DNA of 64,000 nt from Glaciibacter superstes DSM 21135 (GTDB lineage Bacteria; Actinomycetota; Actinomycetes; Actinomycetales; Microbacteriaceae). A program made the position numbers and the translations under genes. Of the stretch, positions 1 to 64,000 are shown in pieces; positions within the stretch are counted from its first letter, which is position 1; every line of letters begins with the position of its first letter. The notes beneath the pieces are model-generated. The model saw only the letters and a program-made list of their open reading frames with translations. It was not told where the DNA came from and searched no databases. Location: the NCBI RefSeq assembly GCF_000421145.1, contig NZ_ATWH01000002.1, positions 124,001 to 188,000 on the forward strand. Direction: 5' to 3'.

Positions 1-1
1 G

Positions 2-82
2 GCGCTGATCGTGATCACTCTCGTGTTCGTCGTGCTCCTCGGCTGGGGCGCGATCGACACCCCCGCCAACGACGCGGACTGA
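2..82 (+). CDS. C-terminus of a membrane protein (cut by window edge)
   Basis: An open frame enters from the left edge and ends in TGA, giving the last 26 residues of a protein. The visible part begins with about 17 hydrophobic residues rich in Leu, Val and Ile, then a short polar tail ending in Asn-Asp-Ala-Asp. This looks like a final transmembrane helix with a short tail. Too little is present to name a family. Confidence 0.45.
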   Translation, partial: ALIVITLVFVVLLGWGAIDTPANDAD

Positions 83-300
83 TCGCGCGTCCGAGACTGA
101 GCGAGGTCCTGGGTCGAGGGACGGAATCGGCGCTGACGCTCGTGTCGGCTCCCGCAGGATTCGGCAAGACGACAATGCTGACCGAGTGGCTGGCATCCGC
201 CCCTGCCGATAAGTGGTCGGCCGCCTGGTTCTCGCTGGACTAGCGGGACAACGATCCTGCGCTCTTTTGGACCTACTTCGTCAATGTGGCTGGTCGGCTA
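73..300 (+). pseudogene. Remnant of a MalT-like LuxR-family ATP-dependent regulator
   Basis: One frame (codons starting at 61, 64 and so on) encodes the typical N-terminal start of large MalT/LuxR-type regulators: an I-A-R-P-R-L segment, then a Walker A motif S-A-P-A-G-F-G-K-T-T at about 147-176, then the conserved A-W-F-S-L-D. A TAG stop at 241-243 interrupts the frame. The conserved continuation R-D-N-D-P-A-L-F-W follows directly after it, so the stop sits inside a once-coding region. Similarity fades near 300, and the remaining 700 or more residues of such a protein, including the HTH, are absent. It has no credible start and overlaps the preceding stop. This is a dead fragment. Confidence 0.7.
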
Positions 301-411
301 GGTGGTGGCCGGTTGGGCCCACAAGGGCCCGGCCGCACCTCGTTCCTGGCCCGCGCGTACACTGACTGGCATGTGCAGTTCCTCGCGTCGCGCGCGTGAC
401 AGCCGATCAGC

Positions 412-1362
412 ATGAGGGCCGTCGTCTACGACAGGTACGGCCCTCCCGACGTGCTGAGAGTCGAGGAGGTTCGTGTGCCGTCACCGGGCGCGCGCCAGGT
501 GCTCGTTGAGGTTGCCGCGACATCCGTCAATCTCTCGGACTGGGAAGGGCTGCGGGGATCTCCGATGTACGCGCGGATCGGGGGACTGCGAGCCCCGAGG
601 CGTCGGGTGCTCGGCTCCGACATTGCCGGACGTGTCGCGGCCGTCGGCTCCGCCGTCACCCGGTTCAGCGAGGGCGATGAGGTGTACGGCGACAATATGG
701 GCCTCATGGGCGGTTTCGCCACGTACGCGGTGGCGCCCGAAGCGGCGCTTGCCCACAAGCCGGGGGAGTTGACGTTCGCCGAGGCCTCGACGCTGCCCCA
801 GGCAGCCTCGATCGCGCTTCAGGGAACCGTCAGCGCACGCCGCGGGCAGCGCGTGTTGATCAACGGGGCGGGCGGCGGGGCCGGCTCGTTCGCGATCCAG
901 CTCGCCAAGCTCTCCGGATCGCACGTGACCGGCGTCGACAACGCGGGCAAACTCGATTTCATGCGGGAGCTCGGTGCCGACGACGTTGTTGACTATCGCA
1001 GGGAGGACTTCACTCGGCTCGAACCGTTCGATCTCGTGCTCGATCTCGTCGCGCACCGATCGGTGTTCGCCTACCGGCGGGCGTTGGCTCCGGGCGGCCG
1101 CTACCTCTGCGTGGGCGGCACTGTGCGAACGGTGCTGCGAGTGGTGACTGTCGGGGCTGTGCTCGGCCTGCTTACCGGGCGTCGGCTGGGACTCCTTCTT
1201 GCGAGGCAGGGCCCGGCGCAATTCGAGCCCGTCGCAGCGCGTTGCATCGCCGGAGACCTTCGCATCAATATCGACCGCCTCTACCCGCTCGAGGAGGTGC
1301 CGCAGGCGCTCGCCTACGTCGGTGAGGGGCGCGCGCTCGGCAAAGTGGTCATCACACCATAG
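412..1362 (+). CDS. Zinc-free MDR-family NAD(P)-dependent oxidoreductase (quinone-reductase-like)
   Basis: This 316-residue protein has the two-domain layout of medium-chain dehydrogenases. The N-terminal GroES-like part opens M-R-A-V-V-Y with G-P-P at residues 10-12, and the Rossmann fold has N-G-A-G-G-G-A-G at residues 151-158. The cysteine cluster of zinc alcohol dehydrogenases is absent, so it belongs with quinone-oxidoreductase or enoyl-reductase-like members, cytosolic and NAD(P)H-dependent. It is a paralogue of the gene at 18734-19705, sharing the start and the L-Y-P-L-E-E-type C-terminus. No strong ribosome-binding site precedes the ATG. The substrate cannot be told. Confidence 0.85.
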   Translation: MRAVVYDRYGPPDVLRVEEVRVPSPGARQVLVEVAATSVNLSDWEGLRGSPMYARIGGLRAPRRRVLGSDIAGRVAAVGSAVTRFSEGDEVYGDNMGLMGGFATYAVAPEAALAHKPGELTFAEASTLPQAASIALQGTVSARRGQRVLINGAGGGAGSFAIQLAKLSGSHVTGVDNAGKLDFMRELGADDVVDYRREDFTRLEPFDLVLDLVAHRSVFAYRRALAPGGRYLCVGGTVRTVLRVVTVGAVLGLLTGRRLGLLLARQGPAQFEPVAARCIAGDLRINIDRLYPLEEVPQALAYVGEGRALGKVVITP

Positions 1363-1386
1363 AAGTCGATGCGCAAGTCGATGCGC
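1363..1386. repeat. Perfect 2 x 12 bp tandem repeat
   Basis: The 12-mer AAGTCGATGCGC occurs twice in perfect tandem, starting 1 bp after the stop codon of the oxidoreductase and ahead of the convergent hydrolase gene. No coding role is visible. Confidence 0.8.
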
Positions 1387-1409
1387 AGGACCTATCGTCG
1401 AGGTCCAGC

Positions 1410-2567
1410 TCAACTATCCGGCGTGGCTTCCGAGAACTGGCTGACGAACTCCGCAAGCTTCTGCTCGTAGGCCTCAGGGTTGATGTTCCAGCTCTGGATA
1501 TGGCCGGCATCTGCCACTGGGACATAGGTGGCATTCGGCAGGGATCCGGCGAAGAACTCGCTCTCCGACGGCGGAACCAGTGGGTCGGAGAGTCCCTGAA
1601 ACAGCAGGATTGGAAGGTCTTCGAAGGCAGCTGTCTGGGTGAGCTCATCGAGTTCGTTCAGATCGATGTCTCCGCGCCAGGCCACGGCGGCCTGCAGTGG
1701 CGCCCCGAGGAGGTTCAGGTTGAACCGGTCGGCCTGATTCTGCAGCACGCCGGCCCAATTGAGCACCGGCGCGTCGAGCACCATTCCCAGCACCTTCGAT
1801 GCGTGCTTGGACTCGTGCATGAACCGAGTGACGATGCTCCCGCCCATCGAGTCGCCGTAGAGCACAAAATCGGTGGCGCCCTGGTCCAGTGCATAGTCTG
1901 CAGCGGAGTCGAGGTCTTTCCATTCGGTCTGGCCGAGGGAGATGAGGCCGTTCGGGCTCGCCGGAGCGTCGACATCGTTGCGATAGGTGATCATGAGGGT
2001 CGGCAAACCGGCATCGACGAGCACGGGCAACGGGCGAAGTGCACTCTCCCGTTCTCCGTCGATGCCGTGCACGAACAGAACCCAGGTGGACCCCTCGCCC
2101 TCAACCTGCCAGGCAGGCATTGAACCGAGTTCTCCGTCGATATCGACGTTCTTGAACGGGATGCCGAGACTGGTCTGGGGGTCGGTGTTGTAGATGTTGG
2201 GGTTGAGACCGACCTTCATGCCAACGGCGAGTTCGCCGACAATGTTCGAGATGGGGCGCGTGACGGTTCCGTCGCCAGTCGAGCTGACGGGTCCGATCGT
2301 GGCTGTGCCGGTATTGGGACCGGCATCCGTGTCCCACAGCAACCCGTATGTCCCGACGCGCTCGGTCGCCGCCATCTTCGAGAGGGTGACCTCGCTGTCG
2401 CTGAGGTCGACAATGCTCCCCGCGGGCGTCGAGGTGTTGTGATGTGGCGTCAGGAGCAGCTGCGCACCACCGAAGACGATCACGCAGGATGCGAGGAGCG
2501 CCGCGAGAACGACTCCTCCCAACGCGATCCATGGCCACCGGCGTCGTGCGTGAGGTCGTCGTCCCAT
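1410..2567 (-). CDS. Membrane-anchored or secreted alpha/beta hydrolase
   Basis: The 385-residue protein starts with an arginine-rich segment and one hydrophobic helix (about residues 12-35) that serves as a signal or anchor, so the enzyme acts outside the membrane. The catalytic half is an alpha/beta hydrolase. It has the nucleophile elbow G-D-S-M-G near residue 239, an acid candidate in a G-L-S-D-P-L segment, and the histidine in D-A-G-H near the end. The start is the ATG at 2567, just ahead of the signal segment. An open frame continues upstream, but that part is low-complexity arginine-rich shadow coding. Peptidase, esterase and lipase activities are all possible. Confidence 0.8.
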   Translation of the reverse strand: MGRRPHARRRWPWIALGGVVLAALLASCVIVFGGAQLLLTPHHNTSTPAGSIVDLSDSEVTLSKMAATERVGTYGLLWDTDAGPNTGTATIGPVSSTGDGTVTRPISNIVGELAVGMKVGLNPNIYNTDPQTSLGIPFKNVDIDGELGSMPAWQVEGEGSTWVLFVHGIDGERESALRPLPVLVDAGLPTLMITYRNDVDAPASPNGLISLGQTEWKDLDSAADYALDQGATDFVLYGDSMGGSIVTRFMHESKHASKVLGMVLDAPVLNWAGVLQNQADRFNLNLLGAPLQAAVAWRGDIDLNELDELTQTAAFEDLPILLFQGLSDPLVPPSESEFFAGSLPNATYVPVADAGHIQSWNINPEAYEQKLAEFVSQFSEATPDS

Positions 2568-2683
2568 ATTTGGTAACTCTAGTGGAGGGAAGCCTCGACC
2601 TCGCAGCGACGGTGAGAGGGGGCAACATTTTGCTAGTGTCGCCGCGTGCAAACGAGCAGAAGCTGGCACCTCATCCGGGTGAA

Positions 2684-3574
2684 CTATTCGAAGTAGTACC
2701 CGGCCTCCAGGTCCTCCATCAGGGTGGGGTGCGTCGGCACCCAGCCCAGCAGTTCCTGGGTGAGCTCGCTCGACCCGGGGCTGTCGAGGGAGAAGATGGG
2801 CCCGACCCAACCGAAGTGCGCGGCGGCATCCTCTGGCGCGACGGACACGGTCGGGATGTTCAGGTGGCGGCCGATCACCTCGGCGATGTCGCGTGCTCGC
2901 ACGCCCTCCTCGCCTATTGCGTTCACGATGGCACCGGCCGGAGCATTCTCGAGCGCGAGCCGCACCAGGTGGGCGGCATCGCGACGGTGCACGGCGGGCC
3001 AACGGTTGGCGCCGTCGCCCACGTAACCGGAGACGCCTTTCTCGCGCGCGATGCCCGCGAGAACGGCGACAAAGCCGTGGTCCCCTTCACCGTGCACGGT
3101 CGTGGCGAACCGCACGCTCACAGGGCGCACTCCGCGGTCGGCGTAGTCGAGCGCGAGTTGCTCGCCGCCGCCACGCGGCGCATCCGGCCCACTGCCGGCC
3201 GCGACACGCTCCGTTGCGATGCGGCCGGGAGCGATACCGGTCACACCGGATGCGAAGAGGAAGGGGCGATCGGAGCCTTCAAGGGCGTTGCCAATCGTCT
3301 CGACAGCCGCGCGCTCAGTGCGGCCGGCGCCGGCCATGTCGGTGAAGTCGTGTTTGAAGGCCAGGTGGATGACGCCGTCGGAATCTTCTGCGCCGGCGTG
3401 AAGGCTCTCAAGATCGTCGAGGCTGCCGCGTCGCACGCCGACACCGGCGGCCGTGAGCGCGGTCGCCGCCTCAACCGTGCGGGCGAGGCCGACGACCTCG
3501 TGACCGGCGGTGATGAGTTCGGGGACGACGGCGGAGCCGATCCAGCCGGATGCTCCAGTGACGAATACTCGCAT
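2684..3574 (-). CDS. SDR-family NAD(P)-dependent epimerase/dehydratase-like protein
   Basis: This 296-residue protein has an extended-SDR Rossmann start, V-T-G-A-S-G-W-I-G, at residues 5-13, followed by nucleotide-sugar-epimerase-like sequence. The start is supported by AGAGAGG about 9 bp upstream. It belongs to atypical SDRs common in soil actinobacteria, which reduce or isomerise diverse small molecules, so the substrate is unknown. It is divergent from the TetR gene at 3699, and repeated TGTCA elements lie between the two starts. That is the usual layout for a TetR repressor controlling a neighbouring detoxification enzyme. Confidence 0.85.
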   Translation of the reverse strand: MRVFVTGASGWIGSAVVPELITAGHEVVGLARTVEAATALTAAGVGVRRGSLDDLESLHAGAEDSDGVIHLAFKHDFTDMAGAGRTERAAVETIGNALEGSDRPFLFASGVTGIAPGRIATERVAAGSGPDAPRGGGEQLALDYADRGVRPVSVRFATTVHGEGDHGFVAVLAGIAREKGVSGYVGDGANRWPAVHRRDAAHLVRLALENAPAGAIVNAIGEEGVRARDIAEVIGRHLNIPTVSVAPEDAAAHFGWVGPIFSLDSPGSSELTQELLGWVPTHPTLMEDLEAGYYFE

Positions 3575-3619
3575 GAGTGAAACCTCTCTTCTCGCTCGGC
3601 CTGGCGGTCGAGCTCTTGA

Positions 3620-3667
3620 TGTCAGTTACTGTCATCAGCGTAGCACGACATGTCAGTCGCTGTCATC
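3620..3667. promoter_or_regulatory. Tandem TGTCA operator between divergent SDR and TetR genes
   Basis: Two near-identical 17-mers, TGTCAGTTACTGTCATC (3620-3636) and TGTCAGTCGCTGTCATC (3651-3667), lie 31 bp apart between the divergent starts. Each holds two TGTCA units 10 bp apart, so four half-sites face the same side of the helix. The position and repetition suggest binding by the adjacent TetR regulator. That assignment is inference. Confidence 0.55.
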
Positions 3668-3698
3668 GGTAGTCTCTTTCATCGGTAGACTCGTGAGC

Positions 3699-4265
3699 AT
3701 GGCGCGATGGGAACCGGATGCAAGTGGTCGCCTGACGCGCGCCGCTCTTGAGCTCTATGCGGAGCACGGCTACGAGCAAACGACAGTCGCAGACATCGCC
3801 GAGCGCGCCGGCGTCACCGAACGCACCTACTTTCGCTACTTCGCAGACAAGCGCGAGGTGCTGTTCGACGCTTCTGGTGCCCTTCAGGAGTTGGTCGTTA
3901 GCGCCATCGCCTCTGCACCACTCACGCTGTCGCCGATTGAGACCATTGGTGTCGCGATGGAGAACGCCGCAAGTTTGCTGCAGGAGCGCCGCGAATTCGC
4001 TCGGCAGCGCGCATCCGTCATCGCCACCAATCCCAGCCTGCAGGAGCGCGAACTGCTCAAACTCGCCCTACTCGGGGCTGCGGCGGCCGAAGCGTTGCGT
4101 GCCAGAGGCGTGCGGGAGGCTGCCGCCGCACTTGCCGCCGAGACCGGAGTCATGGTGTTCAAGATCGGGTTCGAGAAGTGGGTCGCAGAGGAGGAGTCCG
4201 GGGACTTCCCCCAGCACATCCGTGATGCACTCGACGATCTCAGATTGCTCACCGCAGTCACCTGA
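3699..4265 (+). CDS. TetR/AcrR-family transcriptional regulator
   Basis: The 188-residue protein has a clear N-terminal TetR DNA-binding domain: helix-turn-helix residues about 27-50, including the T-V-A-D-I-A-E-R-A-G-V segment, then T-Y-F-R-Y-F and K-R-E-V-L-F. The C-terminal ligand domain is typical in length and not assignable. The ATG at 3699 puts the HTH at the usual distance from the start. A GTG two codons upstream is an alternative, and no good ribosome-binding site is seen. It probably represses itself and the divergent SDR gene through the TGTCA repeats. Confidence 0.88.
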   Translation: MARWEPDASGRLTRAALELYAEHGYEQTTVADIAERAGVTERTYFRYFADKREVLFDASGALQELVVSAIASAPLTLSPIETIGVAMENAASLLQERREFARQRASVIATNPSLQERELLKLALLGAAAAEALRARGVREAAAALAAETGVMVFKIGFEKWVAEEESGDFPQHIRDALDDLRLLTAVT

Positions 4266-4288
4266 TCCGTGGCGCTGCAGGCTCACGA

Positions 4289-4441
4289 CGCGAGCTGTCG
4301 TCGCTTCGTATTGCGTTCTTCGGCTTGATCGTCATCTCGCTGCTGTCGCTGCTCTTCTCGCGTGGCATCCCATCTGAGCTGATCGTCAAGGCCAGGGCAC
4401 CTGCTGCCGCGAAGCGTGGCATGTCGACCAGCCACGATTGA
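4289..4441 (+). pseudogene. Possible C-terminal remnant of a membrane transporter
   Basis: After the TetR stop one frame reads a hydrophobic helix (I-A-F-F-G-L-I-V-I-S-L-L-S-L-L-F) and a basic tail, ending in TGA at 4439-4441. This resembles the last helix and tail of an MFS exporter, a common TetR-linked gene. There is no start codon or upstream part. It could also be chance coding, so confidence is low. Confidence 0.3.
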
Positions 4442-4502
4442 TTCGCCGGTCACGACTCGGATGCTGGTCACCTGACTAGGACGAATTGGGCAGCTCGGTC
4501 CG

Positions 4503-4546
4503 AAAGGAGGATGGATCGCGCTCTCAGCGGAGCTTTCTCCTCCTTT
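4503..4546. terminator. Weak compound hairpin, possible terminator
   Basis: AAAGGAGGA (4503-4511) pairs with TCCTCCTTT (4538-4546), and an inner GCTC/GAGC stem lies inside the loop. No other gene signal is visible between the TetR stop and the uronate dehydrogenase stop at 4685. The hairpin may end transcription from either side. The 26-nt loop makes this uncertain. Confidence 0.3.
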
Positions 4547-4646
4547 GGTGCGGAGTTTGCGATGGTGAAGGCACCCGCGCCGGTGCGGCTGTTTTGCGCC
4601 CGCTGGTTGCGGTGCGCTCGCTCGTATTAGTATTGCTTGCGTGCGG

Positions 4647-4664
4647 TGCTAATGCGTATTAGCA
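4647..4664. promoter_or_regulatory. Palindrome with LacI-like central CG
   Basis: TGCTAATGCGTATTAGCA has two 7-bp arms around GCGT, with CG at the dyad centre as in LacI/GalR-family operators. It lies 21 bp past the uronate dehydrogenase stop rather than at a promoter, and no LacI-family gene is in the window. It may be left over from a lost gene. Confidence 0.3.
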
Positions 4665-4684
4665 TTGACCTACGACAGCGGAGG

Positions 4685-5482
4685 CTACGACCAATTGACT
4701 CCCATAGGGTGAGCGTCATCCACGAATGGTCCACCGAGCACGGTGGGGTACCCGACGCGCATGGATTGGTCAATCGACGCGGCGAAGGCCTCGGCATCGT
4801 CCACCGGGAAGAACCCGATCGCTTCGCCTGCGTCGAGCGAGACGACTCCTCTGGCATTTCGCGAGACGCCCCACACGATGTGATGGCCGGGGGACTTCAG
4901 GTTCAGCACTGCGATAGCAAGGCGGCAGAAGTCGTCAGGCGAGAACCAGAAGCCAAGACCCCTTTCACTCGTCGGCGCGGGTGCGAAGTTGAGGATCCTT
5001 GCCGAAACGACAGTCATGCCGTAGCGGTCGGCGTACGCACTGCCGAGAGCCTCGAGCGCAACCTTGCCCACACCGTACAACGTGTCAGGACGCGGCGGAA
5101 ACACCGGGATATCGCCTGCCTCTGCGATCGGGGTATATCCGACTGCGTGTACGGAGCTCGCCAGCAGAAAGCGCGTCACATCGGCGCTTCGACCTGCTTC
5201 GAGAATGTTGTATCCGCCGCGGATATTGGTCGCGACGATGTCGTCCCACGGGCGCTCCCTCGGATAGCCAGCCAGGTGGATCACCACATCGGTGCCGACG
5301 AGCGCCTCAGGCAAGCCATCGATCTCTGTGACGGAGAGTTGGTGAAATGTCTCATTGTCTCCGACGGGTTCGGCCGGCGAAGCAATGTCAATCAGGACGA
5401 GGTCGTGGCCCAAGGCGCGCAGTCGAGGGCGCAACGAGGAGGCCATCGTGCCAGCGGCTCCCGTGATTGCGATTCGAGACAT
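4685..5482 (-). CDS. udh: Uronate dehydrogenase-like NAD-dependent oxidoreductase
   Basis: The 265-residue protein is an extended SDR with the nucleotide-binding motif T-G-A-A-G-T-M-A at residues 7-14 and the catalytic Tyr136-x3-Lys140 pair. Length, the S-S-V-H-A-V-G segment and the conserved C-terminal region match uronate dehydrogenases (EC 1.1.1.203). These oxidise galacturonate or glucuronate at C1 to the aldarolactone with NAD+. It is divergent from an ABC sugar importer followed by glucarate-dehydratase, aldolase and tartronate-semialdehyde-reductase genes, which supports an oxidative uronate pathway. Other uronate-like substrates cannot be excluded. Confidence 0.78.
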   Translation of the reverse strand: MSRIAITGAAGTMASSLRPRLRALGHDLVLIDIASPAEPVGDNETFHQLSVTEIDGLPEALVGTDVVIHLAGYPRERPWDDIVATNIRGGYNILEAGRSADVTRFLLASSVHAVGYTPIAEAGDIPVFPPRPDTLYGVGKVALEALGSAYADRYGMTVVSARILNFAPAPTSERGLGFWFSPDDFCRLAIAVLNLKSPGHHIVWGVSRNARGVVSLDAGEAIGFFPVDDAEAFAASIDQSMRVGYPTVLGGPFVDDAHPMGVNWS

Positions 5483-5563
5483 GGGTGGTCCTCCTGGGAG
5501 ACATACATCAGCGGTTGATCAGATCTGCCCTTGACGACGGCGGCACTCCAGCATATCGTTCAA

Positions 5564-5613
5564 GTTGCTACAACCCTGAATCAGTTCACATATGTAGACA
5601 ATTGCTTTTGCAA
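5564..5613. promoter_or_regulatory. Palindrome cluster in the udh/ABC-importer divergent promoter region
   Basis: The 185 bp between the divergent starts at 5482 and 5668 contain three short inverted repeats: GTTGCTACAAC (5564-5574), ACATATGT (5588-5595) and TTGCTTTTGCAA (5602-5613). This AT-rich patch contrasts with its surroundings and is the natural place for operators controlling the whole sugar-acid locus. The IclR protein at 12854-13636 is the obvious candidate regulator. That link is inference. Confidence 0.4.
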
Positions 5614-5667
5614 ACTACTCATCAAGCGTCAGGAGCATCGCTGCTCTCGATGCCATGGAAGGACGAC

Positions 5668-6996
5668 ATGGAATCTTTCACTCGCACTCGCACTCGCACA
5701 CGTGGGAAGCTCACTCTCATTGCACTCATGACCAGCGGAGTCCTTGCGTTCTCCGCGTGCGCCGCCGGGCCCGCCGATGACACCGAAGACAAGCTCGTCG
5801 TGTGGTTTCCGGGTACCAACCAGACCGAGATCGACCTCGTCACCGAAACAATAGTTCCCCAGTTCGAAGAAGAAACCGGCTCAGACGTGGAGGTCACCTT
5901 CGCCGACTGGGGGGACCTGTCTACAAAACTGAGCGCGGCATTCGCGGCCGGTACCGCACCCGATGTCTTCGGACATGGACCCGCTGCGATCGCCGACTAT
6001 TCGGTGACAGAGCGCGTCGAGCCCCTTGACGACTACATCGCCGAACTCGATCCTGCTGAGGTTGAAGATCTTTCGGCGGCGCTGCCAGGCGGACAGGTCG
6101 ACGGCGTGCAGTATCTGGTTCCGCTCTCGATGCAGGGCAACATGCTGATCTACGACGCGGATACCTTCACGGAAGTTGGTCTCGACCCAGAGAATCCGCC
6201 TCAGACCTGGGAAGAGATCTACGCGGCGGCCGAAAAGCTGACGGTCAAGGACGGGAATGCCATCGTTCGCTCGGGTCTGATGCTTCCGACTCATCCGATC
6301 GGTGGACAGCAGGCTTTTGCGAATCTCTTGCTCGGCGCCGGAGGAAGTCAGTTGAGCAAAGACGGAACGACTGCCGCCATGAACTCCCCAGAAGGCGAAC
6401 TGGCCTTGAACTACCTGGTTGACATGTTCGCTGGAACCAACCCGGTCACCGGAAACCTCGGTGAGAACTTCATGGACTCCGCCCCCGCCCAGCAACCTGT
6501 TGTGACCGGAGACGCGGCGATCCAATTGACGGTCGCCCCGCGTGCCACCGACATCATGGCCGTGGATCCTGAGCGTGATTTCCGAATCATGCCCGTTCCA
6601 CGTTTCGACAGTACCGAAACCGGTTATGCCCTGGGCGGCGCCGGAGCGGGTCTGATGATCAGCAGCGACAGCCCGAACAAGGACTTGGCGTGGAAGTTCA
6701 TTGAGTACATGATCGAGCCCGAAGTAAGCGAGCAATACACGTCAGGAATCGGTGCTGTTCCGACCCGTCTTTCGGCGATGGACTCCGAGTACGCGCAGTC
6801 GAGTCCCGTCGTGCAGGCGTGGCTTGAAGCCCTGCCGCAATTCACCCCGAACCCGAACGTGCCCGGCTGGGTGCAGGCCAGAGACACCATGGCCGGTTAC
6901 ATCGAGCAGGCGTTGCACGGGCAGCTCACAACGAAGGAGGCGCTCAGCCAGATGGAAACCGCGGTTGATGACATCCTCGCGAAGTCTCGGCCATAG
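5668..6996 (+). CDS. ABC transporter sugar-binding lipoprotein
   Basis: This is an extracellular solute-binding protein of family 1 (MalE-like), 442 residues. It has a basic N-terminus containing a T-R-T-R-T-R repeat, one hydrophobic stretch, and a lipobox-like F-S-A-C, after which the mature lipoprotein begins. The ATG at 5668 has GGAAGGA 5-6 bp upstream. It is the first gene of a tightly packed set with two permeases (7003 and 7947). No ATPase gene is present, so a shared MsiK-type ATPase elsewhere is likely, as in many actinobacteria. By context it imports a hexuronate, aldarate or oligomer. Confidence 0.88.
   Translation: MESFTRTRTRTRGKLTLIALMTSGVLAFSACAAGPADDTEDKLVVWFPGTNQTEIDLVTETIVPQFEEETGSDVEVTFADWGDLSTKLSAAFAAGTAPDVFGHGPAAIADYSVTERVEPLDDYIAELDPAEVEDLSAALPGGQVDGVQYLVPLSMQGNMLIYDADTFTEVGLDPENPPQTWEEIYAAAEKLTVKDGNAIVRSGLMLPTHPIGGQQAFANLLLGAGGSQLSKDGTTAAMNSPEGELALNYLVDMFAGTNPVTGNLGENFMDSAPAQQPVVTGDAAIQLTVAPRATDIMAVDPERDFRIMPVPRFDSTETGYALGGAGAGLMISSDSPNKDLAWKFIEYMIEPEVSEQYTSGIGAVPTRLSAMDSEYAQSSPVVQAWLEALPQFTPNPNVPGWVQARDTMAGYIEQALHGQLTTKEALSQMETAVDDILAKSRP
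5681..5698. repeat. 3 x 6 bp CTCGCA repeat within the binding-protein signal region
   Basis: Three perfect CTCGCA units extend the positively charged N-region of the signal peptide (repeated Thr-Arg). Slippage here would change the length of that region by two residues at a time without breaking the frame. Confidence 0.7.
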
Positions 6997-7002
6997 CCAC
7001 CG

Positions 7003-7950
7003 ATGACACAAACATCTCTCCCGGCGCTGGGGCGGGCTTCAGCTCGCCCCAGTGCTTCACCTCCCGTCCGACGCAAACGCTATGGCAAGCGCCTCGCGAT
7101 CACCGGAATGCTCTTTGTGCTGCCAGCGGCACTCTATGTATGCATCTTCCATCTGATTCCGGTTGTCTACGGCCTCGTCTTGAGCTTCAGCGACTACAGC
7201 CCGCTGTCTCGCTCCGGTCCGGACTTCATCGGGCCGGAGAATTACCTGCAGATCTTCTCCGATCCGACCTTCGGCAACTCGCTCATCGTGACCGGCAAGT
7301 ACGTGCTTATGGTGTTGCCCGTCACCGTTGTGCTCGCGCTCGTGCTCGCCGTGCTCGTCAACCGTCCATTCCGTGGTGTCGGGTTGGTTCGTTCGGCGCT
7401 GTACATCCCTCACATCGTCGCGCTCACAGCCGTGAGCATGATCTGGCTGTGGATGTACTCGTCACATGGTCTCTTCAACGAAATACTGGCGTTTTTTCAG
7501 ATTCCGGAACAGAACTGGCTTCTCGACCAGGACACCGCCCTCCCCGCCGTTGCCGCAATGCGCATCTGGAAGGCGCTGGGGAGCAATATGGTGCTGCTGT
7601 TAGCCGGGCTGCAGTCAATCCCACGAGAGCTATATGAGGCGGCACGGATCGACGGCGCCGGCAAGTGGAACCTCTTCCGTCATATCACTCTGCCCGGCCT
7701 GAAGCCGATCCTCGTCTACGTCGTTGCGATGGACATTATCTTCATCTCACAGGGCTTCGCGGAGATTTTTGTTCTCACAGGGGGCGGCCCACTGGGCAGC
7801 ACCACGACGACCAACTACCTGATTTACACCGAAGCGTTCCAGTACAACCGTATGGGCAGCGCTTCAGCCATGGCCTTCGTGCTCTTTGCGTTCATCGCCG
7901 CAGCCTCCCTCCTCGCCGTCCGAGGCATGCTCGGAAGGAAGACTTCATGA
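7003..7950 (+). CDS. ABC sugar transporter permease (MalF/UgpA type)
   Basis: This is an inner-membrane permease of 315 residues with six predicted helices and the EAA loop E-A-A-R-I-D-G-A-G (near residue 210), which contacts the ATPase. It starts 6 bp after the binding-protein stop and overlaps the next permease by 4 bp (ATGA), so the three are co-translated. It pairs with the MalG-type permease downstream. The first 20 residues are a proline- and arginine-rich cytosolic tail. Confidence 0.92.
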   Translation: MTQTSLPALGRASARPSASPPVRRKRYGKRLAITGMLFVLPAALYVCIFHLIPVVYGLVLSFSDYSPLSRSGPDFIGPENYLQIFSDPTFGNSLIVTGKYVLMVLPVTVVLALVLAVLVNRPFRGVGLVRSALYIPHIVALTAVSMIWLWMYSSHGLFNEILAFFQIPEQNWLLDQDTALPAVAAMRIWKALGSNMVLLLAGLQSIPRELYEAARIDGAGKWNLFRHITLPGLKPILVYVVAMDIIFISQGFAEIFVLTGGGPLGSTTTTNYLIYTEAFQYNRMGSASAMAFVLFAFIAAASLLAVRGMLGRKTS

Positions 7951-8840
7951 CCACGTCCACTCCACTTCGGCGACGGCGCTCACTTGACGGGCACAGTGCG
8001 CTCACTCGTGCAGTGCTGCTCACCGTCATGTCGCTTCTCGTGATGGTGCCATTCCTCTGGATGATCAGCCTCGCGTTCACGCCGAGTGAGCAGGCGTTCG
8101 GCAGTGTCAGTCTGATTCCCGCCAGTCCGACACTCGAGAACTTCAAGACCGCCCTCGTGGATGCGAACCTGCTTCGCGCCCTGACGAACTCCGCGTTGGT
8201 GGCAGCTGCCGTGGTGCTCGGTAACTGCGTTATCGCCATACTCGCGGGCTATGCGTTCGCCATGCTCAAGTTCCGTGGTAGCACGGCAGTATTCTTCGCT
8301 CTGATCGCCACCACGGCGATTCCCGTGTCTGTCACTCTCATTCCGCTGTTCCTCATGACGAAGGGTGTGCCATTTGCCGGTGGCAATGACTTTCTTGGAC
8401 AAGGGGGCAGCGGCCTGCTCAATACCATCGCCGGGCTGACGCTTCCACACCTCGTGATGCCGATGAACATCTTTCTCTCTCGACAGTACTTCAGCGGCGC
8501 CTCACCGGAACTCGCCGAAGCGGCGCGTGTGGACGGAGCCAGTGAGTGGCGCATCTTCACGCGCATTTACCTGCCATTGGCTAAGCCACTGGTTGCGGTC
8601 ATCGCGATCTTTGCCTTCACCGGCGTCTGGGACGACTTTCTGTGGCCACTGGTGATCACGAGTTCCGCTGAGATGCAGACGGTGCAACTGGCGCTGGCGC
8701 GATTCCTCGTCGACGGAAACATTCAATACGGTCCGCTGATGGCCGGCGTAGTGCTGGTGACCCTCCCCGTCGTCGCAGTCTTCATCTTCAACCAGCGTGG
8801 ATTCATATCCGGTCTGACCGATGGGAGTGTGAAGGGATAA
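7947..8840 (+). CDS. ABC sugar transporter permease (MalG/UgpE type)
   Basis: This is the second permease of the importer, 297 residues, with six predicted helices and the EAA-loop motif E-A-A-R-V-D-G-A-S near residue 200. The start is the ATG at 7947 inside the ATGA overlap with the upstream permease, with GGAAGGAAG just ahead. An open frame runs further upstream but only through the previous gene. The stop TAA overlaps the ATG of the dehydratase gene by one base, tying import to catabolism. Confidence 0.92.
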   Translation: MTTSTPLRRRRSLDGHSALTRAVLLTVMSLLVMVPFLWMISLAFTPSEQAFGSVSLIPASPTLENFKTALVDANLLRALTNSALVAAAVVLGNCVIAILAGYAFAMLKFRGSTAVFFALIATTAIPVSVTLIPLFLMTKGVPFAGGNDFLGQGGSGLLNTIAGLTLPHLVMPMNIFLSRQYFSGASPELAEAARVDGASEWRIFTRIYLPLAKPLVAVIAIFAFTGVWDDFLWPLVITSSAEMQTVQLALARFLVDGNIQYGPLMAGVVLVTLPVVAVFIFNQRGFISGLTDGSVKG

Positions 8841-10072
8841 TGAGCATCGTCTCCCAGGTTCGGGTCACACCGATCGCAGTCCCAGATCCACCACTGCTCA
8901 ATACCTGGGGTGTGCACGAGCCGTGGGCCTTGCGCATCATCGTGGAGGTGTTCACTGACGATGGTGTGGTTGGCCTGGGGGAGGCCCAGGGAGGCGAGGC
9001 AGCAGCACAATTGCTGAACAGGGCAGCGTCCGCCATCCTCGGCGCAGACATCCGTGATGCGAGCACCCTTGAACAATTAGTTCGAAGCGCGCTACCAGGC
9101 TCAGGCGAACGAGCTGTTTTGACCGCGTTTTCTCCGCTGGAGGTCGCGTGCCTCGATGCGCATGGTCAGCTGGACGGGCTCTCGTGCGCCGAACTGCTCG
9201 GCGGAGTCGTGCGGGAACAAGTCGACTTTTCCGGCTATCTCTTCTACAAGTGGGCAGAGCACCCCGCAACCGCACAACGACCGCCGATTCCCGACGAATG
9301 GGGTGCGGTCATGGATACAGCGACCCTGGTTTCGGCTGCTGCGAAGCTTGTACACCAATACGGCTTCCGGTCGCTGAAACTGAAGGGCGGAGTTTTCGCG
9401 CCCGAGGTCGAGATCGAGGCAATCCGCGCCTTGCGTACGGCGTTCCCCGACCACCGGTTACGCCTCGATCCGAACTGTGCCTGGACGCTTGAGACTGCCC
9501 GCGAGGCGAGCAACGCACTGGCGGGCACCCTCGAATATCTGGAAGACCCGATCGGCTGCGACGGCATGGCCGGCCTCGCCCAGAGCCAGATGCCACTCGC
9601 CACCAATATGTGTGTCGCCGAGACGGCGCAGATTGAGCCTGCGCTGGCTGACGGGGCCTTCTCGATCCTGCTTGCCGATCATCACTACTGGGGCGGGCTG
9701 CGCCGCACGGTGGCTCTCGCTGAGCACTGTCGGCGTATCGGGTGGGGTGTCTCACTTCACTCCAACTCTCATCTGGGAATATCGCTTGCCGCGATGACGC
9801 AGCTGGGATCGGCGATCCCCAACCTGGGGTATGCGGGGGACACGCACTACCCGTGGAGCGCAGCGCACGACATCATTGAACCCGGCGCGATTGCGATTGA
9901 GAACGGTGCCACCACATTGCCGACGGCTCCCGGTCTCGGAGTGCGTCTGAATCGCGACTCACTTGCGGCCGCGCACGAGGAGTACCTCAGGTGTGGCATC
10001 CGTACCAGGAACGACACGGCATACATGCAGAGCGTCCATCCGGACTTCGATCCGGGGTTGCCGCGGTGGTGA
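8840..10072 (+). CDS. gudD: Glucarate dehydratase-type enolase-superfamily enzyme
   Basis: The 410-residue protein is an enolase-superfamily dehydratase with the glucarate-dehydratase signature. It has K-L-K at residues 180-182 with Lys182 as a base, a metal ligand Asp210 in R-L-D-P-N, Glu235 in E-D-P, A-T-N-M at 254-257, and the Asp280/His307 dyad in L-A-D-H-H-Y-W and L-H-S-N-S-H. These enzymes dehydrate glucarate or related aldarates to 5-keto-4-deoxy-glucarate using Mg2+. It sits after the importer and before the aldolase, matching the second step of an oxidative uronate route. The exact aldarate (gluco or galacto) is not provable from sequence. Confidence 0.75.
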   Translation: MSIVSQVRVTPIAVPDPPLLNTWGVHEPWALRIIVEVFTDDGVVGLGEAQGGEAAAQLLNRAASAILGADIRDASTLEQLVRSALPGSGERAVLTAFSPLEVACLDAHGQLDGLSCAELLGGVVREQVDFSGYLFYKWAEHPATAQRPPIPDEWGAVMDTATLVSAAAKLVHQYGFRSLKLKGGVFAPEVEIEAIRALRTAFPDHRLRLDPNCAWTLETAREASNALAGTLEYLEDPIGCDGMAGLAQSQMPLATNMCVAETAQIEPALADGAFSILLADHHYWGGLRRTVALAEHCRRIGWGVSLHSNSHLGISLAAMTQLGSAIPNLGYAGDTHYPWSAAHDIIEPGAIAIENGATTLPTAPGLGVRLNRDSLAAAHEEYLRCGIRTRNDTAYMQSVHPDFDPGLPRW

Positions 10073-11277
10073 GCGGTATTCGACGTTCCACGATCTATGC
10101 GTATCCATGGGACGTCGCCGATGCCTCAGCCGCCGACACGATAGCCGCGATCGGCGCAGACTCGGTGACCATTGCCGCCGCATATCACGCCGTTCGCGCG
10201 GTAGCCCCGCGGCACTCTACGCGTCGGGTGATCGACTCCGACCGCTCCAGGCTCTTCAGCCCGTGGCGCGGGGACGTGTGGCGGGGCCAGCCGCTCCACC
10301 CGGGACGCGGGGCCGATGTTACAGGTGTCGAGGACTCCTTCGGTGCTGCGCGGGATCTGCTCGCAGAACGCGGTGTGAAGGTGCGGGCATGGATCGTGAT
10401 GTCACACGTCGACGGGCTCGACGCACCACTCGGTCTTTTTAGGCAAAACGCTCTCGGTGAAATCTCCCGGCATGCGCTCTGCCCATCGCAGCCTGCGGTG
10501 CGCGCCTATGGCAACCGGCTGATCCGTGAGGTGGTGGAGACGACCGGAACGGATGACGTTGTGCTCGAGTCTGTTGGACCGATGGGACTGCACCACGCCG
10601 CCATGCATGACAAGGTTCGCATGCCGTTGTTGTCGGAGACAATGGGCGCTGCACTCTCCTTCTGCTTCTGCGCCGGCTGCTGCGATTGTCTGCGGCGACA
10701 TAAGATCGACGCCGAACGTTTCCGCACCCAGCTCCGCCGGAGCATCCTGACCGGTGATGAGGAGCAGCTGACCATTCAGCTCGAAGAGCCGGTTGTCCGT
10801 GAGCACGTTCGTTCGGTGAGCGCCACAGCGAGTGTCGATGCTGTCGGCGCAGCGTTCGAATCCGGCGCACGAACCATCACATTGCACGCGACAGCAGAGG
10901 ATACTTCCGGCGGTCCCGCGGTCGGCATCGGTCCTCGCCTTCTGCCGGCGATAGCCCGGGCGGCGGGAACCGCGTCCCTGCGGTTTGTCACGTCCGGGTG
11001 GGACGGTGCTGCGGCCGGCGCTCGTCGGCTCCGGGCGCTGCGCGCCGCAGCACCAGACCAAGAGATCGGGGCATACGTCACGGTGCTCGACGCGAGCGCA
11101 CTTGGATCGTCGGCCGAGGACCTTGCGACTGGCTGGGGTGTGCTCGCTGACGCCGGCGCGCAGGAACTGCACGTGTACCACGCCGGCCTGGCACCTCCAT
11201 CAGTGCTCCGCCCACTCGGGCGGGCACTTCATCACATTCGTTCCCCCAGCGGGTCCACCACCTCAACGCGAAAGTAG
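10069..11277 (+). CDS. Uncharacterised TIM-barrel-like protein of a sugar-acid operon
   Basis: The 402-residue cytosolic protein has no signal peptide and no family I can name. GTG at 10069 overlaps the dehydratase stop by 4 bp (GTGA). Repeated alpha/beta segments, a conserved-looking E-S-V-G-P-M-G-L-H-H patch, and a cysteine cluster C-x-C-x2-C-C-x-C near residue 200 recall glycoside-hydrolase-like TIM barrels that carry a C-x-C-x2-C motif. Its place between dehydratase and aldolase, 2 bp ahead of the aldolase start, implies a role in the same pathway. Releasing uronates from imported oligomers or acting on a lactone are possibilities, but both are inference. Confidence 0.6.
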   Translation: MSGIRRSTIYAYPWDVADASAADTIAAIGADSVTIAAAYHAVRAVAPRHSTRRVIDSDRSRLFSPWRGDVWRGQPLHPGRGADVTGVEDSFGAARDLLAERGVKVRAWIVMSHVDGLDAPLGLFRQNALGEISRHALCPSQPAVRAYGNRLIREVVETTGTDDVVLESVGPMGLHHAAMHDKVRMPLLSETMGAALSFCFCAGCCDCLRRHKIDAERFRTQLRRSILTGDEEQLTIQLEEPVVREHVRSVSATASVDAVGAAFESGARTITLHATAEDTSGGPAVGIGPRLLPAIARAAGTASLRFVTSGWDGAAAGARRLRALRAAAPDQEIGAYVTVLDASALGSSAEDLATGWGVLADAGAQELHVYHAGLAPPSVLRPLGRALHHIRSPSGSTTSTRK

Positions 11278-11279
11278 CC

Positions 11280-11921
11280 ATGCTCGATCTGATCTCTTCC
11301 CTTGCCCCACGCCCCGTGATTGCCATCCTGCGAGCGCCGACCGCGGAGCATTTCCACCGGGCGACGCGGATTCTCATCGATGGCGGCATCACCACTGTGG
11401 AGTACACGCTCACCACGCGCGGTGCACTGGAGGCGCTTGAGTCGGCCCGATCGCAGTTTCCCGACGCGATTCTCGGCGCGGGTACGGTTCGGTCGCCACA
11501 TCTGGCGCAGCAGGCCGTGGACTCTGGCGCGCAGTTTCTCGTGAGCCAGTTGCTGACTCCGGAGGTCGTGCGGTTCAGCGCGGCGGCGGACGTGCCCATG
11601 GTCCCGGGGTGTCTGACACCCAATGAGATCGCGGATGCCTGGGAGTTGGGCGTTTCGGCGGTCAAAATATCGCCCATCGATCCTGTCGGTGGAGCCGCAT
11701 ATCTCAGGGAAGTGCGCGGACCATTGCCAGAAATTCCGATCATCACAACCGGCGGCATCCGTCTGGGGGAGATTGCCGATTATCTCGATGCAGGAGCGGC
11801 CGCGGTCGGCCTGAGCGGACATCTATTCGGTTCGTCACTGCTGACCGGCGACGTTGAACCTCTTCGAGCACGGGCGACCACGATAGCGCGCTCCCTCGAG
11901 GAACGCATCGCTGTCAAATGA
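11280..11921 (+). CDS. KDPG/KDPGal-family class I aldolase
   Basis: This 213-residue protein is a 2-keto-3-deoxy-6-phosphogluconate-type aldolase. Glu41 in T-V-E-Y-T and Schiff-base Lys129 in A-V-K-I-S-P are in the expected places, with G-A-G-T-V and the C-terminal T-T-G-G-I phosphate-loop-like segment. Such enzymes cleave 2-keto-3-deoxy sugar acids to pyruvate plus an aldehyde. No kinase for a KDPG route is in the locus, and a tartronate semialdehyde reductase follows. It may therefore cleave unphosphorylated keto-deoxy-aldarate to pyruvate and tartronate semialdehyde, which would be atypical for the family. Confidence 0.82.
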   Translation: MLDLISSLAPRPVIAILRAPTAEHFHRATRILIDGGITTVEYTLTTRGALEALESARSQFPDAILGAGTVRSPHLAQQAVDSGAQFLVSQLLTPEVVRFSAAADVPMVPGCLTPNEIADAWELGVSAVKISPIDPVGGAAYLREVRGPLPEIPIITTGGIRLGEIADYLDAGAAAVGLSGHLFGSSLLTGDVEPLRARATTIARSLEERIAVK

Positions 11922-11958
11922 CCATGACTCGGAAGAGTAGAGAGAACAGGAGAGAACC

Positions 11959-12843
11959 ATGAGCACGATTGCGTTTATCGGTCTGGGGGTCATGGGGCTT
12001 CCGATGGCCACGAACCTCGTGGCCGCTGGGCACCGGGTGATCGGCGTCAATCGCGGCGCCGTACCGAGGGATGCGCTCGAACAAGCCGGTGGAGAAAGCA
12101 CTGTGGTATTGGCGCAGGCAGTTCGTGAAGCTGATGTGATCATCACCATGCTGCCCGATTCACCCGATGTCGAAGGAGTCATGCTGGGCGACGGAGGCAT
12201 ACTTGCCTTCGCGCGCAAGAACAGTCTGGTGATCGACATGAGCAGCATCGCGCCCGCGAGCGCCATCCACTTGAGCGCGGCCGCAGCGGATCGGGGGCTC
12301 GCCATCGTTGATGCGCCGGTCAGTGGCGGCGAGAGCGGTGCGATCGCAGGGAAGCTCTCAATCATGGTCGGGGGCGAACCCGAGGCGTTCGGACGCGCCG
12401 AACCTTATTTCGCGGCATTGGGGACGACGGTGCGCCACGTCGGACCGGCCGGGGCAGGTCAAACTGTCAAGGCAGCAAACCAGTTGCTGGTGGCCGGAAT
12501 CATCGGGCTCGTATCTGAGGCTCTCGTGTTTCTTGACGCCTATTCCGTTGATCTGGAGACTGCGGCATCCGTGTTGGCCGGTGGACTGGCCGGCAACCGG
12601 ATCCTGGACCAGAAAGTGCAAGGCATGCTCGCCCACGAGTTCGTCCCCGGGTTTCGACTCGAGCTGCATCACAAGGATCTCGGAAACCTCATGGATGCAG
12701 CACGCAGCGCCGGAGTGACTTTGCCGGTGAGCGCCGTCGTTGCGCAACTCGTCGGCGCCGCAAACGCGCGCGGCAACGGGTCACTTGACCATTCCGCGCT
12801 GCTTCTCGAACTCGAGGGGCTGTCCGCCCGCACGATCGCCTGA
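11959..12843 (+). CDS. garR: 2-hydroxy-3-oxopropionate (tartronate semialdehyde) reductase family
   Basis: The 294-residue protein belongs to the beta-hydroxyacid dehydrogenases. It has G-L-G-V-M-G near residue 8, the substrate motif D-A-P-V-S-G-G at 118-124, catalytic Lys171 in V-K-A-A-N-Q, and the all-helical C-terminal domain. GGAGAGA precedes the ATG at good spacing. Tartronate semialdehyde reductase reduces the aldolase product to D-glycerate with NAD(P)H, a fitting last step for this locus. Family relatives include 3-hydroxyisobutyrate dehydrogenases, so the substrate rests partly on context. Confidence 0.8.
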   Translation: MSTIAFIGLGVMGLPMATNLVAAGHRVIGVNRGAVPRDALEQAGGESTVVLAQAVREADVIITMLPDSPDVEGVMLGDGGILAFARKNSLVIDMSSIAPASAIHLSAAAADRGLAIVDAPVSGGESGAIAGKLSIMVGGEPEAFGRAEPYFAALGTTVRHVGPAGAGQTVKAANQLLVAGIIGLVSEALVFLDAYSVDLETAASVLAGGLAGNRILDQKVQGMLAHEFVPGFRLELHHKDLGNLMDAARSAGVTLPVSAVVAQLVGAANARGNGSLDHSALLLELEGLSARTIA

Positions 12844-12845
12844 GG

Positions 12846-12868
12846 GCAGGTGGTCAGCGCACACCTGC
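12846..12868. terminator. Hairpin between convergent garR and IclR genes
   Basis: GCAGGTG (12846-12852) pairs with CACCTGC (12862-12868) across a 9-nt loop. It overlaps the end of the IclR gene and starts 3 bp after the garR stop, as expected for a bidirectional terminator of convergent genes. No T-run is present. Confidence 0.4.
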
Positions 12869-13636
12869 ACGTTTGAGTTCTTCGGCAAGTTCCGCACAAT
12901 GGGCGATGATCGCGCGACTGACGCGTGCGAGTTCTTCCGGCGTTCCTTGTTCAATGGGCAGTGAGCAGGAGATGGCATCTGTGGCTGGAATGCGATAGGG
13001 CACCGTGGCAGCGACGCACGCGATATTGGGGCTGACCTGCTCTCTCTCGGTGGCATAGCCGTGGGCCCGTGCCTCTTCCAGCACCGCATAGAGAAGCGAC
13101 GGGTCAGTGCTGGTGGGGGTATTCGGTGGACTTGACTTCGCGGGCACCGATGCGGCGAGGATTGCCTCGACCTCCGCTGGAGTACGCTCGGCCAGCAGTG
13201 CTCGGCCGAGCGCAGTTGAGACAGCCAGGAGCCTTCGTCCCACGCGAGGCGTGACGTGCCGCTTCTGTGGCGTTTCCTTGCTCGCCAGGTAGATGATGTG
13301 GGCGCCGTCGAGCCGAGCGAAGTGTGAGGTGTACCCGACCTCGGCCTGCAGCGCTTCCAGGTGGCGGATCGCGGGCGTCACGGTCGGGTCGGCATCGAGG
13401 TACGAGGTGCCCGTCAGCAGCGCGTTGGGACCGATACTGAAGGCGAGTCCGTCGTGGGTGCTATCGATCCAGTGCATCGCCACAAGCGTACGGATCAATT
13501 CGTGCAGCGACGATCGGGGGATGCCGGTGACACGGTGGATCTCACCCATACCGAGCGGCGTCATAGACGCGCCGAGGACTTCAAGCAACTGCACAGTGCG
13601 CTGCGCGGATTTGACCAATGGCCTGTCGCTCGCCAT
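12854..13636 (-). CDS. IclR-family transcriptional regulator
   Basis: The 260-residue protein has an N-terminal winged helix (about residues 8-65, with G-I-P-R-S-S-L-H-E-L as recognition region) and a C-terminal IclR effector domain. The ATG at 13636 gives the usual family length. The frame stays open upstream only through a degraded ArsR fragment and is not part of this gene. IclR proteins often control aromatic and sugar-acid catabolism. It lies at the end of the uronate/aldarate locus on the opposite strand and probably controls it. Confidence 0.88.
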   Translation of the reverse strand: MASDRPLVKSAQRTVQLLEVLGASMTPLGMGEIHRVTGIPRSSLHELIRTLVAMHWIDSTHDGLAFSIGPNALLTGTSYLDADPTVTPAIRHLEALQAEVGYTSHFARLDGAHIIYLASKETPQKRHVTPRVGRRLLAVSTALGRALLAERTPAEVEAILAASVPAKSSPPNTPTSTDPSLLYAVLEEARAHGYATEREQVSPNIACVAATVPYRIPATDAISCSLPIEQGTPEELARVSRAIIAHCAELAEELKRAGVR

Positions 13637-13714
13637 GCGTTCCCCGTTTCGTGCGCTCCCGCCAAGCTTAATCATATTGAGCTGTGCCACGTTGCCTCCG
13701 CGCCCACCCACAGA

Positions 13715-13780
13715 TGTTACCCGTCCAACGACATTCGTGATGCCTATGACTATCTTGAGGCGAGAGTCAAGGGTGGAAAG
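13715..13780 (+). pseudogene. C-terminal fragment of an MDR oxidoreductase
   Basis: A 66-bp stretch encodes Y-P-S-N-D-I-R-D-A-Y-D-Y, closely matching Y-P-L-D-D-I-R-E-A-Y-D-Y at the C-terminus of the MDR gene at 18734-19705. The similarity holds at the nucleotide level too, with CGACATTCGTGA identical in both. The rest of the gene is absent and no start is available. Confidence 0.55.
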
Positions 13781-13794
13781 TTCGACTATTCCAC

Positions 13795-13952
13795 CTGCAG
13801 CGACCTGGAAGATGGCGTCCGAAACGAGCTGGCTCGTATGCTCGTTCTCGAGCCGGTACAACCCGTTGCCCGTCCTGGCGGGTCGCGACGATTCGGCCCA
13901 GACGCAGTTTCGCCAAGTGTTGGGAGACGGCCGCCGGGGATTTGTCGACGTT
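13795..13952 (-). pseudogene. Frameshifted fragment of an ArsR-family regulator
   Basis: Read on the minus strand, one frame encodes an ArsR helix-turn-helix core (D-K-S-P-A-A-V-S-Q-H-L-A-K-L-R, then A-T-R-Q-D-G-Q-R-V). The next frame continues Y-R-L-E-N-E-H-T-S-Q-L-V, the expected wing and following helix. The two parts are out of frame by an apparent 2-nt loss near 13861. The N-terminal part is missing and a stop lies just upstream. The fragment sits between IclR and the small gene at 13999, which suggests a former metal- or thiol-responsive unit. Confidence 0.65.
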
Positions 13953-13998
13953 CTTTCAAGGGCCGCTGCGTTCCGCTGATAGCGGGGAGAATGGTTCT

Positions 13999-14310
13999 AT
14001 GAAAGTCGAGCTACTGCACATTAACGATTGTCCCAATTGGGAAGAGGCCGCTGCCCGGCTCCGCGACGCGCTAAATGCGACTGGGCATTCCGACGCGGAC
14101 ATCGTCCTTCGACTTTTGCGCACATCCGAGGAGGCCGCGGGAGTCCAGTTTGCCGGCTCGCCGACGCTGACTCTTGATGATGAGGATCTCGTTCCGAGCG
14201 AGGGGAAGACAACCGATCTGGCCTGCCGCATCTACCTCACCCCGAATGGGTTGGCCGGCCTGCCCACGACAGACCAGCTGGTGGAGGCGATAACGGCTCG
14301 TGGCTACTGA
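13999..14310 (+). CDS. Small thioredoxin-fold-like conserved protein
   Basis: The 103-residue protein starts at ATG 13999 with GGGGAG about 9 bp upstream. It opens M-K-V-E-L-L-H-I-N-D-C-P-N-W, followed by F-A-G-S-P-T-L-T-L-D-D-E-D and a C-R-I-Y segment. This pattern occurs in small actinobacterial proteins with a thioredoxin/glutaredoxin-like fold, sometimes annotated near alkylmercury lyase or thioredoxin families. Only one cysteine is at the CxxC-equivalent place, so it is not a classical disulfide reductase. The degraded ArsR fragment on the other strand may once have been its regulator. Its function is unknown. Confidence 0.7.
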   Translation: MKVELLHINDCPNWEEAAARLRDALNATGHSDADIVLRLLRTSEEAAGVQFAGSPTLTLDDEDLVPSEGKTTDLACRIYLTPNGLAGLPTTDQLVEAITARGY

Positions 14311-14327
14311 AACAGCCGTCGTATGCA

Positions 14328-14600
14328 GTGGATCAGCCCTATGGCCCGCGGACCTTCACGATCACGGACCAATGGGGGTGTCAGCGGAACTCTTGGCAGG
14401 GTAAGGCCACCCCACCGACTCAGGCGTTCGCCGTCAAGGTCGCGCCTGCGGCGGAGTTGTATCCGTACCTCGCGCGCTCGCTCGCCGAACTGCTGGGCGA
14501 TGGCGGTTACGCGTTCGCGGACGAGTTCGACTACGGGTTGGAGCTGCTGCTGGAGGGCCTGGAGCGTCGGGTCGCCGACGCAGCCTTTTTGCGACGATAG
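14328..14600 (+). pseudogene. Composite remnant: VOC-protein tail joined to TetR C-terminus
   Basis: The 90-codon frame opens from GTG with P-Y-G-P-R-T-F-T-I-T-D-Q-W-G-C-Q and W-Q-G-K. This is the end motif of glyoxalase/VOC proteins (normally D-P-W-G-Y). It then runs into A-E-L-Y-P-Y-L-A-R-S-L-A-E-L and F-D-Y-G-L-E-L-L-L-E-G-L-E, typical of the C-terminal domain of TetR regulators. Neither part has its required N-terminal half. This looks like two gene ends joined by deletion rather than a working protein. Confidence 0.5.
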
Positions 14601-14714
14601 AACACCGCCACTTTGACAAGAGCCATATATTTCGCGTGGTAGCGGCCGTACCATGAGAATGTTGCAGATCATCCCGCTCAAACGTCTCAAGGGTGAGCGA
14701 AGGGAGAACTGACC

Positions 14715-15659
14715 ATGCGAGTCTTTCTTGCCGGGGCGACCGGCGCACTGGGGCGGCGGCTGCTGCCCAAACTGCTCGAGGCGGGTTTCGACGTCACCGG
14801 GACAACGAGCTCTTCCAGCAAACTCGCCGCGCTGGAGGCCGCGGGTGTGCACGGGGTGGTGATGGACGGACTGGATGTGACGTCAGTCGATGACGCAGTC
14901 GCGGGGGCGCGGCCAGACGTGGTGGTCCATCAGCTCACCGCACTCGCGCATATGAGTGGAAACCCCAGGAATTTCGAAAAGGACTTCGCCGAGACCAACC
15001 GGCTGCGCACGCGGGGCACCGACCTCCTGCTTGCCGCGGCCCGTGCCGCTGGGACGGAGCGCTTCATCGCTCAGAGCTACGCCGGTTGGCCGAGCGAACG
15101 GACCGGGAGCTGGGTCAAGGGCGAGAACGACCCGCTCGATCCAGCACCGACCGCCGTGTCAGCCCGCACGGTCGAAGCGATCCGTCACCTGGAGGCGGTC
15201 GTGACCGGCGCGACGGACCTCGATGGTCTCGCACTTCGGTACGGCAGCCTCTACGGACCGGGGACTGGACTCGGCACGGGAGGAAATCTCCTGGCGATGG
15301 TAGCCAAGCGAAGGTTTCCTGTAGCTGGAGGAGGAACGGGGATGTTTTCGTTCTGCCACATCGACGATGCCGCAACGGCGACGGTAGCCGCCGTGACCCA
15401 CGGGGCACCGGGTGTGTACATCGTTGCCGACGACGAGCCGGCGCCGGTGTCGGAGTGGCTTCCCTACCTGGCTGCCTCGATCGGCGCGAAGCCGCCGATG
15501 CGACTGCCGGCCTGGCTCGCCGCACCGCTGCTTGGCGAGCACGGGATGTCGATGATGACCCAGATCAGAGGCTCCTCCAACGCGAAGGCGAAGGCCGAGC
15601 TGGGGTGGCGTCCGTCGTATCCGAGCTGGCGTGAAGGGTTCCGCTCCGGGCTCAGTTGA
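14715..15659 (+). CDS. NAD(P)-dependent SDR epimerase-like protein
   Basis: The 314-residue extended SDR has the coenzyme motif A-G-A-T-G-A-L-G at residues 6-13 and T-T-S-S-S-S specificity residues. The usual Y-x3-K is replaced by a more divergent region, as in atypical SDRs. GGAG with A-rich context precedes the ATG. Relatives act as NAD(P)-binding epimerases or reductases on unknown substrates. It stands alone between decayed sequence upstream and a convergent MFS gene. Confidence 0.82.
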   Translation: MRVFLAGATGALGRRLLPKLLEAGFDVTGTTSSSSKLAALEAAGVHGVVMDGLDVTSVDDAVAGARPDVVVHQLTALAHMSGNPRNFEKDFAETNRLRTRGTDLLLAAARAAGTERFIAQSYAGWPSERTGSWVKGENDPLDPAPTAVSARTVEAIRHLEAVVTGATDLDGLALRYGSLYGPGTGLGTGGNLLAMVAKRRFPVAGGGTGMFSFCHIDDAATATVAAVTHGAPGVYIVADDEPAPVSEWLPYLAASIGAKPPMRLPAWLAAPLLGEHGMSMMTQIRGSSNAKAKAELGWRPSYPSWREGFRSGLS

Positions 15660-15863
15660 GCCATCTCCGAGATCCCGGGCTGCCTCGTACGCCTGAGCCC
15701 CGCGCGTCGTTCCAGCTGTTTAACTCGTTCTGACCGTCCGTGGTTGACGAGCAGGAGGGCGTCCGCCTGGCCGAGCCATTCCGCGGCCTGGCGGGTGAAT
15801 GCCTCATCGTCGACATCCGTGTTTACTGGAACGTATGGTGCTCGTGCGCCAATTTCGTCGGGC
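15660..15863. other. Intergenic stretch with an unassigned minus-strand open frame
   Basis: No start-to-stop gene is evident. On the minus strand one frame directly beyond the MFS stop reads P-Y-V-P-V-N-T-D-V-D-D-E-A-F-T and W-L-G-Q-A-D-A-L-L-L-V-N-H-G. That is balanced and protein-like, but I cannot match it to a family and it lacks a start. It may be another gene fragment. Confidence 0.25.
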
Positions 15864-17159
15864 TCAGGTCTCGAGTCGGATGGGACGGCGCGCGAGCACC
15901 AGGAACAGCATCGCAGTGGCTGCTGCGATGATGGTCGCCACCCAGAACACGGTGGTGACGTCGGCGATCGCCGCCATCACCGCGGCGATGCCCGCGCCGA
16001 TCGGCAGCGACCCCACGCCGATTACGCGGTAGGCCGCATAGGCGCGGCCGAGCAGGTGCTCCTCGATCTCCTGCTGTCGGTAGGAGGAGACGATGACCCG
16101 CCACAGGGTGGAACCGGAGGACGCGAGGATGATCCCGGCGACCACGACCCAAAGCGGCGCTCCGAGTGCGACCGGCAGCACCAGCATTACCGTGCCCGCC
16201 ATGTCGGTGAACAGCAGGAGTCGGGTCGGCACGCGACGGATGAGCATGGGCGCGAGCAGGGAAGAGCCGATGCCACCGAGCGCCGCGAGCGACAACACGA
16301 GCCCGTAGGTTGTGGGGTCGAGTCCGAGCGGTCCGGGTCGGACGGCGTAGACGACGAAGAGCGCGTAGAACATCGCCCACGCCAAATTCGTCAGCGACGT
16401 CAGCACGGTCAGACTGCGCAGCACCGGGTGTCGCCAGAGCGTCACCAGCCCGTCGCGCAGCCGCAGCTTCGCGGCCGGATCTGGTGCACTTTCATCCACG
16501 GTTCGCCTCGACAGCGCCACGATCGCGACGGCGAGCAGTGCCGCGCCGGCGTATAGCGCGAACAACGCCCCGAGGGCGACCGTGAAACCGAGCCCGATCA
16601 GAATTCCGGCGAGCGGGCGTCCGACAAGCTCGTTGGTGACCGTGATCGCCGCCTCGATGGCGGAGTTCGCGGCGGTTCTGCGGGCGGGCTCCACGACCGC
16701 GGGCACGGATGCGTTCAGGGCGGTGTCCACGAGGATCTCGCCGAGACCGTAGATTGCGGCGGCGAGCAAGATCGCCCACAGCGGCACCGTGCCGAGGGTC
16801 GCCCAGAGCCCGAGCCCGCCGAAGGCAGCGCCGCGCGCGAGGTTGCCGGTGACGAGGACGACACGCTTGGGGAGCCGGTCGACCAGCCAGCCCGCATGCA
16901 GCCCCACCACCGGCCAGGCGAGGGTCAAGGCGACCGTGATGACCGCGACGCCGGCAGCGTCCGTCCCGCCGTCGAGGGCGAGCAGCGGCAACACGACCAG
17001 CGCCATGCCGTCGGCAAGATTGGATGCCGCGGTGCTCGACCAGAGCAGGCGAAATCCGGTTCGCTCCACCACTTTGTCCACGCTACGGCCTGCCGTGGAG
17101 GCCCTGAACGGGTCGGCGTCGGACCTGTCAGGGGTGCGCGAGGTCACTGGCGGATCCAC
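15864..17159 (-). CDS. MFS transporter (drug/metabolite exporter type)
   Basis: About 400 residues form 12 hydrophobic segments beginning at F-R-L-L-W-S-S-T-A-A-S-N-L-A-D-G, a typical start of actinobacterial MFS exporters, with a D-R-L-P-K-R loop between helices 2 and 3. The start is uncertain. GTG at 17159 gives 431 residues, while GTG codons at 17147 or 17081 would shorten the soluble N-terminus. No clear ribosome-binding site decides. It is divergent from the broken AlkD-like gene. The substrate is unknown. Confidence 0.82.
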   Translation of the reverse strand: MDPPVTSRTPDRSDADPFRASTAGRSVDKVVERTGFRLLWSSTAASNLADGMALVVLPLLALDGGTDAAGVAVITVALTLAWPVVGLHAGWLVDRLPKRVVLVTGNLARGAAFGGLGLWATLGTVPLWAILLAAAIYGLGEILVDTALNASVPAVVEPARRTAANSAIEAAITVTNELVGRPLAGILIGLGFTVALGALFALYAGAALLAVAIVALSRRTVDESAPDPAAKLRLRDGLVTLWRHPVLRSLTVLTSLTNLAWAMFYALFVVYAVRPGPLGLDPTTYGLVLSLAALGGIGSSLLAPMLIRRVPTRLLLFTDMAGTVMLVLPVALGAPLWVVVAGIILASSGSTLWRVIVSSYRQQEIEEHLLGRAYAAYRVIGVGSLPIGAGIAAVMAAIADVTTVFWVATIIAAATAMLFLVLARRPIRLET

Positions 17160-17162
17160 TGC

Positions 17163-17916
17163 TCGGAGCGCGCGACGCAAGCATTCATTGGGCAGCTCCG
17201 CCACCTCAGCTCGGCGGTTGAACTCGAAAAGATCAAGCGCTACTTCAAGGCCGGTACCGGTGATTATGGTGAGGGCGATCTGTTCGTCGGCGTCCGGATG
17301 GGCCAGGTGTTCGCCCTGGCGGCGCAAATACACAGGCATGTCTCTCGACCAGATCGAGGAGCTGCTGGAGAGTCCCATCCACGAGGCGCGGGCAGGGGCT
17401 GTCAAGATCATGGCCAAGCAGTCCGCTGGCAGGACCGCTACCGATCAACTCAAGAAGCGGCTGTTCGAGTTGTATCTGCGACGCATCGACCGGATCAACA
17501 ATTGGGATCTCGTGGACCTTGGCGCCTGGGATGTTGTTGGCCGATACCTCGCCGACAAGCCCCGCGGAGTCCTCGATGAGCTCGCACTTTCAGCTAACCT
17601 CTGGGAACGCCGCACCGCCATCTTGGCAACTTTGTACTTTCTGCGCCGTGGTGAGGTCGACGACACCATGCGCCTTGCCGGACTGCTCCTAGATGATGAC
17701 CAGGACCTCATCCACAAGGCTGTCGGTGGCGTGTTGCGGGAAGCCGGACAGCGAGATCGCGACCGATTGCTGCAGTTTCTCGATGCCCATGCCGCAGCCA
17801 TGCCGCGGACCATGCTGCGTTACGCCATCGAGCACCTCGATCAGGATCAACGAAGCTACTACCGCGCTCTCCGCACGTGGATGATTACCCCCACTTCGCG
17901 CTCACCGAAGAAGTGA
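17163..17916 (+). pseudogene. Frameshifted AlkD-like DNA alkylation repair gene
   Basis: One frame from about 17163 encodes the N-terminal part of a HEAT-like AlkD family protein (F-I-G-Q-L-R-H-L, K-R-Y-F-K-A-G-T-G-D-Y-G-E-G-D, G-V-R-M-G-Q-V-F-A-L-A). The rest continues in the next frame from the ATG at 17338 (S-L-D-Q-I-E-E-L-L-E-S-P-I-H-E-A-R-A onward, 192 residues). Removing one base near 17334-17337 would join them. The N-terminal frame also has no usual start codon. AlkD removes positively charged alkylated bases. The C-terminal piece may still be translated but lacks the first helices. Confidence 0.75.
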
Positions 17917-17934
17917 ATGCACCTGCTGTGCGCG

Positions 17935-18336
17935 TCAGCGCGGCCAGCTGTCGAGCAGCCGGTGGATGATCGAGGGGACGCGAACGGTGACGGCGATCCA
18001 GAAGAGATCGTCGTTCATCCCGTCATAACCGGCGTGTGCCGCGATGTTGCGGGTCGTGCGAATCGCGGCCACTTCGTCGGTGGTGAGCAGCCGGGCTGAC
18101 GCGGCGAACTCGGGGTGTTCGAGCAATGCCGCCAGCCGGATCACGACCATTCTGGCCACGTCATAGTGCGAGGAACTCTCGGTAAAACCTTCCCGTCCCG
18201 ACTCGGCGACGCTCTTGGTGCGGTGTAGAATTCGCACGAGCTCTCCGCGAAGATTCTGCGCATCTTGGGCGAGGCGGCGGGTGGGAAATCGGAGTGGGGC
18301 CGGTTCGAAGCGGCGCTCGCCATCTCCATTCGTCAC
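17935..18336 (-). CDS. HepT-like HEPN toxin of a MNT/HEPN pair
   Basis: The 133-residue helical protein carries the HEPN RNase-type motif R-x4-H (R-N-I-A-A-H-A-G-Y) near residue 104. GTG at 18336 overlaps the stop of the nucleotidyltransferase gene by 4 bp (GTGA), so the pair is translationally coupled. In HepT/MntA systems the HEPN protein is the toxin and the nucleotidyltransferase neutralises it by modifying a tyrosine near this motif. The Tyr here is three residues after the His. An open frame extends further upstream, but it lies within the partner gene. Confidence 0.72.
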   Translation of the reverse strand: MTNGDGERRFEPAPLRFPTRRLAQDAQNLRGELVRILHRTKSVAESGREGFTESSSHYDVARMVVIRLAALLEHPEFAASARLLTTDEVAAIRTTRNIAAHAGYDGMNDDLFWIAVTVRVPSIIHRLLDSWPR

Positions 18337-18683
18337 AACGGAACGGCTTCGGCTTTGGCCGCCTCGAGCACCGACGAGCGACTCGTGTTGGCCACTACGT
18401 CGACGGGAAAACCCGTCAGGCGGCAAACCTCATCGGTGAAGAGAGCGATGTCGAAGAGATCGACGCCGGGGCCAGTGGAGACCAGCAAGTCGATATCGCT
18501 GTCGAAACCGTCTTCGCCCCGCACTGTAGAGCCGAAAACTCGCACGTTCGTGAAACCGCGGTGCGCCGCGAGCACGGAGATTTCTTTCGCGAACTCCGCT
18601 AGCGGAAGAGAGGGGCGGTAGTCGGCCGCTTGGAGTACTCGCTCGAGCATCTCGTCGGACGCCTTCCGCTTCTGCGATTCCAT
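18333..18683 (-). CDS. MntA-like minimal nucleotidyltransferase antitoxin
   Basis: The 116-residue protein has the nucleotidyltransferase signature G-S-x10-D-x-D (G-S-T-V-R-G then D-I-D) near residues 51-65, flanked by V-R-V-F and L-L-V. Such minimal enzymes pair with HepT-like proteins and silence them by adding AMP. It is the upstream gene of the coupled pair. Length and motif agree with the family. Confidence 0.75.
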   Translation of the reverse strand: MESQKRKASDEMLERVLQAADYRPSLPLAEFAKEISVLAAHRGFTNVRVFGSTVRGEDGFDSDIDLLVSTGPGVDLFDIALFTDEVCRLTGFPVDVVANTSRSSVLEAAKAEAVPL

Positions 18684-18719
18684 CTGGGGGAATTCCTATG
18701 CCGGGATTCCGGCTGCTGG

Positions 18720-18733
18720 TATACCTTTGGCTC
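18720..18733 (+). promoter_or_regulatory. Candidate -10 element for a leaderless MDR transcript
   Basis: TATACCT at 18720-18726 ends only 7 bp before the ATG at 18734, and no ribosome-binding site is present. This spacing fits a -10 box with transcription starting at or next to the start codon, as in leaderless actinobacterial mRNAs. Confidence 0.4.
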
Positions 18734-19705
18734 ATGCGCGCTGTCGTGTATTCGAAATACGGGCCACCTGCTGTTCTCCGGCTGGAGGAGGTCGCGAAGC
18801 CCGGTCCGAAAGCCGGCGAACTGCTCGTCGCGGTGCGCGCGGCATCCGTCAACCGCACCGATTGTGGATTTCTCAGCGGCAAGCCGCGCTTCGTGCGATT
18901 ATTCATCGGACTCACACGTCCGAAGCAGTCGATTCTGGGGTGCGAGTTCGCCGGTCGGATCGAAGCCGTTGGCGCGCAGGTGACGACGTTTGAGGTCGGT
19001 CAGCGGGTGTTTGGATACAACGGCGTAAACTTCGGCGGGCACGCAGAGTATCTGACCATACCTGAGCACGGTCTCGTGGCGTTGATCCCGGCGGGAATGT
19101 CATACGCTGAGGCTGCTCCGAGTATCGAAGGCGCCCACTATGCACTGAATATACTTCGCGCCGCGCGCATCGCACGAGGCCAGAACGTGCTCATTTATGG
19201 TGCGACGGGCGCTATCGGTTCCGCAGCAGTCCAGCTCGCCAAACACTTCGGCGCTGATGTTACGGCGGTCTGCGACACGAAGAACCTCGCGCTCGTGAAG
19301 TCTCTGGGAGCCGATCGGGTCATCGACTACACGACAGAGGATTTCACCAGAATCGACGATGATTTCGACATGGTGGTGGATGCCGTCGGCAAGAGTTCGT
19401 TTCGCCGCTGCAAGCCTCTCTTGAAGCGCGGGGGAGTGTATCTCTCATCCGACTTGGGCTTCATGCTTCAAAACCCGATCCTCGCCCTCACGACTCGGCT
19501 GTTCGGTTCGAAGAAGGTCATGTTCCCGATTCCGCGCGACACGAGAGATGACGTTGACTTTCTGAAGGAGCTGATGGAATCCCGGGAGTTCCGGGCCGTC
19601 ATTGACCGGGAATACCCGCTCGACGACATTCGTGAGGCATACGACTACGTCGCGTCGGGCGTCAAGATCGGAAACGTCGTAATCCGGGTGGAGAACGAAA
19701 GCTGA
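18734..19705 (+). CDS. Zinc-free MDR-family NAD(P)-dependent oxidoreductase
   Basis: The 323-residue protein begins M-R-A-V-V-Y-S-K-Y-G-P-P and has the Rossmann motif Y-G-A-T-G-A-I-G-S near residue 155, with V-C-D-T-K as coenzyme loop. Zinc-binding cysteines are absent, so it is a quinone-reductase-like MDR enzyme, a paralogue of 412-1362. The start is the ATG at 18734. An open frame 12 codons longer exists but adds unrelated residues. A fragment nearly identical to its C-terminus lies at 13715-13780. The substrate is unknown. Confidence 0.86.
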   Translation: MRAVVYSKYGPPAVLRLEEVAKPGPKAGELLVAVRAASVNRTDCGFLSGKPRFVRLFIGLTRPKQSILGCEFAGRIEAVGAQVTTFEVGQRVFGYNGVNFGGHAEYLTIPEHGLVALIPAGMSYAEAAPSIEGAHYALNILRAARIARGQNVLIYGATGAIGSAAVQLAKHFGADVTAVCDTKNLALVKSLGADRVIDYTTEDFTRIDDDFDMVVDAVGKSSFRRCKPLLKRGGVYLSSDLGFMLQNPILALTTRLFGSKKVMFPIPRDTRDDVDFLKELMESREFRAVIDREYPLDDIREAYDYVASGVKIGNVVIRVENES

Positions 19706-19729
19706 AGTGCTGCCGAGACGAGGCGCGTT

Positions 19730-20104
19730 ATGAGCAACGAAGCAGGAACCGTCGACAACTACATCGCCGGATTTCCTGAAGACACGCAGGTCGTGTTGCA
19801 GCGGGTCCGTGAGATGGTGCACGCGGCAATTCCCAACGCGGAAGAGACCATCACCTACGACATGCCGACATTCCGAGTCGGCGAGCGAAGCGTCGTCTAC
19901 CTCGCCGGGTGGAAGAACCACATCGCGTTCTATGAGGTGTACCCGCAGCGCGAACCGCTCGAGACCGAGATCGCACCGTATCGTTCCGGCAAAGACACCG
20001 TGAAGTTCCCGCTCAAGAATGCCATGCCCTACGATCTGATCGAGCGTCTGGTGGCGGCAATCGCCAGCCGGGATTCAACCGCAGACGACACCGCGAACGC
20101 ATGA
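19730..20104 (+). CDS. DUF1801 family protein (YdhG-like)
   Basis: The 124-residue protein shows the DUF1801 pattern: V-D-N-Y-I-A-G-F-P at the start, E-E-T-I-T-Y-D-M-P-T-F, H-I-A-F-Y, and K-D-T-V-K-F-P near the end. Relatives include the Bacillus YdhG/FrataxinYdhG group, proposed to help iron handling, but most members are uncharacterised. It starts 24 bp after the MDR gene on the same strand and may be co-transcribed. Confidence 0.85.
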   Translation: MSNEAGTVDNYIAGFPEDTQVVLQRVREMVHAAIPNAEETITYDMPTFRVGERSVVYLAGWKNHIAFYEVYPQREPLETEIAPYRSGKDTVKFPLKNAMPYDLIERLVAAIASRDSTADDTANA

Positions 20105-20213
20105 CGCGCGGCTGACGATCGCATCCGTCATCGTCGGCCGCGTTTCCACACGCGAGAGGCGCGGGTAGTCTTCCGGTAAGCGCCCGATTCTCATCGACGG
20201 AAAGTTGCACCGG

Positions 20214-21437
20214 ATGGACGTATCGCCACTCGTTTGGATCCTCACCATTGCGGCAATACTCGCCCTCCTCGCGTTCGACTACTTCTTCCACGTGCGCAAG
20301 GCCCACGCACCGACGCTCAAAGAAGCCGGCATCTGGTCGTCGATCTACGTCGGAATTGCGCTGCTGTTCGGGGTCGGCGTCCTTGTGCTCGGTGGAATGG
20401 ACGCGGGCTCAGAGTACTTCGCCGGGTACATCACCGAAAAGGCGCTCTCGGTCGACAATCTCTTCGTCTTCCTCATCCTTATGACCAGTTTTCGAGTTCC
20501 ACGCGAAGACCAGCAGAAAGTGCTGCTGTTCGGCATCACTTTCTCGCTCATCGCGCGCACCGGGTTCATCTTCATCGGGGCTTCTCTGATCAATTCCTTC
20601 GCCTGGGTTTTCTACCTCTTCGGCCTCATCCTCCTGCTCACCGCGGGAAACATGCTGAAGCCCGATAGCTCGGAGTCGAAATCCGGCGACAACATCATCG
20701 TGCGGATGGTGCGCAAGATCTTCCACACCAGCCCGGAATACGACGGCGACAAGCTTTTCACCACCTACAACGGCAAGCGTGCCCTCACGCCGATGCTTCT
20801 GGTCATGGTCGCCATCGCCGGAACCGATGTGCTTTTCGCTTTGGATTCGATCCCAGCTATCTTCGGCCTGACGCAGAACGTGTACATCGTGTTCACCGCG
20901 ACCGCCTTCTCCCTGCTCGGCCTCCGGCAGCTCTACTTCTTGCTGGACGGACTCCTGGACCGTCTCATCTACCTCTCCTTCGGCCTCGCGGCGATCCTCG
21001 GCTTCATTGGAGTGAAGCTCATCATGCACGCCCTGCACGAGAACAATCTGCCTTTCATCAACGAGGGAGAGCCCGTTCCGGTATTTGAGATCTCGACCGC
21101 GCTCTCGCTCACGGTCATCCTTGGAGTACTCGTCATCACCGTGTTCGCCTCGCTGTTCAGTCCCAGGGGTCGGGCACAGACCGTCATTGCCAATGCACGT
21201 CGCCACGCCACCGAGTACCTTGACCTCGGCTACACCGCTGACCACACCGAGCGCATTCGCGTCTACCAGAAGCTGGTCTCTGAGACGGAAACCATTCGTG
21301 GCCTCGCGCCGAAGTACCGCGCGTTGGTGCACGACGAGCCGGAACTCATGAGTCTGTTGACGCGGGCGCGCACGGAGCACGATGAGTCCGTCGTTCGAGC
21401 TCAGGAAGACGGCACAGCGTCGGCCATCCCGGAGTAG
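20214..21437 (+). CDS. TerC/Alx-family integral membrane protein
   Basis: The 407-residue protein has about 9 hydrophobic helices and the TerC hallmarks: E-K-A-L-S-V-D-N-L-F-V-F near residue 78, and T-D-V-L-F-A-L-D-S-I-P-A-I-F in the second half. Acidic residues in these helices are conserved. TerC/Alx proteins are linked to manganese export and tellurite resistance and act in the inner membrane. A roughly 90-residue soluble C-terminal tail is present. The ATG at 20214 fits the first helix. I looked for a manganese riboswitch upstream and saw no convincing one. Confidence 0.9.
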   Translation: MDVSPLVWILTIAAILALLAFDYFFHVRKAHAPTLKEAGIWSSIYVGIALLFGVGVLVLGGMDAGSEYFAGYITEKALSVDNLFVFLILMTSFRVPREDQQKVLLFGITFSLIARTGFIFIGASLINSFAWVFYLFGLILLLTAGNMLKPDSSESKSGDNIIVRMVRKIFHTSPEYDGDKLFTTYNGKRALTPMLLVMVAIAGTDVLFALDSIPAIFGLTQNVYIVFTATAFSLLGLRQLYFLLDGLLDRLIYLSFGLAAILGFIGVKLIMHALHENNLPFINEGEPVPVFEISTALSLTVILGVLVITVFASLFSPRGRAQTVIANARRHATEYLDLGYTADHTERIRVYQKLVSETETIRGLAPKYRALVHDEPELMSLLTRARTEHDESVVRAQEDGTASAIPE

Positions 21438-21535
21438 ATGACCAGTCGCTGCCAGCATTCCGCAATCTCACGCGCCCTCGGGCGGGTTGACCAGAAGGTC
21501 GATTCGATCGGTGAGGTAAGCAGCCCGTTCCGACG

Positions 21536-22162
21536 CTAACCGCCGACGACGGCTTTCACCGGCTGCCTGAGTATCGTCTTGAGCTTCTCGGGCGCCGTGC
21601 GCCGTGCGTCACTGAGGTAGATCTCATGGTGATGCCCATTGAAGGTCAGGCCATGCTCTGGCATGTACTGGTTGTGCAGCCGGTCGAGCGTCGGTGCTTC
21701 GGCGTCGTATGAGCCGACGTGCAGGATCTGCGCGCTGGTGCCCTCGGCCAGAGTCAGCAGCCGCACTCGCTCGAGTGCTGCGAGGTCTTTCTTGGCCCGG
21801 GCTTTCGCGACGGCATCCGTCACCATCTCAGGCGTGATCCAATCGGGCTGCACGATCATCATCGTCCAGCTCCAGGCGCTCTTGTCGCGGGTGACGAACG
21901 ACGACATGTCGTCTGCCCACCAGAGTCCCTCCAGCGGTCCGACGACGAAGTCGCGTTCGAGGTTCCTCTTGCTGTCGAACTTCACGCCGTACGCGACCGG
22001 ATAGAGCGCCTCAATCGCGTTGACGTACTCCGCCGAAGTGTTTGGATCGCCGTGACCGTCGATCGCGATGTACGACAACTCCGGCACCTCGACCAGAGAG
22101 AACTCCTTCGCACTCGGGGCGTAGAGCGCCTTGTGCGCCTTCTTGACGTCGTATTTGTCCAT
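21536..22162 (-). CDS. GyrI-like small-molecule-binding domain protein
   Basis: The 208-residue protein is a stand-alone GyrI-like/SRPBCC-related ligand-binding domain: M-D-K-Y-D-V-K-K-A-H, L-S-Y-I-A-I-D-G-H-G-D-P, L-W-W-A-D-D, and H-E-I-Y-L-S-D-A-R-R near the C-terminus. Relatives occur as effector domains of AraC-type regulators and alone, where some hydrolyse toxic esters. There is no DNA-binding domain here. It is transcribed alone. Confidence 0.82.
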   Translation of the reverse strand: MDKYDVKKAHKALYAPSAKEFSLVEVPELSYIAIDGHGDPNTSAEYVNAIEALYPVAYGVKFDSKRNLERDFVVGPLEGLWWADDMSSFVTRDKSAWSWTMMIVQPDWITPEMVTDAVAKARAKKDLAALERVRLLTLAEGTSAQILHVGSYDAEAPTLDRLHNQYMPEHGLTFNGHHHEIYLSDARRTAPEKLKTILRQPVKAVVGG

Positions 22163-22220
22163 CGTGGTCTCCCTGTTCAGCGCCGCCGAATCCGGCCAGC
22201 GCTACGAGAACCGCTGACAG

Positions 22221-22258
22221 CTGTGGGGCGTGTCGGCCCTCGCCCGCACGCCCCACAG
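22221..22258 (-). terminator. Strong hairpin left from a lost subtilase copy
   Basis: CTGTGGGGCGTG (22221-22232) pairs perfectly with CACGCCCCACAG (22247-22258) around a 14-nt loop. It lies just past the stop of the subtilase remnant on the minus strand, in the same place as the hairpin at 23881-23912 beyond the intact subtilase. Confidence 0.7.
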
Positions 22259-22272
22259 CATCCGTTTTTACA

Positions 22273-22344
22273 TCATTCCACGGCTTCGAGCGCGTCGACC
22301 AGGCCTTCACCGAAGAACACGTTGTCGTCTGCGCTGCCGGTGCA
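22273..22344 (-). pseudogene. 3' remnant of a second subtilase gene
   Basis: The stretch encodes C-T-G-S-A-D-D-N-V-F-F-G-E-G and D-A-L-E-A-V-E plus TGA. This is 22 of the last 24 residues of the intact subtilase at 23930-25429, with very similar DNA that also covers the 3' flank and terminator. Upstream (higher coordinates) similarity stops and an unrelated gene pair begins. A tandem subtilase copy appears to have been almost completely deleted or replaced. Confidence 0.8.
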
Positions 22345-22470
22345 ACTGTCGCAGCTTCTGCAACAGTTCGTCGCATTCGACCCAGAGCCGTGGAGTGATT
22401 GCTAGATTTCTGGCTGATCGTTGAATTTCCTGCAGCGGCCCATCGCCGCGCGACCGCACCTGGAGCAGAC

Positions 22471-23187
22471 ATGACCGCTACCATCGACCTGCTCAAGACC
22501 TTTCCCTCGAGCAACGCCCACCTCATCCCGGAACTCGCGCCGCAGTGGCGTTCCCTGGATTTCGCAGAGATACTGTCCCGTCCCGCCGCTTTCCTGTCTG
22601 TCAGCCAATCCAACTCGCTTTACCGCGAAGGGGGCGTGCAGTTCGCCGAACGCCACGACCTGCGTGGCAGCCTGCCTGCAACGGTGAAGGCCGTCACAGC
22701 AGCACGCCAGGCATCGAACTTCGTCTCGTTCAACTGGATCGGCTACTCGGTCTTTCGCGACCAGTACCCGCAAACGGCTTTCGACAAAGCGCAATACAAT
22801 TCGTGGACCGGGGCGTTGAACGCCAGCGACGAGCAGATCGCCTGGGACAACGAACTGGTCAGTGACCTACGTGAACTGGTGCGCCCCGGCGACAACGAGC
22901 TTTTCGAGCGAGCGTTACAGACCGCGTTCGTCGGCACCGAGCTTCCGCTCGAGCTGGCGCGCAAGCACGTGCAGGTCGTGGTGTTGACGGGCATCCACCT
23001 GGACTGGTGCATCGAAGGCAACGCTCGCCTCGCCCGCGACCACGGTTACCTGCCGATCGTTATCGGCGACGCCACAGGCGCGCAGACGGTTGAGCAGGAA
23101 CGATCGTCGTTCGAGCGAATCAACAACTACTTCGCGCCGGTGATCAGCTCTGAGCAGTTCGCCCGGTTCCTGGGAGCTTCGACGTGA
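22471..23187 (+). CDS. Isochorismatase-family cysteine hydrolase (atypical active site)
   Basis: The 238-residue protein carries the cysteine-hydrolase fold, with the nucleophile in H-L-D-W-C-I-E-G-N-A-R near residue 181 and a Lys in F-D-K-A-Q-Y-N-S-W as the second triad member. The expected catalytic Asp after the first strand (D-x-Q-N) reads S-V-S-Q-S-N, so Asp seems replaced by Ser. The ATG at 22471 follows TGGAGCAGAC. It overlaps an AmiS/UreI-type channel gene by 4 bp, which suggests amide or urea-like substrates hydrolysed after uptake. Confidence 0.75.
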   Translation: MTATIDLLKTFPSSNAHLIPELAPQWRSLDFAEILSRPAAFLSVSQSNSLYREGGVQFAERHDLRGSLPATVKAVTAARQASNFVSFNWIGYSVFRDQYPQTAFDKAQYNSWTGALNASDEQIAWDNELVSDLRELVRPGDNELFERALQTAFVGTELPLELARKHVQVVVLTGIHLDWCIEGNARLARDHGYLPIVIGDATGAQTVEQERSSFERINNYFAPVISSEQFARFLGAST

Positions 23188-23876
23188 GCGGAGTAGGCCT
23201 GCTGTTCGTCGGCGTGGTCCTGTTCGTCAACGGCCTGAACTCCATCGGGGTCGTGCCGGCCAGGAGCGCCGCGTTCCTCAACATCGTGGTCGGTGCATTC
23301 CAGATTGTCTTTCCGACGCTCGTGCTGCTGCAGAGCCCTGGCGACACTGCGGTGCTCGCCGCGACGTGGCCGAATTACCTCTTCGGCGTCACCTACCTGT
23401 GGTTCGGCCTGGGGGTGTACCTGAATCTGGAACCGCAGGGCTTCGGCTGGTACAGCTCTTTCGTCGCCGTCATCGCCCTGTACCAGGCGGTGCTGGCAGC
23501 CCCTGTTGACCCGATCTTCTCCGTCATCTGGTTCACCTGGGCTGTCATGTGGACGCTGTTCTTTCTGGTGCTGGCGCTGGGACGCAGCTCCCTGGGCACA
23601 TTCGCCGGCTGGTTCCTCATCCTCCTCGGTCTGCCCACCTGCTCACTCGTTGCGATCTTGCAGTTCCAGGGCATCTGGTCGACCGAGATCTGGACTGCCG
23701 CTCTCGCACTCCTGCTTTTGGTCGTCCTCGCCGGAGTCGCGTTCTTCGCCGCACGTGTGACGGATGCGCGTGCAGCGGCGCGCACCACAGGTGCGCGTGC
23801 GGCGGATGCCGCGACGGTCCGGTCACATCCGTCGCCTGAAGCCCAGGTCAGTCGCGAAGCACTCGTCGCCAACTGA
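23184..23876 (+). CDS. AmiS/UreI-family amide/urea transporter
   Basis: The 230-residue membrane protein has six predicted helices and the family segment W-P-N-Y-L-F-G-V-T-Y-L-W-F-G-L near residue 60. AmiS/UreI proteins are channels for short-chain amides or urea and are usually coded beside amidases or ureases. Here the partner is the isochorismatase-family hydrolase, overlapped by GTGA. About 40 residues at the C-terminus are an Ala/Arg-rich soluble tail. The gene ends at a strong hairpin shared with the convergent subtilase. Confidence 0.85.
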   Translation: MSGVGLLFVGVVLFVNGLNSIGVVPARSAAFLNIVVGAFQIVFPTLVLLQSPGDTAVLAATWPNYLFGVTYLWFGLGVYLNLEPQGFGWYSSFVAVIALYQAVLAAPVDPIFSVIWFTWAVMWTLFFLVLALGRSSLGTFAGWFLILLGLPTCSLVAILQFQGIWSTEIWTAALALLLLVVLAGVAFFAARVTDARAAARTTGARAADAATVRSHPSPEAQVSREALVAN

Positions 23877-23880
23877 CGAA

Positions 23881-23912
23881 CGGGGCGTGCCGGCCACAGC
23901 CGACACGCCCCG
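23881..23912. terminator. Bidirectional hairpin between amiS-like and subtilase genes
   Basis: CGGGGCGTGCCGGC (23881-23894) pairs with GCCGACACGCCCCG (23899-23912) with one mismatch and a 4-nt loop. It lies 4 bp after the transporter stop and 17 bp past the subtilase stop. Confidence 0.8.
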
Positions 23913-23929
23913 CAGCATCCGTTGTTAGA

Positions 23930-25429
23930 TCAGTTGACGGCTTCGAGCGCGTCGACCAGGCCTTCACCGAAGAACCCGTTGTCGTCTGCGCTGCCGGTGC
24001 ACTGTGCGACTCCAGCGGGGCAGGGAACATCGTTCGCCTGCTCGTAGAGCACGTCGGCCAGCGCCTGGCCTGAGTACTCAGGATGCGCCGACTTCAGCAG
24101 TGCGGCAACGCCGGCGGCGTGTGGCGAAGCCATTGAGGTTCCGGAGTAGATGGCGTAACCGCCACCGACGACGGTGGAGAGAATTGCAGAACCGGGGGCG
24201 GCAACGTCAATGACGTCGAGCCCATAGTTCGAGAAGCTCGACCGCACACCCGTCGACGTCGTGGAGGCGACAGTGACGACACCGTCGAGTTCGGCGGGGA
24301 GATCCGCGCAGCCTGTGCTGACGTCTCGCGTCACCGGGACCGTGTCATTCGGACTCCCCGTGTCGACGGTCTTGTTGGCGAGGTCGATGTTCGAGTTGCC
24401 GGCGGCCGCGACGTTCACGACACCTTCCGACTGCGAGTACTGCACGGCGCGGTCGACGGCGGTCTTCACGGCTGACTGGTCAGCATCGTTGTCGCACCAG
24501 AACTCCCACGGGTCGATGTAGTAGCTGTTGTTCGAGACATCCGCGCCCGTCTCAGCCGCATACATGAAGCCGCAGATCGCTGCCTCCGGGTAGATGAAAC
24601 CATCGTCGTTGACGACCTTCACGGCCGACATGCGAACGTTCGGCGCGACACCGACGATACCAACGCCGTTACGAGCCGCGGCGATCGTGCCGGCAACGTG
24701 CGTTCCGTGTGAACTGGTTGTTGGCTGCCACGCCTCGTAACTGCCGTCAGGCACGCCGCTCAGGCAGCTCGCCGAGACACTCGCATCGATATTGGCCGCC
24801 AGGTCGGGGTGATCGGCCTGGATTCCGGAGTCGATGACCGCGACAAGCACGTCGCGGTTGCCGTCGGTGACCTCGTGTGCCGCATCGGCGCCGATTGCCG
24901 TCATGTCCCACTGCTGACCCTCTGCCGGATCGGGAACAACGGTGGCCTCGGCCTCGACACCCATGTCTTTGGTCTTGGCCTCATTCGCGCTGCGGTTGCC
25001 GGATTCACCCGGCGCGAGAGGATCGCTCACGCCATATGTCAGGTCAGTGGGTGCGACCGGTGCGGTGCGGGTCGCACCGACGGACAGTACGGCCTTCTCG
25101 GAGGCGACCGTCTGGGCAAAGGCTGCATTGTCGGACTGTGCGATCACCACGCCGATCTCTGCGTACGACTCGATGACGGTGCCGCCGGCCGCCTGCACGG
25201 CGCGCTCCACCTTGAGCGTTTGGCCGCGATTGGCCTTGGTCACATTGACGGCGTAGTTCATCACCGGGCCGGGAACCACTTCGGTCACCGCTGTGCGGAC
25301 GGGCGCATCGGTCGCAGCGTTCGCAACGCTGGGAACGAGCACCGTGCCGAGCGCTGCGGTCAAGGCGATACCTGCTGCCAGGTTGCGCCGTCTCGCGCGT
25401 GTTGTCGTGCTGGTTGAGAGAGTGAACAT
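23930..25429 (-). CDS. Secreted S8-family subtilisin-like serine protease
   Basis: The 499-residue pre-pro-protease has a signal peptide (arginine-rich start, A-L-G-T-V-L-V-P-S-V-A-N-A-A near residue 40) and a propeptide to about residue 170. The catalytic triad is Asp200 (A-V-I-D-S-G), His241 (S-H-G-T-H-V-A-G) and Ser432 (G-T-S-M-A-S-P-H). Asn347 in A-A-A-G-N-S is the oxyanion residue. It is exported and degrades extracellular protein. A remnant of a second copy lies at 22273-22344. Confidence 0.93.
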   Translation of the reverse strand: MFTLSTSTTTRARRRNLAAGIALTAALGTVLVPSVANAATDAPVRTAVTEVVPGPVMNYAVNVTKANRGQTLKVERAVQAAGGTVIESYAEIGVVIAQSDNAAFAQTVASEKAVLSVGATRTAPVAPTDLTYGVSDPLAPGESGNRSANEAKTKDMGVEAEATVVPDPAEGQQWDMTAIGADAAHEVTDGNRDVLVAVIDSGIQADHPDLAANIDASVSASCLSGVPDGSYEAWQPTTSSHGTHVAGTIAAARNGVGIVGVAPNVRMSAVKVVNDDGFIYPEAAICGFMYAAETGADVSNNSYYIDPWEFWCDNDADQSAVKTAVDRAVQYSQSEGVVNVAAAGNSNIDLANKTVDTGSPNDTVPVTRDVSTGCADLPAELDGVVTVASTTSTGVRSSFSNYGLDVIDVAAPGSAILSTVVGGGYAIYSGTSMASPHAAGVAALLKSAHPEYSGQALADVLYEQANDVPCPAGVAQCTGSADDNGFFGEGLVDALEAVN

Positions 25430-25551
25430 CGTGCTCCGTATTCTCTGCGGCTTGGATTAAGCCGTCATCGGGCTTCACGCCCCAGCCGTCAGACGTTGTG
25501 GGGCCGACAGTGGCACGCAAAGTGGAGGCTCGGGTATGTGCGAACCGGATT

Positions 25552-25580
25552 CTCGATCGTCACTCCAGAGTGTGATCGAG
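25552..25580. promoter_or_regulatory. Inverted repeat upstream of the subtilase gene
   Basis: CTCGATC (25552-25558) and GATCGAG (25574-25580) flank 15 bp in the roughly 290-bp region between the subtilase start and the MFS stop. It may be an operator or mRNA leader hairpin for the protease gene. No other coding signal is seen in this gap. Confidence 0.3.
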
Positions 25581-25721
25581 GGACAGGTTGCACTGGGCCT
25601 TCCTTACGAAGGCTAAGCACACCTGGCCTGTGCAGCCAGTCGGCAGTTTGGGGGACAAACTAGACAGTTCACTCTCGTTTTGCTGCTCGATCACTTCGGC
25701 GCAGCGCCGTGAGCTCGGGTG

Positions 25722-26846
25722 TCAGCGGGCCGAGCGGGCACCGACCGGGGTGAGAGTCAGTACCATGACCAGAGCGAGCGCGGCAAATGCCCACGGGTAA
25801 CCCGTGACCACGGCGAGGTAGCCGAATGCAACGGAGCCGATTCCCATGCCTGAGTCGAACGCGACATTCCAGAGCACACTCACCCGGTCGTAGTCGCTCT
25901 CCCTGGTGTTCTCCAGCATCAGGGTGAGGGAGAGGTTCTGCACCGCACCGAGGCCGATCCCGAAGAGTGTCATGCCGGCCACGACGGCGATGGGGCTGTC
26001 ATTGAAATACAGGACGCCGATGCCGACTGCGGCGAGGAGCATCGATGGCGCCAGGAATCGCCTCGACCCGAAGCGATCGCTCAACATCCCTGTCACCCAG
26101 CGCGCCAGCGTCGTCGCACAGCTCTGTACGAGCAGCGCGATGGCGGCGATCCCCAACAGGGCTTCCGTGGCCAACGGAAGGAAGGTGACGGCGACACCGA
26201 GCGCCAGTGTTGTCGCGGTGAAGACCACGGTCGGCCGCACAATGGCGCGGGTACGGAGCAGTGCGAACGGGTTCTGACCGTGTTCGGGCGCAGAGGGGTG
26301 AGCATGCAGGAACGGCACGGCCACCAATGACACCAAACCGACGATCGCTGAGATCACGAAGGTGGTGTTGAAGTCGAAGTGCTGCACCACCCACAGACCG
26401 AGGGGGAGTCCGATGATGGCTGGTGCGGTGGAGGCGACGCCGTAGATTCCGAGGACCTCGCCCTGCCGCCCGCGCGAACCGATCGCCGCGGCGATGGCGG
26501 TTCCGGCGACGACCGTGATCGCCAGGCCGGCCCCACGTAACAGACTCACCAGGAGGATGACGGGCAGCGCACTCGACACCGTCAGCAGAAGGGCGGGCAG
26601 GGACAGCAACAGGATGCCGGCTGCGATCACCTTGCGTTGGCCGAAACGCACCAGGAGCTGTGCCGTGAACAATTCGGTGACGACAGTCGCCAGCATCATG
26701 GCGCCTGTGACCAGACCGGCACCGACTGCTCCAGAGCCCGTTTCGCTCGCGTAGAGCGGCACCACGGAAAGCAGCAGGTAGAAGCTGCAGAGCGCCGTGA
26801 TCGCGAAGGCCAGGAGCCACATCAGCGGTGGCGTCATGATCTTCAT
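25722..26846 (-). CDS. MFS transporter
   Basis: The 374-residue protein has 12 predicted helices. The loop L-V-R-F-G-Q-R-K follows helix 2, and M-L-S-D-R-F-G-S-R-R occupies the equivalent second-half position, the duplicated A-like motif of MFS proteins. It is short, with a minimal central loop, as in the YfcJ/arabinose-efflux-like group. The ATG at 26846 or one three codons later fits. It stands alone and the substrate is unknown. Confidence 0.88.
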   Translation of the reverse strand: MKIMTPPLMWLLAFAITALCSFYLLLSVVPLYASETGSGAVGAGLVTGAMMLATVVTELFTAQLLVRFGQRKVIAAGILLLSLPALLLTVSSALPVILLVSLLRGAGLAITVVAGTAIAAAIGSRGRQGEVLGIYGVASTAPAIIGLPLGLWVVQHFDFNTTFVISAIVGLVSLVAVPFLHAHPSAPEHGQNPFALLRTRAIVRPTVVFTATTLALGVAVTFLPLATEALLGIAAIALLVQSCATTLARWVTGMLSDRFGSRRFLAPSMLLAAVGIGVLYFNDSPIAVVAGMTLFGIGLGAVQNLSLTLMLENTRESDYDRVSVLWNVAFDSGMGIGSVAFGYLAVVTGYPWAFAALALVMVLTLTPVGARSAR

Positions 26847-26918
26847 CAGAACAGGCTAACTGTGCCGGATGCCGGTGGACGACGCTTTTGCGCTGGTCCG
26901 GCGCGGCGGGCACCGCAC

Positions 26919-28727
26919 CTAGTCGTGGCGAGGCTTGCGCGGCGCTCGGTCCGGTCGGTCATCGCGCCGTGGTGCGCCGCTGCGATCCGGGCGAAGCTCG
27001 ATGAGTTTGCCGCTGATGCGGGTGCCGGCCAGTTTGGAAAGCACGTCCCGCGGCAGGTCAGCGGGCAGGTCCACGACGGAGAACTCGGGGAAGATCTTGA
27101 TCGCACCGAAGTCCTCCCGGCTCAGGCCGCCCTCGTTGGCGATTGCCCCGACGATCTGCCTCGGCTCCACCTTCTGCCGCTTGCCGACCTCGATCCGGTA
27201 CGAAGCGAGCGAACTGTCTCCGGTTCGCGGCCGACGCTCGGGACGATCGCCACGAGTCGGGCGATCACCACGGCCAGATCGCTCGTCGCGGCCACCCCGG
27301 TCTGGTCGTGCTGCTCGCTCGACGCGGTCACGCTCGACGCGCTGGCGACGCTGCGCGCGTTCGTCTTCTGCCGAGAGCAACAGCGGCGTCTCGCCCTGCG
27401 CCACGACGGCGAGGGCGGCGGCCACATCGGTCTCCGGCACGTCGTGGTGCTCGACGAAGTGACGGATGATGTCGCGAAACTTCTCGATTCGGTCTGTCTG
27501 CCCCAGCGCCTCGCTGATGGCATCGTCGAATCGGGCCAGGCGGGTGACGTTCACGTCCTCGACGCTCGGCAGCTGCATCTGGGTCAGCGGCTGTCGGGTC
27601 GCCTTCTCGATTGCGTTCAGCAGCCGGCTTTCACGCGGTGTGACAAAGCTGATGGCTGCGCCACTGCGGCCCGCGCGACCGGTGCGGCCGATACGGTGCA
27701 CGTAGGACTCGGTGTCGATGGGGATGTCGTAGTTGACGACGTGGCTGATTCGCTCCACGTCGAGGCCGCGTGCGGCGACATCCGTTGCCACCAAAATATC
27801 GAGCTTGCCCGACTTCAACTGGTCGACCGTGCGCTCGCGCTGCGCCTGCACCACGTCGCCATTGATGGCCGCCGCCGCATAACCGCGAGCACGCAGCTTC
27901 TCGGCGAGGGTTTCCGTCTCATTCTTGGTGCGGGTGAACACGATCATGCCCTCGAAGTTCTCGACCTCGAGGATGCGGGTGAGGGCGTCGACTTTCTGCG
28001 CGTACGACACCATCAGGTAACGCTGCGTGGTGTTCGCGGAGGTTGTGGTCTTGTTCTTGACCGTGATTTCTTCTGGATCGTTCAGGTACTTCTTGGAGAT
28101 GCGCCGGATCTGTGGCGGCATCGTCGCCGAGAACAGGGCGACCTGCTTGTCGTCAGGGGTGTCGGCGAGGATGGTCTCGACGTCTTCGGCGAAGCCCATC
28201 TTGAGCATCTCGTCGGCCTCGTCGAGCACCAGATACTTGAGCTGTGACAGGTCGAGGGTGCGCTTCTCGAGGTGATCCATGATGCGGCCAGGCGTTCCCA
28301 CCACGATGTGCACACCGCGGCGCAGGGCGGAAAGCTGGGTGCCATAACCTTGCCCGCCGTACACGGGTAACACGTGCACACCACGCAGGTGCGCGGCGTA
28401 CTTCTCGAACGCCTCACAGACCTGGAGAGCGAGCTCACGCGTAGGGGCGAGGACCAGCGCCTGGGGGGTCTTCTGTGACAGGTCGAGGCGAGACAGGATC
28501 GGCAATGCGAATGCGGCCGTCTTTCCGGTGCCCGTTTGGGCGAGGCCCACCACGTCGCGGCCGGCGAGGAGCGGAGGGATCGTGGCGGCCTGGATGGCGG
28601 AAGGTGTCTCGTAGCCGACGTCTTTCAGCGCTTTGAGCATTGCGTCGTTCAGGCCGAGTTCGGCGAAAGTTATCGATTCAGCGGCAGTGTCTGCCTCGGG
28701 CGGTGCTGAGGTGTCTGGAGGCGTCAT
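26919..28727 (-). CDS. deaD: DEAD-box ATP-dependent RNA helicase with DbpA-type C-terminus
   Basis: The 602-residue protein has the full helicase core: Q-motif near residue 45, Walker A A-Q-T-G-T-G-K-T at 63-70, D-E-A-D at 169-172, S-A-T at 200-202, and H-R-I-G-R-T-G-R-A-G in domain 2. An Arg/Asp-rich linker follows near residues 460-510, then a DbpA-like RNA-binding domain and a basic tail. It resembles DeaD/CsdA proteins that unwind RNA during ribosome assembly and cold growth. Transcribed alone. Confidence 0.93.
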   Translation of the reverse strand: MTPPDTSAPPEADTAAESITFAELGLNDAMLKALKDVGYETPSAIQAATIPPLLAGRDVVGLAQTGTGKTAAFALPILSRLDLSQKTPQALVLAPTRELALQVCEAFEKYAAHLRGVHVLPVYGGQGYGTQLSALRRGVHIVVGTPGRIMDHLEKRTLDLSQLKYLVLDEADEMLKMGFAEDVETILADTPDDKQVALFSATMPPQIRRISKKYLNDPEEITVKNKTTTSANTTQRYLMVSYAQKVDALTRILEVENFEGMIVFTRTKNETETLAEKLRARGYAAAAINGDVVQAQRERTVDQLKSGKLDILVATDVAARGLDVERISHVVNYDIPIDTESYVHRIGRTGRAGRSGAAISFVTPRESRLLNAIEKATRQPLTQMQLPSVEDVNVTRLARFDDAISEALGQTDRIEKFRDIIRHFVEHHDVPETDVAAALAVVAQGETPLLLSAEDERAQRRQRVERDRVERAARPDRGGRDERSGRGDRPTRGDRPERRPRTGDSSLASYRIEVGKRQKVEPRQIVGAIANEGGLSREDFGAIKIFPEFSVVDLPADLPRDVLSKLAGTRISGKLIELRPDRSGAPRRDDRPDRAPRKPRHD

Positions 28728-28781
28728 ATTCCAACGGTAGTCCTTCGACGTGTTGCCTGGCTGCGGTCTAGGGTCAGAGCC

Positions 28782-29126
28782 ATGACACCGGATGCCCTCG
28801 TCGAATTCTGCCTGAGCCTGCCACAGGCAACCGAGTCCTTTCCGTTCGGGGAGGAGACCAGCGTTTTCAAGACCAGTGGCAACGGCAAAATCTTTGCGCT
28901 CTCCGCGCTGGGCAGTCGATCATTTTCGGTTTCGCTGAAGTGCGACCCGGAGGAGGGCCGCGCCCTGCGGGAAGAATTTCCGCAGCACATCACGCCCGGT
29001 TACCACCTCAACAAGAAGCACTGGATCACCATCGTCCTCGACGGATTCGTCGAGGAGGAACTGGTCGAACAACTGTTGCGAGACAGCCACGCACTGGTGC
29101 GCCCGCGGGTGCCGCGGGGGAGTTAG
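28782..29126 (+). CDS. MmcQ/YjbR family DNA-binding protein
   Basis: The 114-residue protein matches the MmcQ/YjbR (DUF419) family: L-P-Q-A-T-E-S-F-P-F-G near the start, K-I-F-A-L, L-K-C-D-P, and P-G-Y-H-L-N-K-K-H-W-I-T-I. Members adopt a double-wing fold and are thought to bind DNA, though roles are mostly unknown. It is divergent from the helicase gene with 54 bp between starts. Confidence 0.88.
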   Translation: MTPDALVEFCLSLPQATESFPFGEETSVFKTSGNGKIFALSALGSRSFSVSLKCDPEEGRALREEFPQHITPGYHLNKKHWITIVLDGFVEEELVEQLLRDSHALVRPRVPRGS

Positions 29127-29189
29127 CTGTGAGATCTGTTGTGGCAGCAGGCCTGTTGCGACAGTGCCTGGTCTGGGAAGCTGGTCGCT

Positions 29190-29786
29190 ATGAGAGACGA
29201 AAATCAGAAGGCGTTCCTACACCGGTACCTGCAGAGCGCCGGTGACGCACTGCTTTGGAAGCTCGACGGACTCTCGGAGTACGAGATCCGTCGCCCGATG
29301 GTTCCAACTGGCACCAATCTGCTTGGTTTGATCAAGCACGTCGCCACCACCCAGGCCGACTATTTCGGAAAGTGCTTCGACCGGCCATTCGCAGAGCCGA
29401 TGCCCTGGATCGACGAGGACGCCGCGCCGAACGCCGACATGTGGGCGACCGGCGATGAGTTGCGCGAGTGGGTCATCGACTTCTATCGCCGGGTGCGGGA
29501 GCACTCCGATGCCACGATCGAGGCGCTGGAACTCGACGCACCCGGACACGTGCCGTGGTGGCCGGGGGAGCGAGGTGAGGTGACACTCCAGCAGATCCTG
29601 GTGCACATGATCGCCGAGACGAACCGTCACGCAGGGCACGCCGACATCGTGCGGGAATTGATCGACGGAGCCGCTGGGCTGCGTGTTGACAACGACAACC
29701 TGCCGCGGGTTGACGCGGCCTGGTGGGAGGCGTACCGCCAGCGGCTCGAGGACGTTGCGAGGTTCGCCGCAAGCCGCGACGCGTGA
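29190..29786 (+). CDS. DinB-family (DUF664) protein
   Basis: The 198-residue helical-bundle protein has DinB-like features: a His in L-G-L-I-K-H-V-A-T-T-Q near residue 50, and H-M-I-A-E-T-N-R-H-A-G-H near residue 145, which supply the three metal-binding histidines of the fold. DinB-like enzymes include thiol-dependent transferases using mycothiol or bacillithiol. The start is the ATG at 29190 with GGGAAG about 9 bp upstream. The following gene is coupled to it. Confidence 0.85.
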   Translation: MRDENQKAFLHRYLQSAGDALLWKLDGLSEYEIRRPMVPTGTNLLGLIKHVATTQADYFGKCFDRPFAEPMPWIDEDAAPNADMWATGDELREWVIDFYRRVREHSDATIEALELDAPGHVPWWPGERGEVTLQQILVHMIAETNRHAGHADIVRELIDGAAGLRVDNDNLPRVDAAWWEAYRQRLEDVARFAASRDA

Positions 29787-29791
29787 GCGCC

Positions 29792-30367
29792 ATGGTTGAT
29801 GTACTCCTGTTTCATCACGCACTCGGACTCACGCCAGGCATCGAGGCGTTCGCCGAGAAGCTTCGCGCGGCGGGCCATACCGTTACAGTTCCCGATCTCT
29901 TTGAGGGGCACATCTTCGACGATCTCGATTCCGGTCTCGGGTACGCCGGGCAAACGGGGTTCGGCGAAATCGCTGAGCGCGGTGTGCGAGAAGCGGATGA
30001 TCTGCCGGAGAATCTCGTCTACATCGGGTACTCGCTCGGAGTGATGCCCGCCCAGCAGTTGGCGCAGACCCGCCCGGGCGCACGTGGCGCCGTCTTCATC
30101 AGTAGCTTCGTCCCCGTGAGTGAGTTCGGTGACGGATGGCCGGCCGGCGTCCCGGTACAGGTGCACGGTATGGATGCCGACTCGATCTTTGTGGACGAGG
30201 GAGATCTCGAAGCGGCGAACGATCTCGTAGCGAACTCGGCTGATGCGGAGCTGTTCCTGTACCAGGGTGATGCCCACTTCTTCGCTGATTCAAGCGTGCC
30301 GACGTATGACGAAACCGCCACGAGTTTGCTCACCGAACGGATACTCGCCTTTCTCGCTCGGGTCTGA
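29792..30367 (+). CDS. Dienelactone hydrolase family protein
   Basis: The 191-residue alpha/beta hydrolase opens V-D-V-L-L-F-H-H-A-L-G-L-T-P-G, and the nucleophile region reads G-Y-S-L-G-V, with Ser where dienelactone hydrolase itself has Cys. D-A-H-F-F near residue 165 contains the catalytic His. GTG at 29783, overlapping the previous stop by 4 bp, is an alternative start. The gene lies between a DinB-like gene and a YcaQ-type fragment, and its TGA overlaps the latter's ATG by one base. Confidence 0.82.
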   Translation: MVDVLLFHHALGLTPGIEAFAEKLRAAGHTVTVPDLFEGHIFDDLDSGLGYAGQTGFGEIAERGVREADDLPENLVYIGYSLGVMPAQQLAQTRPGARGAVFISSFVPVSEFGDGWPAGVPVQVHGMDADSIFVDEGDLEAANDLVANSADAELFLYQGDAHFFADSSVPTYDETATSLLTERILAFLARV

Positions 30368-30780
30368 TGGTCACCCAGGCGCTCGGTGATTCGTTCACTG
30401 GCCGCACGGCGCTGCTGTCTCCGTTCGATCGTCTTGTACACGATCGTCTGCGCACCATGCAGCTGTTCGGTTTCGAGTACACGCTCGAGATGTACAAGCC
30501 AGCCGCAGCCAGACGCTGGGGGTACTTCGCGCTGCCGGTACTGCACAACGACAGTCTGGTCGGCAAGGTCGACGCGAGGGTGAACCGCAAGAGCGGAACG
30601 CTCGAGGTGAACGCCGTACACGAAGACATTCCGTTCACGCCTGCGATGACGGATGCCGTGCTGCGTGAGCTGGACCGGCTGGCTTCCTGGCTTGGTGTGG
30701 CCGTCGTCGCAATCAACCCCCGAAAGCATCACTCGAATACAGATACGAGACTCACGCGTGAAAGCGTGCACAAACACTAG
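30367..30780 (+). pseudogene. C-terminal piece of a YcaQ/AlkZ-like winged-helix glycosylase
   Basis: The 137 codons match only the last third of HTH_42 (YcaQ/AlkZ-like) proteins: L-L-S-P-F-D-R-L-V-H-D-R, F-E-Y-T-L-E-M-Y, R-R-W-G-Y-F-A-L-P-V-L and V-N-A-V-H-E-D. Complete members have about 380-400 residues and use upstream winged-helix repeats and a Q-x-Q motif to unhook DNA crosslinks, all missing here. The frame begins with ATG overlapping the preceding stop by one base, so it may still be translated as a truncated protein. Confidence 0.65.
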
Positions 30781-30812
30781 TATTAACGTTCGTATTGTGG
30801 GAGACTTGACCC

Positions 30813-32222
30813 ATGCCACAAGCCCCCACCGCAAAGCTCCTCACCGACACGGAAACGTTCGCCGCGGTGTGGAAGGGTGCTTGTGGGTTCCCGTCGGCGA
30901 CCGATGGGGCGGATGTTGATGCGCAGGTCGCAGGGATGAGTGACGCGGGGGTGGTGCGGGCGATCGAAGCGGGGTTCGCGGTGATCCGCGACGAGTACGC
31001 GTTCCTGGCCCGCCTGGCCGCATCCGTCGAGCACCGCTCCCGTTCCACCCTGGGCGCTGATTCGTTGGCGAAGCGGTCGGGAAGCCGCAACGCGACCCAG
31101 CTGCTCGCAGACCGGGGCCGGATCACGATGGCCGAAGCGTCCCGGCTGATCCGGGTCGGCACCGCCACCACCGCACCGGTATCACTGCTCGGAGAACGCC
31201 TCCCCGTCCCATACCCGGCCGTCGCAGCCGCGCTGAAAGCAGGGGTACTCCCGGTGGACTCGGCGGCGGTGATCGTGTCGAACCTTGACGAAGCGAAACT
31301 CAACGCCGACCCCGAGGACCTCGCCACAGCGGAGTCCTTCCTGGTCGACTTCGCCGGGGAGCACGCCCCCGACCTGGTGCGGAAGCTCGCCATCCACACC
31401 CGCGACCGCCTCGACACCGACGGAATACTACCCCGCGAGGAAGGGCTGGTGGCCAAGCGGGGCCTGTCGCGTATCAACCGGCGAGACGGGATGGTGCGGT
31501 ACGTTCTCGACGCCGACCCGGTCACCGCAGGGTTCATGGATGCTTGGGTGAATGGGCACGTGGGTGCCGACCTGCGCAAGCCCCGCTTCGAGGCCAGCCG
31601 TGGCGCCGACGGGTGCGACGACCAGCACGAGGAACTCGACACTCGCACGTTCAACCAGAAGGCCGCCGATGCCGTGGTCGATCTGCTCCGGTTCGGACTC
31701 TCCACTCCGGAGAGTATGGGGCCAGCAGTGACCACAACGGTGGTGATCCGGATGGACCTCGACGCCCTCCTCACCGGGCTCGGCGAGGCACAGATCGACG
31801 GTGTTGAGCAGCCCATCTCGGCTGGCACCGCACGGCGCATGGCCGCCGAAGCGGAACTGATCCCCGCGGTGTTAGGTGGTGACTCCCAGGTTCTCGACCT
31901 CGGTGTCTCGAGGCGATTGTTCTCGAGGGGTCAGAAGCTCGCCCTCGCCGAACGCGACGGCGGCTGCGCCCACCCCGACTGTGACCGGGCACCCGTTTAC
32001 ACGGAAGGGCACCATTTGGAGTGGTGGAACGCCCACGGCGGCCGCACCGACCTCGCGAACGGGATACTTCTCTGCAGTCCCCATCACCACATGATCCACA
32101 ACCAGGGCTGGTCGATTAAAGTCATCGACAACGTGCCCTGGTTCATCCCACCACCATCGATCGACATCCACCAGAAACCCCGCCGCGGCGGCAAAATCAG
32201 ACCACCCAAGTCAGCCGCCTAA
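30813..32222 (+). CDS. DUF222 and HNH endonuclease domain protein
   Basis: The 469-residue protein has the DUF222 domain (about residues 40-330) and a C-terminal HNH nuclease domain with C-A-H-P-D-C, E-G-H-H-L-E-W-W, N-G-I-L-L-C and H-H-H-M-I-H. The His and Cys residues bind metal. Such genes are strikingly numerous in Microbacteriaceae and other actinobacteria and resemble 13E12-type repeat proteins. Their role is unresolved: mobile nuclease or defence. An AT-rich promoter-like stretch (ATTAACG, GTATTGTGG) lies just upstream. No flanking repeats are seen. Confidence 0.9.
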   Translation: MPQAPTAKLLTDTETFAAVWKGACGFPSATDGADVDAQVAGMSDAGVVRAIEAGFAVIRDEYAFLARLAASVEHRSRSTLGADSLAKRSGSRNATQLLADRGRITMAEASRLIRVGTATTAPVSLLGERLPVPYPAVAAALKAGVLPVDSAAVIVSNLDEAKLNADPEDLATAESFLVDFAGEHAPDLVRKLAIHTRDRLDTDGILPREEGLVAKRGLSRINRRDGMVRYVLDADPVTAGFMDAWVNGHVGADLRKPRFEASRGADGCDDQHEELDTRTFNQKAADAVVDLLRFGLSTPESMGPAVTTTVVIRMDLDALLTGLGEAQIDGVEQPISAGTARRMAAEAELIPAVLGGDSQVLDLGVSRRLFSRGQKLALAERDGGCAHPDCDRAPVYTEGHHLEWWNAHGGRTDLANGILLCSPHHHMIHNQGWSIKVIDNVPWFIPPPSIDIHQKPRRGGKIRPPKSAA

Positions 32223-32228
32223 GAGAAC

Positions 32229-32243
32229 TCCGCCCACGGCGGA
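32229..32243 (+). terminator. Short hairpin after the DUF222/HNH gene
   Basis: TCCGCC and GGCGGA (32229-32234 and 32238-32243) form a 6-bp stem with a 3-nt loop, 6 bp after the stop codon. No T-run follows. Confidence 0.4.
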
Positions 32244-32330
32244 TTCCAACCGCATCGGCTCCACTACTGTGGGGTGCGACAATCGCACGCTCGCCCGCGC
32301 AGAGCGGCGCGCCGACAAGGGGGAACATCG

Positions 32331-33008
32331 ATGCATGAACTGACTCTCAATGAGGAGTCCAAGCGGAAGGTGACCCGGGCGAACGCGCTCGCCTCTTACG
32401 GGTTTGTTGCGATACTCGCCATCCTCGGCGCACTCCAGCTCATCCCTGGACTGCTCCATGTCATCTCTGGCAATATCAGTGCCGGCCTCAACTACTTCGG
32501 TCTCGCTATCCTTTGCTTCGTCGGCGTTGCTGGCCTCCTCGTGCTCGCATCCTTTCTGGTGAAACGCCTGACCAACCGGTCGCGAGTGGTGTTCGGCGAC
32601 GGCAGCTACACCGTTTACGGCCTGTTCTCGACCAAGCGCTTTACCGTCGACGACATCGAGCGGGTCGTCCCGGTGAGGAACATGAAGCTCGGCCCGATGA
32701 GCTCCCCCTCGCACCTCCTCTTGGTGGTGGGGCACACGCGACGACTGGCGCTGCTCGCCGGAGAGATGTGGACCACCGATCAGCTGGAGACCCTCGTGCA
32801 CGACATGACCGCACGCGGCGTACAGGTGTCGACGGTCGCCAATCCGATCACGCCGCCCCAGCTTCGCGGCGTCGATCCGCGCCTGCTGCACTGGCACCAA
32901 GCGCATCCTGTTGCCGCAGCTCTCATCGCCGGCGGGATCGTGCTCGTACTCGTGATCGTCGCGCTGATCGTCATTTTCACCATTGCAATGGCGGCCATCC
33001 TGGGTTGA
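32331..33008 (+). CDS. Uncharacterised three-helix membrane protein
   Basis: The 225-residue protein has two adjacent hydrophobic helices (about residues 20-50 and 58-80), then a roughly 110-residue cytosolic PH-like region (R-V-V-F-G-D-G-S-Y-T-V-Y, S-P-S-H-L-L-L-V-V-G) and a C-terminal helix (residues 190-222). AAGGGGG precedes the ATG at 32331. The arrangement recalls bacterial PH-domain membrane proteins, but I do not recognise a specific family. It is flanked by unrelated genes. Confidence 0.75.
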   Translation: MHELTLNEESKRKVTRANALASYGFVAILAILGALQLIPGLLHVISGNISAGLNYFGLAILCFVGVAGLLVLASFLVKRLTNRSRVVFGDGSYTVYGLFSTKRFTVDDIERVVPVRNMKLGPMSSPSHLLLVVGHTRRLALLAGEMWTTDQLETLVHDMTARGVQVSTVANPITPPQLRGVDPRLLHWHQAHPVAAALIAGGIVLVLVIVALIVIFTIAMAAILG

Positions 33009-33042
33009 GCGCATCCCGCAGACGGCATGGCGATAACGCAGC

Positions 33043-33060
33043 GTGCCGATAGCCCGGCAC
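33043..33060. terminator. Hairpin between convergent genes
   Basis: GTGCCG (33043-33048) and CGGCAC (33055-33060) pair around ATAGCC, between the membrane-protein stop and the aldo/keto reductase stop. Stem length and place suit a weak bidirectional terminator. Confidence 0.4.
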
Positions 33061-33096
33061 CACAGCAGTAAGGAATGCCCGCGGACGGTCGCTCCG

Positions 33097-34023
33097 CTAG
33101 GGAACGACGTGCCCTGCGGCGGTGAAGAGGCGGTACCAGTCCTCGCGGCTGAGTGGAAGATCCGAGCCGGCAGCCGAGTCCCGCACACGCTGCGGCGTTG
33201 TGGTTCCAAGCACGACCTGGATGTTCGCGGGATGACGGGTGATCCAGGCAACCGCAATCGCCGTGGGCGTGACGCCGTGCGTGGCCGCAAGTTCATCGAT
33301 GATGTCGTTCAAGTCCGCGTAGTTCTCGCGGTCCCCAAGGAAGACTCCGTCGAAGAAACCCTTCTGGAACGGTGACCAGGCCTGCAGGGTCATGTCGTTC
33401 AGTCGGCTGTAGTCCAGGATGCCGTTGTCACGATCGATGGACTGATCGAGTCCCGCCATATTGGCCGCAACCCCGGCCGCGATGATCGGCGCGTGCGTGA
33501 TGCTCAGTTGCACCTGGTTGAAAACGAGTGGCTGGCTGATGGATCGCTTCAGGAGCTCGACCTGCATCGGCGTATGGTTCGAGACTCCGAAGTTGCGCAC
33601 TTTCCCCGCGCCCTGGAGTGCGTCGAACGCCTCGGCGACCTCATCCGGTTCAACCAGTGCGTCGGGGCGGTGCAGGAGGAGAGTGTCGAGGTACGGGGTG
33701 TTCAGCGCCGTGAGCGATTCGTCGACCGAGCGCAGGATGTGTTCCTTCGAGAAATCGAAGTAGCCCTTTCGAAGGCCAACTTTCGACTGGATGATCACAC
33801 TCTCGCGTTCCGCCTCAGTGAGCGTGATGGCCTCGCCGAATCGTCTCTCGCATCCGTGGTCGCCTCCGTACACATCGGCATGATCGAAGAAGTTGATGCC
33901 GGAATCGCGGGCGGTTCCGACCAGCGTACGGATGGCCTCATCGTCGAGTTCAAGAATCCTCATCAATCCGAGAATGATGTTCGAGGCGTTGAGGTCGGTG
34001 TGGGCTGGGGTGAAAGTCTTCAT
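33097..34023 (-). CDS. Aldo/keto reductase (YdhF-like)
   Basis: This 308-residue TIM-barrel oxidoreductase has the AKR tetrad: Asp and Tyr in F-D-H-A-D-V-Y-G-G near residues 46-52, Lys in Q-S-K-V-G near 81, and His in L-L-H-R-P-D near 118. The C-terminal NADPH-binding segment G-T-T-T-P-Q-R-V is also present. It reduces aldehydes or ketones with NADPH in the cytosol. It is divergent from the arginase-family gene with about 66 bp between starts. The substrate is unknown. Confidence 0.9.
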   Translation of the reverse strand: MKTFTPAHTDLNASNIILGLMRILELDDEAIRTLVGTARDSGINFFDHADVYGGDHGCERRFGEAITLTEAERESVIIQSKVGLRKGYFDFSKEHILRSVDESLTALNTPYLDTLLLHRPDALVEPDEVAEAFDALQGAGKVRNFGVSNHTPMQVELLKRSISQPLVFNQVQLSITHAPIIAAGVAANMAGLDQSIDRDNGILDYSRLNDMTLQAWSPFQKGFFDGVFLGDRENYADLNDIIDELAATHGVTPTAIAVAWITRHPANIQVVLGTTTPQRVRDSAAGSDLPLSREDWYRLFTAAGHVVP

Positions 34024-34089
34024 GTGTCTACGCTCTCACTGTCGTGCACTGATTCGGAAGTTCGCCGCGAGAATGGTGTGGTGATCTCT

Positions 34090-35004
34090 ATGATTTCCGC
34101 ACCGTCCAACCTTGGACTGCGCCCACCGGAACCTGGCAGCGTGCCAGGAACGGCAAAGGCGCCTGAGGCACTTCGTGAAGCGGGTCTGTTCGCCCGATTC
34201 TCCGAAGTCGGAGGGATCGACGCCGGCACCGTTCTCGCGGGGCGCTACCTCGACAATGCCGATCCCGTTCACCATCGAGTACGCAATCAGGCCGCACTGA
34301 CCGACCATGCCAGACGACTGGCCGATCGTGTGGAAGCGATTCTCGACGAAAATCGGGTCCCTCTGGTGATCGGCGGCGACTGCAGCATCCTGCTCGGTTC
34401 AGGACTTGCGTTGCGTCGACGCGGACGATTCGGGCTCGTCCACGCCGATGGACACACGGACTTTCGTCACCCCGGCAACAGTGACGCGTGCGCAAGCGTG
34501 GCCGGCGAAGACCTCGCCGCTGCTGTTGGCCTCCATTGGCCAGATATCAGTGACATTGACAGCCACGGTCCCTATTTCCGGCCCGCAGACGTGGCGCACG
34601 TCGGGTGCCGCGACGACGACGAGCACCTGGGAGAGGCCGACTCCATCCTGGGCGCGCTGGTCACCGCAAGCGATATCACGAGCAACATGGGGGCTGCGCT
34701 CGGACTGATCACCGACGTGGTCACCACTACCGAACTGGACGGATATTGGCTCCATGTGGATGTAGATATCCTCGACCCGAGATTTATGCCGGCCGTCGAC
34801 AGTCCAGATACCGGTGGACTGGATCCACAGCAGTTCGTGGAATTGCTGGCTTCTCTGGCACCGCGAGCCTCTGGTGCGCAGGTCACCGTCTTTGACCCGG
34901 ATCTGGATCCAGACGGACGATACGCGGCATCGCTCACCGAGATGCTTGTCTCCGGACTTGGCGCGCTCGGGCGCGCCCGTGGTCAACACCTGCGAAGAGG
35001 GTGA
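34090..35004 (+). CDS. Arginase/agmatinase/formiminoglutamase family hydrolase
   Basis: The 304-residue protein has the three metal-binding signatures of ureohydrolases: G-G-D-C-S near residue 98, H-A-D-G-H-T-D-F near 118, and H-V-D-V-D-I-L-D-P near 223. Together these supply the His and Asp ligands of the binuclear manganese site. It hydrolyses a guanidino or formimino compound. Which one is not clear, as the loop residues do not fix arginine or agmatine. The frame is open far upstream, but only over the opposite reductase gene. ATG 34090 is chosen, with GTG at 34081 possible. Confidence 0.85.
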   Translation: MISAPSNLGLRPPEPGSVPGTAKAPEALREAGLFARFSEVGGIDAGTVLAGRYLDNADPVHHRVRNQAALTDHARRLADRVEAILDENRVPLVIGGDCSILLGSGLALRRRGRFGLVHADGHTDFRHPGNSDACASVAGEDLAAAVGLHWPDISDIDSHGPYFRPADVAHVGCRDDDEHLGEADSILGALVTASDITSNMGAALGLITDVVTTTELDGYWLHVDVDILDPRFMPAVDSPDTGGLDPQQFVELLASLAPRASGAQVTVFDPDLDPDGRYAASLTEMLVSGLGALGRARGQHLRRG

Positions 35005-35007
35005 TTC

Positions 35008-35250
35008 TCAGGCGAGATCGCGTCGCAGAGGGAGAACGACCGCAACGGCAGAAGCAAGTGCCGCGTACCCCAGAAGCACGATAGCGCCGAGAGCCGGCGG
35101 CAGCAGGGAAGACGCTCCAAGGGTCGTCTGCTCTGCGATGGTGTCTGCGAGCAAGGTGAAATTCGTCAGGGCCGCCGTAGCGCCTCCTGGCAGGTAGGGG
35201 TACAGGATGTTCACCTCAGGAATGATCATCAGGATGTATTCGACGAAGTA
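35008..35250 (-). pseudogene. C-terminal remnant of an ABC-2-type permease
   Basis: About 75 residues, from I-P-E-V-N-I-L-Y-P-Y-L-P-G-G-A-T through two hydrophobic helices to L-P-L-R-R-D-L-A and the stop, look like the end of an ABC-2 export permease. The first several helices are missing. Upstream of about 35250 the frame enters sequence with no similarity, where a regulator fragment begins on the other strand. Confidence 0.6.
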
Positions 35251-35267
35251 GAAATAGCCGGGGTGCC

Positions 35268-35603
35268 GTGGAGCGCACGCTGGCGCTGGGCGAACGGATG
35301 GCTCACGTCGGCCAGGAAGAATTGCATGCGATGAGCGATGTCCGGCTTCGTGCGGCGTTCCTGGCCTTCCTCGCAGATATGGGCTCACGCTTCGACCGGT
35401 TCGTCGCGAGCGACGATCCGGCCCTCCGTGACTATGTGGGATTCGGACAGACGGCCCTGTATGTCAATATCGACGATCTGGCCGTGATCCAGGCCAAGCT
35501 CGGTGAGTTGCTCGAGCCGTATCTGATCGACAGAGACGGCGATCGCCGGAGAACAGCCCTCGCGACAGTGCTGGTACCCGAAGCGGACGTGCCGCAGCCG
35601 TGA
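35268..35603 (+). pseudogene. C-terminal remnant of a winged-helix transcriptional regulator
   Basis: The 111 codons (R-M-A-H-V-G-Q-E-E-L-H-A-M, then L-R-A-A-F-L-A-F-L-A-D and G-F-G-Q-T-A-L-Y-V) match the C-terminal effector half of ArsR-like helix-turn-helix regulators often coded beside ABC exporters. The DNA-binding half is absent. Its broken 5' end faces the broken 5' end of the permease fragment, so one deletion probably removed both starts and the shared promoter. Confidence 0.5.
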
Positions 35604-35633
35604 TCGGCCGCGGCTTCGCGAGAGGATGGGAAC

Positions 35634-37322
35634 ATGGCAAACACTGACCAGCATCCGTGGGTGAAGAACTACCAACCGGGCGTCCCCGCAGAAATCGACC
35701 TCCCCACCGAATCCCTCGTCGCAATGCTCGAACGGTCAGTGGCCGAAGCCGACGGGCATCCCGCCATGGAATTCTTCGGTCGCCGCACGACATACGCAGA
35801 GCTCGGCAATCAGATCGACAGGGCAGCGGAAGGCTTGCGCCGAATCGGCGTGCGCGCCGGCGATCGGGTCGCCCTCATCCTGCCGAACTGCCCGCAACAT
35901 GTGGCCGCCTTCTACGCAGTATTGCGCCTTGGCGCCGTCGTGGTGGAGCACAACCCGCTCTACACATCGAGAGAGCTGCGTCACCAGTTCGAAGACCACC
36001 AGGCCAGGGTCGTGATCGCCTGGGACAAGGCCGTGGCATCCGTTCAGGCATTCCCCGCCGACATCGCAATCGACCACATCGTTTCGGTGAACTTGTTGGA
36101 GGCGTTCCCCGCGATCAAACGACTGGCGCTCCGCCTCCCGGTCAAGAGCCTTCGAGCCACCCGCGAGTCGCTCACCGGACGCACCTCGGGCGCTACAGCG
36201 TGGAAGGAACTGCTCGGTCACGATCCCATCGATCCAGAGCACCCGCGTCCCGCCGTCGACGACCTCGCCGCAATCCAGTACACCTCCGGCACCACCGGGC
36301 ATCCGAAAGGGGCCATGCTCACCCACTTCAACCTGTATTCGAACGCGTTGCAGGGCGAAGCGTGGATGCACGGAGCCGAGTATCGCAAAGAGGTCTTCTA
36401 CGCGATCCTGCCGATGTTCCACGCGTTCGGGATGACTCTTTACCTCACTTACGGCATCCACAAGCAGGGCCTGTTGGTGCTTTTCCCGAAGTTCGACCCT
36501 GACCTCATCCTCGCCGCCATGAAGAAGTCGCCTGCCACGGTCTACTGCGCTGTCCCGCCGATCTACGAACGAACGGCGATGGCGGCGAAGGAGAAGGGGA
36601 TATCCCTGCGATCCTGCAAATACTGCATCTCTGGAGCCATGAACTTGCCAGATCATGTCGTCGAACTCTGGGAATCGGTCTCCGGCGGATTGCTCGTCGA
36701 AGGATACGGAATGACCGAGTCGTCACCGGTGGCCCTTGGGAACCCGTTCCACCCGACGAGGCGCACGGGCACGATCGGCGTGCCGTTCCCATCAACCCTC
36801 ATGAAGGTCGTCGACCAGAACGACCCGACCAGGGAAGTGCAGCAGGGAGAGCCTGGGGAGTTGCTACTGAAGGGGCCGCAGGTTTTTCAGGGCTACTGGA
36901 ACAACCCAGAGGAAACCGCGAAAACCCTGCTGCCGGGCGGCTGGCTCCGCACCGGCGACATCGTCACCGTGGACGAAGACGGGTTCACCACTATCGTCGA
37001 CAGGGCCAAGGAGCTCATCATCACCGGTGGGTTCAATGTCTCGCCGACCGAGGTCGAGGCTGCGCTGCGCCAGCATCCGGATGTCGTCGACGCGGCCGTG
37101 TTCGGCAAGCCCCTCGACCGCGGAGGGGAGATGGTCGTCGCTGCGGTGGAGCTCGAGTCGGGCAGCGAACTCGACGAGGAGGCACTGCGAGCTCACTGCC
37201 GTGAGCGCCTGGCCGCCTACAAGATCCCGCGACGGATCGTGCAGATCCAGGACACACCACGCTCGATGCTCGGCAAGATCCTGCGCAAACAGGTGCGCGA
37301 ACAGGTCTTGCCCACGCTCTGA
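35634..37322 (+). CDS. fadD: Long-chain fatty acid--CoA ligase
   Basis: The 562-residue protein belongs to the ANL superfamily. It has the P-loop Y-T-S-G-T-T-G-H-P-K-G near residue 218, E-G-Y-G-M-T-E-S-S near 358, the hinge W-L-R-T-G-D-I near 440, and a C-terminal catalytic Lys in P-R-S-M-L-G-K-I-L. It activates fatty acids with ATP and CoA for beta-oxidation or lipid synthesis. An R-E-S-L/T-G-R-like insert near residue 170 is typical of FadD. It stands alone, 30 bp after the regulator fragment. Confidence 0.92.
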   Translation: MANTDQHPWVKNYQPGVPAEIDLPTESLVAMLERSVAEADGHPAMEFFGRRTTYAELGNQIDRAAEGLRRIGVRAGDRVALILPNCPQHVAAFYAVLRLGAVVVEHNPLYTSRELRHQFEDHQARVVIAWDKAVASVQAFPADIAIDHIVSVNLLEAFPAIKRLALRLPVKSLRATRESLTGRTSGATAWKELLGHDPIDPEHPRPAVDDLAAIQYTSGTTGHPKGAMLTHFNLYSNALQGEAWMHGAEYRKEVFYAILPMFHAFGMTLYLTYGIHKQGLLVLFPKFDPDLILAAMKKSPATVYCAVPPIYERTAMAAKEKGISLRSCKYCISGAMNLPDHVVELWESVSGGLLVEGYGMTESSPVALGNPFHPTRRTGTIGVPFPSTLMKVVDQNDPTREVQQGEPGELLLKGPQVFQGYWNNPEETAKTLLPGGWLRTGDIVTVDEDGFTTIVDRAKELIITGGFNVSPTEVEAALRQHPDVVDAAVFGKPLDRGGEMVVAAVELESGSELDEEALRAHCRERLAAYKIPRRIVQIQDTPRSMLGKILRKQVREQVLPTL

Positions 37323-37374
37323 GCTCCCGAATCGTGGGCACATAATCGTGGCTGCATGTTCGTATGATTAAGCG

Positions 37375-37839
37375 ATGAGAGGGCTTCCGACGAAACTGCC
37401 GGCCACATTTCGAACCACGACGGCTCTCCGATTGTGGCTGCATCCGCGCGACGTGTACGCATTGCGCGATGCTGGTGTGCTCACCCAGCTGTCGTACGGC
37501 GTTTTTCGACGCAATGATGCTCCGCCGACGACGGTATTCCGTTTCGCGTCCGCGACGTTCGAGGTTGGACTCTCCAAGATCGAAGCTACGCCGGGGGAGT
37601 ACGTGCGCATCTATGACCAGGAGCGCACAGTAGTCGACCTGGTGAGACTCGAGCGCGGGTTGAGCATACCGGGGATGCCTCGCATCCTGCAGCGTTATCT
37701 TTCCGCTGAGGCGGCCAATCCCGAGCTCCTGCTCGAGTACGCGGACGCGCTGGGAGCGCAGGAGCCCGTGCGTGCCGCGTTGGATGCTGCGGCGTCGTCA
37801 GGAAACCGTGGTACTCAGGGCTCCGAATCACGTGAATGA
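37375..37839 (+). CDS. Shortened AbiEi-like antitoxin-domain protein
   Basis: The 154-residue protein has the winged-helix start of AbiEi-type antitoxins (L-R-D-A-G-V-L-T-Q-L-S-Y-G-V-F-R-R) and their C-terminal part (Y-D-Q-E-R-T-V-V-D-L-V, A-D-A-L-G-A-Q). The usual middle segment with a C-L-x-S-A-L-x-x-H motif is missing: R-N-D-A-P-P runs straight into F-R-F-A-S-A-T-F-E-V. Relatives are near 200 residues, so about 45 are deleted in frame. No AbiEii-type toxin gene is beside it. It may be non-functional. Confidence 0.65.
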   Translation: MRGLPTKLPATFRTTTALRLWLHPRDVYALRDAGVLTQLSYGVFRRNDAPPTTVFRFASATFEVGLSKIEATPGEYVRIYDQERTVVDLVRLERGLSIPGMPRILQRYLSAEAANPELLLEYADALGAQEPVRAALDAAASSGNRGTQGSESRE

Positions 37840-38498
37840 AGAGTCAGACGATGAAGGGCATCGCGGCGCTGTTGGTCACCCTCGGCCTGGTGGGCGGCAT
37901 GTCCGCATGCGCAACGCCGCCCGTCGCCCAGAGCGACGGGCCGGTCGTTGCGTTCTACGGCGACTCGTACACCCTCGGCACGGGCGCTAGCGATCCATCG
38001 AGACGCTGGTCGACCATCATCTGCGAAGGCCGGGGCTGGGCTGAGTTCAACCCGAGCGTGAACGGACTTGGGTTCGTGAACAATCGCCCGAGCGTCGGCG
38101 ACGGCGATCTACTGAGCCAGATCATCGAACGGGGCCCTCAAATCGTCATCGTGACCATGGGATTGAACGACAACTTCAGCTACGAATTCGCAGCGTCGGA
38201 GATCGAAGAACAGATCTCCGCGGACTTCGAACGATTGAGCGACGGCCTTCCAGAAGCGCGCATCATTGCCGTGGAACCGTTCTGGTACACAGATGAGCGT
38301 CCGCGCTCGGTAGAGGTGATTGCCGGCTGGGTTGCCGACGCCGCATCAGAGATCGATGCCGATTACATTGCCGGTGCCTCACGCTGGCTCGAAGGCCGTC
38401 CGGGGTTGATGTCTCAGGACGGTTTGCACCCCGACGACGACGGCTACGCCGAACTGGCCGAACGCATGGACGCTGAGCTGGAGGAATTGGGACTCTGA
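37836..38498 (+). CDS. SGNH/GDSL-family lipoprotein hydrolase
   Basis: The 220-residue protein starts with a signal peptide ending in a lipobox (G-G-M-S-A-C), so it is anchored outside the membrane. The SGNH blocks are visible: G-D-S-Y near residue 44 with the nucleophile Ser, G-L-N-D-N near 112, and D-G-L-H-P-D near 192 with the catalytic Asp/His. It is an esterase or acylhydrolase of unknown substrate. ATG 37836 overlaps the AbiEi-like stop (ATGA). ATG 37851 is an alternative. Confidence 0.82.
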   Translation: MKSQTMKGIAALLVTLGLVGGMSACATPPVAQSDGPVVAFYGDSYTLGTGASDPSRRWSTIICEGRGWAEFNPSVNGLGFVNNRPSVGDGDLLSQIIERGPQIVIVTMGLNDNFSYEFAASEIEEQISADFERLSDGLPEARIIAVEPFWYTDERPRSVEVIAGWVADAASEIDADYIAGASRWLEGRPGLMSQDGLHPDDDGYAELAERMDAELEELGL

Positions 38499-38569
38499 CG
38501 TTCCAGTGGTGTGACGTCACAGGGAGTGAGAGGCTTCCGGTGGGAAGATAGTCCCAGCGTACGTTCAGG

Positions 38570-38651
38570 GGGGAGCGGAACATTCTCGCCGTCGCTGCGT
38601 TTTACCAGACGAGCACAGAATGGGAATCGTTCGCGAAATGTTCCGTTCCCC
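38570..38651. repeat. Long inverted repeat ahead of msrA
   Basis: GGGGAGCGGAACATT (38570-38584) and AATGTTCCGTTCCCC (38637-38651) match at 14 of 15 positions as inverted arms separated by 52 bp. The right arm overlaps the -10 part of a SigR-like promoter, so it may be a regulator site or a looping element. Confidence 0.55.
38622..38647 (+). promoter_or_regulatory. SigR/SigH-type oxidative-stress promoter for msrA
   Basis: GGGAAT (38622-38627), 16 bp, then CGTT (38644-38647) matches the GGGAAT-N16-CGTT pattern of actinobacterial SigR/SigH promoters. The element ends 27 bp before the msrA ATG and just before its AAGGAGG. Methionine sulfoxide reductases are known members of SigR/SigH regulons, which supports the call. 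Confidence 0.6.
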
Positions 38652-38674
38652 AACTGACACAAGGAGGCCGCACG

Positions 38675-39196
38675 ATGGCTGGCACCACTGAAACCGCACT
38701 TCTCGCCGGAGGATGCTTCTGGGGGGCTCAGCAGCTTCTGCGCCGACGCCCAGGCGTCATTTCGTCACGCGTCGGATATTCCGGCGGCGAGACGCCGAAC
38801 GCCACGTACCGCAACCACGGCAATCACGCGGAGTCTGTCGAGATCGTCTTCGATCCGGAGCAGATCTCGTATCGCGATCTCCTGGAGTTCTTCTTCCAGA
38901 TCCATGATCCGTCCACGAAAGACAGGCAGGGCAACGACCTCGGAGCGAGTTACCGTTCCGCGATCTTCTACACGAATGATGAGCAGAAGGCAGTGGCAGA
39001 AGAGACCATCGCCGACGTTGACGCATCAGGGTTGTGGCCTGCCAAGGTCGTGACCGAGGTCACCGGGGCCGGGCCATTCTGGGAAGCGGAGGATGAGCAC
39101 CAGGACTACCTGGAGAAGTACCCAAACGGGTACACGTGCCACTTCGTGCGTCCGGGCTGGAAGCTCCCTCACCGCGAGACGGAAGCCGCGAGCTGA
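38675..39196 (+). CDS. msrA: Peptide methionine sulfoxide reductase MsrA
   Basis: The 173-residue protein has the MsrA active-site motif G-G-C-F-W-G with Cys14. It also has G-Y-S-G-G, H-A-E-S-V-E, F-F-Q-I-H-D-P and S-Y-R-S-A-I, all hallmarks of the family. It reduces methionine-S-sulfoxide in proteins after oxidative damage, using thioredoxin. A strong AAGGAGG precedes the ATG, and a SigR-like promoter lies upstream. A hairpin with a T-run follows the stop. Confidence 0.95.
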
Positions 39197-39211
39197 CGCA
39201 TCCGCAGGTAG

Positions 39212-39240
39212 AAGGGTCTCGCGAAATGCGGGGCCCTTTT
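39212..39240 (+). terminator. Rho-independent terminator of msrA
   Basis: AAGGGTCTCGC (39212-39222) pairs with GCGGGGCCCTT (39228-39238) through two G-U wobbles, with loop GAAAT and TTTT at the end. It lies 16 bp after the msrA stop and close to the convergent sigma-factor stop at 39248. Confidence 0.75.
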
Positions 39241-39247
39241 GGCTGGT

Positions 39248-40153
39248 TCAGGCAATCGGAGCGGTCATGCGACCAAGCTTGCCTGGGTTCATCATCCACA
39301 ACACCTGGTCGATGCCTTCCGCTGATGCCGTGATCGAGACGACGGCGAAGTCAATGCCGTCCCTCGAAAGCCGCACCGATGCCTGCCCATTGGCCAGGAC
39401 CGGAGCGACAGAGACGCCTTCCCAGAAGCGCGAGGCGAACGCGGTGATGTATTTCGAGACGTGGTCTCTCCCGAGCACAGGAATCCTGGACGCGCGAACC
39501 ACTCCGCCGCCGTCGGAGTAGCTGACGACATCTTCAGCGAGAAGTTCCTCGAGCGCCGCCAGGTTGCCGCTCTGGGCCGCGCCCACGAATGCGTCGAGCA
39601 GGCGTTGCTGCTCACTCGCGCTGACCGACGCGCGCCGCTCTTCTGCAAGGTGTTTGCGTGCCCGGCTGACCAATTGGCGTGAGCTGGCCTCTGTCTGCTG
39701 GATCACCTCAGCGATCTGCGAGTACGGGTAATCGAACGCCTCTCGCAGTACGTAGGCAGCCCGTTCCGTCGGCGAGAGTTTCTCCAGGATCAGCAGCACG
39801 GCGAATTCGAGCGCCTCACCGCGTTCGGCACCGAGCAGCGGGTCCGCACTGGTATCCACCGGTTCGGGGAGCCACGGTCCGATATAGGTTTCGCGTCGCA
39901 CCCGCGCTGACGTGACGGCGTTGATTGCGAGGCGGGTTGTTGTCGTCGCCAGGAAGGCGGCAGGGTCGCGAACGGTGCTGCGATCGTAGGTCTGCCATCG
40001 GATCCAGACCTCCTGCACGATGTCTTGCGCCTCGCTGGCGCTGCCGAGCATGCGGTAGGCGATTCCAAACAGTCGGGGACGGACAGTCGCGAATGTCGAC
40101 AGCGCACGCTCTATTTCAGACGCTGCGCTGGATTCGGCGGGCATACCGCTCAT
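39248..40153 (-). CDS. ECF41-type sigma factor with C-terminal SnoaL-like domain (SigJ-like)
   Basis: The 301-residue protein has sigma region 2 (about residues 25-90, L-F-G-I-A-Y-R-M-L-G-S) and region 4 (about 115-170, L-S-P-T-E-R-A-A-Y-V-L-R). These are followed by a SnoaL/NTF2-like domain with the ECF41 marks D-G-G-G (214-217) and N-P-G-K-L (289-293, usual form N-P-D-K-L). In this group the fused domain controls sigma activity instead of an anti-sigma factor. ATG 40153 lies 1 bp after the stop of the upstream gene, so the two are coupled. It probably reads the TGTCACA-N16-NGTC elements found at 42309 and 49671. Confidence 0.88.
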   Translation of the reverse strand: MSGMPAESSAASEIERALSTFATVRPRLFGIAYRMLGSASEAQDIVQEVWIRWQTYDRSTVRDPAAFLATTTTRLAINAVTSARVRRETYIGPWLPEPVDTSADPLLGAERGEALEFAVLLILEKLSPTERAAYVLREAFDYPYSQIAEVIQQTEASSRQLVSRARKHLAEERRASVSASEQQRLLDAFVGAAQSGNLAALEELLAEDVVSYSDGGGVVRASRIPVLGRDHVSKYITAFASRFWEGVSVAPVLANGQASVRLSRDGIDFAVVSITASAEGIDQVLWMMNPGKLGRMTAPIA

Positions 40154-40154
40154 C

Positions 40155-40574
40155 CTACTGACCATCCTGCGCCGGGTCACTGGCGTTCCAGCTGCGAAGC
40201 TTGTCGGGGTTCGCGACGACCCACAGCTCATGAATTCGATCAAAACGGATGCCAAGGGCTGCGACGCCGACGACGCATCCGTTATGTCGCACAACGAGAC
40301 CAGGCGCACCGTTGACAGACTGCTCGGCGATCGCCACGAGTGGAAGTCGCGCGAGCGTCGCGAAGATGACCCGCCCGACGAACTCACTGCCGCTGATCGG
40401 CGTCGACGGCGCGCGCACGCGGCCCCCTCCGTCGATGACGATCGTCACATCGGGGTCGAGGATGGCTGCCAGGGCAGTGGAGTCCGCGGCCTCGCACGCT
40501 TCCTGGAACGCGCGAACGATGTCACGGATACGATCGCGCTCCCCAGAGTCATCGGAGCTGCCGCTCATCGTCAT
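40155..40574 (-). CDS. Stand-alone SnoaL-like protein resembling the ECF41 regulatory domain
   Basis: The 139-residue NTF2-fold protein aligns along its length with the C-terminal domain of the sigma factor coded directly downstream. It keeps both marks in canonical form, D-G-G-G-R (48-52) and N-P-D-K-L (122-126). It starts inside the 3' end of the cytochrome b gene (26-bp overlap) and ends 1 bp before the sigma-factor ATG, so all three are one coupled unit. A free copy of the regulatory domain could compete with or tune the fused one, or bind a ligand. Both are inference. ATG 40568 is an alternative start. Confidence 0.75.
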   Translation of the reverse strand: MTMSGSSDDSGERDRIRDIVRAFQEACEAADSTALAAILDPDVTIVIDGGGRVRAPSTPISGSEFVGRVIFATLARLPLVAIAEQSVNGAPGLVVRHNGCVVGVAALGIRFDRIHELWVVANPDKLRSWNASDPAQDGQ

Positions 40575-42228
40575 GTGTTGCCTCATCGTCATGTGTGGCC
40601 TCGTCGCCACGTGTTGCCTCGACTCCATAGGCATGGTCCGTGGTCTCCAGTGCGACCTCTGGTACCGGTGCTACCCGGTCTTCAAAAAAGAACCGCGACA
40701 GTTGAGCCCGCAACCGCTGCGCCGTCGGCACCGCGCCACGTTCATCCGGTCGCAGTGCCAGGGGCGTGTGATCGGGTGCACGAGTGAGCCGCAATCGCTG
40801 GTATTCACCGATGGGCTTGTGCACCTCGATGTACTCGCCACCGGGAAGTCTCACGATTCGTCCGGTCTCGTATCCATGCAGGAGGAGCTCCCGGTCTTTC
40901 CGCTGCAGTGCGAGGCACACCCGTCGAGCGAGGATGAAGCCGATGGTCGGTCCGAGGACAACGAGCACCTGGAAGGAGAGCACCACCCCCTCGAGTGTCA
41001 GGTGGAAATGGGTCGTGATCACATCGGCGCTTCCTGCACCCCATAGAGCTCCGTAGAAGATGATTCCGGCCACCCCGACGCCGGTGCGTGTCGGAGTATC
41101 GCGGGGGCGGTCGAGGATGTGGTGTTCACGCCGGTCGCCGGTGATCCAGGACTCGATGAACGGATACGTGACCACGAACACCAAGAAGACCCCGACGAGC
41201 GCGAGCGGCGCCAGGATCGCGATCGTCCAGGTGTGGTCCAGCCACACGAACTCCCAGCCGGGAGGCACCAGGCGCAACGCCCCGTCGAGGAATCCGGTGT
41301 ACCAATCAGGCTGGCTGCCGGCAGACGCGTCGCCTGCGGCGGCCGGCCCGTACAGCCAGATCGGACTGACGGTGATCGTTGCCGAGATCAGGAACAAAAG
41401 GCCCATCACGATGAAGAGCAGACCGCCGGCTCTCGCGGCTGCGTTCGGCAGCATCGGAATGCCGACGACGTTGTCTTCTGTGCGCCCGATGCCCGCGAAC
41501 TGCGGGGGCTTCTGCGAATAGGCGACGGTGATGCGAACCGCGATGAAGGTGATCAGAAGGGCGGGGACGACGGCCACATGGATCGGATACAGGTGAGCGA
41601 TGATTTCGCCCGGGAACTCGCCGCCGAAGAGCAGCGTGGACAGCCAGGTGCCGATGAACGGGATGCCGAGAACGATTCCTTCGACGATCCGCAGGCCGGA
41701 TCCGGAGAGCATGTCGTCTGGCAGCGCGTACCCGCTCCAGCCGCCGATGAGCGCCACGAGGAAGATCAGGAACAGGAGCACCCAGTTTCCGCGTCGAGGT
41801 GTGCGGAAGCCGCCGGTGAAGTAGGTCGAGAGCAATTGCAGGATGAGCGAAGCAGGCAAGAGCAGGCCCGCCCAGTGGTGCGCCTGTCGCATGAGGAGAC
41901 CTCCGCGGATGTCGAAGGAGATGAACAACGTGGAGTCGAGGGCCTTCGACATCTCTGCGCCGTGGAGCGGCGAATACCCGCCGTCGTATTCGACGAGTGT
42001 GCTGGACGGAGTGTAGAAGAACATCAGAAAGAGCCCGGTGGCCATCAGCACGATGACGCACGCCAACGACACGACGCCGAACAGATTCGACCAGTGTGTT
42101 GGCACAGTTCGCCGCCGCAGTTGGGTGATCGCATCCGTCATCCGTTGCCCGAGCGCGGTCTGCTGCATCAGGTACGCCGACAGGCGTTCGCTGACGGAAG
42201 GAGGACGCGGTCTTCGGTCAGTGGGCAC
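40549..42228 (-). CDS. qcrB: Orphan QcrB-like cytochrome b lacking one pair of haem ligands
   Basis: The 559-residue membrane protein follows actinobacterial QcrB in order: helices with H117-H118-W, G-W-S-G-Y-A-L-P-D-D near 163, H217, Qo-site P-D-W-Y at 307-310, and C-terminal E-Y-I-E-V-H. Cytochrome b normally has a second His 14 residues after the first (helix B) and 14-15 after the one in helix D. Here these are Gln131 (codon 41836-41838) and Arg232 (41533-41535). Haem bH ligation thus seems lost while bL His remain. No qcrA, qcrC or oxidase genes are near. GTG 42228 is the assumed start. It leads the operon with the SnoaL-like and ECF41 genes. Confidence 0.85.
   Translation of the reverse strand: MPTDRRPRPPSVSERLSAYLMQQTALGQRMTDAITQLRRRTVPTHWSNLFGVVSLACVIVLMATGLFLMFFYTPSSTLVEYDGGYSPLHGAEMSKALDSTLFISFDIRGGLLMRQAHHWAGLLLPASLILQLLSTYFTGGFRTPRRGNWVLLFLIFLVALIGGWSGYALPDDMLSGSGLRIVEGIVLGIPFIGTWLSTLLFGGEFPGEIIAHLYPIHVAVVPALLITFIAVRITVAYSQKPPQFAGIGRTEDNVVGIPMLPNAAARAGGLLFIVMGLLFLISATITVSPIWLYGPAAAGDASAGSQPDWYTGFLDGALRLVPPGWEFVWLDHTWTIAILAPLALVGVFLVFVVTYPFIESWITGDRREHHILDRPRDTPTRTGVGVAGIIFYGALWGAGSADVITTHFHLTLEGVVLSFQVLVVLGPTIGFILARRVCLALQRKDRELLLHGYETGRIVRLPGGEYIEVHKPIGEYQRLRLTRAPDHTPLALRPDERGAVPTAQRLRAQLSRFFFEDRVAPVPEVALETTDHAYGVEATRGDEATHDDEATHDDERQLR
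40567..40620. repeat. 3 x 18 bp tandem repeat at the end of the cytochrome b gene
   Basis: Three 18-bp units on the minus strand encode E-A-T-R-G-D, E-A-T-H-D-D and E-A-T-H-D-D at the acidic C-terminus of the cytochrome b. The repeat also contains the start codon of the overlapping SnoaL-like gene, so each unit adds an ATG at regular spacing. Confidence 0.85.
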
Positions 42229-42272
42229 GAGGAGTACCGCAACGAATCTTGTGCATTGTGTCTTCCTTTTCT

Positions 42273-42314
42273 CTCTTCACTGACTAAGACAATCTCTTCA
42301 CTGATTAAGACAAT
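42273..42314. repeat. 2 x 21 bp tandem repeat in the cytochrome b leader
   Basis: Two 21-bp units (42273-42293 and 42294-42314, CTCTTCACTGAYTAAGACAAT) differ at one base. They lie 45-86 bp upstream of the cytochrome b start. The upstream copy includes the -10 part of the ECF41-type promoter. Two helical turns between copies would suit an activator or repressor, or a duplicated -10 element. Confidence 0.8.
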
Positions 42315-42335
42315 GCAGAACCCCGATTTGTGACA
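42309..42335 (-). promoter_or_regulatory. ECF41-type promoter of the qcrB-snoaL-sigma operon
   Basis: On the minus strand TGTCACA (42335-42329), exactly 16 bp, then TGTC (42312-42309) matches the ECF41 promoter pattern TGTCACA-N16-CGTC except for one base. It lies about 80 bp upstream of the cytochrome b start, giving a leader of roughly 74 nt. The last gene of the operon is an ECF41 sigma factor, so autoregulation is likely. Confidence 0.6.
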
Positions 42336-42556
42336 TGAACCTGGATTGCGTTTGGGGGCACTGTTGGCAGACGCTGTCGTTCGGCGAGCTCGGCATGGAT
42401 GACTTACACAGGGAAACGTGAGGACTTCTGCAGACTCGCTCGGCATACTGGCACATTCGCCCGCGCGGATCCCCGCACGTGGAACGTCGACCAGAATCGT
42501 CGGCGTATCCGTGACTGCCCTGTCCGGACCCGAACGATTCACCCTGTGAAACTTAT

Positions 42557-43465
42557 ATGCGCAACGAACCTACTTCTTCCAGCACGCCCGGCTCGCTCAG
42601 TACTGACACCGGTCCCACCCGGATTCAGAGAACCCATCGCCGTCGTGGCCGCCGCCGCTTCCTCGCAATCGGTGCCGTTGTCGCCGTTGGGGCGATGGTC
42701 GGCACTGGCTTCGTTCTCCAGTCTGCGGTGACAGCCCAAAGCGAGAGCATCGCCGCCACCCAGGCCCTGACTGACAGCACCGGCTTCCAGGCCGAGCAGC
42801 TCGAGGGGCGGAGCGCGGTCCTGGCGGCTCACGCAGAGCACAGCGCAAAGGGCGCTATCGCCGGCGCCAACGCCGTCATCACCTCCGCGCAGGGAAAGAC
42901 GGATGCCACGGTCCTTTCTACGACCGTCGCGTCCCTCAACTACTTCCCGCTCCTGGCGCCAGAACGCGTGTTCGAACTGGTGGAAGTAACTGCAACCCAG
43001 GCGGCGAGCGTTCAGGCGGCCACGGCCGAAGTTGACCGGGTTGCCACAGAGCAGGTCGCTGCGGATGCGGCAGCCGCCCAGGCCGCTGCCGCTGCTGCTG
43101 CCGCTGCGGAGGAGGCCGGGGACAGCGCTTCGTCCTCCCGTCCGTCGGCGCCGAGCAACCCCACTGAGGCGCAAGCCATCGCGCGCGATCTCATGGCGTC
43201 GCTCTATGGCTGGGGCGACGACCAGTTCGGCTGCCTTGTGCCGCTGTGGCAGAAGGAATCCGGCTGGAACGTGAACGCGTACAACGCCTCGAGCGGTGCC
43301 ACCGGCATCCCACAGGCCCTGCCCGGCAGCAAGATGGCCTCGGCCGGCGACGACTGGCAGACCAACCCGGCCACCCAGATCACGTGGGGGCTCGGTTACA
43401 TCGCGGGGCGCTACGGTACACCGTGTGACGCCTGGGATCACTCCGAGTCGGCCGGCTGGTACTAA
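42557..43465 (+). CDS. Secreted lytic-transglycosylase-like cell wall protein
   Basis: The 302-residue protein has a basic N-terminus and one hydrophobic helix (about residues 35-60), then a long Ala-rich helical or coiled region to residue 190. The C-terminal domain reads W-Q-K-E-S-G-W-N-V-N-A-Y-N-A-S-S-G-A-T-G-I-P-Q, the lysozyme-like catalytic segment with Glu of K-E-S-G-W. This domain is common in actinobacterial transglycosylase-like and aggregation-promoting-factor proteins that remodel peptidoglycan. No good ribosome-binding site is seen before the ATG. Confidence 0.87.
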   Translation: MRNEPTSSSTPGSLSTDTGPTRIQRTHRRRGRRRFLAIGAVVAVGAMVGTGFVLQSAVTAQSESIAATQALTDSTGFQAEQLEGRSAVLAAHAEHSAKGAIAGANAVITSAQGKTDATVLSTTVASLNYFPLLAPERVFELVEVTATQAASVQAATAEVDRVATEQVAADAAAAQAAAAAAAAAEEAGDSASSSRPSAPSNPTEAQAIARDLMASLYGWGDDQFGCLVPLWQKESGWNVNAYNASSGATGIPQALPGSKMASAGDDWQTNPATQITWGLGYIAGRYGTPCDAWDHSESAGWY

Positions 43466-43478
43466 CCGGCACGCCGAT

Positions 43479-44669
43479 TCAGAGTGGCGCCGTGTCGATA
43501 AGCGCCGTGTCTGTGAGCGCAGTATCTGTGCGAGTCGCGCCGCGCGCGTTGGAGCCCGGGAACGTCCCTTGGTTGTGGGTCGCGCCCGACGGTACCCCTT
43601 GCAGCAGCGTCCGAAGAGCGCGTCGTCCGCCTGTCTGCATGGCGCGTCGTTGCCGCTCTGCTCCGGCGCCCTCGTGAAACAACCGGTCGACTTTTGTTCG
43701 CACCCTCGGCTCATCGCCCGATTCGACCAGCGCGTCCCGTGACAGATCGATTAGCGCAGAGACGACATCCTTAGCGGGTGCGAGTTCAGCTCGCAGCGGG
43801 TGCACCAGATCCCCGGTGAGTCCGTCGCGGCAGGCAAGCCACAGCGACGCGTCCAACAGTTCCGGATCAACATCGTTCGGAAGCCGATCGTTCCCGGCAG
43901 AACGGATGACGGTATCGGTCAGCGCCCGGCTGATGACGGCGAGGAACACGGTATCGTCAACGTCGAGCTGGGCATCGAACACCCGGATCTCCACCGTTGG
44001 GTTGTCTTCAGAAAGACGAGCGTTCCAGGCGATGGTTCGCACGTCAGTCGTGCCGCCCACACCTACCAACGCCGTGGTGCGCCGCCGATAATCCTGTTCG
44101 TCAAACATCATGGGTGGGCATCCCGCAGTGGTCCATCGCCTCATCTGCACGCTTCGCCAGCTCGCAAATCCAGTGTCTCGCCCCTGCCAGAACGGGGAGT
44201 TTCCGCTGAGGGCAAGTAGTACCGGAAGCCACACGCGAAGGCCGTTCAGCGCGACGACACCGTCGGAGCGTGATCTGACTCCGACGTGAACGTGGAGAGC
44301 GTTGACCTGATGACCCAGCGTGATCGCTCCGTGGTCGGCGGCGATTCTTCGGTACCTCGGCACGTCGGTGACGAGAGGTGGGTTTGCGGGCTGGAACGGT
44401 ACGCCCACGCTGGCTGCGATGACTCCCTGTCGCTGCGCCGCATCTGTGGCTGCCTTTCGGAACGCGAGCGTCATCGTCTCGGCTTGGCCTGCGGAAGCGA
44501 ACACCGGGGAGGAGAACTCGACCTGTGAAGCGAGGTACTCGTGTGAGACATACGGGCCGATGCCACGGTGATGGCGAAGCTCCTCGATGACGGGCACCGC
44601 GGCATTCGCCGGTGAGAGCGAACCGGGATGCACGAGCATCAGCTCCTCCTCGATCCCAAATGTTGTCAC
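43479..44669 (-). CDS. YbdK-type carboxylate-amine ligase (GCS2 family)
   Basis: The 396-residue protein matches the glutamate-cysteine ligase type 2 family: F-G-I-E-E-E-L-M-L near the start (metal and glutamate site), H-V-H-V-G-V near 127, S-G-N-S-P-F-W near 157, and E-I-R-V-F-D near 226. It forms an amide bond between a carboxylate and an amine with ATP. Bacterial YbdK-like members have weak glutamate-cysteine ligase activity. Its final residues consist of T-D-T-A-L-type repeats from a 15-bp tandem repeat. Confidence 0.88.
   Translation of the reverse strand: MTTFGIEEELMLVHPGSLSPANAAVPVIEELRHHRGIGPYVSHEYLASQVEFSSPVFASAGQAETMTLAFRKAATDAAQRQGVIAASVGVPFQPANPPLVTDVPRYRRIAADHGAITLGHQVNALHVHVGVRSRSDGVVALNGLRVWLPVLLALSGNSPFWQGRDTGFASWRSVQMRRWTTAGCPPMMFDEQDYRRRTTALVGVGGTTDVRTIAWNARLSEDNPTVEIRVFDAQLDVDDTVFLAVISRALTDTVIRSAGNDRLPNDVDPELLDASLWLACRDGLTGDLVHPLRAELAPAKDVVSALIDLSRDALVESGDEPRVRTKVDRLFHEGAGAERQRRAMQTGGRRALRTLLQGVPSGATHNQGTFPGSNARGATRTDTALTDTALIDTAPL
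43486..43530. repeat. 3 x 15 bp degenerate tandem repeat at the ligase C-terminus
   Basis: Units 43486-43500, 43501-43515 and 43516-43530 (consensus AGCGCCGTGTCTGTG) encode repeated Thr-Asp-Thr-Ala-Leu near the end of the GCS2-type ligase. They add a tail without visible function. Confidence 0.7.
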
Positions 44670-44788
44670 CGGTCACCTCGCTCTCTGCTGGCACACTACC
44701 CGCGGTATCGATGCGCGAGAAGGGCTGGCCTCGGCCTAGAGTGTCGGCCTAGAGTGAGCAACATGACACTCCACTCGAGGGCACGGGC

Positions 44789-45760
44789 ATGAACGCGGGC
44801 AACGTTGCTGCGGTCGTCTATAACCCGGTCAAGGTCGACCTCGATGCACTGCGGGCGGCCGTCGCCGCAGAGGAAAATGCGGCGGGGTGGGGCGAGACCC
44901 TTTGGTTCGAAACCACCAAAGACGACCCGGGGCAGGGCCCGACGAAAGAGGCTATCTCGGCCGGTTCCTCCCTGGTCATCGCTGCCGGGGGAGATGGCAC
45001 CGTTCGCGCAGTGGCAGAAGCATTGCACGATTCTGAGGTGCCGCTGGCGCTCTTGCCCTCCGGTACCGGCAACCTTCTGGCGCGCAACCTCGATCTGACC
45101 CTGGACGACGTCGGCTCAGCGCTGGAGACCGCCTTCCGCGGACGCGACCGAAAGATCGATCTCGGCCTCATCCGCATCCGTCATGATGATTCGACGGTGA
45201 CCCAACACGCGTACCTGGTCATGGCCGGTCTCGGGCTGGATGCCAAGATGCTCGCCGCCACCGACGACGATCTCAAGGCGAAGGTCGGCTGGCTCGCATA
45301 CGTGCGAGCGATCGCCACTGTTCTCAGGGACAAGAACCAGCTTCGAATCCGGTACCGGCTCGACGGGGGCCACACGCATTCAGTGCGTGCCCACACGATC
45401 ATGATCGGCAACTGCGGTTCGCTGCCCGGCAATATTCTGTTGTTGCCTGACGCCGCGGTCGACGATGGCCAGTTCGACGTTGTCGTCCTGCGTCCGGAAG
45501 GCTTCATCGGCTGGGTGCAGATCATGGTGAAGATCTTCTGGGAGAACGGCGTGATGCGGCGCACCACCGTCGGGCGCAAACTGATGGGGCTCACCAAGGA
45601 GGTGCGCGCCCTCAACTACCTCACCGGCAGTGAACTGGTGATGCGACTGAGTCAGCCAGAGAAGATTGAGCTCGACGGAGACGAATTCGGCTCCGCCGTT
45701 GCAGTGAAAACCTGGATCGACCCCGGCGCTCTCACGGTTCGGATGCCGGCTGACGACTGA
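44789..45760 (+). CDS. Diacylglycerol kinase-family lipid kinase
   Basis: The 323-residue protein has Y-N-P-V near the start, the nucleotide-binding G-G-D-G-T at residues 67-71, and L-P-S-G-T-G-N-L-L-A-R near 95. These are the catalytic marks of DagK/YegS-type lipid kinases, which phosphorylate diacylglycerol or related lipids with ATP at the membrane. ATG 44789 is the only good start. It is transcribed alone, convergent with the FAD oxidase gene. Confidence 0.9.
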   Translation: MNAGNVAAVVYNPVKVDLDALRAAVAAEENAAGWGETLWFETTKDDPGQGPTKEAISAGSSLVIAAGGDGTVRAVAEALHDSEVPLALLPSGTGNLLARNLDLTLDDVGSALETAFRGRDRKIDLGLIRIRHDDSTVTQHAYLVMAGLGLDAKMLAATDDDLKAKVGWLAYVRAIATVLRDKNQLRIRYRLDGGHTHSVRAHTIMIGNCGSLPGNILLLPDAAVDDGQFDVVVLRPEGFIGWVQIMVKIFWENGVMRRTTVGRKLMGLTKEVRALNYLTGSELVMRLSQPEKIELDGDEFGSAVAVKTWIDPGALTVRMPADD

Positions 45761-45800
45761 GCTGACAGCTGAGCCAAACGCATGAGACTGTGACGGATGT

Positions 45801-47165
45801 CTAGGGCACGATGTTCTGGTTCTGGTTGAAGAGGTTCTCTGGATCGTAGTGTCGCTTGGCGGCCCGCAGCCGGTCTGCCGTGGCCGACGGGAACATCAGC
45901 TCAAGAACCGCTGCGTTCGCACGGGGTGTGAAGTTGCCGTAGATGCCGGTGGTGTGGACGGCGAGTTCGGCCCAGCGCGACCGGATCTTCGCTTCGGCAT
46001 CAGCTGTGGCGTCGGCATCGGCGTCTGGCATCAGGAACGCCGCCGAGATGATGAGGACTTCAGCACCTCGATGGGCGAAAGCCGTGGCATCCGTCGCCAC
46101 CCGGTTGAGGGCCCCGCGGAGGTAGCGGATCATGAGCACCGCGGCACCGAACTCGGCGTGGGCGGCGCTGAGGTTCTCGATCAGCTCGTCGGTGAAGTCG
46201 TCGGCGAATGTGTTGTTGTCGACCACCGTAATCGACCTGCCGGGTCGCGGTGGATCCTCGAGCATATCGGCGTACGCCTTCGGCCTGATGTCGTGGCCGA
46301 TCACGCCCGGCATCTCGATCAGTGGTTGGATGGCCGCCATCGCTGCGTCGACGTCGTCGTCTCCGTAACAGACGAGGAGCTGCGACGTGGGGGGCATCTC
46401 CGGGCCGAACGCGGGAAACGCGGCGAAGGTCGAGCCCAGCTGCTCTGGCGAGGCGCGCATGATGTCGCGCCACTGGCGAAGATTCTGCGCAAGGGCTCCA
46501 GGGTCGACCTGGATCGAACCGGCAACGACTCCGGGCAACGGCTGGGCCTGGAACGTGAATCTGGTCACGACTCCGAAATTGCCGCCACCGCCGCGCAGCG
46601 CCCAGTACAACTCGGGCTCCGACGAGGTGTTGGCGGTAACGATCGAACCGGATGCGAGCACCACTTCGGCCTCGATCAGGCTGTCAAGTGCAAGACCGTT
46701 CTGTCGCACCATCCATCCGATTCCGCCGCCGATGGTCAACCCGCCGACCCCGACGGAGAAGGTGTCGCCGGATGACAGCGCGAGGCCGTGCGGCTGAAGG
46801 GCTTGTGCGACGTCTCCCCAGACTGCCCCGCTGCCGATGCGGACCATGCCACCACCGAGGACCTCAATGTCGCGGATGCCGGCGAGGTCGACGATGATTC
46901 CGCCTTCGTTGGTGCTGAACGGAGTGTGGCCACCACTGCGAACGGAGAGCGCCAGACCTTCGGCTTTGGCGTACCCCACGGCTTTGGCGACGTCGTCCGT
47001 CGTCGTCGGCCGCACCACCAGCCGAGGGCTTCCGACGGTTCCGAACGAGGTTGCTGCGGTCTCATAGTCCGTTGAATCCGCCGTCAGGATCTCTCCCGTG
47101 AAGCCGTCGAGCATTCGTGTACTTTCCGAGCGTTTGTTGGTTTCCGTTGTTGGAGTCATCGGCAA
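45801..47165 (-). CDS. Berberine-bridge-type FAD-linked oxidoreductase
   Basis: The 454-residue protein has the PCMH-type FAD domain: V-V-R-P-T-T-T-D-D-V near residue 51, S-V-R-S-G-G-H near 76 with the His that commonly binds FAD covalently, and G-G-I-G-W near 150. The C-terminal BBE signature ends P-E-N-L-F-N-Q-N-Q-N. Family members oxidise sugars or secondary metabolites with O2 and make H2O2. There is no signal peptide. The second FAD-linking Cys of bicovalent members is not seen. Confidence 0.9.
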   Translation of the reverse strand: MPMTPTTETNKRSESTRMLDGFTGEILTADSTDYETAATSFGTVGSPRLVVRPTTTDDVAKAVGYAKAEGLALSVRSGGHTPFSTNEGGIIVDLAGIRDIEVLGGGMVRIGSGAVWGDVAQALQPHGLALSSGDTFSVGVGGLTIGGGIGWMVRQNGLALDSLIEAEVVLASGSIVTANTSSEPELYWALRGGGGNFGVVTRFTFQAQPLPGVVAGSIQVDPGALAQNLRQWRDIMRASPEQLGSTFAAFPAFGPEMPPTSQLLVCYGDDDVDAAMAAIQPLIEMPGVIGHDIRPKAYADMLEDPPRPGRSITVVDNNTFADDFTDELIENLSAAHAEFGAAVLMIRYLRGALNRVATDATAFAHRGAEVLIISAAFLMPDADADATADAEAKIRSRWAELAVHTTGIYGNFTPRANAAVLELMFPSATADRLRAAKRHYDPENLFNQNQNIVP

Positions 47166-47219
47166 CTGGTGTCATCTGTTATCGCCGTGACCTCCATTAG
47201 ATCGTCTGCGAACTGCGGT

Positions 47220-47245
47220 GAACAAGAGGCAAGTGCCTCTTGTTC
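47220..47245. terminator. 26-bp perfect palindromic hairpin
   Basis: GAACAAGAGGCA (47220-47231) and TGCCTCTTGTTC (47234-47245) are perfect inverted arms around AG. It lies downstream of the racemase stop (47303, minus strand) and about 55 bp upstream of the FAD oxidase start. It may be a terminator of the racemase operon or an operator for the oxidase gene. No T-run is present. Confidence 0.5.
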
Positions 47246-47302
47246 GCTCTGCGCGTGCAAACCACCAACGCCGCCCTGGTCTTCGTCACCGCGGCGGTGC
47301 GC

Positions 47303-48364
47303 TCACGAAGCCAGGGCCGTGCTCACGAAGGGCGATGTCGACGCCCGAACGAGGGCGCTGTAGTCGAGCTGAAAGGCGATCTCGTCGCCGACCGACACGT
47401 TGTGGTCTCCGACGTCGATGACCAGGTGGTCGCTGCTCATGCCGAGAACGGTGATTCCGGGCGGCGGGGTGAGACCGTCGGGGTCTGTGTCCTGGCGGCC
47501 GAGGGCGAGAATCGCCTGGTTGATGGTGCCGGTTCCGCGGCGCGGAGGCTGGTGGCCGAAGGATGCCTGCGCGATCTGACCCCAGGGCATCGCCGGTTTG
47601 CGCTTCGCTTCGATGACTTCGGCAACAAGGGTGAACGCGTCGGTGCGGAGCCCGTCGATGGGGCGCCGGTGCATCGGCTGGGTGCCGAGCAGGATGGACT
47701 CGCCGAGCCGCAGTTCGTTGTTGCGGCCGACGTCGCTCGTTGAGAGAGCCCACTCGAGGTTGGCGGAGTTGCCTCCTGAGACGACCGAAAGAGTCGTGCG
47801 GCAGGCCGCCTCCACGCTCTCGACGAGGCGGGAGAGCTCGTCCATCTTTCTCTGGTCTGGCACGACGCCGCTGTGGCAGGCCAGGTTTGTGCCGAGTCCG
47901 GCAAGGGTCAATCCGGGTTGTTTCATGACGGTCAGCGCCAGGTCTACGACATCATCGACGGCCACACCCTCTCGCAGGTCGCCGAGTTCCACCATCAGGA
48001 CGACTCCGTGAGAGGTGTGCTGTCGGATGGCGGCATTGGAGAGGGCCTCGAGAACGAGGCTTTCCGTATTCAGGCTGATGACGGCATCCCGAACCGTCTG
48101 ATCGACCTGACTCAGCATCGGCGACCGGATCAGGGTCAGGGGCGAGGCGATGGCATCGCCTCGCAACCGAGCCAGGTTCTCGATGCGCGAGTCGCCAATA
48201 CCGGTGGCCCCGCCGCTCAGCATCGCAGCGGCGACCAAAGGCGACCCGCACGTCGCCTTCGATACCCCCGTCACGCTGATGCCCAAGGGGGAGAGCCGGT
48301 CGACGAGGAACCTGGTGTTGGCGGTGATCGCGCCGAGGTCGATGCAGAGGCGGGGTGCGGTCAC
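47303..48364 (-). CDS. PLP-dependent alanine/ornithine-racemase-family protein
   Basis: The 353-residue protein opens L-C-I-D-L-G-A-I-T-A-N-T-R and has V-S-K-A near residue 35, where Lys would bind pyridoxal phosphate. It continues with the alanine-racemase-type barrel (G-I-G-D-S-R-I-E-N, V-E-L-G-D-L-R-E-G, G-G-N-S-A-N-L). It is of the type annotated as ornithine or alanine racemase. ATG 48364 overlaps the DUF1611 stop by 4 bp, so the two act together, probably in D-amino-acid metabolism. Confidence 0.82.
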   Translation of the reverse strand: MTAPRLCIDLGAITANTRFLVDRLSPLGISVTGVSKATCGSPLVAAAMLSGGATGIGDSRIENLARLRGDAIASPLTLIRSPMLSQVDQTVRDAVISLNTESLVLEALSNAAIRQHTSHGVVLMVELGDLREGVAVDDVVDLALTVMKQPGLTLAGLGTNLACHSGVVPDQRKMDELSRLVESVEAACRTTLSVVSGGNSANLEWALSTSDVGRNNELRLGESILLGTQPMHRRPIDGLRTDAFTLVAEVIEAKRKPAMPWGQIAQASFGHQPPRRGTGTINQAILALGRQDTDPDGLTPPPGITVLGMSSDHLVIDVGDHNVSVGDEIAFQLDYSALVRASTSPFVSTALAS

Positions 48365-49524
48365 CGGGCGCTCGAGGCGCGCGAGGCCTCAAGCGTGGGG
48401 AACGCAAGCAACACCATCTCGACCAGGCGGTCGAGTGGGCGGGTGAGCGGGTCGGTAGCCGGCAAGCCGAAGTCCAGTTCGTACTCGTCGATGGCTGCGC
48501 CGATCTCGTCGTCGCTCATGTGCTCATGATTGATCGTGACTCCGATGACCCTGGTGTCGGCGAATGCTTCGATCAGGGCGATCTCGCTGGCCACGGTCGG
48601 CATCATTACCATGGGGAAGTCTCCGAGCACCGTGCGCTTCGGGGCGTGCTGAACGATGATGCCCGCCGGCCTGCTGCCGCGCAGGATGTGCGCAGACGTC
48701 AGGTAGGCCGGGTGGCTGAGCGCGCCCTGGCCTTCGACGATGATGATGTCGGGGTTCTCACCTTCGTAGGCGGCCACGACCTGGTTCTCCACCTCGCCGG
48801 AGCAGAACTGGGGAACGAGTGCATCGAGCGCGACGCCGTACTTGCCGCCCTGGATGAGTGTCGTCTGACCGGTGCCGATCAGCACAGCCTTGATGCCCCT
48901 GGCGTTCAAAGACTGAACGAGAAGTGTGGCCGTGGTGCGTTTGCCGATGGCTCCGTCTGTGCCGAGAACGGCGATCCGCGGGCAGGGGACGTCGAAGATC
49001 CGACCGGAGAAGAGGTGGAGGTCTCGCTTCTCTTTGGGGCGGCGAACGTCGGTGATGGTCACGCCGGCGAGGAGGCTGGCGGCGGCGAATTCGAGGTCAT
49101 CATTGAGGAACTCGTGGAGTCCGTTGATGATGTGCATGCCCCTCGCAATGCCGTCGAGCAGTACCACACGTTGTGCAGGCGAGAGCAGACCGTCTGCAGG
49201 CGCAACGCCACAGATGAGGTAGTCGGGGACCCGACCGGCGTGGGCGATGGCTTCGGCCAGGTCGGCGAGCACGGGGATGCCGTTCGCGACACCGTCGAGG
49301 AACATGCCCGCGTCGGTGCCACGCTGGGTGCTGTCGATGACGCTGAGGATCTCGTACTTCTCGGAGTGACGCACGAGACCGTTTGCGGTCTTGCCGTCCT
49401 GTTCCCCGAACTGGCCTTCGCAGTACACAATGGCCGTGCTGCCGACGGGGAGCGGGATGGTGACGAGTTCGGAATCGAGCACTTCGGAATTGGACAGATC
49501 AGAATTGGGGACAGACAGCTGCAT
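48361..49524 (-). CDS. DUF1611 family protein (DgcN-like)
   Basis: The 387-residue protein has the DUF1611 layout: an N-terminal Rossmann-like part (residues 30-175, with I-C-G-V-A-P-A-D-G-L) and a C-terminal P-loop part starting G-T-D-G-A-I-G-K-R-T-T near residue 203, with I-I-I-V-E-G-Q-G-A-L-S-H-P near 270. Some members (DgcN) are D-glutamate N-acetyltransferases acting with a racemase. It is coupled here to a PLP racemase of another family, so a comparable two-step amino-acid conversion is possible but unproven. Confidence 0.82.
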   Translation of the reverse strand: MQLSVPNSDLSNSEVLDSELVTIPLPVGSTAIVYCEGQFGEQDGKTANGLVRHSEKYEILSVIDSTQRGTDAGMFLDGVANGIPVLADLAEAIAHAGRVPDYLICGVAPADGLLSPAQRVVLLDGIARGMHIINGLHEFLNDDLEFAAASLLAGVTITDVRRPKEKRDLHLFSGRIFDVPCPRIAVLGTDGAIGKRTTATLLVQSLNARGIKAVLIGTGQTTLIQGGKYGVALDALVPQFCSGEVENQVVAAYEGENPDIIIVEGQGALSHPAYLTSAHILRGSRPAGIIVQHAPKRTVLGDFPMVMMPTVASEIALIEAFADTRVIGVTINHEHMSDDEIGAAIDEYELDFGLPATDPLTRPLDRLVEMVLLAFPTLEASRASSAR

Positions 49525-49670
49525 TGCATTCCTCTGAATAGTTCAGAGGAGGCGACGGAATCGTGGCCGAGCCTGGCGGGCCCAACGGTCAACGAGAAGT
49601 CTTCCCTGATTTCCGGCGGCTGCCGGTATCCGTATGATACCAGCCTCTGCTACGGGGTCGGATGGGGAGA

Positions 49671-49697
49671 TGTCACAAACGGGCTCGCTGTTCGGTC
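49671..49697 (+). promoter_or_regulatory. Second ECF41-like promoter, ahead of the flavoprotein gene
   Basis: TGTCACA (49671-49677), exactly 16 bp, then GGTC (49694-49697) matches TGTCACA-N16-CGTC with one mismatch. It sits 46 bp before the ATG at 49743 in the right orientation. Together with the element at 42309-42335 it suggests a regulon of the ECF41 sigma factor in this window. Confidence 0.5.
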
Positions 49698-49742
49698 TGA
49701 GTTGGTGAAGAGTGGAACTGCAGGTTGAAACGGAGAACACCT

Positions 49743-51476
49743 ATGAGTCATGTCGAACAACGGATCTCAACATCCGTCCTTGTCATCGGAACAGGAGGCT
49801 CAGGGCTGCGCGCGGCGATCGAACTCGCCGAGAACGGCGTCGATGTGCTCGCGGTCGGCAAGCGCCCGAAATCGGATGCACACACGTCGCTGGCAGCCGG
49901 AGGTATCAATGCGGCACTGGCCACGATGGATGCCGACGACAGCTGGCAGCAGCACGCGGCCGACACGATCAAGGAGAGCTACTTTCTCGCGAACCCGCAC
50001 ACGGTGCAGATCGTGACAGAAGGCGCGCGTCGCGGCATCGAAGACCTCGAGCGGTACGGCATGCCGTTCCAACGTGAAGACGACGGCCGCATCTCCCAGC
50101 GTTTCTTCGGCGCGCACACTTACCGGCGCACCGCTTTCGCCGGCGACTACACCGGCCTAGAGATTCAACGGACCCTCGTCAACCGGGCCGCTCAACTCGA
50201 GATTCCGATCCTCGACAGTGTCTACGTCACCCGCATCCTGGTGCAGGGCAACACCGTCTTCGGCGCATACGGGTTCGATATCAATGACGGCACGCGTTAC
50301 CTCATCCACGCCGACGCCGTCATTCTCGCAGCTGGTGGACACAACCGAATCTGGCGCCGCTCATCCTCCCGGCGCGACGAGAACACCGGCGACTCGTTCC
50401 GTCTTGCCGTCGAGGCAGGAGCTCGGCTTCGCGATCCTGAACTTGTGCAGTTCCATCCGAGCGGCATCATCGAACCCCAGAACGCAGCGGGCACGCTCAT
50501 CAGCGAGGCTGCGCGCGGTGAAGGCGGCATCCTGCGCAATGCGCTCGGCGAGCGCTTCATGTCGAAATACGACCCAGAGCGCATGGAACTGTCCACGCGA
50601 GACCGAGTGGCTCTCGCGTGTTACACCGAAATCAAGGAGGGCCGCGGAACACCGAACGGGGGTGTCTGGCTCGACGTGTCTCACCTACCGCGCGAGACGA
50701 TCATGACCCGCCTTCCGCGGGTGTACCAGACCATGCTCGAACTGCAGATGCTCGACATCACGAAGGACCCGATCGAGATTGCCCCGACGGCGCATTACTC
50801 GATGGGCGGCGTCTGGGTGCGTCCGGAGGATCACGGAACGGATGTCGATGGCCTGTACGCTATCGGCGAGGCATCCAGTGGACTGCACGGTGCCAACCGT
50901 CTCGGCGGCAATTCCCTCATCGAGCTGCTCGTCTTCGGCCGCATCGTCGGGCAGGCAGCGGCCGAATACTCGGCCGGACTGGAAGCGCAGCGCCGCTCGC
51001 CGGCTGCTGTTCAGCAGGCGCGCGCGGAGGTGGACGATCTTCTCGCCTCAGACGGTAGGGAGAACGTGCGTGCCCTGCAACGCGCGATCCGCGACACGAT
51101 GACCGAGCATGCCGGTGTCGTTCGTGATGACGTCGGGTTGCGCGCCGGCCTCGCCGAGCTCGCAGACATCGAAACGCGAATGGCGGACATCGGTATCCAT
51201 CCGGATATCGCCGGATTTCAGGACCTCGCCCACGCGTTCGACCTCAAGTCGGCGGCGCTTGCCGCGCGGGCAACCCTTGAGGCCGCGCTGGAGCGCCGGG
51301 AAACCCGGGGCGCCCACAACCGTAGCGACTATCCCCACACCGACCCGGCGCTCCAGGTCAACCTCGTCTGGTCTCCCACCTCCGGCGTTGTGCGCGAGGA
51401 GATCCCGCCGATTCCCGACGAAATCGCCACCCTCATCGGCGGCGAGGTCTCGACGGAAGGCAAGTTGGTCGAATAG
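49743..51476 (+). CDS. Soluble fumarate-reductase/L-aspartate-oxidase-like flavoprotein
   Basis: The 577-residue protein has an FAD-binding start V-L-V-I-G-T-G-G-S-G-L-R-A near residue 13 and the flavoprotein marks of succinate dehydrogenase, fumarate reductase and aspartate oxidase: H-T-S-L-A-A-G-G-I-N-A-A-L near 46, Q-F-H-P-S-G near 234, G-E-G-G-I-L-R-N near 259, H-Y-S-M-G-G near 346, and G-A-N-R-L-G-G-N-S-L near 380. GGAG lies 6 bp before ATG 49743. It lacks iron-sulphur and membrane subunits nearby. It reduces or oxidises a dicarboxylate-like substrate, possibly aspartate. Confidence 0.85.
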   Translation: MSHVEQRISTSVLVIGTGGSGLRAAIELAENGVDVLAVGKRPKSDAHTSLAAGGINAALATMDADDSWQQHAADTIKESYFLANPHTVQIVTEGARRGIEDLERYGMPFQREDDGRISQRFFGAHTYRRTAFAGDYTGLEIQRTLVNRAAQLEIPILDSVYVTRILVQGNTVFGAYGFDINDGTRYLIHADAVILAAGGHNRIWRRSSSRRDENTGDSFRLAVEAGARLRDPELVQFHPSGIIEPQNAAGTLISEAARGEGGILRNALGERFMSKYDPERMELSTRDRVALACYTEIKEGRGTPNGGVWLDVSHLPRETIMTRLPRVYQTMLELQMLDITKDPIEIAPTAHYSMGGVWVRPEDHGTDVDGLYAIGEASSGLHGANRLGGNSLIELLVFGRIVGQAAAEYSAGLEAQRRSPAAVQQARAEVDDLLASDGRENVRALQRAIRDTMTEHAGVVRDDVGLRAGLAELADIETRMADIGIHPDIAGFQDLAHAFDLKSAALAARATLEAALERRETRGAHNRSDYPHTDPALQVNLVWSPTSGVVREEIPPIPDEIATLIGGEVSTEGKLVE

Positions 51477-51491
51477 ATCTCGGGCGACAAC

Positions 51492-51526
51492 GAACGGGCG
51501 GGACGAATGACTCGTCCCGCCCGTTC
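51492..51526. terminator. Strong bidirectional terminator hairpin
   Basis: GAACGGGCGGGACGA (51492-51506) and TCGTCCCGCCCGTTC (51512-51526) form a perfect 15-bp stem with loop ATGAC, between the flavoprotein stop and the convergent PadR stop. Confidence 0.88.
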
Positions 51527-51558
51527 TGACTGCTGCTCGCCCTACGGAGCGATAATCC

Positions 51559-52152
51559 CTACTCCGCGAGGATGAGGTAGAGGGCGCGCCGCGCTTCGTC
51601 AAGCTTCTCGGCGGCAGCCGTGCGTTGTTCGTCGGTGGCCGCGAACCGGAACTGGTGCACGACTCCCATCAGTTTGGCGGTGCTGGAATGCATGGCGGCA
51701 TCTGCCGACGAGCGACCAGCCGTTGCCGCCCAGGCCTTGTCCAGCTCCTCCTGGTGTTCGGCGACATAGGTCTCGCCCGCCTCTGTGAGATGGAATTGGA
51801 CCTTACGGCCTTCACCCACGGGAGTGATGAGTTCCTCGTCGACCAGCTGCTGCAGCGTGGGGTAGACGGAGCCGGGGCTGGGGCGCCAGGCGCCTCCCGT
51901 CTTCTCGGCGATGGCCTTGATCAGGCCATAGCCGTTGGACGGCGCCTCGGCGAGCTGGGAGATGATGGCGGCACGAATGTCGCCTCGATTTGCCCGGCCT
52001 GGCCCGCGTGGTCCGAAGCCATGCTCGAACCCGCCACCACGACCGTGGCCGTGCGGGCCACGGCGGCCGAAGTCTCGCTGTCCGCGAGTGCGTCGCTGTG
52101 GATCCGTGCTGTTCTCGTTGAAACTGTTTTCGGTGAATTGATTGGTATGCAT
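51559..52152 (-). CDS. PadR-family transcriptional regulator
   Basis: The 197-residue protein begins with a His/Gly/Arg-rich tail of about 55 residues. The winged helix follows: I-R-A-A-I-I-S-Q-L-A-E, G-Y-G-L-I-K-A-I, then W-R-P-S-P-G-S-V-Y-P-T-L-Q-Q-L, the PadR signature, near residues 85-105. The C-terminal helices serve dimerisation. The His-rich tail (H-G-H-G-R-G-G-G) could bind metal. It probably controls itself through inverted repeats at 52252-52289. No regulated transporter is directly beside it. Confidence 0.9.
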   Translation of the reverse strand: MHTNQFTENSFNENSTDPQRRTRGQRDFGRRGPHGHGRGGGFEHGFGPRGPGRANRGDIRAAIISQLAEAPSNGYGLIKAIAEKTGGAWRPSPGSVYPTLQQLVDEELITPVGEGRKVQFHLTEAGETYVAEHQEELDKAWAATAGRSSADAAMHSSTAKLMGVVHQFRFAATDEQRTAAAEKLDEARRALYLILAE

Positions 52153-52251
52153 GTGATGTCCTTTGAGGTGTGATTCGTTTCGGAGCGGGCCTGAATGAGA
52201 TTCGACCGCGAGCTTCCGTGTTGAGTACCAGTCGCGTTACTGAGCTGTGTA

Positions 52252-52289
52252 CTATCGCCCTTATTCAGCGATAGACCAACGATATATCG
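52252..52289. promoter_or_regulatory. Inverted repeats at the PadR promoter
   Basis: CTATCGC (52252-52258) and GCGATAG (52268-52274) are perfect inverted arms 9 bp apart, followed by the palindrome CGATATATCG (52280-52289). They lie about 100-137 bp upstream of the PadR start in an AT-rich patch and suit a PadR-type operator. Confidence 0.5.
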
Positions 52290-52373
52290 GTAGGTCGAGT
52301 TTGTCAAGTGTGAGCCCCCCCAGTTCGGCCGCATTGGTATCGGCCGATCGTGCTGGTGCCCTAGCGTTGCGTC

Positions 52374-52874
52374 ATGCGCGCGCCGCGAATCATCACAGCC
52401 CTTGGCCTTGCCGCCGTGGCACTTGCCCTGACCTCATGCGCGAGCCTGTCGGCAAGCTCATCGCCGGTTCCAACGCCGAGCGCGACGGCATCCGTCGCCC
52501 CTGCATCCGTCCCCCCTGTGGTCGTCGACGAACTCGGGGCGGGTGCGCAGGAGACTCCGGTCGACGTCGAAGTTGCCGGCCCAGCCGAGGTCACCTACCG
52601 CAAGATCACGATCAAGCCAGGCGCAGGGACGGGCCTGCACTGCCACTACGGCCAGCTGATCGCTGTCGTGAGCGAGGGGGTTTTCACCCACTACGCGCCG
52701 ATCTATCCAACTGGAGTGCACCAGTACGAAGCGGGTGACTCGATCATCGAGGGCGCACACTACATTCACGAAGGGAAGAACGAGGGAACAGAAGACGTCG
52801 TTCTCCTGGTCACCTACGTGACTCCAGAGGGCGACCCGCTCTCCGAGACCGACCTGGCCAACTGCGACCACTGA
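52374..52874 (+). CDS. Cupin-domain lipoprotein
   Basis: The 166-residue protein has a signal peptide with lipobox L-T-S-C near residue 22, so it is anchored outside the membrane. A Ser/Ala/Pro-rich linker follows, and a cupin fold spans about residues 68-160 with G-T-G-L-H-C-H-Y-G-Q-L near 85, whose His residues would bind metal, plus E-G-V-F-T-H-Y and H-Y-I-H-E-G. The function of such extracellular cupins is unknown. It is convergent with the DHA2 exporter gene. Confidence 0.82.
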   Translation: MRAPRIITALGLAAVALALTSCASLSASSSPVPTPSATASVAPASVPPVVVDELGAGAQETPVDVEVAGPAEVTYRKITIKPGAGTGLHCHYGQLIAVVSEGVFTHYAPIYPTGVHQYEAGDSIIEGAHYIHEGKNEGTEDVVLLVTYVTPEGDPLSETDLANCDH

Positions 52875-52894
52875 CGAGCGGCTGTTGCATCGAC

Positions 52895-54274
52895 CTATGC
52901 CGGGGCTTTGTCCTTCCGCCAAATCCAGGCGAGCACCAGATAGCCGAACGCGAGTACGGTGACCGTGCCGGCAATGGCCAGCCAGTCGACGGGGCCGGTG
53001 CCGTTTGCGAACGAGATTCCGACGATGACCGTTGACGAGATGCCACCCAGGCAGCGCGCCGTCTGGAAGAGCCCTGCCGCTTCGCCGGTCTCTCCCGGCC
53101 TGGCCGCAACGTAGAGCGACTGCGTAAGCGAAATGGTGAGAATGGCGTAGGGGATGCCCATGGCCGCGGCGACCAAAAGCACCACGACCGGTGCGGTCGA
53201 GAGGGCAAGGAACCCGAGGATCATCGCTGAAACGAAGAATCCGACCCCGCCGATGATGAGCGCGTTCCTGAGTCCCCGACGATCGATGAGTCGTTCCACG
53301 AGCGGTGTCAGCAACACGGTGGCCGCGGCGAGCGGCAACACCAGCAGGCCGACGGCGTCGGTGCGGAAGCCCTGGTCTTCCAGATACTGTGGAACACCGA
53401 ACAGCGCACCGTAGAAGACCATATTGACCAGGCCGAAGAGCACGTAGACCCGAATCAGGGCGGTGTTTGCAGCGAGAAGCCGGAGGTCGATGAAGGGCTT
53501 CGTGCAGTGCAACTCTCGCCACGCGAACAGGGCGCCGGCCAGAACCACAATGGGGATCAGCCACCAGTTCGGGTCGGTCGGGATATCGAGAAGGAACATC
53601 AGCAGTGCGACGATCGTGACACCGAACAGCAGCACACCGGGGATGTCCGATTCGACCAGGGTGGTTCGAATCGGTGATTTCTCCCGTTCCGGGTCTTTGG
53701 GTGCCAGCAGCAGAGTGCTGGCAGCGGCGATCGCGGCAAGTGGGATATTGATTAGGAAGATCGACTCCCACCCCAGTTGCGTCACCAGGAGACCACCGAC
53801 GAGTGGTCCGACAGCCATTGCGCCGGTGTCGATCATCTGGATTCGGCCGATCATCTTTGGAGCGCTTCCTCCTGTGGTCTCCGCGATCCCGTGCAGCATG
53901 GCCACCGCAGCCGGGAAGGCCGTCGACGTGCCGATTGCGAGCAATACCCGCGCAATGCAGACGATGATGAACGAGTCGCCCAGTGGCGCCAGTATTCCGG
54001 CGAGGGCAATGACCACCATGCCGAAGACGAACAGCCGACGCGGACCGTACCGGTCTGCGAGGCGCCCCATCAGGGGTTGCAGGACGGCCATCGCGAGGTA
54101 GAAGACCGTGATCACCCACATGACCGATGCGACATCGAGTTTGAAGTCACCGCGGATCGTCGTCAGCGCGACGGCGATCATGCCCGAGTTGAGGCCGCTG
54201 AGGGCAGTCCCAGAGCAGAGGGCCGCGATCGTCCAGGTGCGCCGTGACGGGGACTGTTTCGTCAGGGAGGTCAC
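52895..54274 (-). CDS. DHA2-family MFS drug exporter (14 helices)
   Basis: The 459-residue protein has 14 predicted helices. After helix 2 comes L-M-G-R-L-A-D-R-Y-G-P-R-R, the MFS motif A, and L-V-G-G-L-L near helix 5 matches antiporter motif C. This is the EmrB/QacA-like DHA2 group of proton-coupled multidrug exporters. ATG 54274 begins M-T-S-L-T-K. No dedicated regulator is adjacent, though the ClgR-like gene lies upstream on the same strand. Confidence 0.9.
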   Translation of the reverse strand: MTSLTKQSPSRRTWTIAALCSGTALSGLNSGMIAVALTTIRGDFKLDVASVMWVITVFYLAMAVLQPLMGRLADRYGPRRLFVFGMVVIALAGILAPLGDSFIIVCIARVLLAIGTSTAFPAAVAMLHGIAETTGGSAPKMIGRIQMIDTGAMAVGPLVGGLLVTQLGWESIFLINIPLAAIAAASTLLLAPKDPEREKSPIRTTLVESDIPGVLLFGVTIVALLMFLLDIPTDPNWWLIPIVVLAGALFAWRELHCTKPFIDLRLLAANTALIRVYVLFGLVNMVFYGALFGVPQYLEDQGFRTDAVGLLVLPLAAATVLLTPLVERLIDRRGLRNALIIGGVGFFVSAMILGFLALSTAPVVVLLVAAAMGIPYAILTISLTQSLYVAARPGETGEAAGLFQTARCLGGISSTVIVGISFANGTGPVDWLAIAGTVTVLAFGYLVLAWIWRKDKAPA

Positions 54275-54343
54275 GGCACCAATATAGAGGCCAGCGGCTG
54301 CCCGCGGTGAGATTCAGCCCCGAATGGGGTTCAACGACGTGTT

Positions 54344-54670
54344 CTAAGCCGCCCGCAGCATGGCAGCCGGATGCGAATCAGAACGACCGGAGAACTCGGT
54401 GGGGGTATCGATCGAGGATCGCAGTTCAATGACGGAGCCTCCAACGCTCGCAAACTCCCCGCCGACTTCGGCGAGGAAGGCGGTGAGCGAGAGGTCGAGG
54501 ACGCCGCAGACGGTCGCGAGAATCTCCGAGGAAGCTTCCTTCCGGCCGCGTTCGATCTCGGAGAGGTAGGGCAACGAGACGCGTGACTCTTCGGCGAGCT
54601 GGCGCAGTGTCTTGCCCAGCTGGAGCCGGCGGCGCCGCAGGACAGCCCCTATCGCGTGGCGTATGAGCAT
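54344..54670 (-). CDS. clgR: ClgR-like XRE-family transcriptional regulator
   Basis: The 108-residue protein has a helix-turn-helix very similar to actinobacterial ClgR: L-R-R-R-R-L-Q-L-G-K-T-L-R-Q-L-A, S-L-P-Y-L-S-E-I-E-R-G-R-K-E-A-S-S-E and V-C-G-V-L-D-L at residues 12-60. ClgR activates clp protease and other stress genes. GGAGGAATCAC precedes the ATG, a strong ribosome-binding site. The C-terminal 40 residues are variable. Which genes it controls here is not known. Confidence 0.75.
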   Translation of the reverse strand: MLIRHAIGAVLRRRRLQLGKTLRQLAEESRVSLPYLSEIERGRKEASSEILATVCGVLDLSLTAFLAEVGGEFASVGGSVIELRSSIDTPTEFSGRSDSHPAAMLRAA

Positions 54671-54806
54671 GTGATTCCTCCGGAGTTCTTCGCCCTGCTG
54701 TTACCTGAGTCCCAGCCTAGATGCGCTGTTTGCGCGGCACGCCGACAAGGGCCGGGCAATGCCGATTTCCTGTCTGCCCAGAGCATAATCAAGGTAGCTT
54801 GGGTGC

Positions 54807-55829
54807 ATGGCACGCGAAGCAGTAGTCCTGCCCGTCGACGGACCGCACGGACAACGGGAGGTGCGGATCTCCAGCCCCTCGCGTGTGCTCTGGCCGGAGC
54901 CGGGGATCACCAAGCTCGACCTCGCCAACTACATCGTGGCCGTCGGTGACGCTTTTGTCGCAGCGAACGGAGATCGTCCGGTTTCTCTGCAGCGCTTCCC
55001 GGAAGGGATCGACGGGGAACAGTTCTTCTCGAAGAATCCGCCGAAGGGGGCACCGGACTTCGTACGGTCGGTGACGGTCGTCTACCCGAGTGCGAGGTCG
55101 CATCCGCAGCTCGTCATCGACGAACCAGCGACAGCGGTCTGGGCGGTACAGATGAACACCGTGGTGTTCCATCCGTGGCCGTCGAGGGCAGAGAACTCAG
55201 ACAACCCGGACCAACTGCGTATAGACCTCGACCCGCAGCCCGGCACCGATTTCGACGATGCCATCCCGGCCGCCCTCGAACTCAGGAAGGTACTGGACGA
55301 GGCGGGTCTGACGGCTTTCGTCAAGACGAGTGGCAACCGCGGGCTCCACGTGTTTGCACCGATCGAGCCGGTGCGCGAGTTCCTCGACGTGCGTCACGCC
55401 GTGATCGCGGTCTCCCGGGAACTTGAGCGACGGATGCCGAAAAAGGTCACGACCTCGTGGTGGAAGGAGGAGCGCGGTGAGCGCATCTTCGCCGACTTCA
55501 ACCAGGCGAACCGTGATCGCACGATGGCCGGGGCATACAGCCCGCGCGCTCTCGCACACGCTCCAGTCTCGTGTCCGCTCGAATGGAGCGAACTCGAGAA
55601 CGCGGACCCGAAGTCGTTCACGATCGAAACCGTGCCGGAGCGACTGAAGACGGTCGGCGACCCCTGGGCGAAGCTGCAGGAGAACCCCGGCACGATCGAC
55701 GAGCTCCTCGGCTGGTGGGAACGCGATCTCGCGGCCGGCCTCCGAGAACTGCCGTTTCCTCCCGACTACCCGAAGATGCCGGGCGAGCCGCCCCGCGTGC
55801 AGCCGAGTCGCGCGCGCAAGAGCGACTGA
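54807..55829 (+). CDS. ligD: LigD-type polymerase (archaeo-eukaryotic primase fold) for end joining
   Basis: The 340-residue protein is a stand-alone LigD polymerase domain. It opens R-V-L-W-P-E-P-G-I-T-K-L-D, with F-F-S-K-N-P-P-K-G-A-P-D near 75, the catalytic acid pair in R-I-D-L-D-P-Q near 138, and K-T-S-G-N-R-G-L-H-V near 175. It extends ends and adds ribonucleotides during bacterial non-homologous end joining. A convergent ATP-dependent ligase gene follows, so polymerase and ligase are separate here. No Ku gene is in the window. Confidence 0.9.
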   Translation: MAREAVVLPVDGPHGQREVRISSPSRVLWPEPGITKLDLANYIVAVGDAFVAANGDRPVSLQRFPEGIDGEQFFSKNPPKGAPDFVRSVTVVYPSARSHPQLVIDEPATAVWAVQMNTVVFHPWPSRAENSDNPDQLRIDLDPQPGTDFDDAIPAALELRKVLDEAGLTAFVKTSGNRGLHVFAPIEPVREFLDVRHAVIAVSRELERRMPKKVTTSWWKEERGERIFADFNQANRDRTMAGAYSPRALAHAPVSCPLEWSELENADPKSFTIETVPERLKTVGDPWAKLQENPGTIDELLGWWERDLAAGLRELPFPPDYPKMPGEPPRVQPSRARKSD

Positions 55830-55896
55830 GCGGGCTGGCGCTCACCACTAATGGACCATGCGTTGGGCTCGTCGATGCTGGCGTCGACGGCACCCG

Positions 55897-56949
55897 TTAG
55901 GTGAGCACCTCGCTGAGGTCGTACGCGATCGGACGGTCAAGCTGGTCGAATGTGCACGAGCGCGCGTCGCGGTCTGGCCGCCAGCGAAAGAACTGGGCGG
56001 TGTGCCGAAAGCGCATGCCCTCCATCTGGTCATAGCGCACCTCGATGACCCTGGTTGGGTCCAGGCGCACGTATGAGACGTCCTTGCCAGATGAGAAGCG
56101 GCTGCGATCCGTCTCGCCGGCGATCGCTTTGCCCTCGTCATCGCGCATCACGAGTGGCTCGAGCTCGTCGACCAGCTCGAGCCTGCGAGCATTGCTGAAA
56201 GCGGATGCCCCGCCGACGTTTCGCAGGTTGCCCTCGTTGTCGTAGAGCCCGAGCAGCAGCGAACCGACCCCGGCGCCGCTCTTGTGGACGCGGTAGCCGA
56301 GCAGCACGACATCCGCCGTGCGATGGTGCTTCACCTTGAGCATCAGGCGCTTGCCCGGCGCGTACGCGGCCGCGAGCGGCTTTGCGACGACGCCATCAAG
56401 CCCAGCGCCCTCGAAGTCGACGAGCCAGCGTCGGGCGAGTTCGACATCCGTCGTCGTGCGGGTCAGGTGGATCGGATCGCCCAGTGCGCCTGCCAGGTCT
56501 TCAAGCTTCGCGCGGCGTTCAGCGAACGGCGTGTCAAGAAGGCTGTCATCGCCCTGCGCGACGAGATCGAAAGCGACAAACATCGCCGGCGTCGTGTCCG
56601 CCAGCAAACGGATGCGGCTTTCAGCCGGGTGGATTCGCTGCGAAAGTGCCTCCCAATCGAGTCTTTCGCTGCCGATGGTGCCGCTGCGAACCACAATTTC
56701 ACCGTCGAGCACGCAGGGTGTCGGCAGTAGGCGAGCGAAGGCATCCGTCAGCTCTGGGAAATATCGCGTCAGCATCTTGGATCCACGGCTGCCGATCTGG
56801 GCTTCCCTGCCGTCGAAGTAGATGATGGCACGGAAGCCGTCCCATTTCGGCTCGTAGCTGAGGCCGCCGGCGACGCTGTCGGGCTCTGGTACAGCGTCGA
56901 TGGCTTTGGCCAGCATCGGCGTGACGGGGGATTCAGGGGAGAGTTCCAT
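55897..56949 (-). CDS. ligC: ATP-dependent DNA ligase (LigC/LigD-type)
   Basis: The 350-residue protein has the nucleotidyltransferase motif I E-P-K-W-D-G-F-R near residue 34, whose Lys takes AMP. Motif III-like V-A-F-D-L, motif IV D-G-V-V-A-K near 187 and motif V L-M-L-K-V-K-H follow, and an OB-fold domain makes up the last third. Length and motif order match the ligase domain of LigC/LigD enzymes used in non-homologous end joining. Convergent with the polymerase gene. Confidence 0.9.
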   Translation of the reverse strand: MELSPESPVTPMLAKAIDAVPEPDSVAGGLSYEPKWDGFRAIIYFDGREAQIGSRGSKMLTRYFPELTDAFARLLPTPCVLDGEIVVRSGTIGSERLDWEALSQRIHPAESRIRLLADTTPAMFVAFDLVAQGDDSLLDTPFAERRAKLEDLAGALGDPIHLTRTTTDVELARRWLVDFEGAGLDGVVAKPLAAAYAPGKRLMLKVKHHRTADVVLLGYRVHKSGAGVGSLLLGLYDNEGNLRNVGGASAFSNARRLELVDELEPLVMRDDEGKAIAGETDRSRFSSGKDVSYVRLDPTRVIEVRYDQMEGMRFRHTAQFFRWRPDRDARSCTFDQLDRPIAYDLSEVLT

Positions 56950-57002
56950 GCACTGATCCTGCCGCAGGCCGAGCTATGGCGCCAGAGTAGCGAATGCTGC
57001 GA

Positions 57003-57048
57003 CTACGTCTACGTCTACAACTACAACTACAACTACAACTACAGCTAC
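57003..57048. repeat. Hexanucleotide repeat array (period 6, nearly 8 copies)
   Basis: CTACGT occurs twice, CTACAA four times and CTACAG once in tandem, followed by CTAC. It lies between the ligase start and the stop of the next minus-strand gene, in the ligase promoter region, so copy number could affect ligase expression. Confidence 0.85.
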
Positions 57049-57482
57049 TACGGAGATTTGGTGGCGCCCATCTGGAGTTCAACGCGGAGTCCGTGCCGGG
57101 TCTTCACGACGGCGGCGGGAATGCGCGCCTTCTTGCCCGCGCGCTCCAGCCTGGTCATGGCCTCATCGATGGCCGACTCGAGACCGCGGGGAACGACACC
57201 CACCACACCGCTGACCCGACCGCCGGTGAACAGGCGCACCTCCAGCGGGGCATCCGTTCGTTCCTCTTCGACAGTTCGACGGCCTCCCGCCGTCTCCAGG
57301 CCGGAGGCGCCGTCATCGAGGAGCCGTTGGATTTCGTCCTGTCGCGCGTCGCTGCTCGCCAGACGGATGGCTGTCTTGCGCGAGCGCGGAATCAGGTCAT
57401 ATGCGTAATTATTGAGCGAGCCAGACCCGCGATCGTTCTTCGGGAGGTCGCTGTCACCAGAGCTGCTTTTCCAAAACGCCAT
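57048..57482 (-). CDS. Conserved hypothetical protein
   Basis: The 144-residue soluble protein is basic and hydrophilic at its start (M-A-F-W-K-S-S-S-G-D) and has R-S-R-K-T-A-I-R-L-A-S and V-R-L-F-T-G-G-R-V-S-G-V-V-G-V-V-P-R-G. Predicted mixed alpha/beta structure lacks known catalytic motifs. I do not recognise its family. It is transcribed alone in front of the ligase gene, with the hexanucleotide array at its stop. Confidence 0.6.
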   Translation of the reverse strand: MAFWKSSSGDSDLPKNDRGSGSLNNYAYDLIPRSRKTAIRLASSDARQDEIQRLLDDGASGLETAGGRRTVEEERTDAPLEVRLFTGGRVSGVVGVVPRGLESAIDEAMTRLERAGKKARIPAAVVKTRHGLRVELQMGATKSP

Positions 57483-57549
57483 GCCTCTATTCTGGCAGCG
57501 CTCGGCCGGGCCGACGTTCGGCCGAATCTATGTTCAGCGGGGCCGACCT

Positions 57550-59370
57550 TCAGCCGGGGGTCATCCAGCGTGCCCAGGATATGGAGAGCGATCCGCTGGC
57601 CGCCACGCGGGTGCACCACCACCAGGCGGTCGCGGCTACGGCCCATTGCAGGAGAACCAGAAGCGGCGTCATGGTACCGCCCACCAGGGCAACCAGTGCC
57701 GGGTAGAGCACAACGATCGTCGCAGTTCGGCCGTGCAACGCATTCATCACCCAGCCGCTCGACACCGCTCCCATCGGTGTCGAGATCAGCGGCGTCTCCC
57801 AGTTGGTGTCTGGGCGATACCCGGAACGCACCGCGGCACCTGCCAGCCCGAGCCCGACCGGTACGGCGAACCAAATCCAGGCCGCCGGCGCGGCCCCGAC
57901 GACAATCACCAGTGTGAAGCACAGCACGCACCACGGAACCAATACCGCAGCCGGCAGTGCGCTCAGCAGTCGTCGCTGCGGGCCTTCGCCGAGAGGGAAC
58001 AGCCGGCCGAGGGCTGGAAGCTCCGACATGGTGCGGGCCACCGATCCAGCGATGGTCACGGCCCGCAGGGTGCAGACGACAAGTATCGCGACCAGGACAG
58101 CGCCCAGGTTCAGGTATGGCACGGCGAGAATGACGACAGGCAGTACCGCAGAAGAGACGAATCCGGCCGCCTGGCCTCGCCGCCGCCGCCACACGCGGAA
58201 CTGCGTGAAGATGAATCGGCGCGTTGGACCCGTTGCCGGTGCCCGGCTCGACCGCGTCCTCTTGCGGCCAATGGATTCGGAACCTGGTCCCCGTTGGGAG
58301 GCCGCAGCATCCTCACCCCGCCCTATCGTGAGTCCCTTGAGTTCCATGGAGAGCAGCGCTTCGGAGGCGAGTGACCCGGCTTCGGTACTACGGCTGAGGC
58401 TGAACCGGGTGAGCGACGGCAATCCGCGATAGGCGAGGCCGACTGCCAGCAGAGCGGCAGCCACGAGCACAGCGACTGGCCAGACCGCACCGCCCGCGAC
58501 AAGGAGCGGCCACCCGGTCGGCAACCAGATGAACCATTCAAGGAGGGGAACCGGCAGACCTGTCGCGCCGATCACGGTCGCGTTGAAGACTGTCGCGTTG
58601 AGGAGCGTTGCACCGAGCACGAGAAGGATTACCACCACGGGGATGAAGCGCTCCACCCCATCGAAACGGAACGCTCGCCACCGTCGCCACTGTGTTTGCT
58701 GAGACTGCAGTGTTTGCTGAGACTGCTGTGTTTGCTGTGACTGCTGCGTTTTTCGATGCTGCGGCGCGTGTCGAACCTGTATCCACGCCGCGGCCGAGTG
58801 GGTGAGCGCGGCGAGGCTCGCGACGGAGGACATGGTCAGGATGAGTTTCACGATCCCGTCGGCAACACCAGCTGAGAAGCCGCCGGTGCCCGTGAAGACA
58901 ACCGCGGTTCCCACGGAGAGCACAACAACCGGAACCAGCAGCGACGCCAGGTATCCGGGGAGAACAACGCCACGCCGATCAACCGGCAGCGGCAGCCACC
59001 AGTGCACCTGGGCTCGTGTCATCACAACCGGCCCGATCCGCTGGGTGAGGGTGAACAGGGTCGCGAACAGGGCGAGGAGCAGTGCGGCAACTGCGCCGAT
59101 CGGGTCGCTGGCCGCCAGGAACCACTCCGCGGTGGCCCGCCCACCGAGCACTGCCGCGGAATGTCCTGGTGCAGATACGAGGCCAACGGCTTCGACGACT
59201 GCCAGCACGATAAAGGCGCCGACGATGTACAGGTCCTCCGGCGTACGGCGACGGTGACGGTGACGGGACCCACGGTCTGCACGGGCACCGCGGGTGAACG
59301 CGCGCACGTCCTGCGCGGTCGTCACAGTGTTGTCGGTCACAGTGTCGTCTGTCACGGTGTTGTCGGTCAC
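57550..59370 (-). CDS. Large polytopic permease partner of an ABC ATPase
   Basis: The 606-residue protein has roughly 12 hydrophobic segments, with two long charged loops (near residues 205-230, Gln/Thr/Ser-rich, and 340-390, Arg/Ser-rich). GTG 59370 overlaps the ATPase stop by 4 bp (GTGA), so it is the membrane part of that exporter. It resembles actinobacterial ABC-2-like permeases of unknown cargo. Its first residues are repeats of T-D-N-T-V, and the first loop contains Q-S-Q-Q-T repeats, both from tandem DNA repeats. Confidence 0.75.
   Translation of the reverse strand: MTDNTVTDDTVTDNTVTTAQDVRAFTRGARADRGSRHRHRRRTPEDLYIVGAFIVLAVVEAVGLVSAPGHSAAVLGGRATAEWFLAASDPIGAVAALLLALFATLFTLTQRIGPVVMTRAQVHWWLPLPVDRRGVVLPGYLASLLVPVVVLSVGTAVVFTGTGGFSAGVADGIVKLILTMSSVASLAALTHSAAAWIQVRHAPQHRKTQQSQQTQQSQQTLQSQQTQWRRWRAFRFDGVERFIPVVVILLVLGATLLNATVFNATVIGATGLPVPLLEWFIWLPTGWPLLVAGGAVWPVAVLVAAALLAVGLAYRGLPSLTRFSLSRSTEAGSLASEALLSMELKGLTIGRGEDAAASQRGPGSESIGRKRTRSSRAPATGPTRRFIFTQFRVWRRRRGQAAGFVSSAVLPVVILAVPYLNLGAVLVAILVVCTLRAVTIAGSVARTMSELPALGRLFPLGEGPQRRLLSALPAAVLVPWCVLCFTLVIVVGAAPAAWIWFAVPVGLGLAGAAVRSGYRPDTNWETPLISTPMGAVSSGWVMNALHGRTATIVVLYPALVALVGGTMTPLLVLLQWAVAATAWWWCTRVAASGSLSISWARWMTPG
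58691..58744. repeat. 3 x 18 bp repeat in the permease gene
   Basis: Three 18-bp units (58691-58708, 58709-58726, 58727-58744) encode Q-S-Q-Q-T/L-type repeats in a cytosolic or external loop of the permease. One to three bases differ between units. Confidence 0.82.
59321..59365. repeat. 3 x 15 bp repeat at the permease start
   Basis: Units 59321-59335, 59336-59350 and 59351-59365 (consensus GTCACAGTGTTGTCG) encode T-V-T-D-N/D-like residues directly after the start codon. Copy changes would alter only the extreme N-terminus. Confidence 0.82.
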
Positions 59371-60134
59371 AGCGCCTCCATCTCTGCCGCGCCTGCTGCC
59401 GGCGTGAGTCTGCGTGCCGAGTCACTGCGTGCCGAGTTACCGATAAGAAGAGCGGCGTCGCCGCACTGGGTCACGAATGCGGGGTCATGTGTGGCAAAGA
59501 CCACCGCGTTCCCGCCGTCGACCAGGGTGCGGATTCGATCACGCAGCCGCGAGCGCATCACTGTGTCGAGCCGCTGCTCGGGTTCGTCGAGCACCAGGAG
59601 GTCACTCGGGCGGATGAAGGCCGCGGCCAGCAGCATCCGTCTGCGCTGACCGGACGACAGATTCGACGGAAGCGATCCCTCTGCTTCGGTCAGTCCGAAG
59701 AAATCCAGTTCAGCGGCCACCGCGGTGGCGGGCGAGGTGACACTGTGCGCGGTTGCCACGAGCATGAGATGCTCGCCGACGGACAAGCCAGGGAAGTACG
59801 CGTCGTCGTCGAAGACGGTGGCGACGGATGCGCGAAAGGTCGCGCTTCGCTCGTCGACCCCGGCGCCGTTCAGATGCATGGTGCCGCCGAGTGCGGGCAG
59901 CAATCCGGCGATCGAGCGCAGGAGTGTCGATTTGCCGCTGCCGTTGGTGCCGATCACAGCGAGGGAGTCACCGGCGGCGAGGCAGAGCGAGACCTCGGCA
60001 ACAACACGGTGATCGCCGTAACCGACGTCGAGGCCCTTCACGTCAAGGAGCGGCACGTCGAGGAGCGGCACGTCGGAATCGACGACTGGGGTGCGTGGGA
60101 GAGAGGTGGTTGAAGGAGTACGAAAGAGGTTCAC
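59367..60134 (-). CDS. ABC transporter ATP-binding protein
   Basis: The 255-residue ATPase has Walker A G-T-N-G-S-G-K-S-T near residue 63, the signature L-S-S-G-Q-R-R-R near 160, Walker B L-L-V-L-D-E-P near 182, and the switch His in T-H-D near 215. Its N-terminal 30 residues contain V-P-L-L-D-repeats not usual for the family. It energises the permease coded by the overlapping downstream gene. The cargo is unknown, and no binding protein is present, so export is likely. Confidence 0.9.
   Translation of the reverse strand: MNLFRTPSTTSLPRTPVVDSDVPLLDVPLLDVKGLDVGYGDHRVVAEVSLCLAAGDSLAVIGTNGSGKSTLLRSIAGLLPALGGTMHLNGAGVDERSATFRASVATVFDDDAYFPGLSVGEHLMLVATAHSVTSPATAVAAELDFFGLTEAEGSLPSNLSSGQRRRMLLAAAFIRPSDLLVLDEPEQRLDTVMRSRLRDRIRTLVDGGNAVVFATHDPAFVTQCGDAALLIGNSARSDSARRLTPAAGAAEMEAL
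60039..60068. repeat. 2 x 15 bp repeat near the ATPase start
   Basis: CACGTCAAGGAGCGG (60039-60053) and CACGTCGAGGAGCGG (60054-60068) differ at one base and are followed by a partial third unit. They encode the V-P-L-L-D repeats. Confidence 0.78.
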
Positions 60135-60233
60135 GAGCGTGGTCCTTGCGGTCAGCGGGAAAGAGGAACCATCTGATCGCGAGGAAGCCGGCTCTGCCGG
60201 TCTCGGTGGGCTCTGGGCGGGGGAGTCGCAGCC

Positions 60234-60644
60234 CTACGCGATCACGAAGGAGCGCGCCGGTGCTCGTGACCGGATCTGCCCGGGGATACCGGGCGAACTC
60301 TGCACAACGATCTCGTGCGCTGCGCCAAAGCCAGGCGGAGCAGTCGTGCGCCAGCCATCGCCGGGTGAGGCGATCGGGCTGAGCGCTCGGCTTGCGACGT
60401 ACCTCAGCGCCATAACGGCGACACCGGCGACACACAACGCGGCCAGGCCGAAGGCGAACCCCGAATGACCCCAGAGGCCGCCTGCCATGGCCGAGGCGAC
60501 ACCGACTCCGACACCGAAACCGACGTACAGGCTCAGCAGGCGTATGCCGAATGGGCCGTATTTGTCGAAATCGGTGGTGCCGATGGTGTTCCTCCTGGAA
60601 CCGGGTCGGGTGACCAATTTACCAGCACGCCGGATTTTCATCAC
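60234..60644 (-). CDS. Small uncharacterised membrane protein
   Basis: The 136-residue protein has a basic N-terminus, two hydrophobic helices (about residues 34-55 and 62-85, both Gly/Ala-rich) and a polar C-terminal tail. No family is recognised. It is coded upstream of the ABC exporter on the same strand, 99 bp before the ATPase start, and could be associated with it. Confidence 0.55.
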   Translation of the reverse strand: MMKIRRAGKLVTRPGSRRNTIGTTDFDKYGPFGIRLLSLYVGFGVGVGVASAMAGGLWGHSGFAFGLAALCVAGVAVMALRYVASRALSPIASPGDGWRTTAPPGFGAAHEIVVQSSPGIPGQIRSRAPARSFVIA

Positions 60645-60849
60645 GAGCAGTGAATTTTCAGATTTGGGAATGCTGTGATCCCTGCGACGTCCACAGCAGC
60701 CAGGGTGAGGACGACAGCTCCGGCTTGATCGAGAATCCGTTGGGAGTGAGCCGCACCCCCTGTCTATCCGGACGGGGCCCCGGTACGATCAAGCCAATCC
60801 GGTTGAGTGTATCTCGACGCTCAGCCACATCGCCGAAGGATGCCGATGA

Positions 60850-63642
60850 ATGGACTTTGGGGGAAGCCCAGCTGTGATGAGCGTTGAGCGTGGAATACAG
60901 CTGTTCGGTCGCGACAAGGAATATGCGACTCTGACTCGGCTAGTGGGAGCCGTGCGAACCGGCGAAAGTCAGACGATCGTGCTCCGCGGTCCCCAAGGCA
61001 TTGGGAAGTCCACCTTGCTTGATTACGTGGCTGACCACGCCGAAGGGTGTCGAGTCGAGCGTGCAGTCGGTATCGAGTCCGAGCTGGAGCTCGCCTTTGC
61101 CGGCCTCCATCAGTTGTGCCTTCCGATGCTTGATCACCTTGATCGCCTGCCGCCCCCTCAGCGTGTGGCACTCTCCACCGCATTCGGGCTCAATCTCGGA
61201 AGTCCGCCTGATCGCTTCCTCGTCGGACTCGCGGTACTGAGCCTGTTCGCCGCAGTCGCTGAGGAACGACCCCTGATAGCCCTCATCGATGATACTGAAT
61301 GGCTAGACGAGGTGTCAGTGCAAGTGCTCGCCTTCGTCGCTCGGCGCCTTGGAGCCGAATCGGTGGCGCTGATCTTCGCCGCACTCCCTGGCCAGCGAAC
61401 CGAGGCACTGATGAGGCTTCCCGAATTGCAGGTCGGACGACTTCAGGATGCGGATGCACATTCCCTCCTCGATTCGCTCCTGCAGGTTCCCATGGACGAG
61501 GCCATACGGGAGCGAATAGTCGCAGACAGTCGAGGCTGCCCGCTCGCGCTGATCGAGATTACGAACGGGTTGACTCCGGCAGAACGGGCGGGCGCCTTCG
61601 GCCTTCCCGCTTCGGTCCCGCTTATATGCGGATTGGAAGAAACGTATGTGAGACGGCTGGAGTCACTTCCAGAACGAACCCGGATGCTCCTCCTGGCGGC
61701 TGCTCTGGAGCCGACGGGAGACGTCGCGACCGTGTGGCACGCGGCGGAGGAACTCGGCCTTGGCAGGGATGATGTTGGGGATGCCGAGGCCTCCGGTTTG
61801 GTGGAGTTGAGCTCACGGGTGCGGTTCAGGCATCCGTTGGTGCGATCCGCTGTCATTCGGATATCGGATGCTCGAGCACGGCGAACGGTGCATCGGGTCT
61901 TGGCCTCTGTGACCAATACCGAGCAGCATCCTGATCGGCAGGCATGGCATCGGGCGCTTGCGGCGGAAGGCCCGGACGAATCGGTGGCGAGCGAACTGGT
62001 TCGGTGCGCAGTGCGAGCCCAGGAACGCGGGGGTCTCGCTGCCTCCGCTGCGTTCCTGCAGGCAGCGGCGGAATTGACCGTTGATCCAGTTCGTCGAGGG
62101 GAGAGAGCCCTGGCAGCGGCGCAGGCCAAATATCACGTTGGCGCAAGCGATGAAGCGCTCGTGCTTCTGGCTGCTGCGGAGGCCGAGCCTCTCGACGATC
62201 TCAGCGCTGCTCTGTCGAGCCTGTTGCGCGGACAGATCGCCTTCTTCTCAAGCCGTGGCCGCGAGGCTCCACCTCTATTGATTGCAGCCGCCCAACAACT
62301 GCAAGTGCTTGACGGAGCGATCGCGCGCGAGGCGTACCTGGACGCCGTATCCGCGGGACTCGTGGTCGGACGCTTTGCCGCCGACGTTGGACTTCTCGAG
62401 GTAGCGGAGGCCGCGAGCGCAGCACCGGCAGCACGCGGGAATTCAACCGACTTCCTCCTGGACGGGTTCGCCAAGGTGATCACGGAGAGCTATGCGGAGG
62501 GAGTCCCATTCCTCAAGCAAGCGTTGACGGCCTTTCGAGACGAAGCCTTGCCGGCGTCGCAAAGCATCCGCTGGCTGTGGCTCGCCTCCCACGCCGCCAG
62601 AGATGTGTGGGACGACGAGAGCTGGGAGATTCTCGCCAATCGCCACGTGCGGATAGCCAGGGAAATGGGAGCACTCGGTGCGTTGCCCATTGCCCTGACA
62701 ACGCGCATCGGGTTGCACGTGGCCTCAGGTGAGATCGCGATCGCCAGCGTGATGGTCAAGGAGGCCGTCGAAGTGACGGCCGTGACTGGGAAGACGACAC
62801 CGCCGTACGGCGCGATCGCCGTTGCTGCGTGGCAGGGCAACGAAGCGCTCTTCTCCAGGCTGAGGCTGTCCGCCGTCGATATCGCTTCTGTGCGTGGAGA
62901 TGGGCTGGGGACGGTAATAATGCTGTACGCCGGGGCGGTCCTCTACAACGGTCTGGGAGACTATCGAAAGGCGCTTGTCGAAGCTGAATCCGGCGCGGCA
63001 CACCGTAACGACCTGTGTTACGCCACGTGGTCACTCGTCGAACTCGTCGAAGCAGCCTCCCGCAGTGGAGAGCCCGCACTCGCCGTCGGCGCTCTGGAAC
63101 GCCTGACACAAAGCACCGGGGCCAGCGGCACTGCCTGGGCACGCGGTGTCGAGGCCAGGTGCCGAGCGCTGGTGAGCAATGACGACGTCGCAGAGTCTCA
63201 CTACCGTGAGGCGATCGCGAGCCTCGGCAAGACCCGCGTGCGGATGGAACTTGCTCGCGCACATCTGCTCTACGGGGAGTGGTTGCGCCGCATGGGCAGG
63301 CGGACCGACGCCAGAGAGAACCTGCGGATCGCCCATGAGATGTTCACGGCTTTCGGCGCTGATGCCTACGTTGAGCGTGCAAGACGGGAGCTGGCGGCCA
63401 CGGGGGAACGGGTGCGCACGCACGCGCCACTCTCACAGCCCATCCTCACCGCCCAGGAAGCACAGATTGCGGCGTTGGCCGCAGCAGGGCGCACCAACCC
63501 GGAGATCGCCGCGGAACTGTTTCTCAGTTCTCGAACCGTCGAATGGCATCTCGGGAAGGTCTACCCGAAGCTTGGCATCGCTTCGCGGAGGGAACTTCGG
63601 CACACTCTCGCCAGTTTTCCTTCGGCTCTCGCGCGAGCCTAA
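60850..63642 (+). CDS. Large LuxR-family regulator with AAA-type ATPase domain
   Basis: The 930-residue protein has an N-terminal P-loop ATPase (Walker A G-P-Q-G-I-G-K-S at 47-54, Walker B-like L-I-A-L-I-D-D near 142), a long helical repeat region of TPR-like character, and a C-terminal LuxR helix-turn-helix (L-T-A-Q-E-A-Q-I-A-A-L, then N-P-E-I-A-A-E-L-F, V-E-W-H-L) near 870-920. Such regulators sense an unknown ligand with ATP. GAAGGA lies 9 bp before ATG 60850, and ATG 60877 is an alternative. The small gene at 63791 follows. Confidence 0.88.
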   Translation: MDFGGSPAVMSVERGIQLFGRDKEYATLTRLVGAVRTGESQTIVLRGPQGIGKSTLLDYVADHAEGCRVERAVGIESELELAFAGLHQLCLPMLDHLDRLPPPQRVALSTAFGLNLGSPPDRFLVGLAVLSLFAAVAEERPLIALIDDTEWLDEVSVQVLAFVARRLGAESVALIFAALPGQRTEALMRLPELQVGRLQDADAHSLLDSLLQVPMDEAIRERIVADSRGCPLALIEITNGLTPAERAGAFGLPASVPLICGLEETYVRRLESLPERTRMLLLAAALEPTGDVATVWHAAEELGLGRDDVGDAEASGLVELSSRVRFRHPLVRSAVIRISDARARRTVHRVLASVTNTEQHPDRQAWHRALAAEGPDESVASELVRCAVRAQERGGLAASAAFLQAAAELTVDPVRRGERALAAAQAKYHVGASDEALVLLAAAEAEPLDDLSAALSSLLRGQIAFFSSRGREAPPLLIAAAQQLQVLDGAIAREAYLDAVSAGLVVGRFAADVGLLEVAEAASAAPAARGNSTDFLLDGFAKVITESYAEGVPFLKQALTAFRDEALPASQSIRWLWLASHAARDVWDDESWEILANRHVRIAREMGALGALPIALTTRIGLHVASGEIAIASVMVKEAVEVTAVTGKTTPPYGAIAVAAWQGNEALFSRLRLSAVDIASVRGDGLGTVIMLYAGAVLYNGLGDYRKALVEAESGAAHRNDLCYATWSLVELVEAASRSGEPALAVGALERLTQSTGASGTAWARGVEARCRALVSNDDVAESHYREAIASLGKTRVRMELARAHLLYGEWLRRMGRRTDARENLRIAHEMFTAFGADAYVERARRELAATGERVRTHAPLSQPILTAQEAQIAALAAAGRTNPEIAAELFLSSRTVEWHLGKVYPKLGIASRRELRHTLASFPSALARA

Positions 63643-63790
63643 AAGCCCCAAAGTCTGGTCGCGTCGACCGGAGAGCCCGGGCCGCACCCGGGGATAGACC
63701 GGGGACTCACACGGGTCCGACGAGGTCCAACTTTGGCGACGATGAACGGAGAAAGAATCGCCGAATCACCACACGAACTGGAGAGTAGCC

Positions 63791-64000
63791 ATGGACCTGA
63801 AACTGCAAGTGTCAGTCCCGCCCGAGGACAATTCAGACCTTATTCACGCAGTGCTGAGACTTGCGGCAGAAGCACACGGAGCGTATGAGGCCGTGGAGCT
63901 TCGAGGAGCCTACGACACCGAGTGGGCAGGGTGGTATGCGGATCACATGGCAAACTCCTTGAGCGCCGTCGGATATCGACTCGTCGAGGTGTCAGCCTGA
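63791..64000 (+). CDS. Small conserved actinobacterial protein of unknown function
   Basis: The complete 69-residue protein ends at the last base of the window. ATG is preceded by GGAGAG at 5 bp. The segment A-H-G-A-Y-E with W-A-G-W-Y-A-D-H-M-A-N recalls short actinobacterial proteins with a conserved W-x2-W-Y-A-x-H-M pattern and no known function. It follows a LuxR regulator by 148 bp and may be its target. Confidence 0.6.
   Translation: MDLKLQVSVPPEDNSDLIHAVLRLAAEAHGAYEAVELRGAYDTEWAGWYADHMANSLSAVGYRLVEVSA

Follow-up and report, generated by a model that had tools for sequence, protein, structure and literature searches.

The qcrB2 locus

The window, that is, the whole stretch of 64,000 nucleotides analysed from Glaciibacter superstes DSM 21135 (contig NZ_ATWH01000002.1, positions 124,001 to 188,000), carries a gene for a cytochrome b paralogue, named here qcrB2, which is followed by genes for a SnoaL-like protein and then an ECF41-type sigma factor, all in the same direction. 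The features are:

42309..42335, minus strand: putative ECF41-type promoter, TGTCACA-N16-TGTC (consensus match, recurrence across loci)
42272..42313, minus strand: 21-bp tandem duplication that repeats a -10-like TGTC, between promoter and start codon
40549..42228, minus strand: qcrB2, cytochrome b paralogue of 559 aa (open reading frame, family profile, alignments), with a GTG start at 42226-42228 and its stop at 40549-40551
40155..40574, minus strand: small SnoaL-like protein overlapping the 3' end of qcrB2, with a likely start at 40574 or 40568
39248..40153, minus strand: ECF41/SigJ-type sigma factor (TIGR02957, 336.6 bits against a cut-off of 323.25, for the longer frame), with an inferred start ATG at 40153, one base past the SnoaL-like stop

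The product of qcrB2 matched the NCBIfam family bc1_QcrB_actin (NF050120) with 570.5 bits against a cut-off of 500, and both Pfam PF13631 and PF00033 were above cut-off. It is 55% identical to the canonical QcrB of the same genome, which has the ligands H-H-H-H and is encoded together with qcrC and qcrA on the same contig, about 248 kb away. An AlphaFold2 model (pLDDT 84.4, with residues 289-305 under 50) predicts the fold of cytochrome b, with Z scores of 39-45 against mycobacterial and corynebacterial QcrB structures, among them 9gy6_B (Z 45.1, rmsd 2.9, 467 residues aligned).

The coordinates, strand and codons given in the first-pass annotation for the gene, Gln131, Arg232, His117 and His217 were exact on recheck, and the QcrB features that it described as kept (H117, H217 and the PDWY motif) are all present. 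Its placing of Gln131 and Arg232 at the positions of the second histidine of helices B and D also holds. Three alignments with solved QcrB chains show no gap in helix B and only one or two single-residue gaps in the loop before helix D, and the solved chains carry His opposite positions 131 and 232. These alignments, together with that to the canonical QcrB of the genome, rule out a register error behind the missing histidines.

The QcrB2 subfamily and its haem sites

Alignment places the window gene in a conserved actinobacterial subfamily of QcrB ('QcrB2') that counts 88 members once duplicates are merged, spread over at least six actinobacterial families, Agromyces, Leifsonia, Microbacterium and Promicromonospora being among the hosts. 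Members were sought with a pattern scan for codons of a motif like W-[ST]-G-Y-A-L-P-D-D, which excludes the ligand positions and misses members without the motif. The 20 family loci are those that ranked above every canonical copy, and G102 and G457 also carry QcrB2, so that the frequency in the family is a lower bound. A second QcrB match was present in 20 of 21 QcrB2 genomes (as a count only for G337, G302, G136 and G432), G436 having its canonical copy in two pieces. All 43 canonical QcrB proteins compared are H-H-H-H; 30 are from the genus of the window, seven from its family and six from plasmids, and 'canonical invariant' is thus measured mostly on close kin, mainly one genus. The tree used 15 of these 43 and left out one short row (L164).

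Of the two histidine pairs required of a cytochrome b, the bL pair is present in the window protein and the bH pair is replaced. The codons concerned, all on the minus strand, are:

41878..41880, minus strand: His117, haem bL ligand kept (His in 88/88 QcrB2)
41836..41838, minus strand: Gln131 (CAA) where helix B would have its bH His (among 88: Gln 83, His 5)
41827..41829, minus strand: Ser134 replacing an invariant Arg (Arg in 43/43 canonical, 0/88 QcrB2)
41773..41775, minus strand: Leu152 replacing an invariant Gly on the cytoplasmic side of helix C (Leu 82, Ala 3, Val 2, Gly 1 of 88; Gly in 43/43 canonical)
41578..41580, minus strand: His217, haem bL ligand kept (His in 88/88 QcrB2)
41533..41535, minus strand: Arg232 (CGC) where helix D would have its bH His (among 87 readable: Arg 80, Tyr 4, Trp 1, Ser 1, Leu 1)

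We take the two bH ligand positions to be those of bovine His97 and His196, and the arginine expected at position 134 to be the bH propionate arginine, bovine Arg100. The glycines compared presumably correspond to the bovine paired glycines; glycine 51, which we take to be the second on the bH side, is kept in 83 of 88 members. The pattern His-Gln-His-Arg occurs in 79 of the 88 and all four histidines in none, while position 232 is other than His in every readable member (87/87); the Gln/Arg pair is therefore conserved across the orphan clade. The first-pass claim that the axial ligands of one haem have been lost is borne out for bH, both being replaced, and loss of the bH site from the window protein is supported by its sequence. 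Polar residues are newly conserved near the former bH site, namely Gln131, Arg232 and often Cys57. Across the alignment the subfamily is marked by replacement of both bH ligands in most members, of the adjoining Arg in all and of residues of the quinone-reduction (QN) pocket in most. A sister clade of four members with the pattern His-His-His-Tyr, which includes a Rhodoglobus-type homologue, keeps Glu52, Tyr56 and Tyr263 but not Phe42, and looks intermediate between canonical QcrB and QcrB2.

Quinone sites and constraint

The QN residues of Mtb QcrB include Phe39, Glu49, Leu232 and Phe262 (PMC8616580, in excerpt). With equivalent positions counted from the alignments to solved chains, Glu52, Tyr263 and Phe42 are each kept in only 4 of 88 QcrB2 proteins, and the window protein has Val, Ala and Val, respectively. 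The quinol-oxidation site carries the following motif:

41299..41310, minus strand: PDWY motif of the quinol-oxidation (QP/Qo) site, residues 307-310 (P, D, W and Y each in 85/85 readable QcrB2)

The surroundings of this motif are altered (Trp164, Ala168, Ser305, Thr311 and Leu314), and these differences make quinol oxidation at the QP site uncertain.

Among 21 QcrB2 proteins, and within helix limits set by the analyst, the majority hold 20 of the 22 canonical invariants of the CD loop, 19 of the 20 of the EF loop, all nine of the P half of helix B and 26 of the 27 of the C-terminal part. In canonical complexes the Rieske protein docks on the CD and EF loops, which also line the quinol site. 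In the N halves the corresponding counts are 0/3 for helix C, 0/2 for helix D and 2/6 for helix A. The loss is not strictly one-sided, as the N-side FG loop (16/17) and the BC loop (7/10) are largely kept and the P halves of helices A (2/4), D (3/6) and E (2/4) keep only half of their invariants. In nine close QcrB2 pairs dN/dS was 0.10-0.22, which, with these patterns, indicates purifying selection on the bL ligands, the QP motif and the C-terminal part.

Promoter and sigma factor

The published ECF41 consensus is TGTCACA-n16-CGTC (PMC3426412, in excerpt), from which the window promoter differs by one base, in the -10. With a pattern that allowed this variant ([CT]GTC) and start codons chosen by script, an ECF41-type promoter was found upstream of qcrB2 or its operon in 34 of 85 testable loci, where 0.5 were expected; it is missing from the other 51 and was found in only 7 of 36 NDH-2-linked loci. 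The window promoter lies 107 nt before the start codon, and 19 of 27 cases in which qcrB2 comes first have a distance of 53-59 nt. A tighter form of the pattern gave two matches in the whole genome, equal to the reversed control, and the match outside the qcrB2 locus precedes an epimerase-family gene; what makes the motif convincing is its placement in many loci, not rarity.

The SnoaL-like protein gave no Pfam match above cut-off and, in a single comparison, resembled the C-terminal domain of the sigma factor (30% identity, E 1e-9), in which SnoaL_2 scored 20.8 bits against a cut-off of 27. Sigma matches above 100 bits lie near 25 of the 88 QcrB2 loci, counted over flanks of unequal length. 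No COE gene, for a decarboxylase, oxidoreductase or epimerase, adjoins the sigma factor among the adjacent window genes scanned, and COE-type genes (SDR/NmrA) occur near qcrB2 in relatives. Because the promoter recurs upstream, qcrB2 looks like a target of the ECF41-type sigma factor and not evidently its sensor. As such, the link to the sigma factor proposed in the first-pass annotation stands in so far as a same-direction gene does lie downstream, but the promoter suggests a target where a sensor had been envisaged.

Neighbouring genes and complex III partners

The partner gene that recurs most often encodes a paralogue of type II NADH dehydrogenase (NDH-2). Of the 72 loci whose upstream flank spans 1400 nt or more, 31 have it directly upstream of qcrB2 and 41, the window included, do not; all 36 such junctions called by script overlap, 25 of them by 11 nt. 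Its FAD, NADH and AQxAxQ motifs are intact where readable and it resembles the NDH-2 of PDB 5na1 (E 6.1e-33), but its scores set it apart from the family's universal NDH-2, from which it also differs at fixed positions. The window genome has one NDH-2 match, of the universal type, and no paralogue. The recurrent neighbours identified are the sigma factor, NDH-2, SDR and SnoaL-like proteins and hydrolases. Further neighbour clusters occur at 2-5 loci each.

No homologues of the QcrA, QcrC or CtaE of the genome were found across the window at E 1e-3, in agreement, as far as these three subunits go, with the earlier statement that Rieske, cytochrome c and oxidase genes are not nearby, and neither a QcrA nor a QcrC gene turned up in the flanking sequence available for any QcrB2 locus. 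One full-length QcrA and one QcrC were present in each of seven genomes tested (E 1e-8), and a dedicated second Rieske protein or cytochrome cc was accordingly rejected. In three of these genomes there is an extra Rieske-like stretch that scores only 36-42 bits.

Proposed function and alternatives

QcrB2 is most likely an inducible quinol-oxidising cytochrome b that is unable to run a Q cycle alone, acting by a mechanism that we infer as follows. The first-pass annotation held that a normal Q cycle is impossible, and with the bH site lost by sequence a self-contained cycle would indeed not be open to QcrB2 alone. An ECF41 signal would lead to synthesis of QcrB2. As an alternative cytochrome b it would use its QP site to oxidise menaquinol without its own Q cycle, most likely borrowing the QcrA (Rieske) and QcrC of the cell; this full scheme is offered tentatively, as plausible but short of probable. 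The shared use of subunits is a guess, since QcrA and QcrC genes are missing from the available QcrB2 flanks. Electrons on the QcrB2 bL, with no bH to receive them, would have either to pass within a mixed dimer to bL of an ordinary QcrB or to take a bypass. Together with a non-pumping NDH-2, QcrB2 would give an inducible respiratory branch of low proton coupling, for which the ordinary NDH-2 would be the partner in the window organism. A more specific form of this scheme, in which a natural bH knock-out joins QcrB on the ECF41 signal in an asymmetric, mixed-dimer complex III with bL-bL crossing and a switch to NDH-2, is quite unlikely. Laboratory work on the H212N substitution, a haem bH knock-out (PMC4807273, in excerpt), provides a reference: a fused dimer that carries H212N in only one half assembles and passes electrons from bL to bL, and one that carries it in both halves does not assemble (PMC4330944, in excerpt). 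The failure of the double-half form to assemble counts against the scheme proposed here.

It is somewhat unlikely that QcrB2 and the NDH-2 paralogue instead make up a two-protein redox unit without QcrA and QcrC, in which electrons from NADH would reach menaquinone at the cytoplasmic face and pass through bL to a periplasmic acceptor or oxygen, possibly with superoxide production. The overlapping frame of the commonest partner, the lack of a Rieske or cytochrome c gene in the available locus flanks and the new polar residues near the former bH site would fit such a unit, but the CD and EF loops are among the best-kept parts, a conservation that would be difficult to account for if there were no Rieske partner. 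The window genome, moreover, has the universal NDH-2 only, and 41 of 72 loci are without the paralogue upstream. A sensor role is possible but less likely, and we consider it improbable that QcrB2 is a one-haem quinone or redox sensor feeding the ECF41-type sigma factor. The downstream sigma gene, the SnoaL-like protein between the two and the sigma matches near other loci would suit this role; however, the promoter gives qcrB2 the look of a target, control of ECF41 factors is attributed to the C-terminal domain fused to them (PMC3426412, PMC8999054, both in excerpt), and the NDH-2 partner and conserved quinol site suggest turnover over sensing. Of the two roles first suggested, sensing has no direct support, and electron transfer is favoured by the constraint, as the kept QP motif, bL ligands and C-terminal part point to it along with the NDH-2 partner.

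The bH site could still bear a haem with unusual ligands (Gln/Arg, or His/Tyr in the sister clade), given that a cytochrome b with His-Lys-ligated bH works (PMC4807273, in excerpt), that His131 and some QN residues persist in the four H-H-H-Y members, and that glycine 51 is mostly kept. This is very unlikely, with both ligands, the adjoining Arg (88/88) and the helix C glycine (Leu in 82/88) changed together; furthermore, away from the ligand positions no His, Met, Cys, Lys or Tyr in the N halves of helices B and D is shared by as many as half of the proteins, the commonest being His239 (33/87). Similarly slight is the chance that QcrB2 is a decoy or an inhibitor-insensitive target, a QP copy that would take up natural inhibitors of complex III or shield the main complex. 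Inhibitors of the QP site contact this region (PMC8616580, in excerpt) and QcrB2 conserves QP-side residues peculiar to itself, but the identified recurrent neighbours, leaving aside the other 2-5-locus clusters, are not biosynthetic or export genes, and the linkage to ECF41 and NDH-2 would be left unexplained. The chance that the window gene is a decaying qcrB duplicate is close to nil, and for the subfamily this reading is already refuted. The window genome is the only one of 57 genus genomes with a second QcrB copy, so the copy is dispensable, and one member (L200/L161) is seemingly broken by a frame change. Against decay stand 88 members with shared substitutions, the promoter and operon structure and the low dN/dS; on this dN/dS and the conservation across QcrB2 a pseudogene was rejected.

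Relation to known systems

QcrB2 resembles the QcrB of actinobacterial cytochrome bcc (NF050120; PDB 7q21, 6adq, 9gy6) in fold, length, bL ligands, PDWY motif, C-terminal part and a score above the family cut-off. It differs in lacking the bH His pair and the adjoining Arg, in its altered QN pocket, in having no adjacent qcrC or qcrA, in its ECF41-type promoter and in being extra to a normal QcrB. With the Rhodobacter capsulatus H212N mutant it shares loss of a bH His ligand, in which case bH and Qi are inactive and Qo and bL remain (PMC4807273, PMC4330944, in excerpt). That mutant is man-made and has a single change, whereas QcrB2 is a natural, separate gene changed at both bH ligands and at further bH and QN residues. 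The locus is also akin to ECF41/COE systems in its SigJ/SigX4-type sigma factor and a promoter near TGTCACA-n16-CGTC (PMC3426412, in excerpt), and the loci of relatives have NmrA/SDR ('epimerase' class) and Pyr_redox_2 ('oxidoreductase' class) proteins nearby. The target here is a cytochrome b, however, and the word 'cytochrome' occurs 0 times in the main text of PMC3426412.

In the open-licence literature no description was found of a natural bH-less QcrB, an ECF41-controlled QcrB or an NDH-2/QcrB operon, one search bringing up only the paper on the laboratory knock-out. Engineered bH knock-outs have served to study electron transfer from bL to bL and half-Q-cycle effects; a family that arose in nature and is under selection, with a similar lesion, a likely intermediate clade, a candidate regulator and named hosts, would make them testable in organisms that use QcrB2. 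A respiratory protein would also join the targets of ECF41 sigma factors. If the mixed-dimer reading were true, complex III would be re-wired by the swap of one subunit, alongside a change to an NADH dehydrogenase that does not pump.

Actinobacterial plasmids carry solitary qcrB genes that likewise encode QcrB paralogues, and for five of six regions an incomplete gene table shows neither a Rieske nor a cytochrome c gene within 6 kb. Unlike QcrB2, the six examined of 55 plasmid records all keep four His, so that solitary life alone does not entail loss of bH, and these plasmid proteins were rejected as the source of QcrB2. A Microbacterium plasmid copy of qcrB is adjoined by genes for a Rieske protein and a c-type cytochrome.

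Substituted haem ligands in QcrB2

The cytochrome b analysed here belongs to a conserved QcrB subfamily, named QcrB2, and is encoded by the following gene:

42228-40549, minus strand: qcrB2, reading frame of 559 residues

The protein falls in cytochrome b (Pfam) and in actinobacterial QcrB (NCBIfam), scoring 570.5 bits where the cut-off is 500. The first-pass annotation had reported Gln131 (codon 41836-41838) and Arg232 (41533-41535) at the positions of the second b haem's histidine ligands; both codons were exact on re-reading, and pairwise comparison with solved QcrB chains places the two residues opposite those histidines. A register error was rejected, as helix B is gap-free and only one or two one-residue gaps occur, in the loop before helix D. 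In bc1-type cytochrome b, the residues at these two positions ligate haem bH, which lies towards the cytoplasm. The locations of haem bH and of the quinone-reducing QN site follow PMC8616580. The predicted model, built with 36 sequences, has a pLDDT of 84.4 (below 50 for residues 289-305) and superposes on the QcrB of 9gy6 over 467 residues (Z 45.1, rmsd 2.9). The genome (4.8 Mb, 38 contigs) encodes one other QcrB, which is 55% identical, adjoins qcrA and qcrC and has all four histidines.

Extent of the subfamily

Of 57 genomes in the genus, only this one has two QcrB matches. In 20 others of the 398 family genomes searched, one copy scores higher than any canonical, four-His QcrB; the residues at positions 117, 131, 217 and 232 read H-Q-H-R in 19 of these copies and H-H-H-Y in one. 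Two further family genomes carry QcrB2 outside this ranking. Alignment of the 20 copies with 43 canonical QcrB (30 from the genus, seven from the family, six from plasmids) yielded a diagnostic helix C stretch remote from the ligands, which was scanned as a DNA pattern over the contigs of one genome per species (84,980 species). All 77 matches were QcrB-like by tblastn and none was a four-His member. Merging the family and pattern loci and removing 10 duplicates left 88 QcrB2. The proposed check for conservation of Gln and Arg among orphan relatives was borne out, with H-Q-H-R in 79 of the 88; four are H-H-H-Y, H-Q-H-W, H-Q-H-S, H-H-H-R and H-Q-H-L occur once each, and one sequence ends short of the last ligand. 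Judged by sequence, QcrB2 is a subfamily and no accident. The 67 family-labelled members comprise Microbacteriaceae (42), Promicromonosporaceae (18), Cellulomonadaceae (2), Propionibacteriaceae (2), Nocardioidaceae (2) and Micromonosporaceae (1). In nine close QcrB2 pairs, two of them covering part of the gene, dN/dS was 0.10-0.22.

Lost and retained features

The QcrB2 equivalents of Phe39, Glu49, Leu232 and Phe262, QN-site residues of the M. tuberculosis protein in PMC8616580, have been lost along with the bH ligands; the equivalences were counted by hand from the comparison with solved QcrB chains. Residues corresponding to Leu225 and Trp236 are uninformative, as they differ among canonical QcrB too. 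The invariant arginine three residues past the helix B ligand is kept in none of the 88 members, and a helix C glycine is leucine in 82. His117, His217, Arg114 and glycines 65 and 166 are each kept in all 88, and the PDWY motif in all 85 readable sequences. With helix limits set by hand, the CD loop keeps 20 of 22 canonical invariants, the EF loop 19 of 20 and the C-terminal part 26 of 27. The loss is not cleanly one-sided, because the cytoplasmic FG and BC loops are also conserved (16 of 17 and 7 of 10 invariants), glycine 51, on the bH side, is kept in 83 of 88, and helices A, D and E are eroded in their periplasmic halves (2 of 4, 3 of 6 and 2 of 4 kept).

Outside the ligand positions, the N halves of helices B and D offer no His, Met, Cys, Lys or Tyr shared by half of the members or more; His239 is the most frequent (33/87). 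Near the quinol-oxidising QP site, Trp164, Ala168, Ser305, Thr311 and Leu314 are conserved specifically in QcrB2 (21 members). Position 57 in helix A (42058-42060) is Cys in 61 of 88 QcrB2 and Ser in 41 of 43 canonical copies.

History of the loss

A quick maximum-likelihood tree (87 QcrB2 and 15 canonical rows, LG+G4, both ligand columns masked, SH-aLRT only) places four H-H-H-Y members, which retain Glu52, Tyr56 and Tyr263, as sister to 82 other QcrB2 (supports 97, 99 and 100). The window sequence is the first branch inside the main group, and the outermost is a long-branched Actinoplanes sequence (H-Q-H-S) on a weak root branch (42). As a reading of this one tree, stepwise loss fits, with the helix D ligand lost first and the helix B ligand and QN pocket afterwards. 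The H-H-H-R and H-Q-H-W/S/L members indicate that single ligand positions drift too.

Gene order and promoter

In the window, the promoter is followed by qcrB2, a SnoaL-like protein (about 139 residues) and an ECF41/SigJ-type sigma factor:

42335-42309, minus strand: ECF41-type promoter TGTCACA-N16-TGTC, a sequence match
42272-42313, minus strand: 21-bp tandem duplication immediately past the -35 element, repeating the -10-like TGTC
40155-40574, minus strand: free-standing SnoaL-like protein that resembles the regulatory domain of the ECF41-type sigma factor encoded next to it

The SnoaL-like frame overlaps the qcrB2 end, and the likely sigma ATG lies one base past its stop. The protein is 30% identical (E 1e-9) to the sigma factor's own C-terminal domain and could act on it in trans. 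Similar small proteins occur near qcrB2 in some relatives. Sigma matches above 100 bits were found at 25 of 88 loci, whose flanks are unequal in length, and NmrA/SDR genes recur across relatives' loci. No QcrA, QcrC or CtaE homologue was found in the window or the locus flanks, which extend for 1000 nt or more on each side in only 60 of 88.

The ECF41 promoter is given as TGTCACA-n16-CGTC in PMC3426412. Among 85 non-redundant loci with sufficient sequence, 34 have TGTCAC-N16-18-[CT]GTC no more than 250 nt ahead of qcrB2, or of ndh2 where that gene precedes it; order-1 shuffles predict 0.5. The NDH-2 paralogue described below is lacking at 49 of the 85, of which 27 have the pattern, and present at 36, of which 7 have it. 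Where qcrB2 comes first, the distance from the start of the pattern to the start codon is 53-59 nt in 19 of the 27 cases; in the window it is 107 nt, in part because of the duplication. If the second TGTC were used, promoter spacing would be altered. In this genome a tighter pattern has two occurrences, one at this site and one ahead of an epimerase-family gene, a kind controlled by ECF41 factors, but rarity is no argument for the promoter, since a reversed control also gives two matches.

A 12-codon ORF (42218-42256) begins with ATG at 42256, behind a GGAAG-like site. It overlaps the qcrB2 GTG in another frame and may be a coupling leader. The divergent gene at 42557-43465 (plus strand) matches transglycosylase SLT weakly, at 20.1 bits where the cut-off is 21.3.

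An NDH-2 paralogue

Of the 72 loci with 1400 nt or more of upstream sequence, 31 encode a Pyr_redox_2 protein closest to NDH-2 directly upstream of qcrB2; counting all loci, 36 do so. The junctions overlap in 36 of 36, by 11 nt in 25 (script-called starts); the four largest overlaps (56-170 nt) are probably a start-call effect. Motifs are intact where readable (FAD 31/36, NADH 34/36, AQxAxQ 35/36), and the paralogue scores apart from the family's universal NDH-2, the type of the single NDH-2 match in the window's genome. Of 11 further paralogue loci, two adjoin qcrB2, in one genome (G362) the two genes lie far from each other, and eight have an ECF sigma factor next (34-37% to the query), which marks the paralogue itself as an ECF-linked oxidoreductase. 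These eight (L195, L198, L199, L201-L205) are without qcrB2, and in seven of them SDR genes follow as well. Going by record titles, three genomes hold two QcrB2 copies (L159/L184, L180/L193, L178/L192); in two of them the paralogue lies directly upstream of one copy and not the other, and at L193 it lies downstream.

Possible function

At sequence level, these comparisons establish that the loss is conserved and centres on the bH/QN half, and they show an ECF41-type promoter. QcrB2 could be a quinol-oxidising cytochrome b that works without a Q cycle and borrows the cell's QcrA and QcrC, each full-length and single-copy in all seven genomes tested; with NDH-2, it would form a low-coupling respiratory branch. 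A QcrB2 homodimer would be expected to stall at bL unless electrons exit by a bypass or to oxygen. In a mixed dimer with normal QcrB, electrons could pass from bL to bL, by analogy with engineered asymmetric fused dimers, for which PMC4330944 describes such transfer; the same paper reports no assembly of symmetric fusions carrying H212N, a change termed a haem bH knock-out in PMC4807273. No description of a natural bH-less QcrB, an ECF41-controlled QcrB or an NDH-2/QcrB operon was found in the open-licence papers searched.

One genome carries a tandem pair of canonical-type QcrB (G085:C1:1308610-1312014; L209, L211) and a separate QcrB2. On Streptomyces linear plasmids (L035, L037, L038), a solitary four-His QcrB has a DUF3099 gene after it; the L035 locus lies next to phenazine-type genes.
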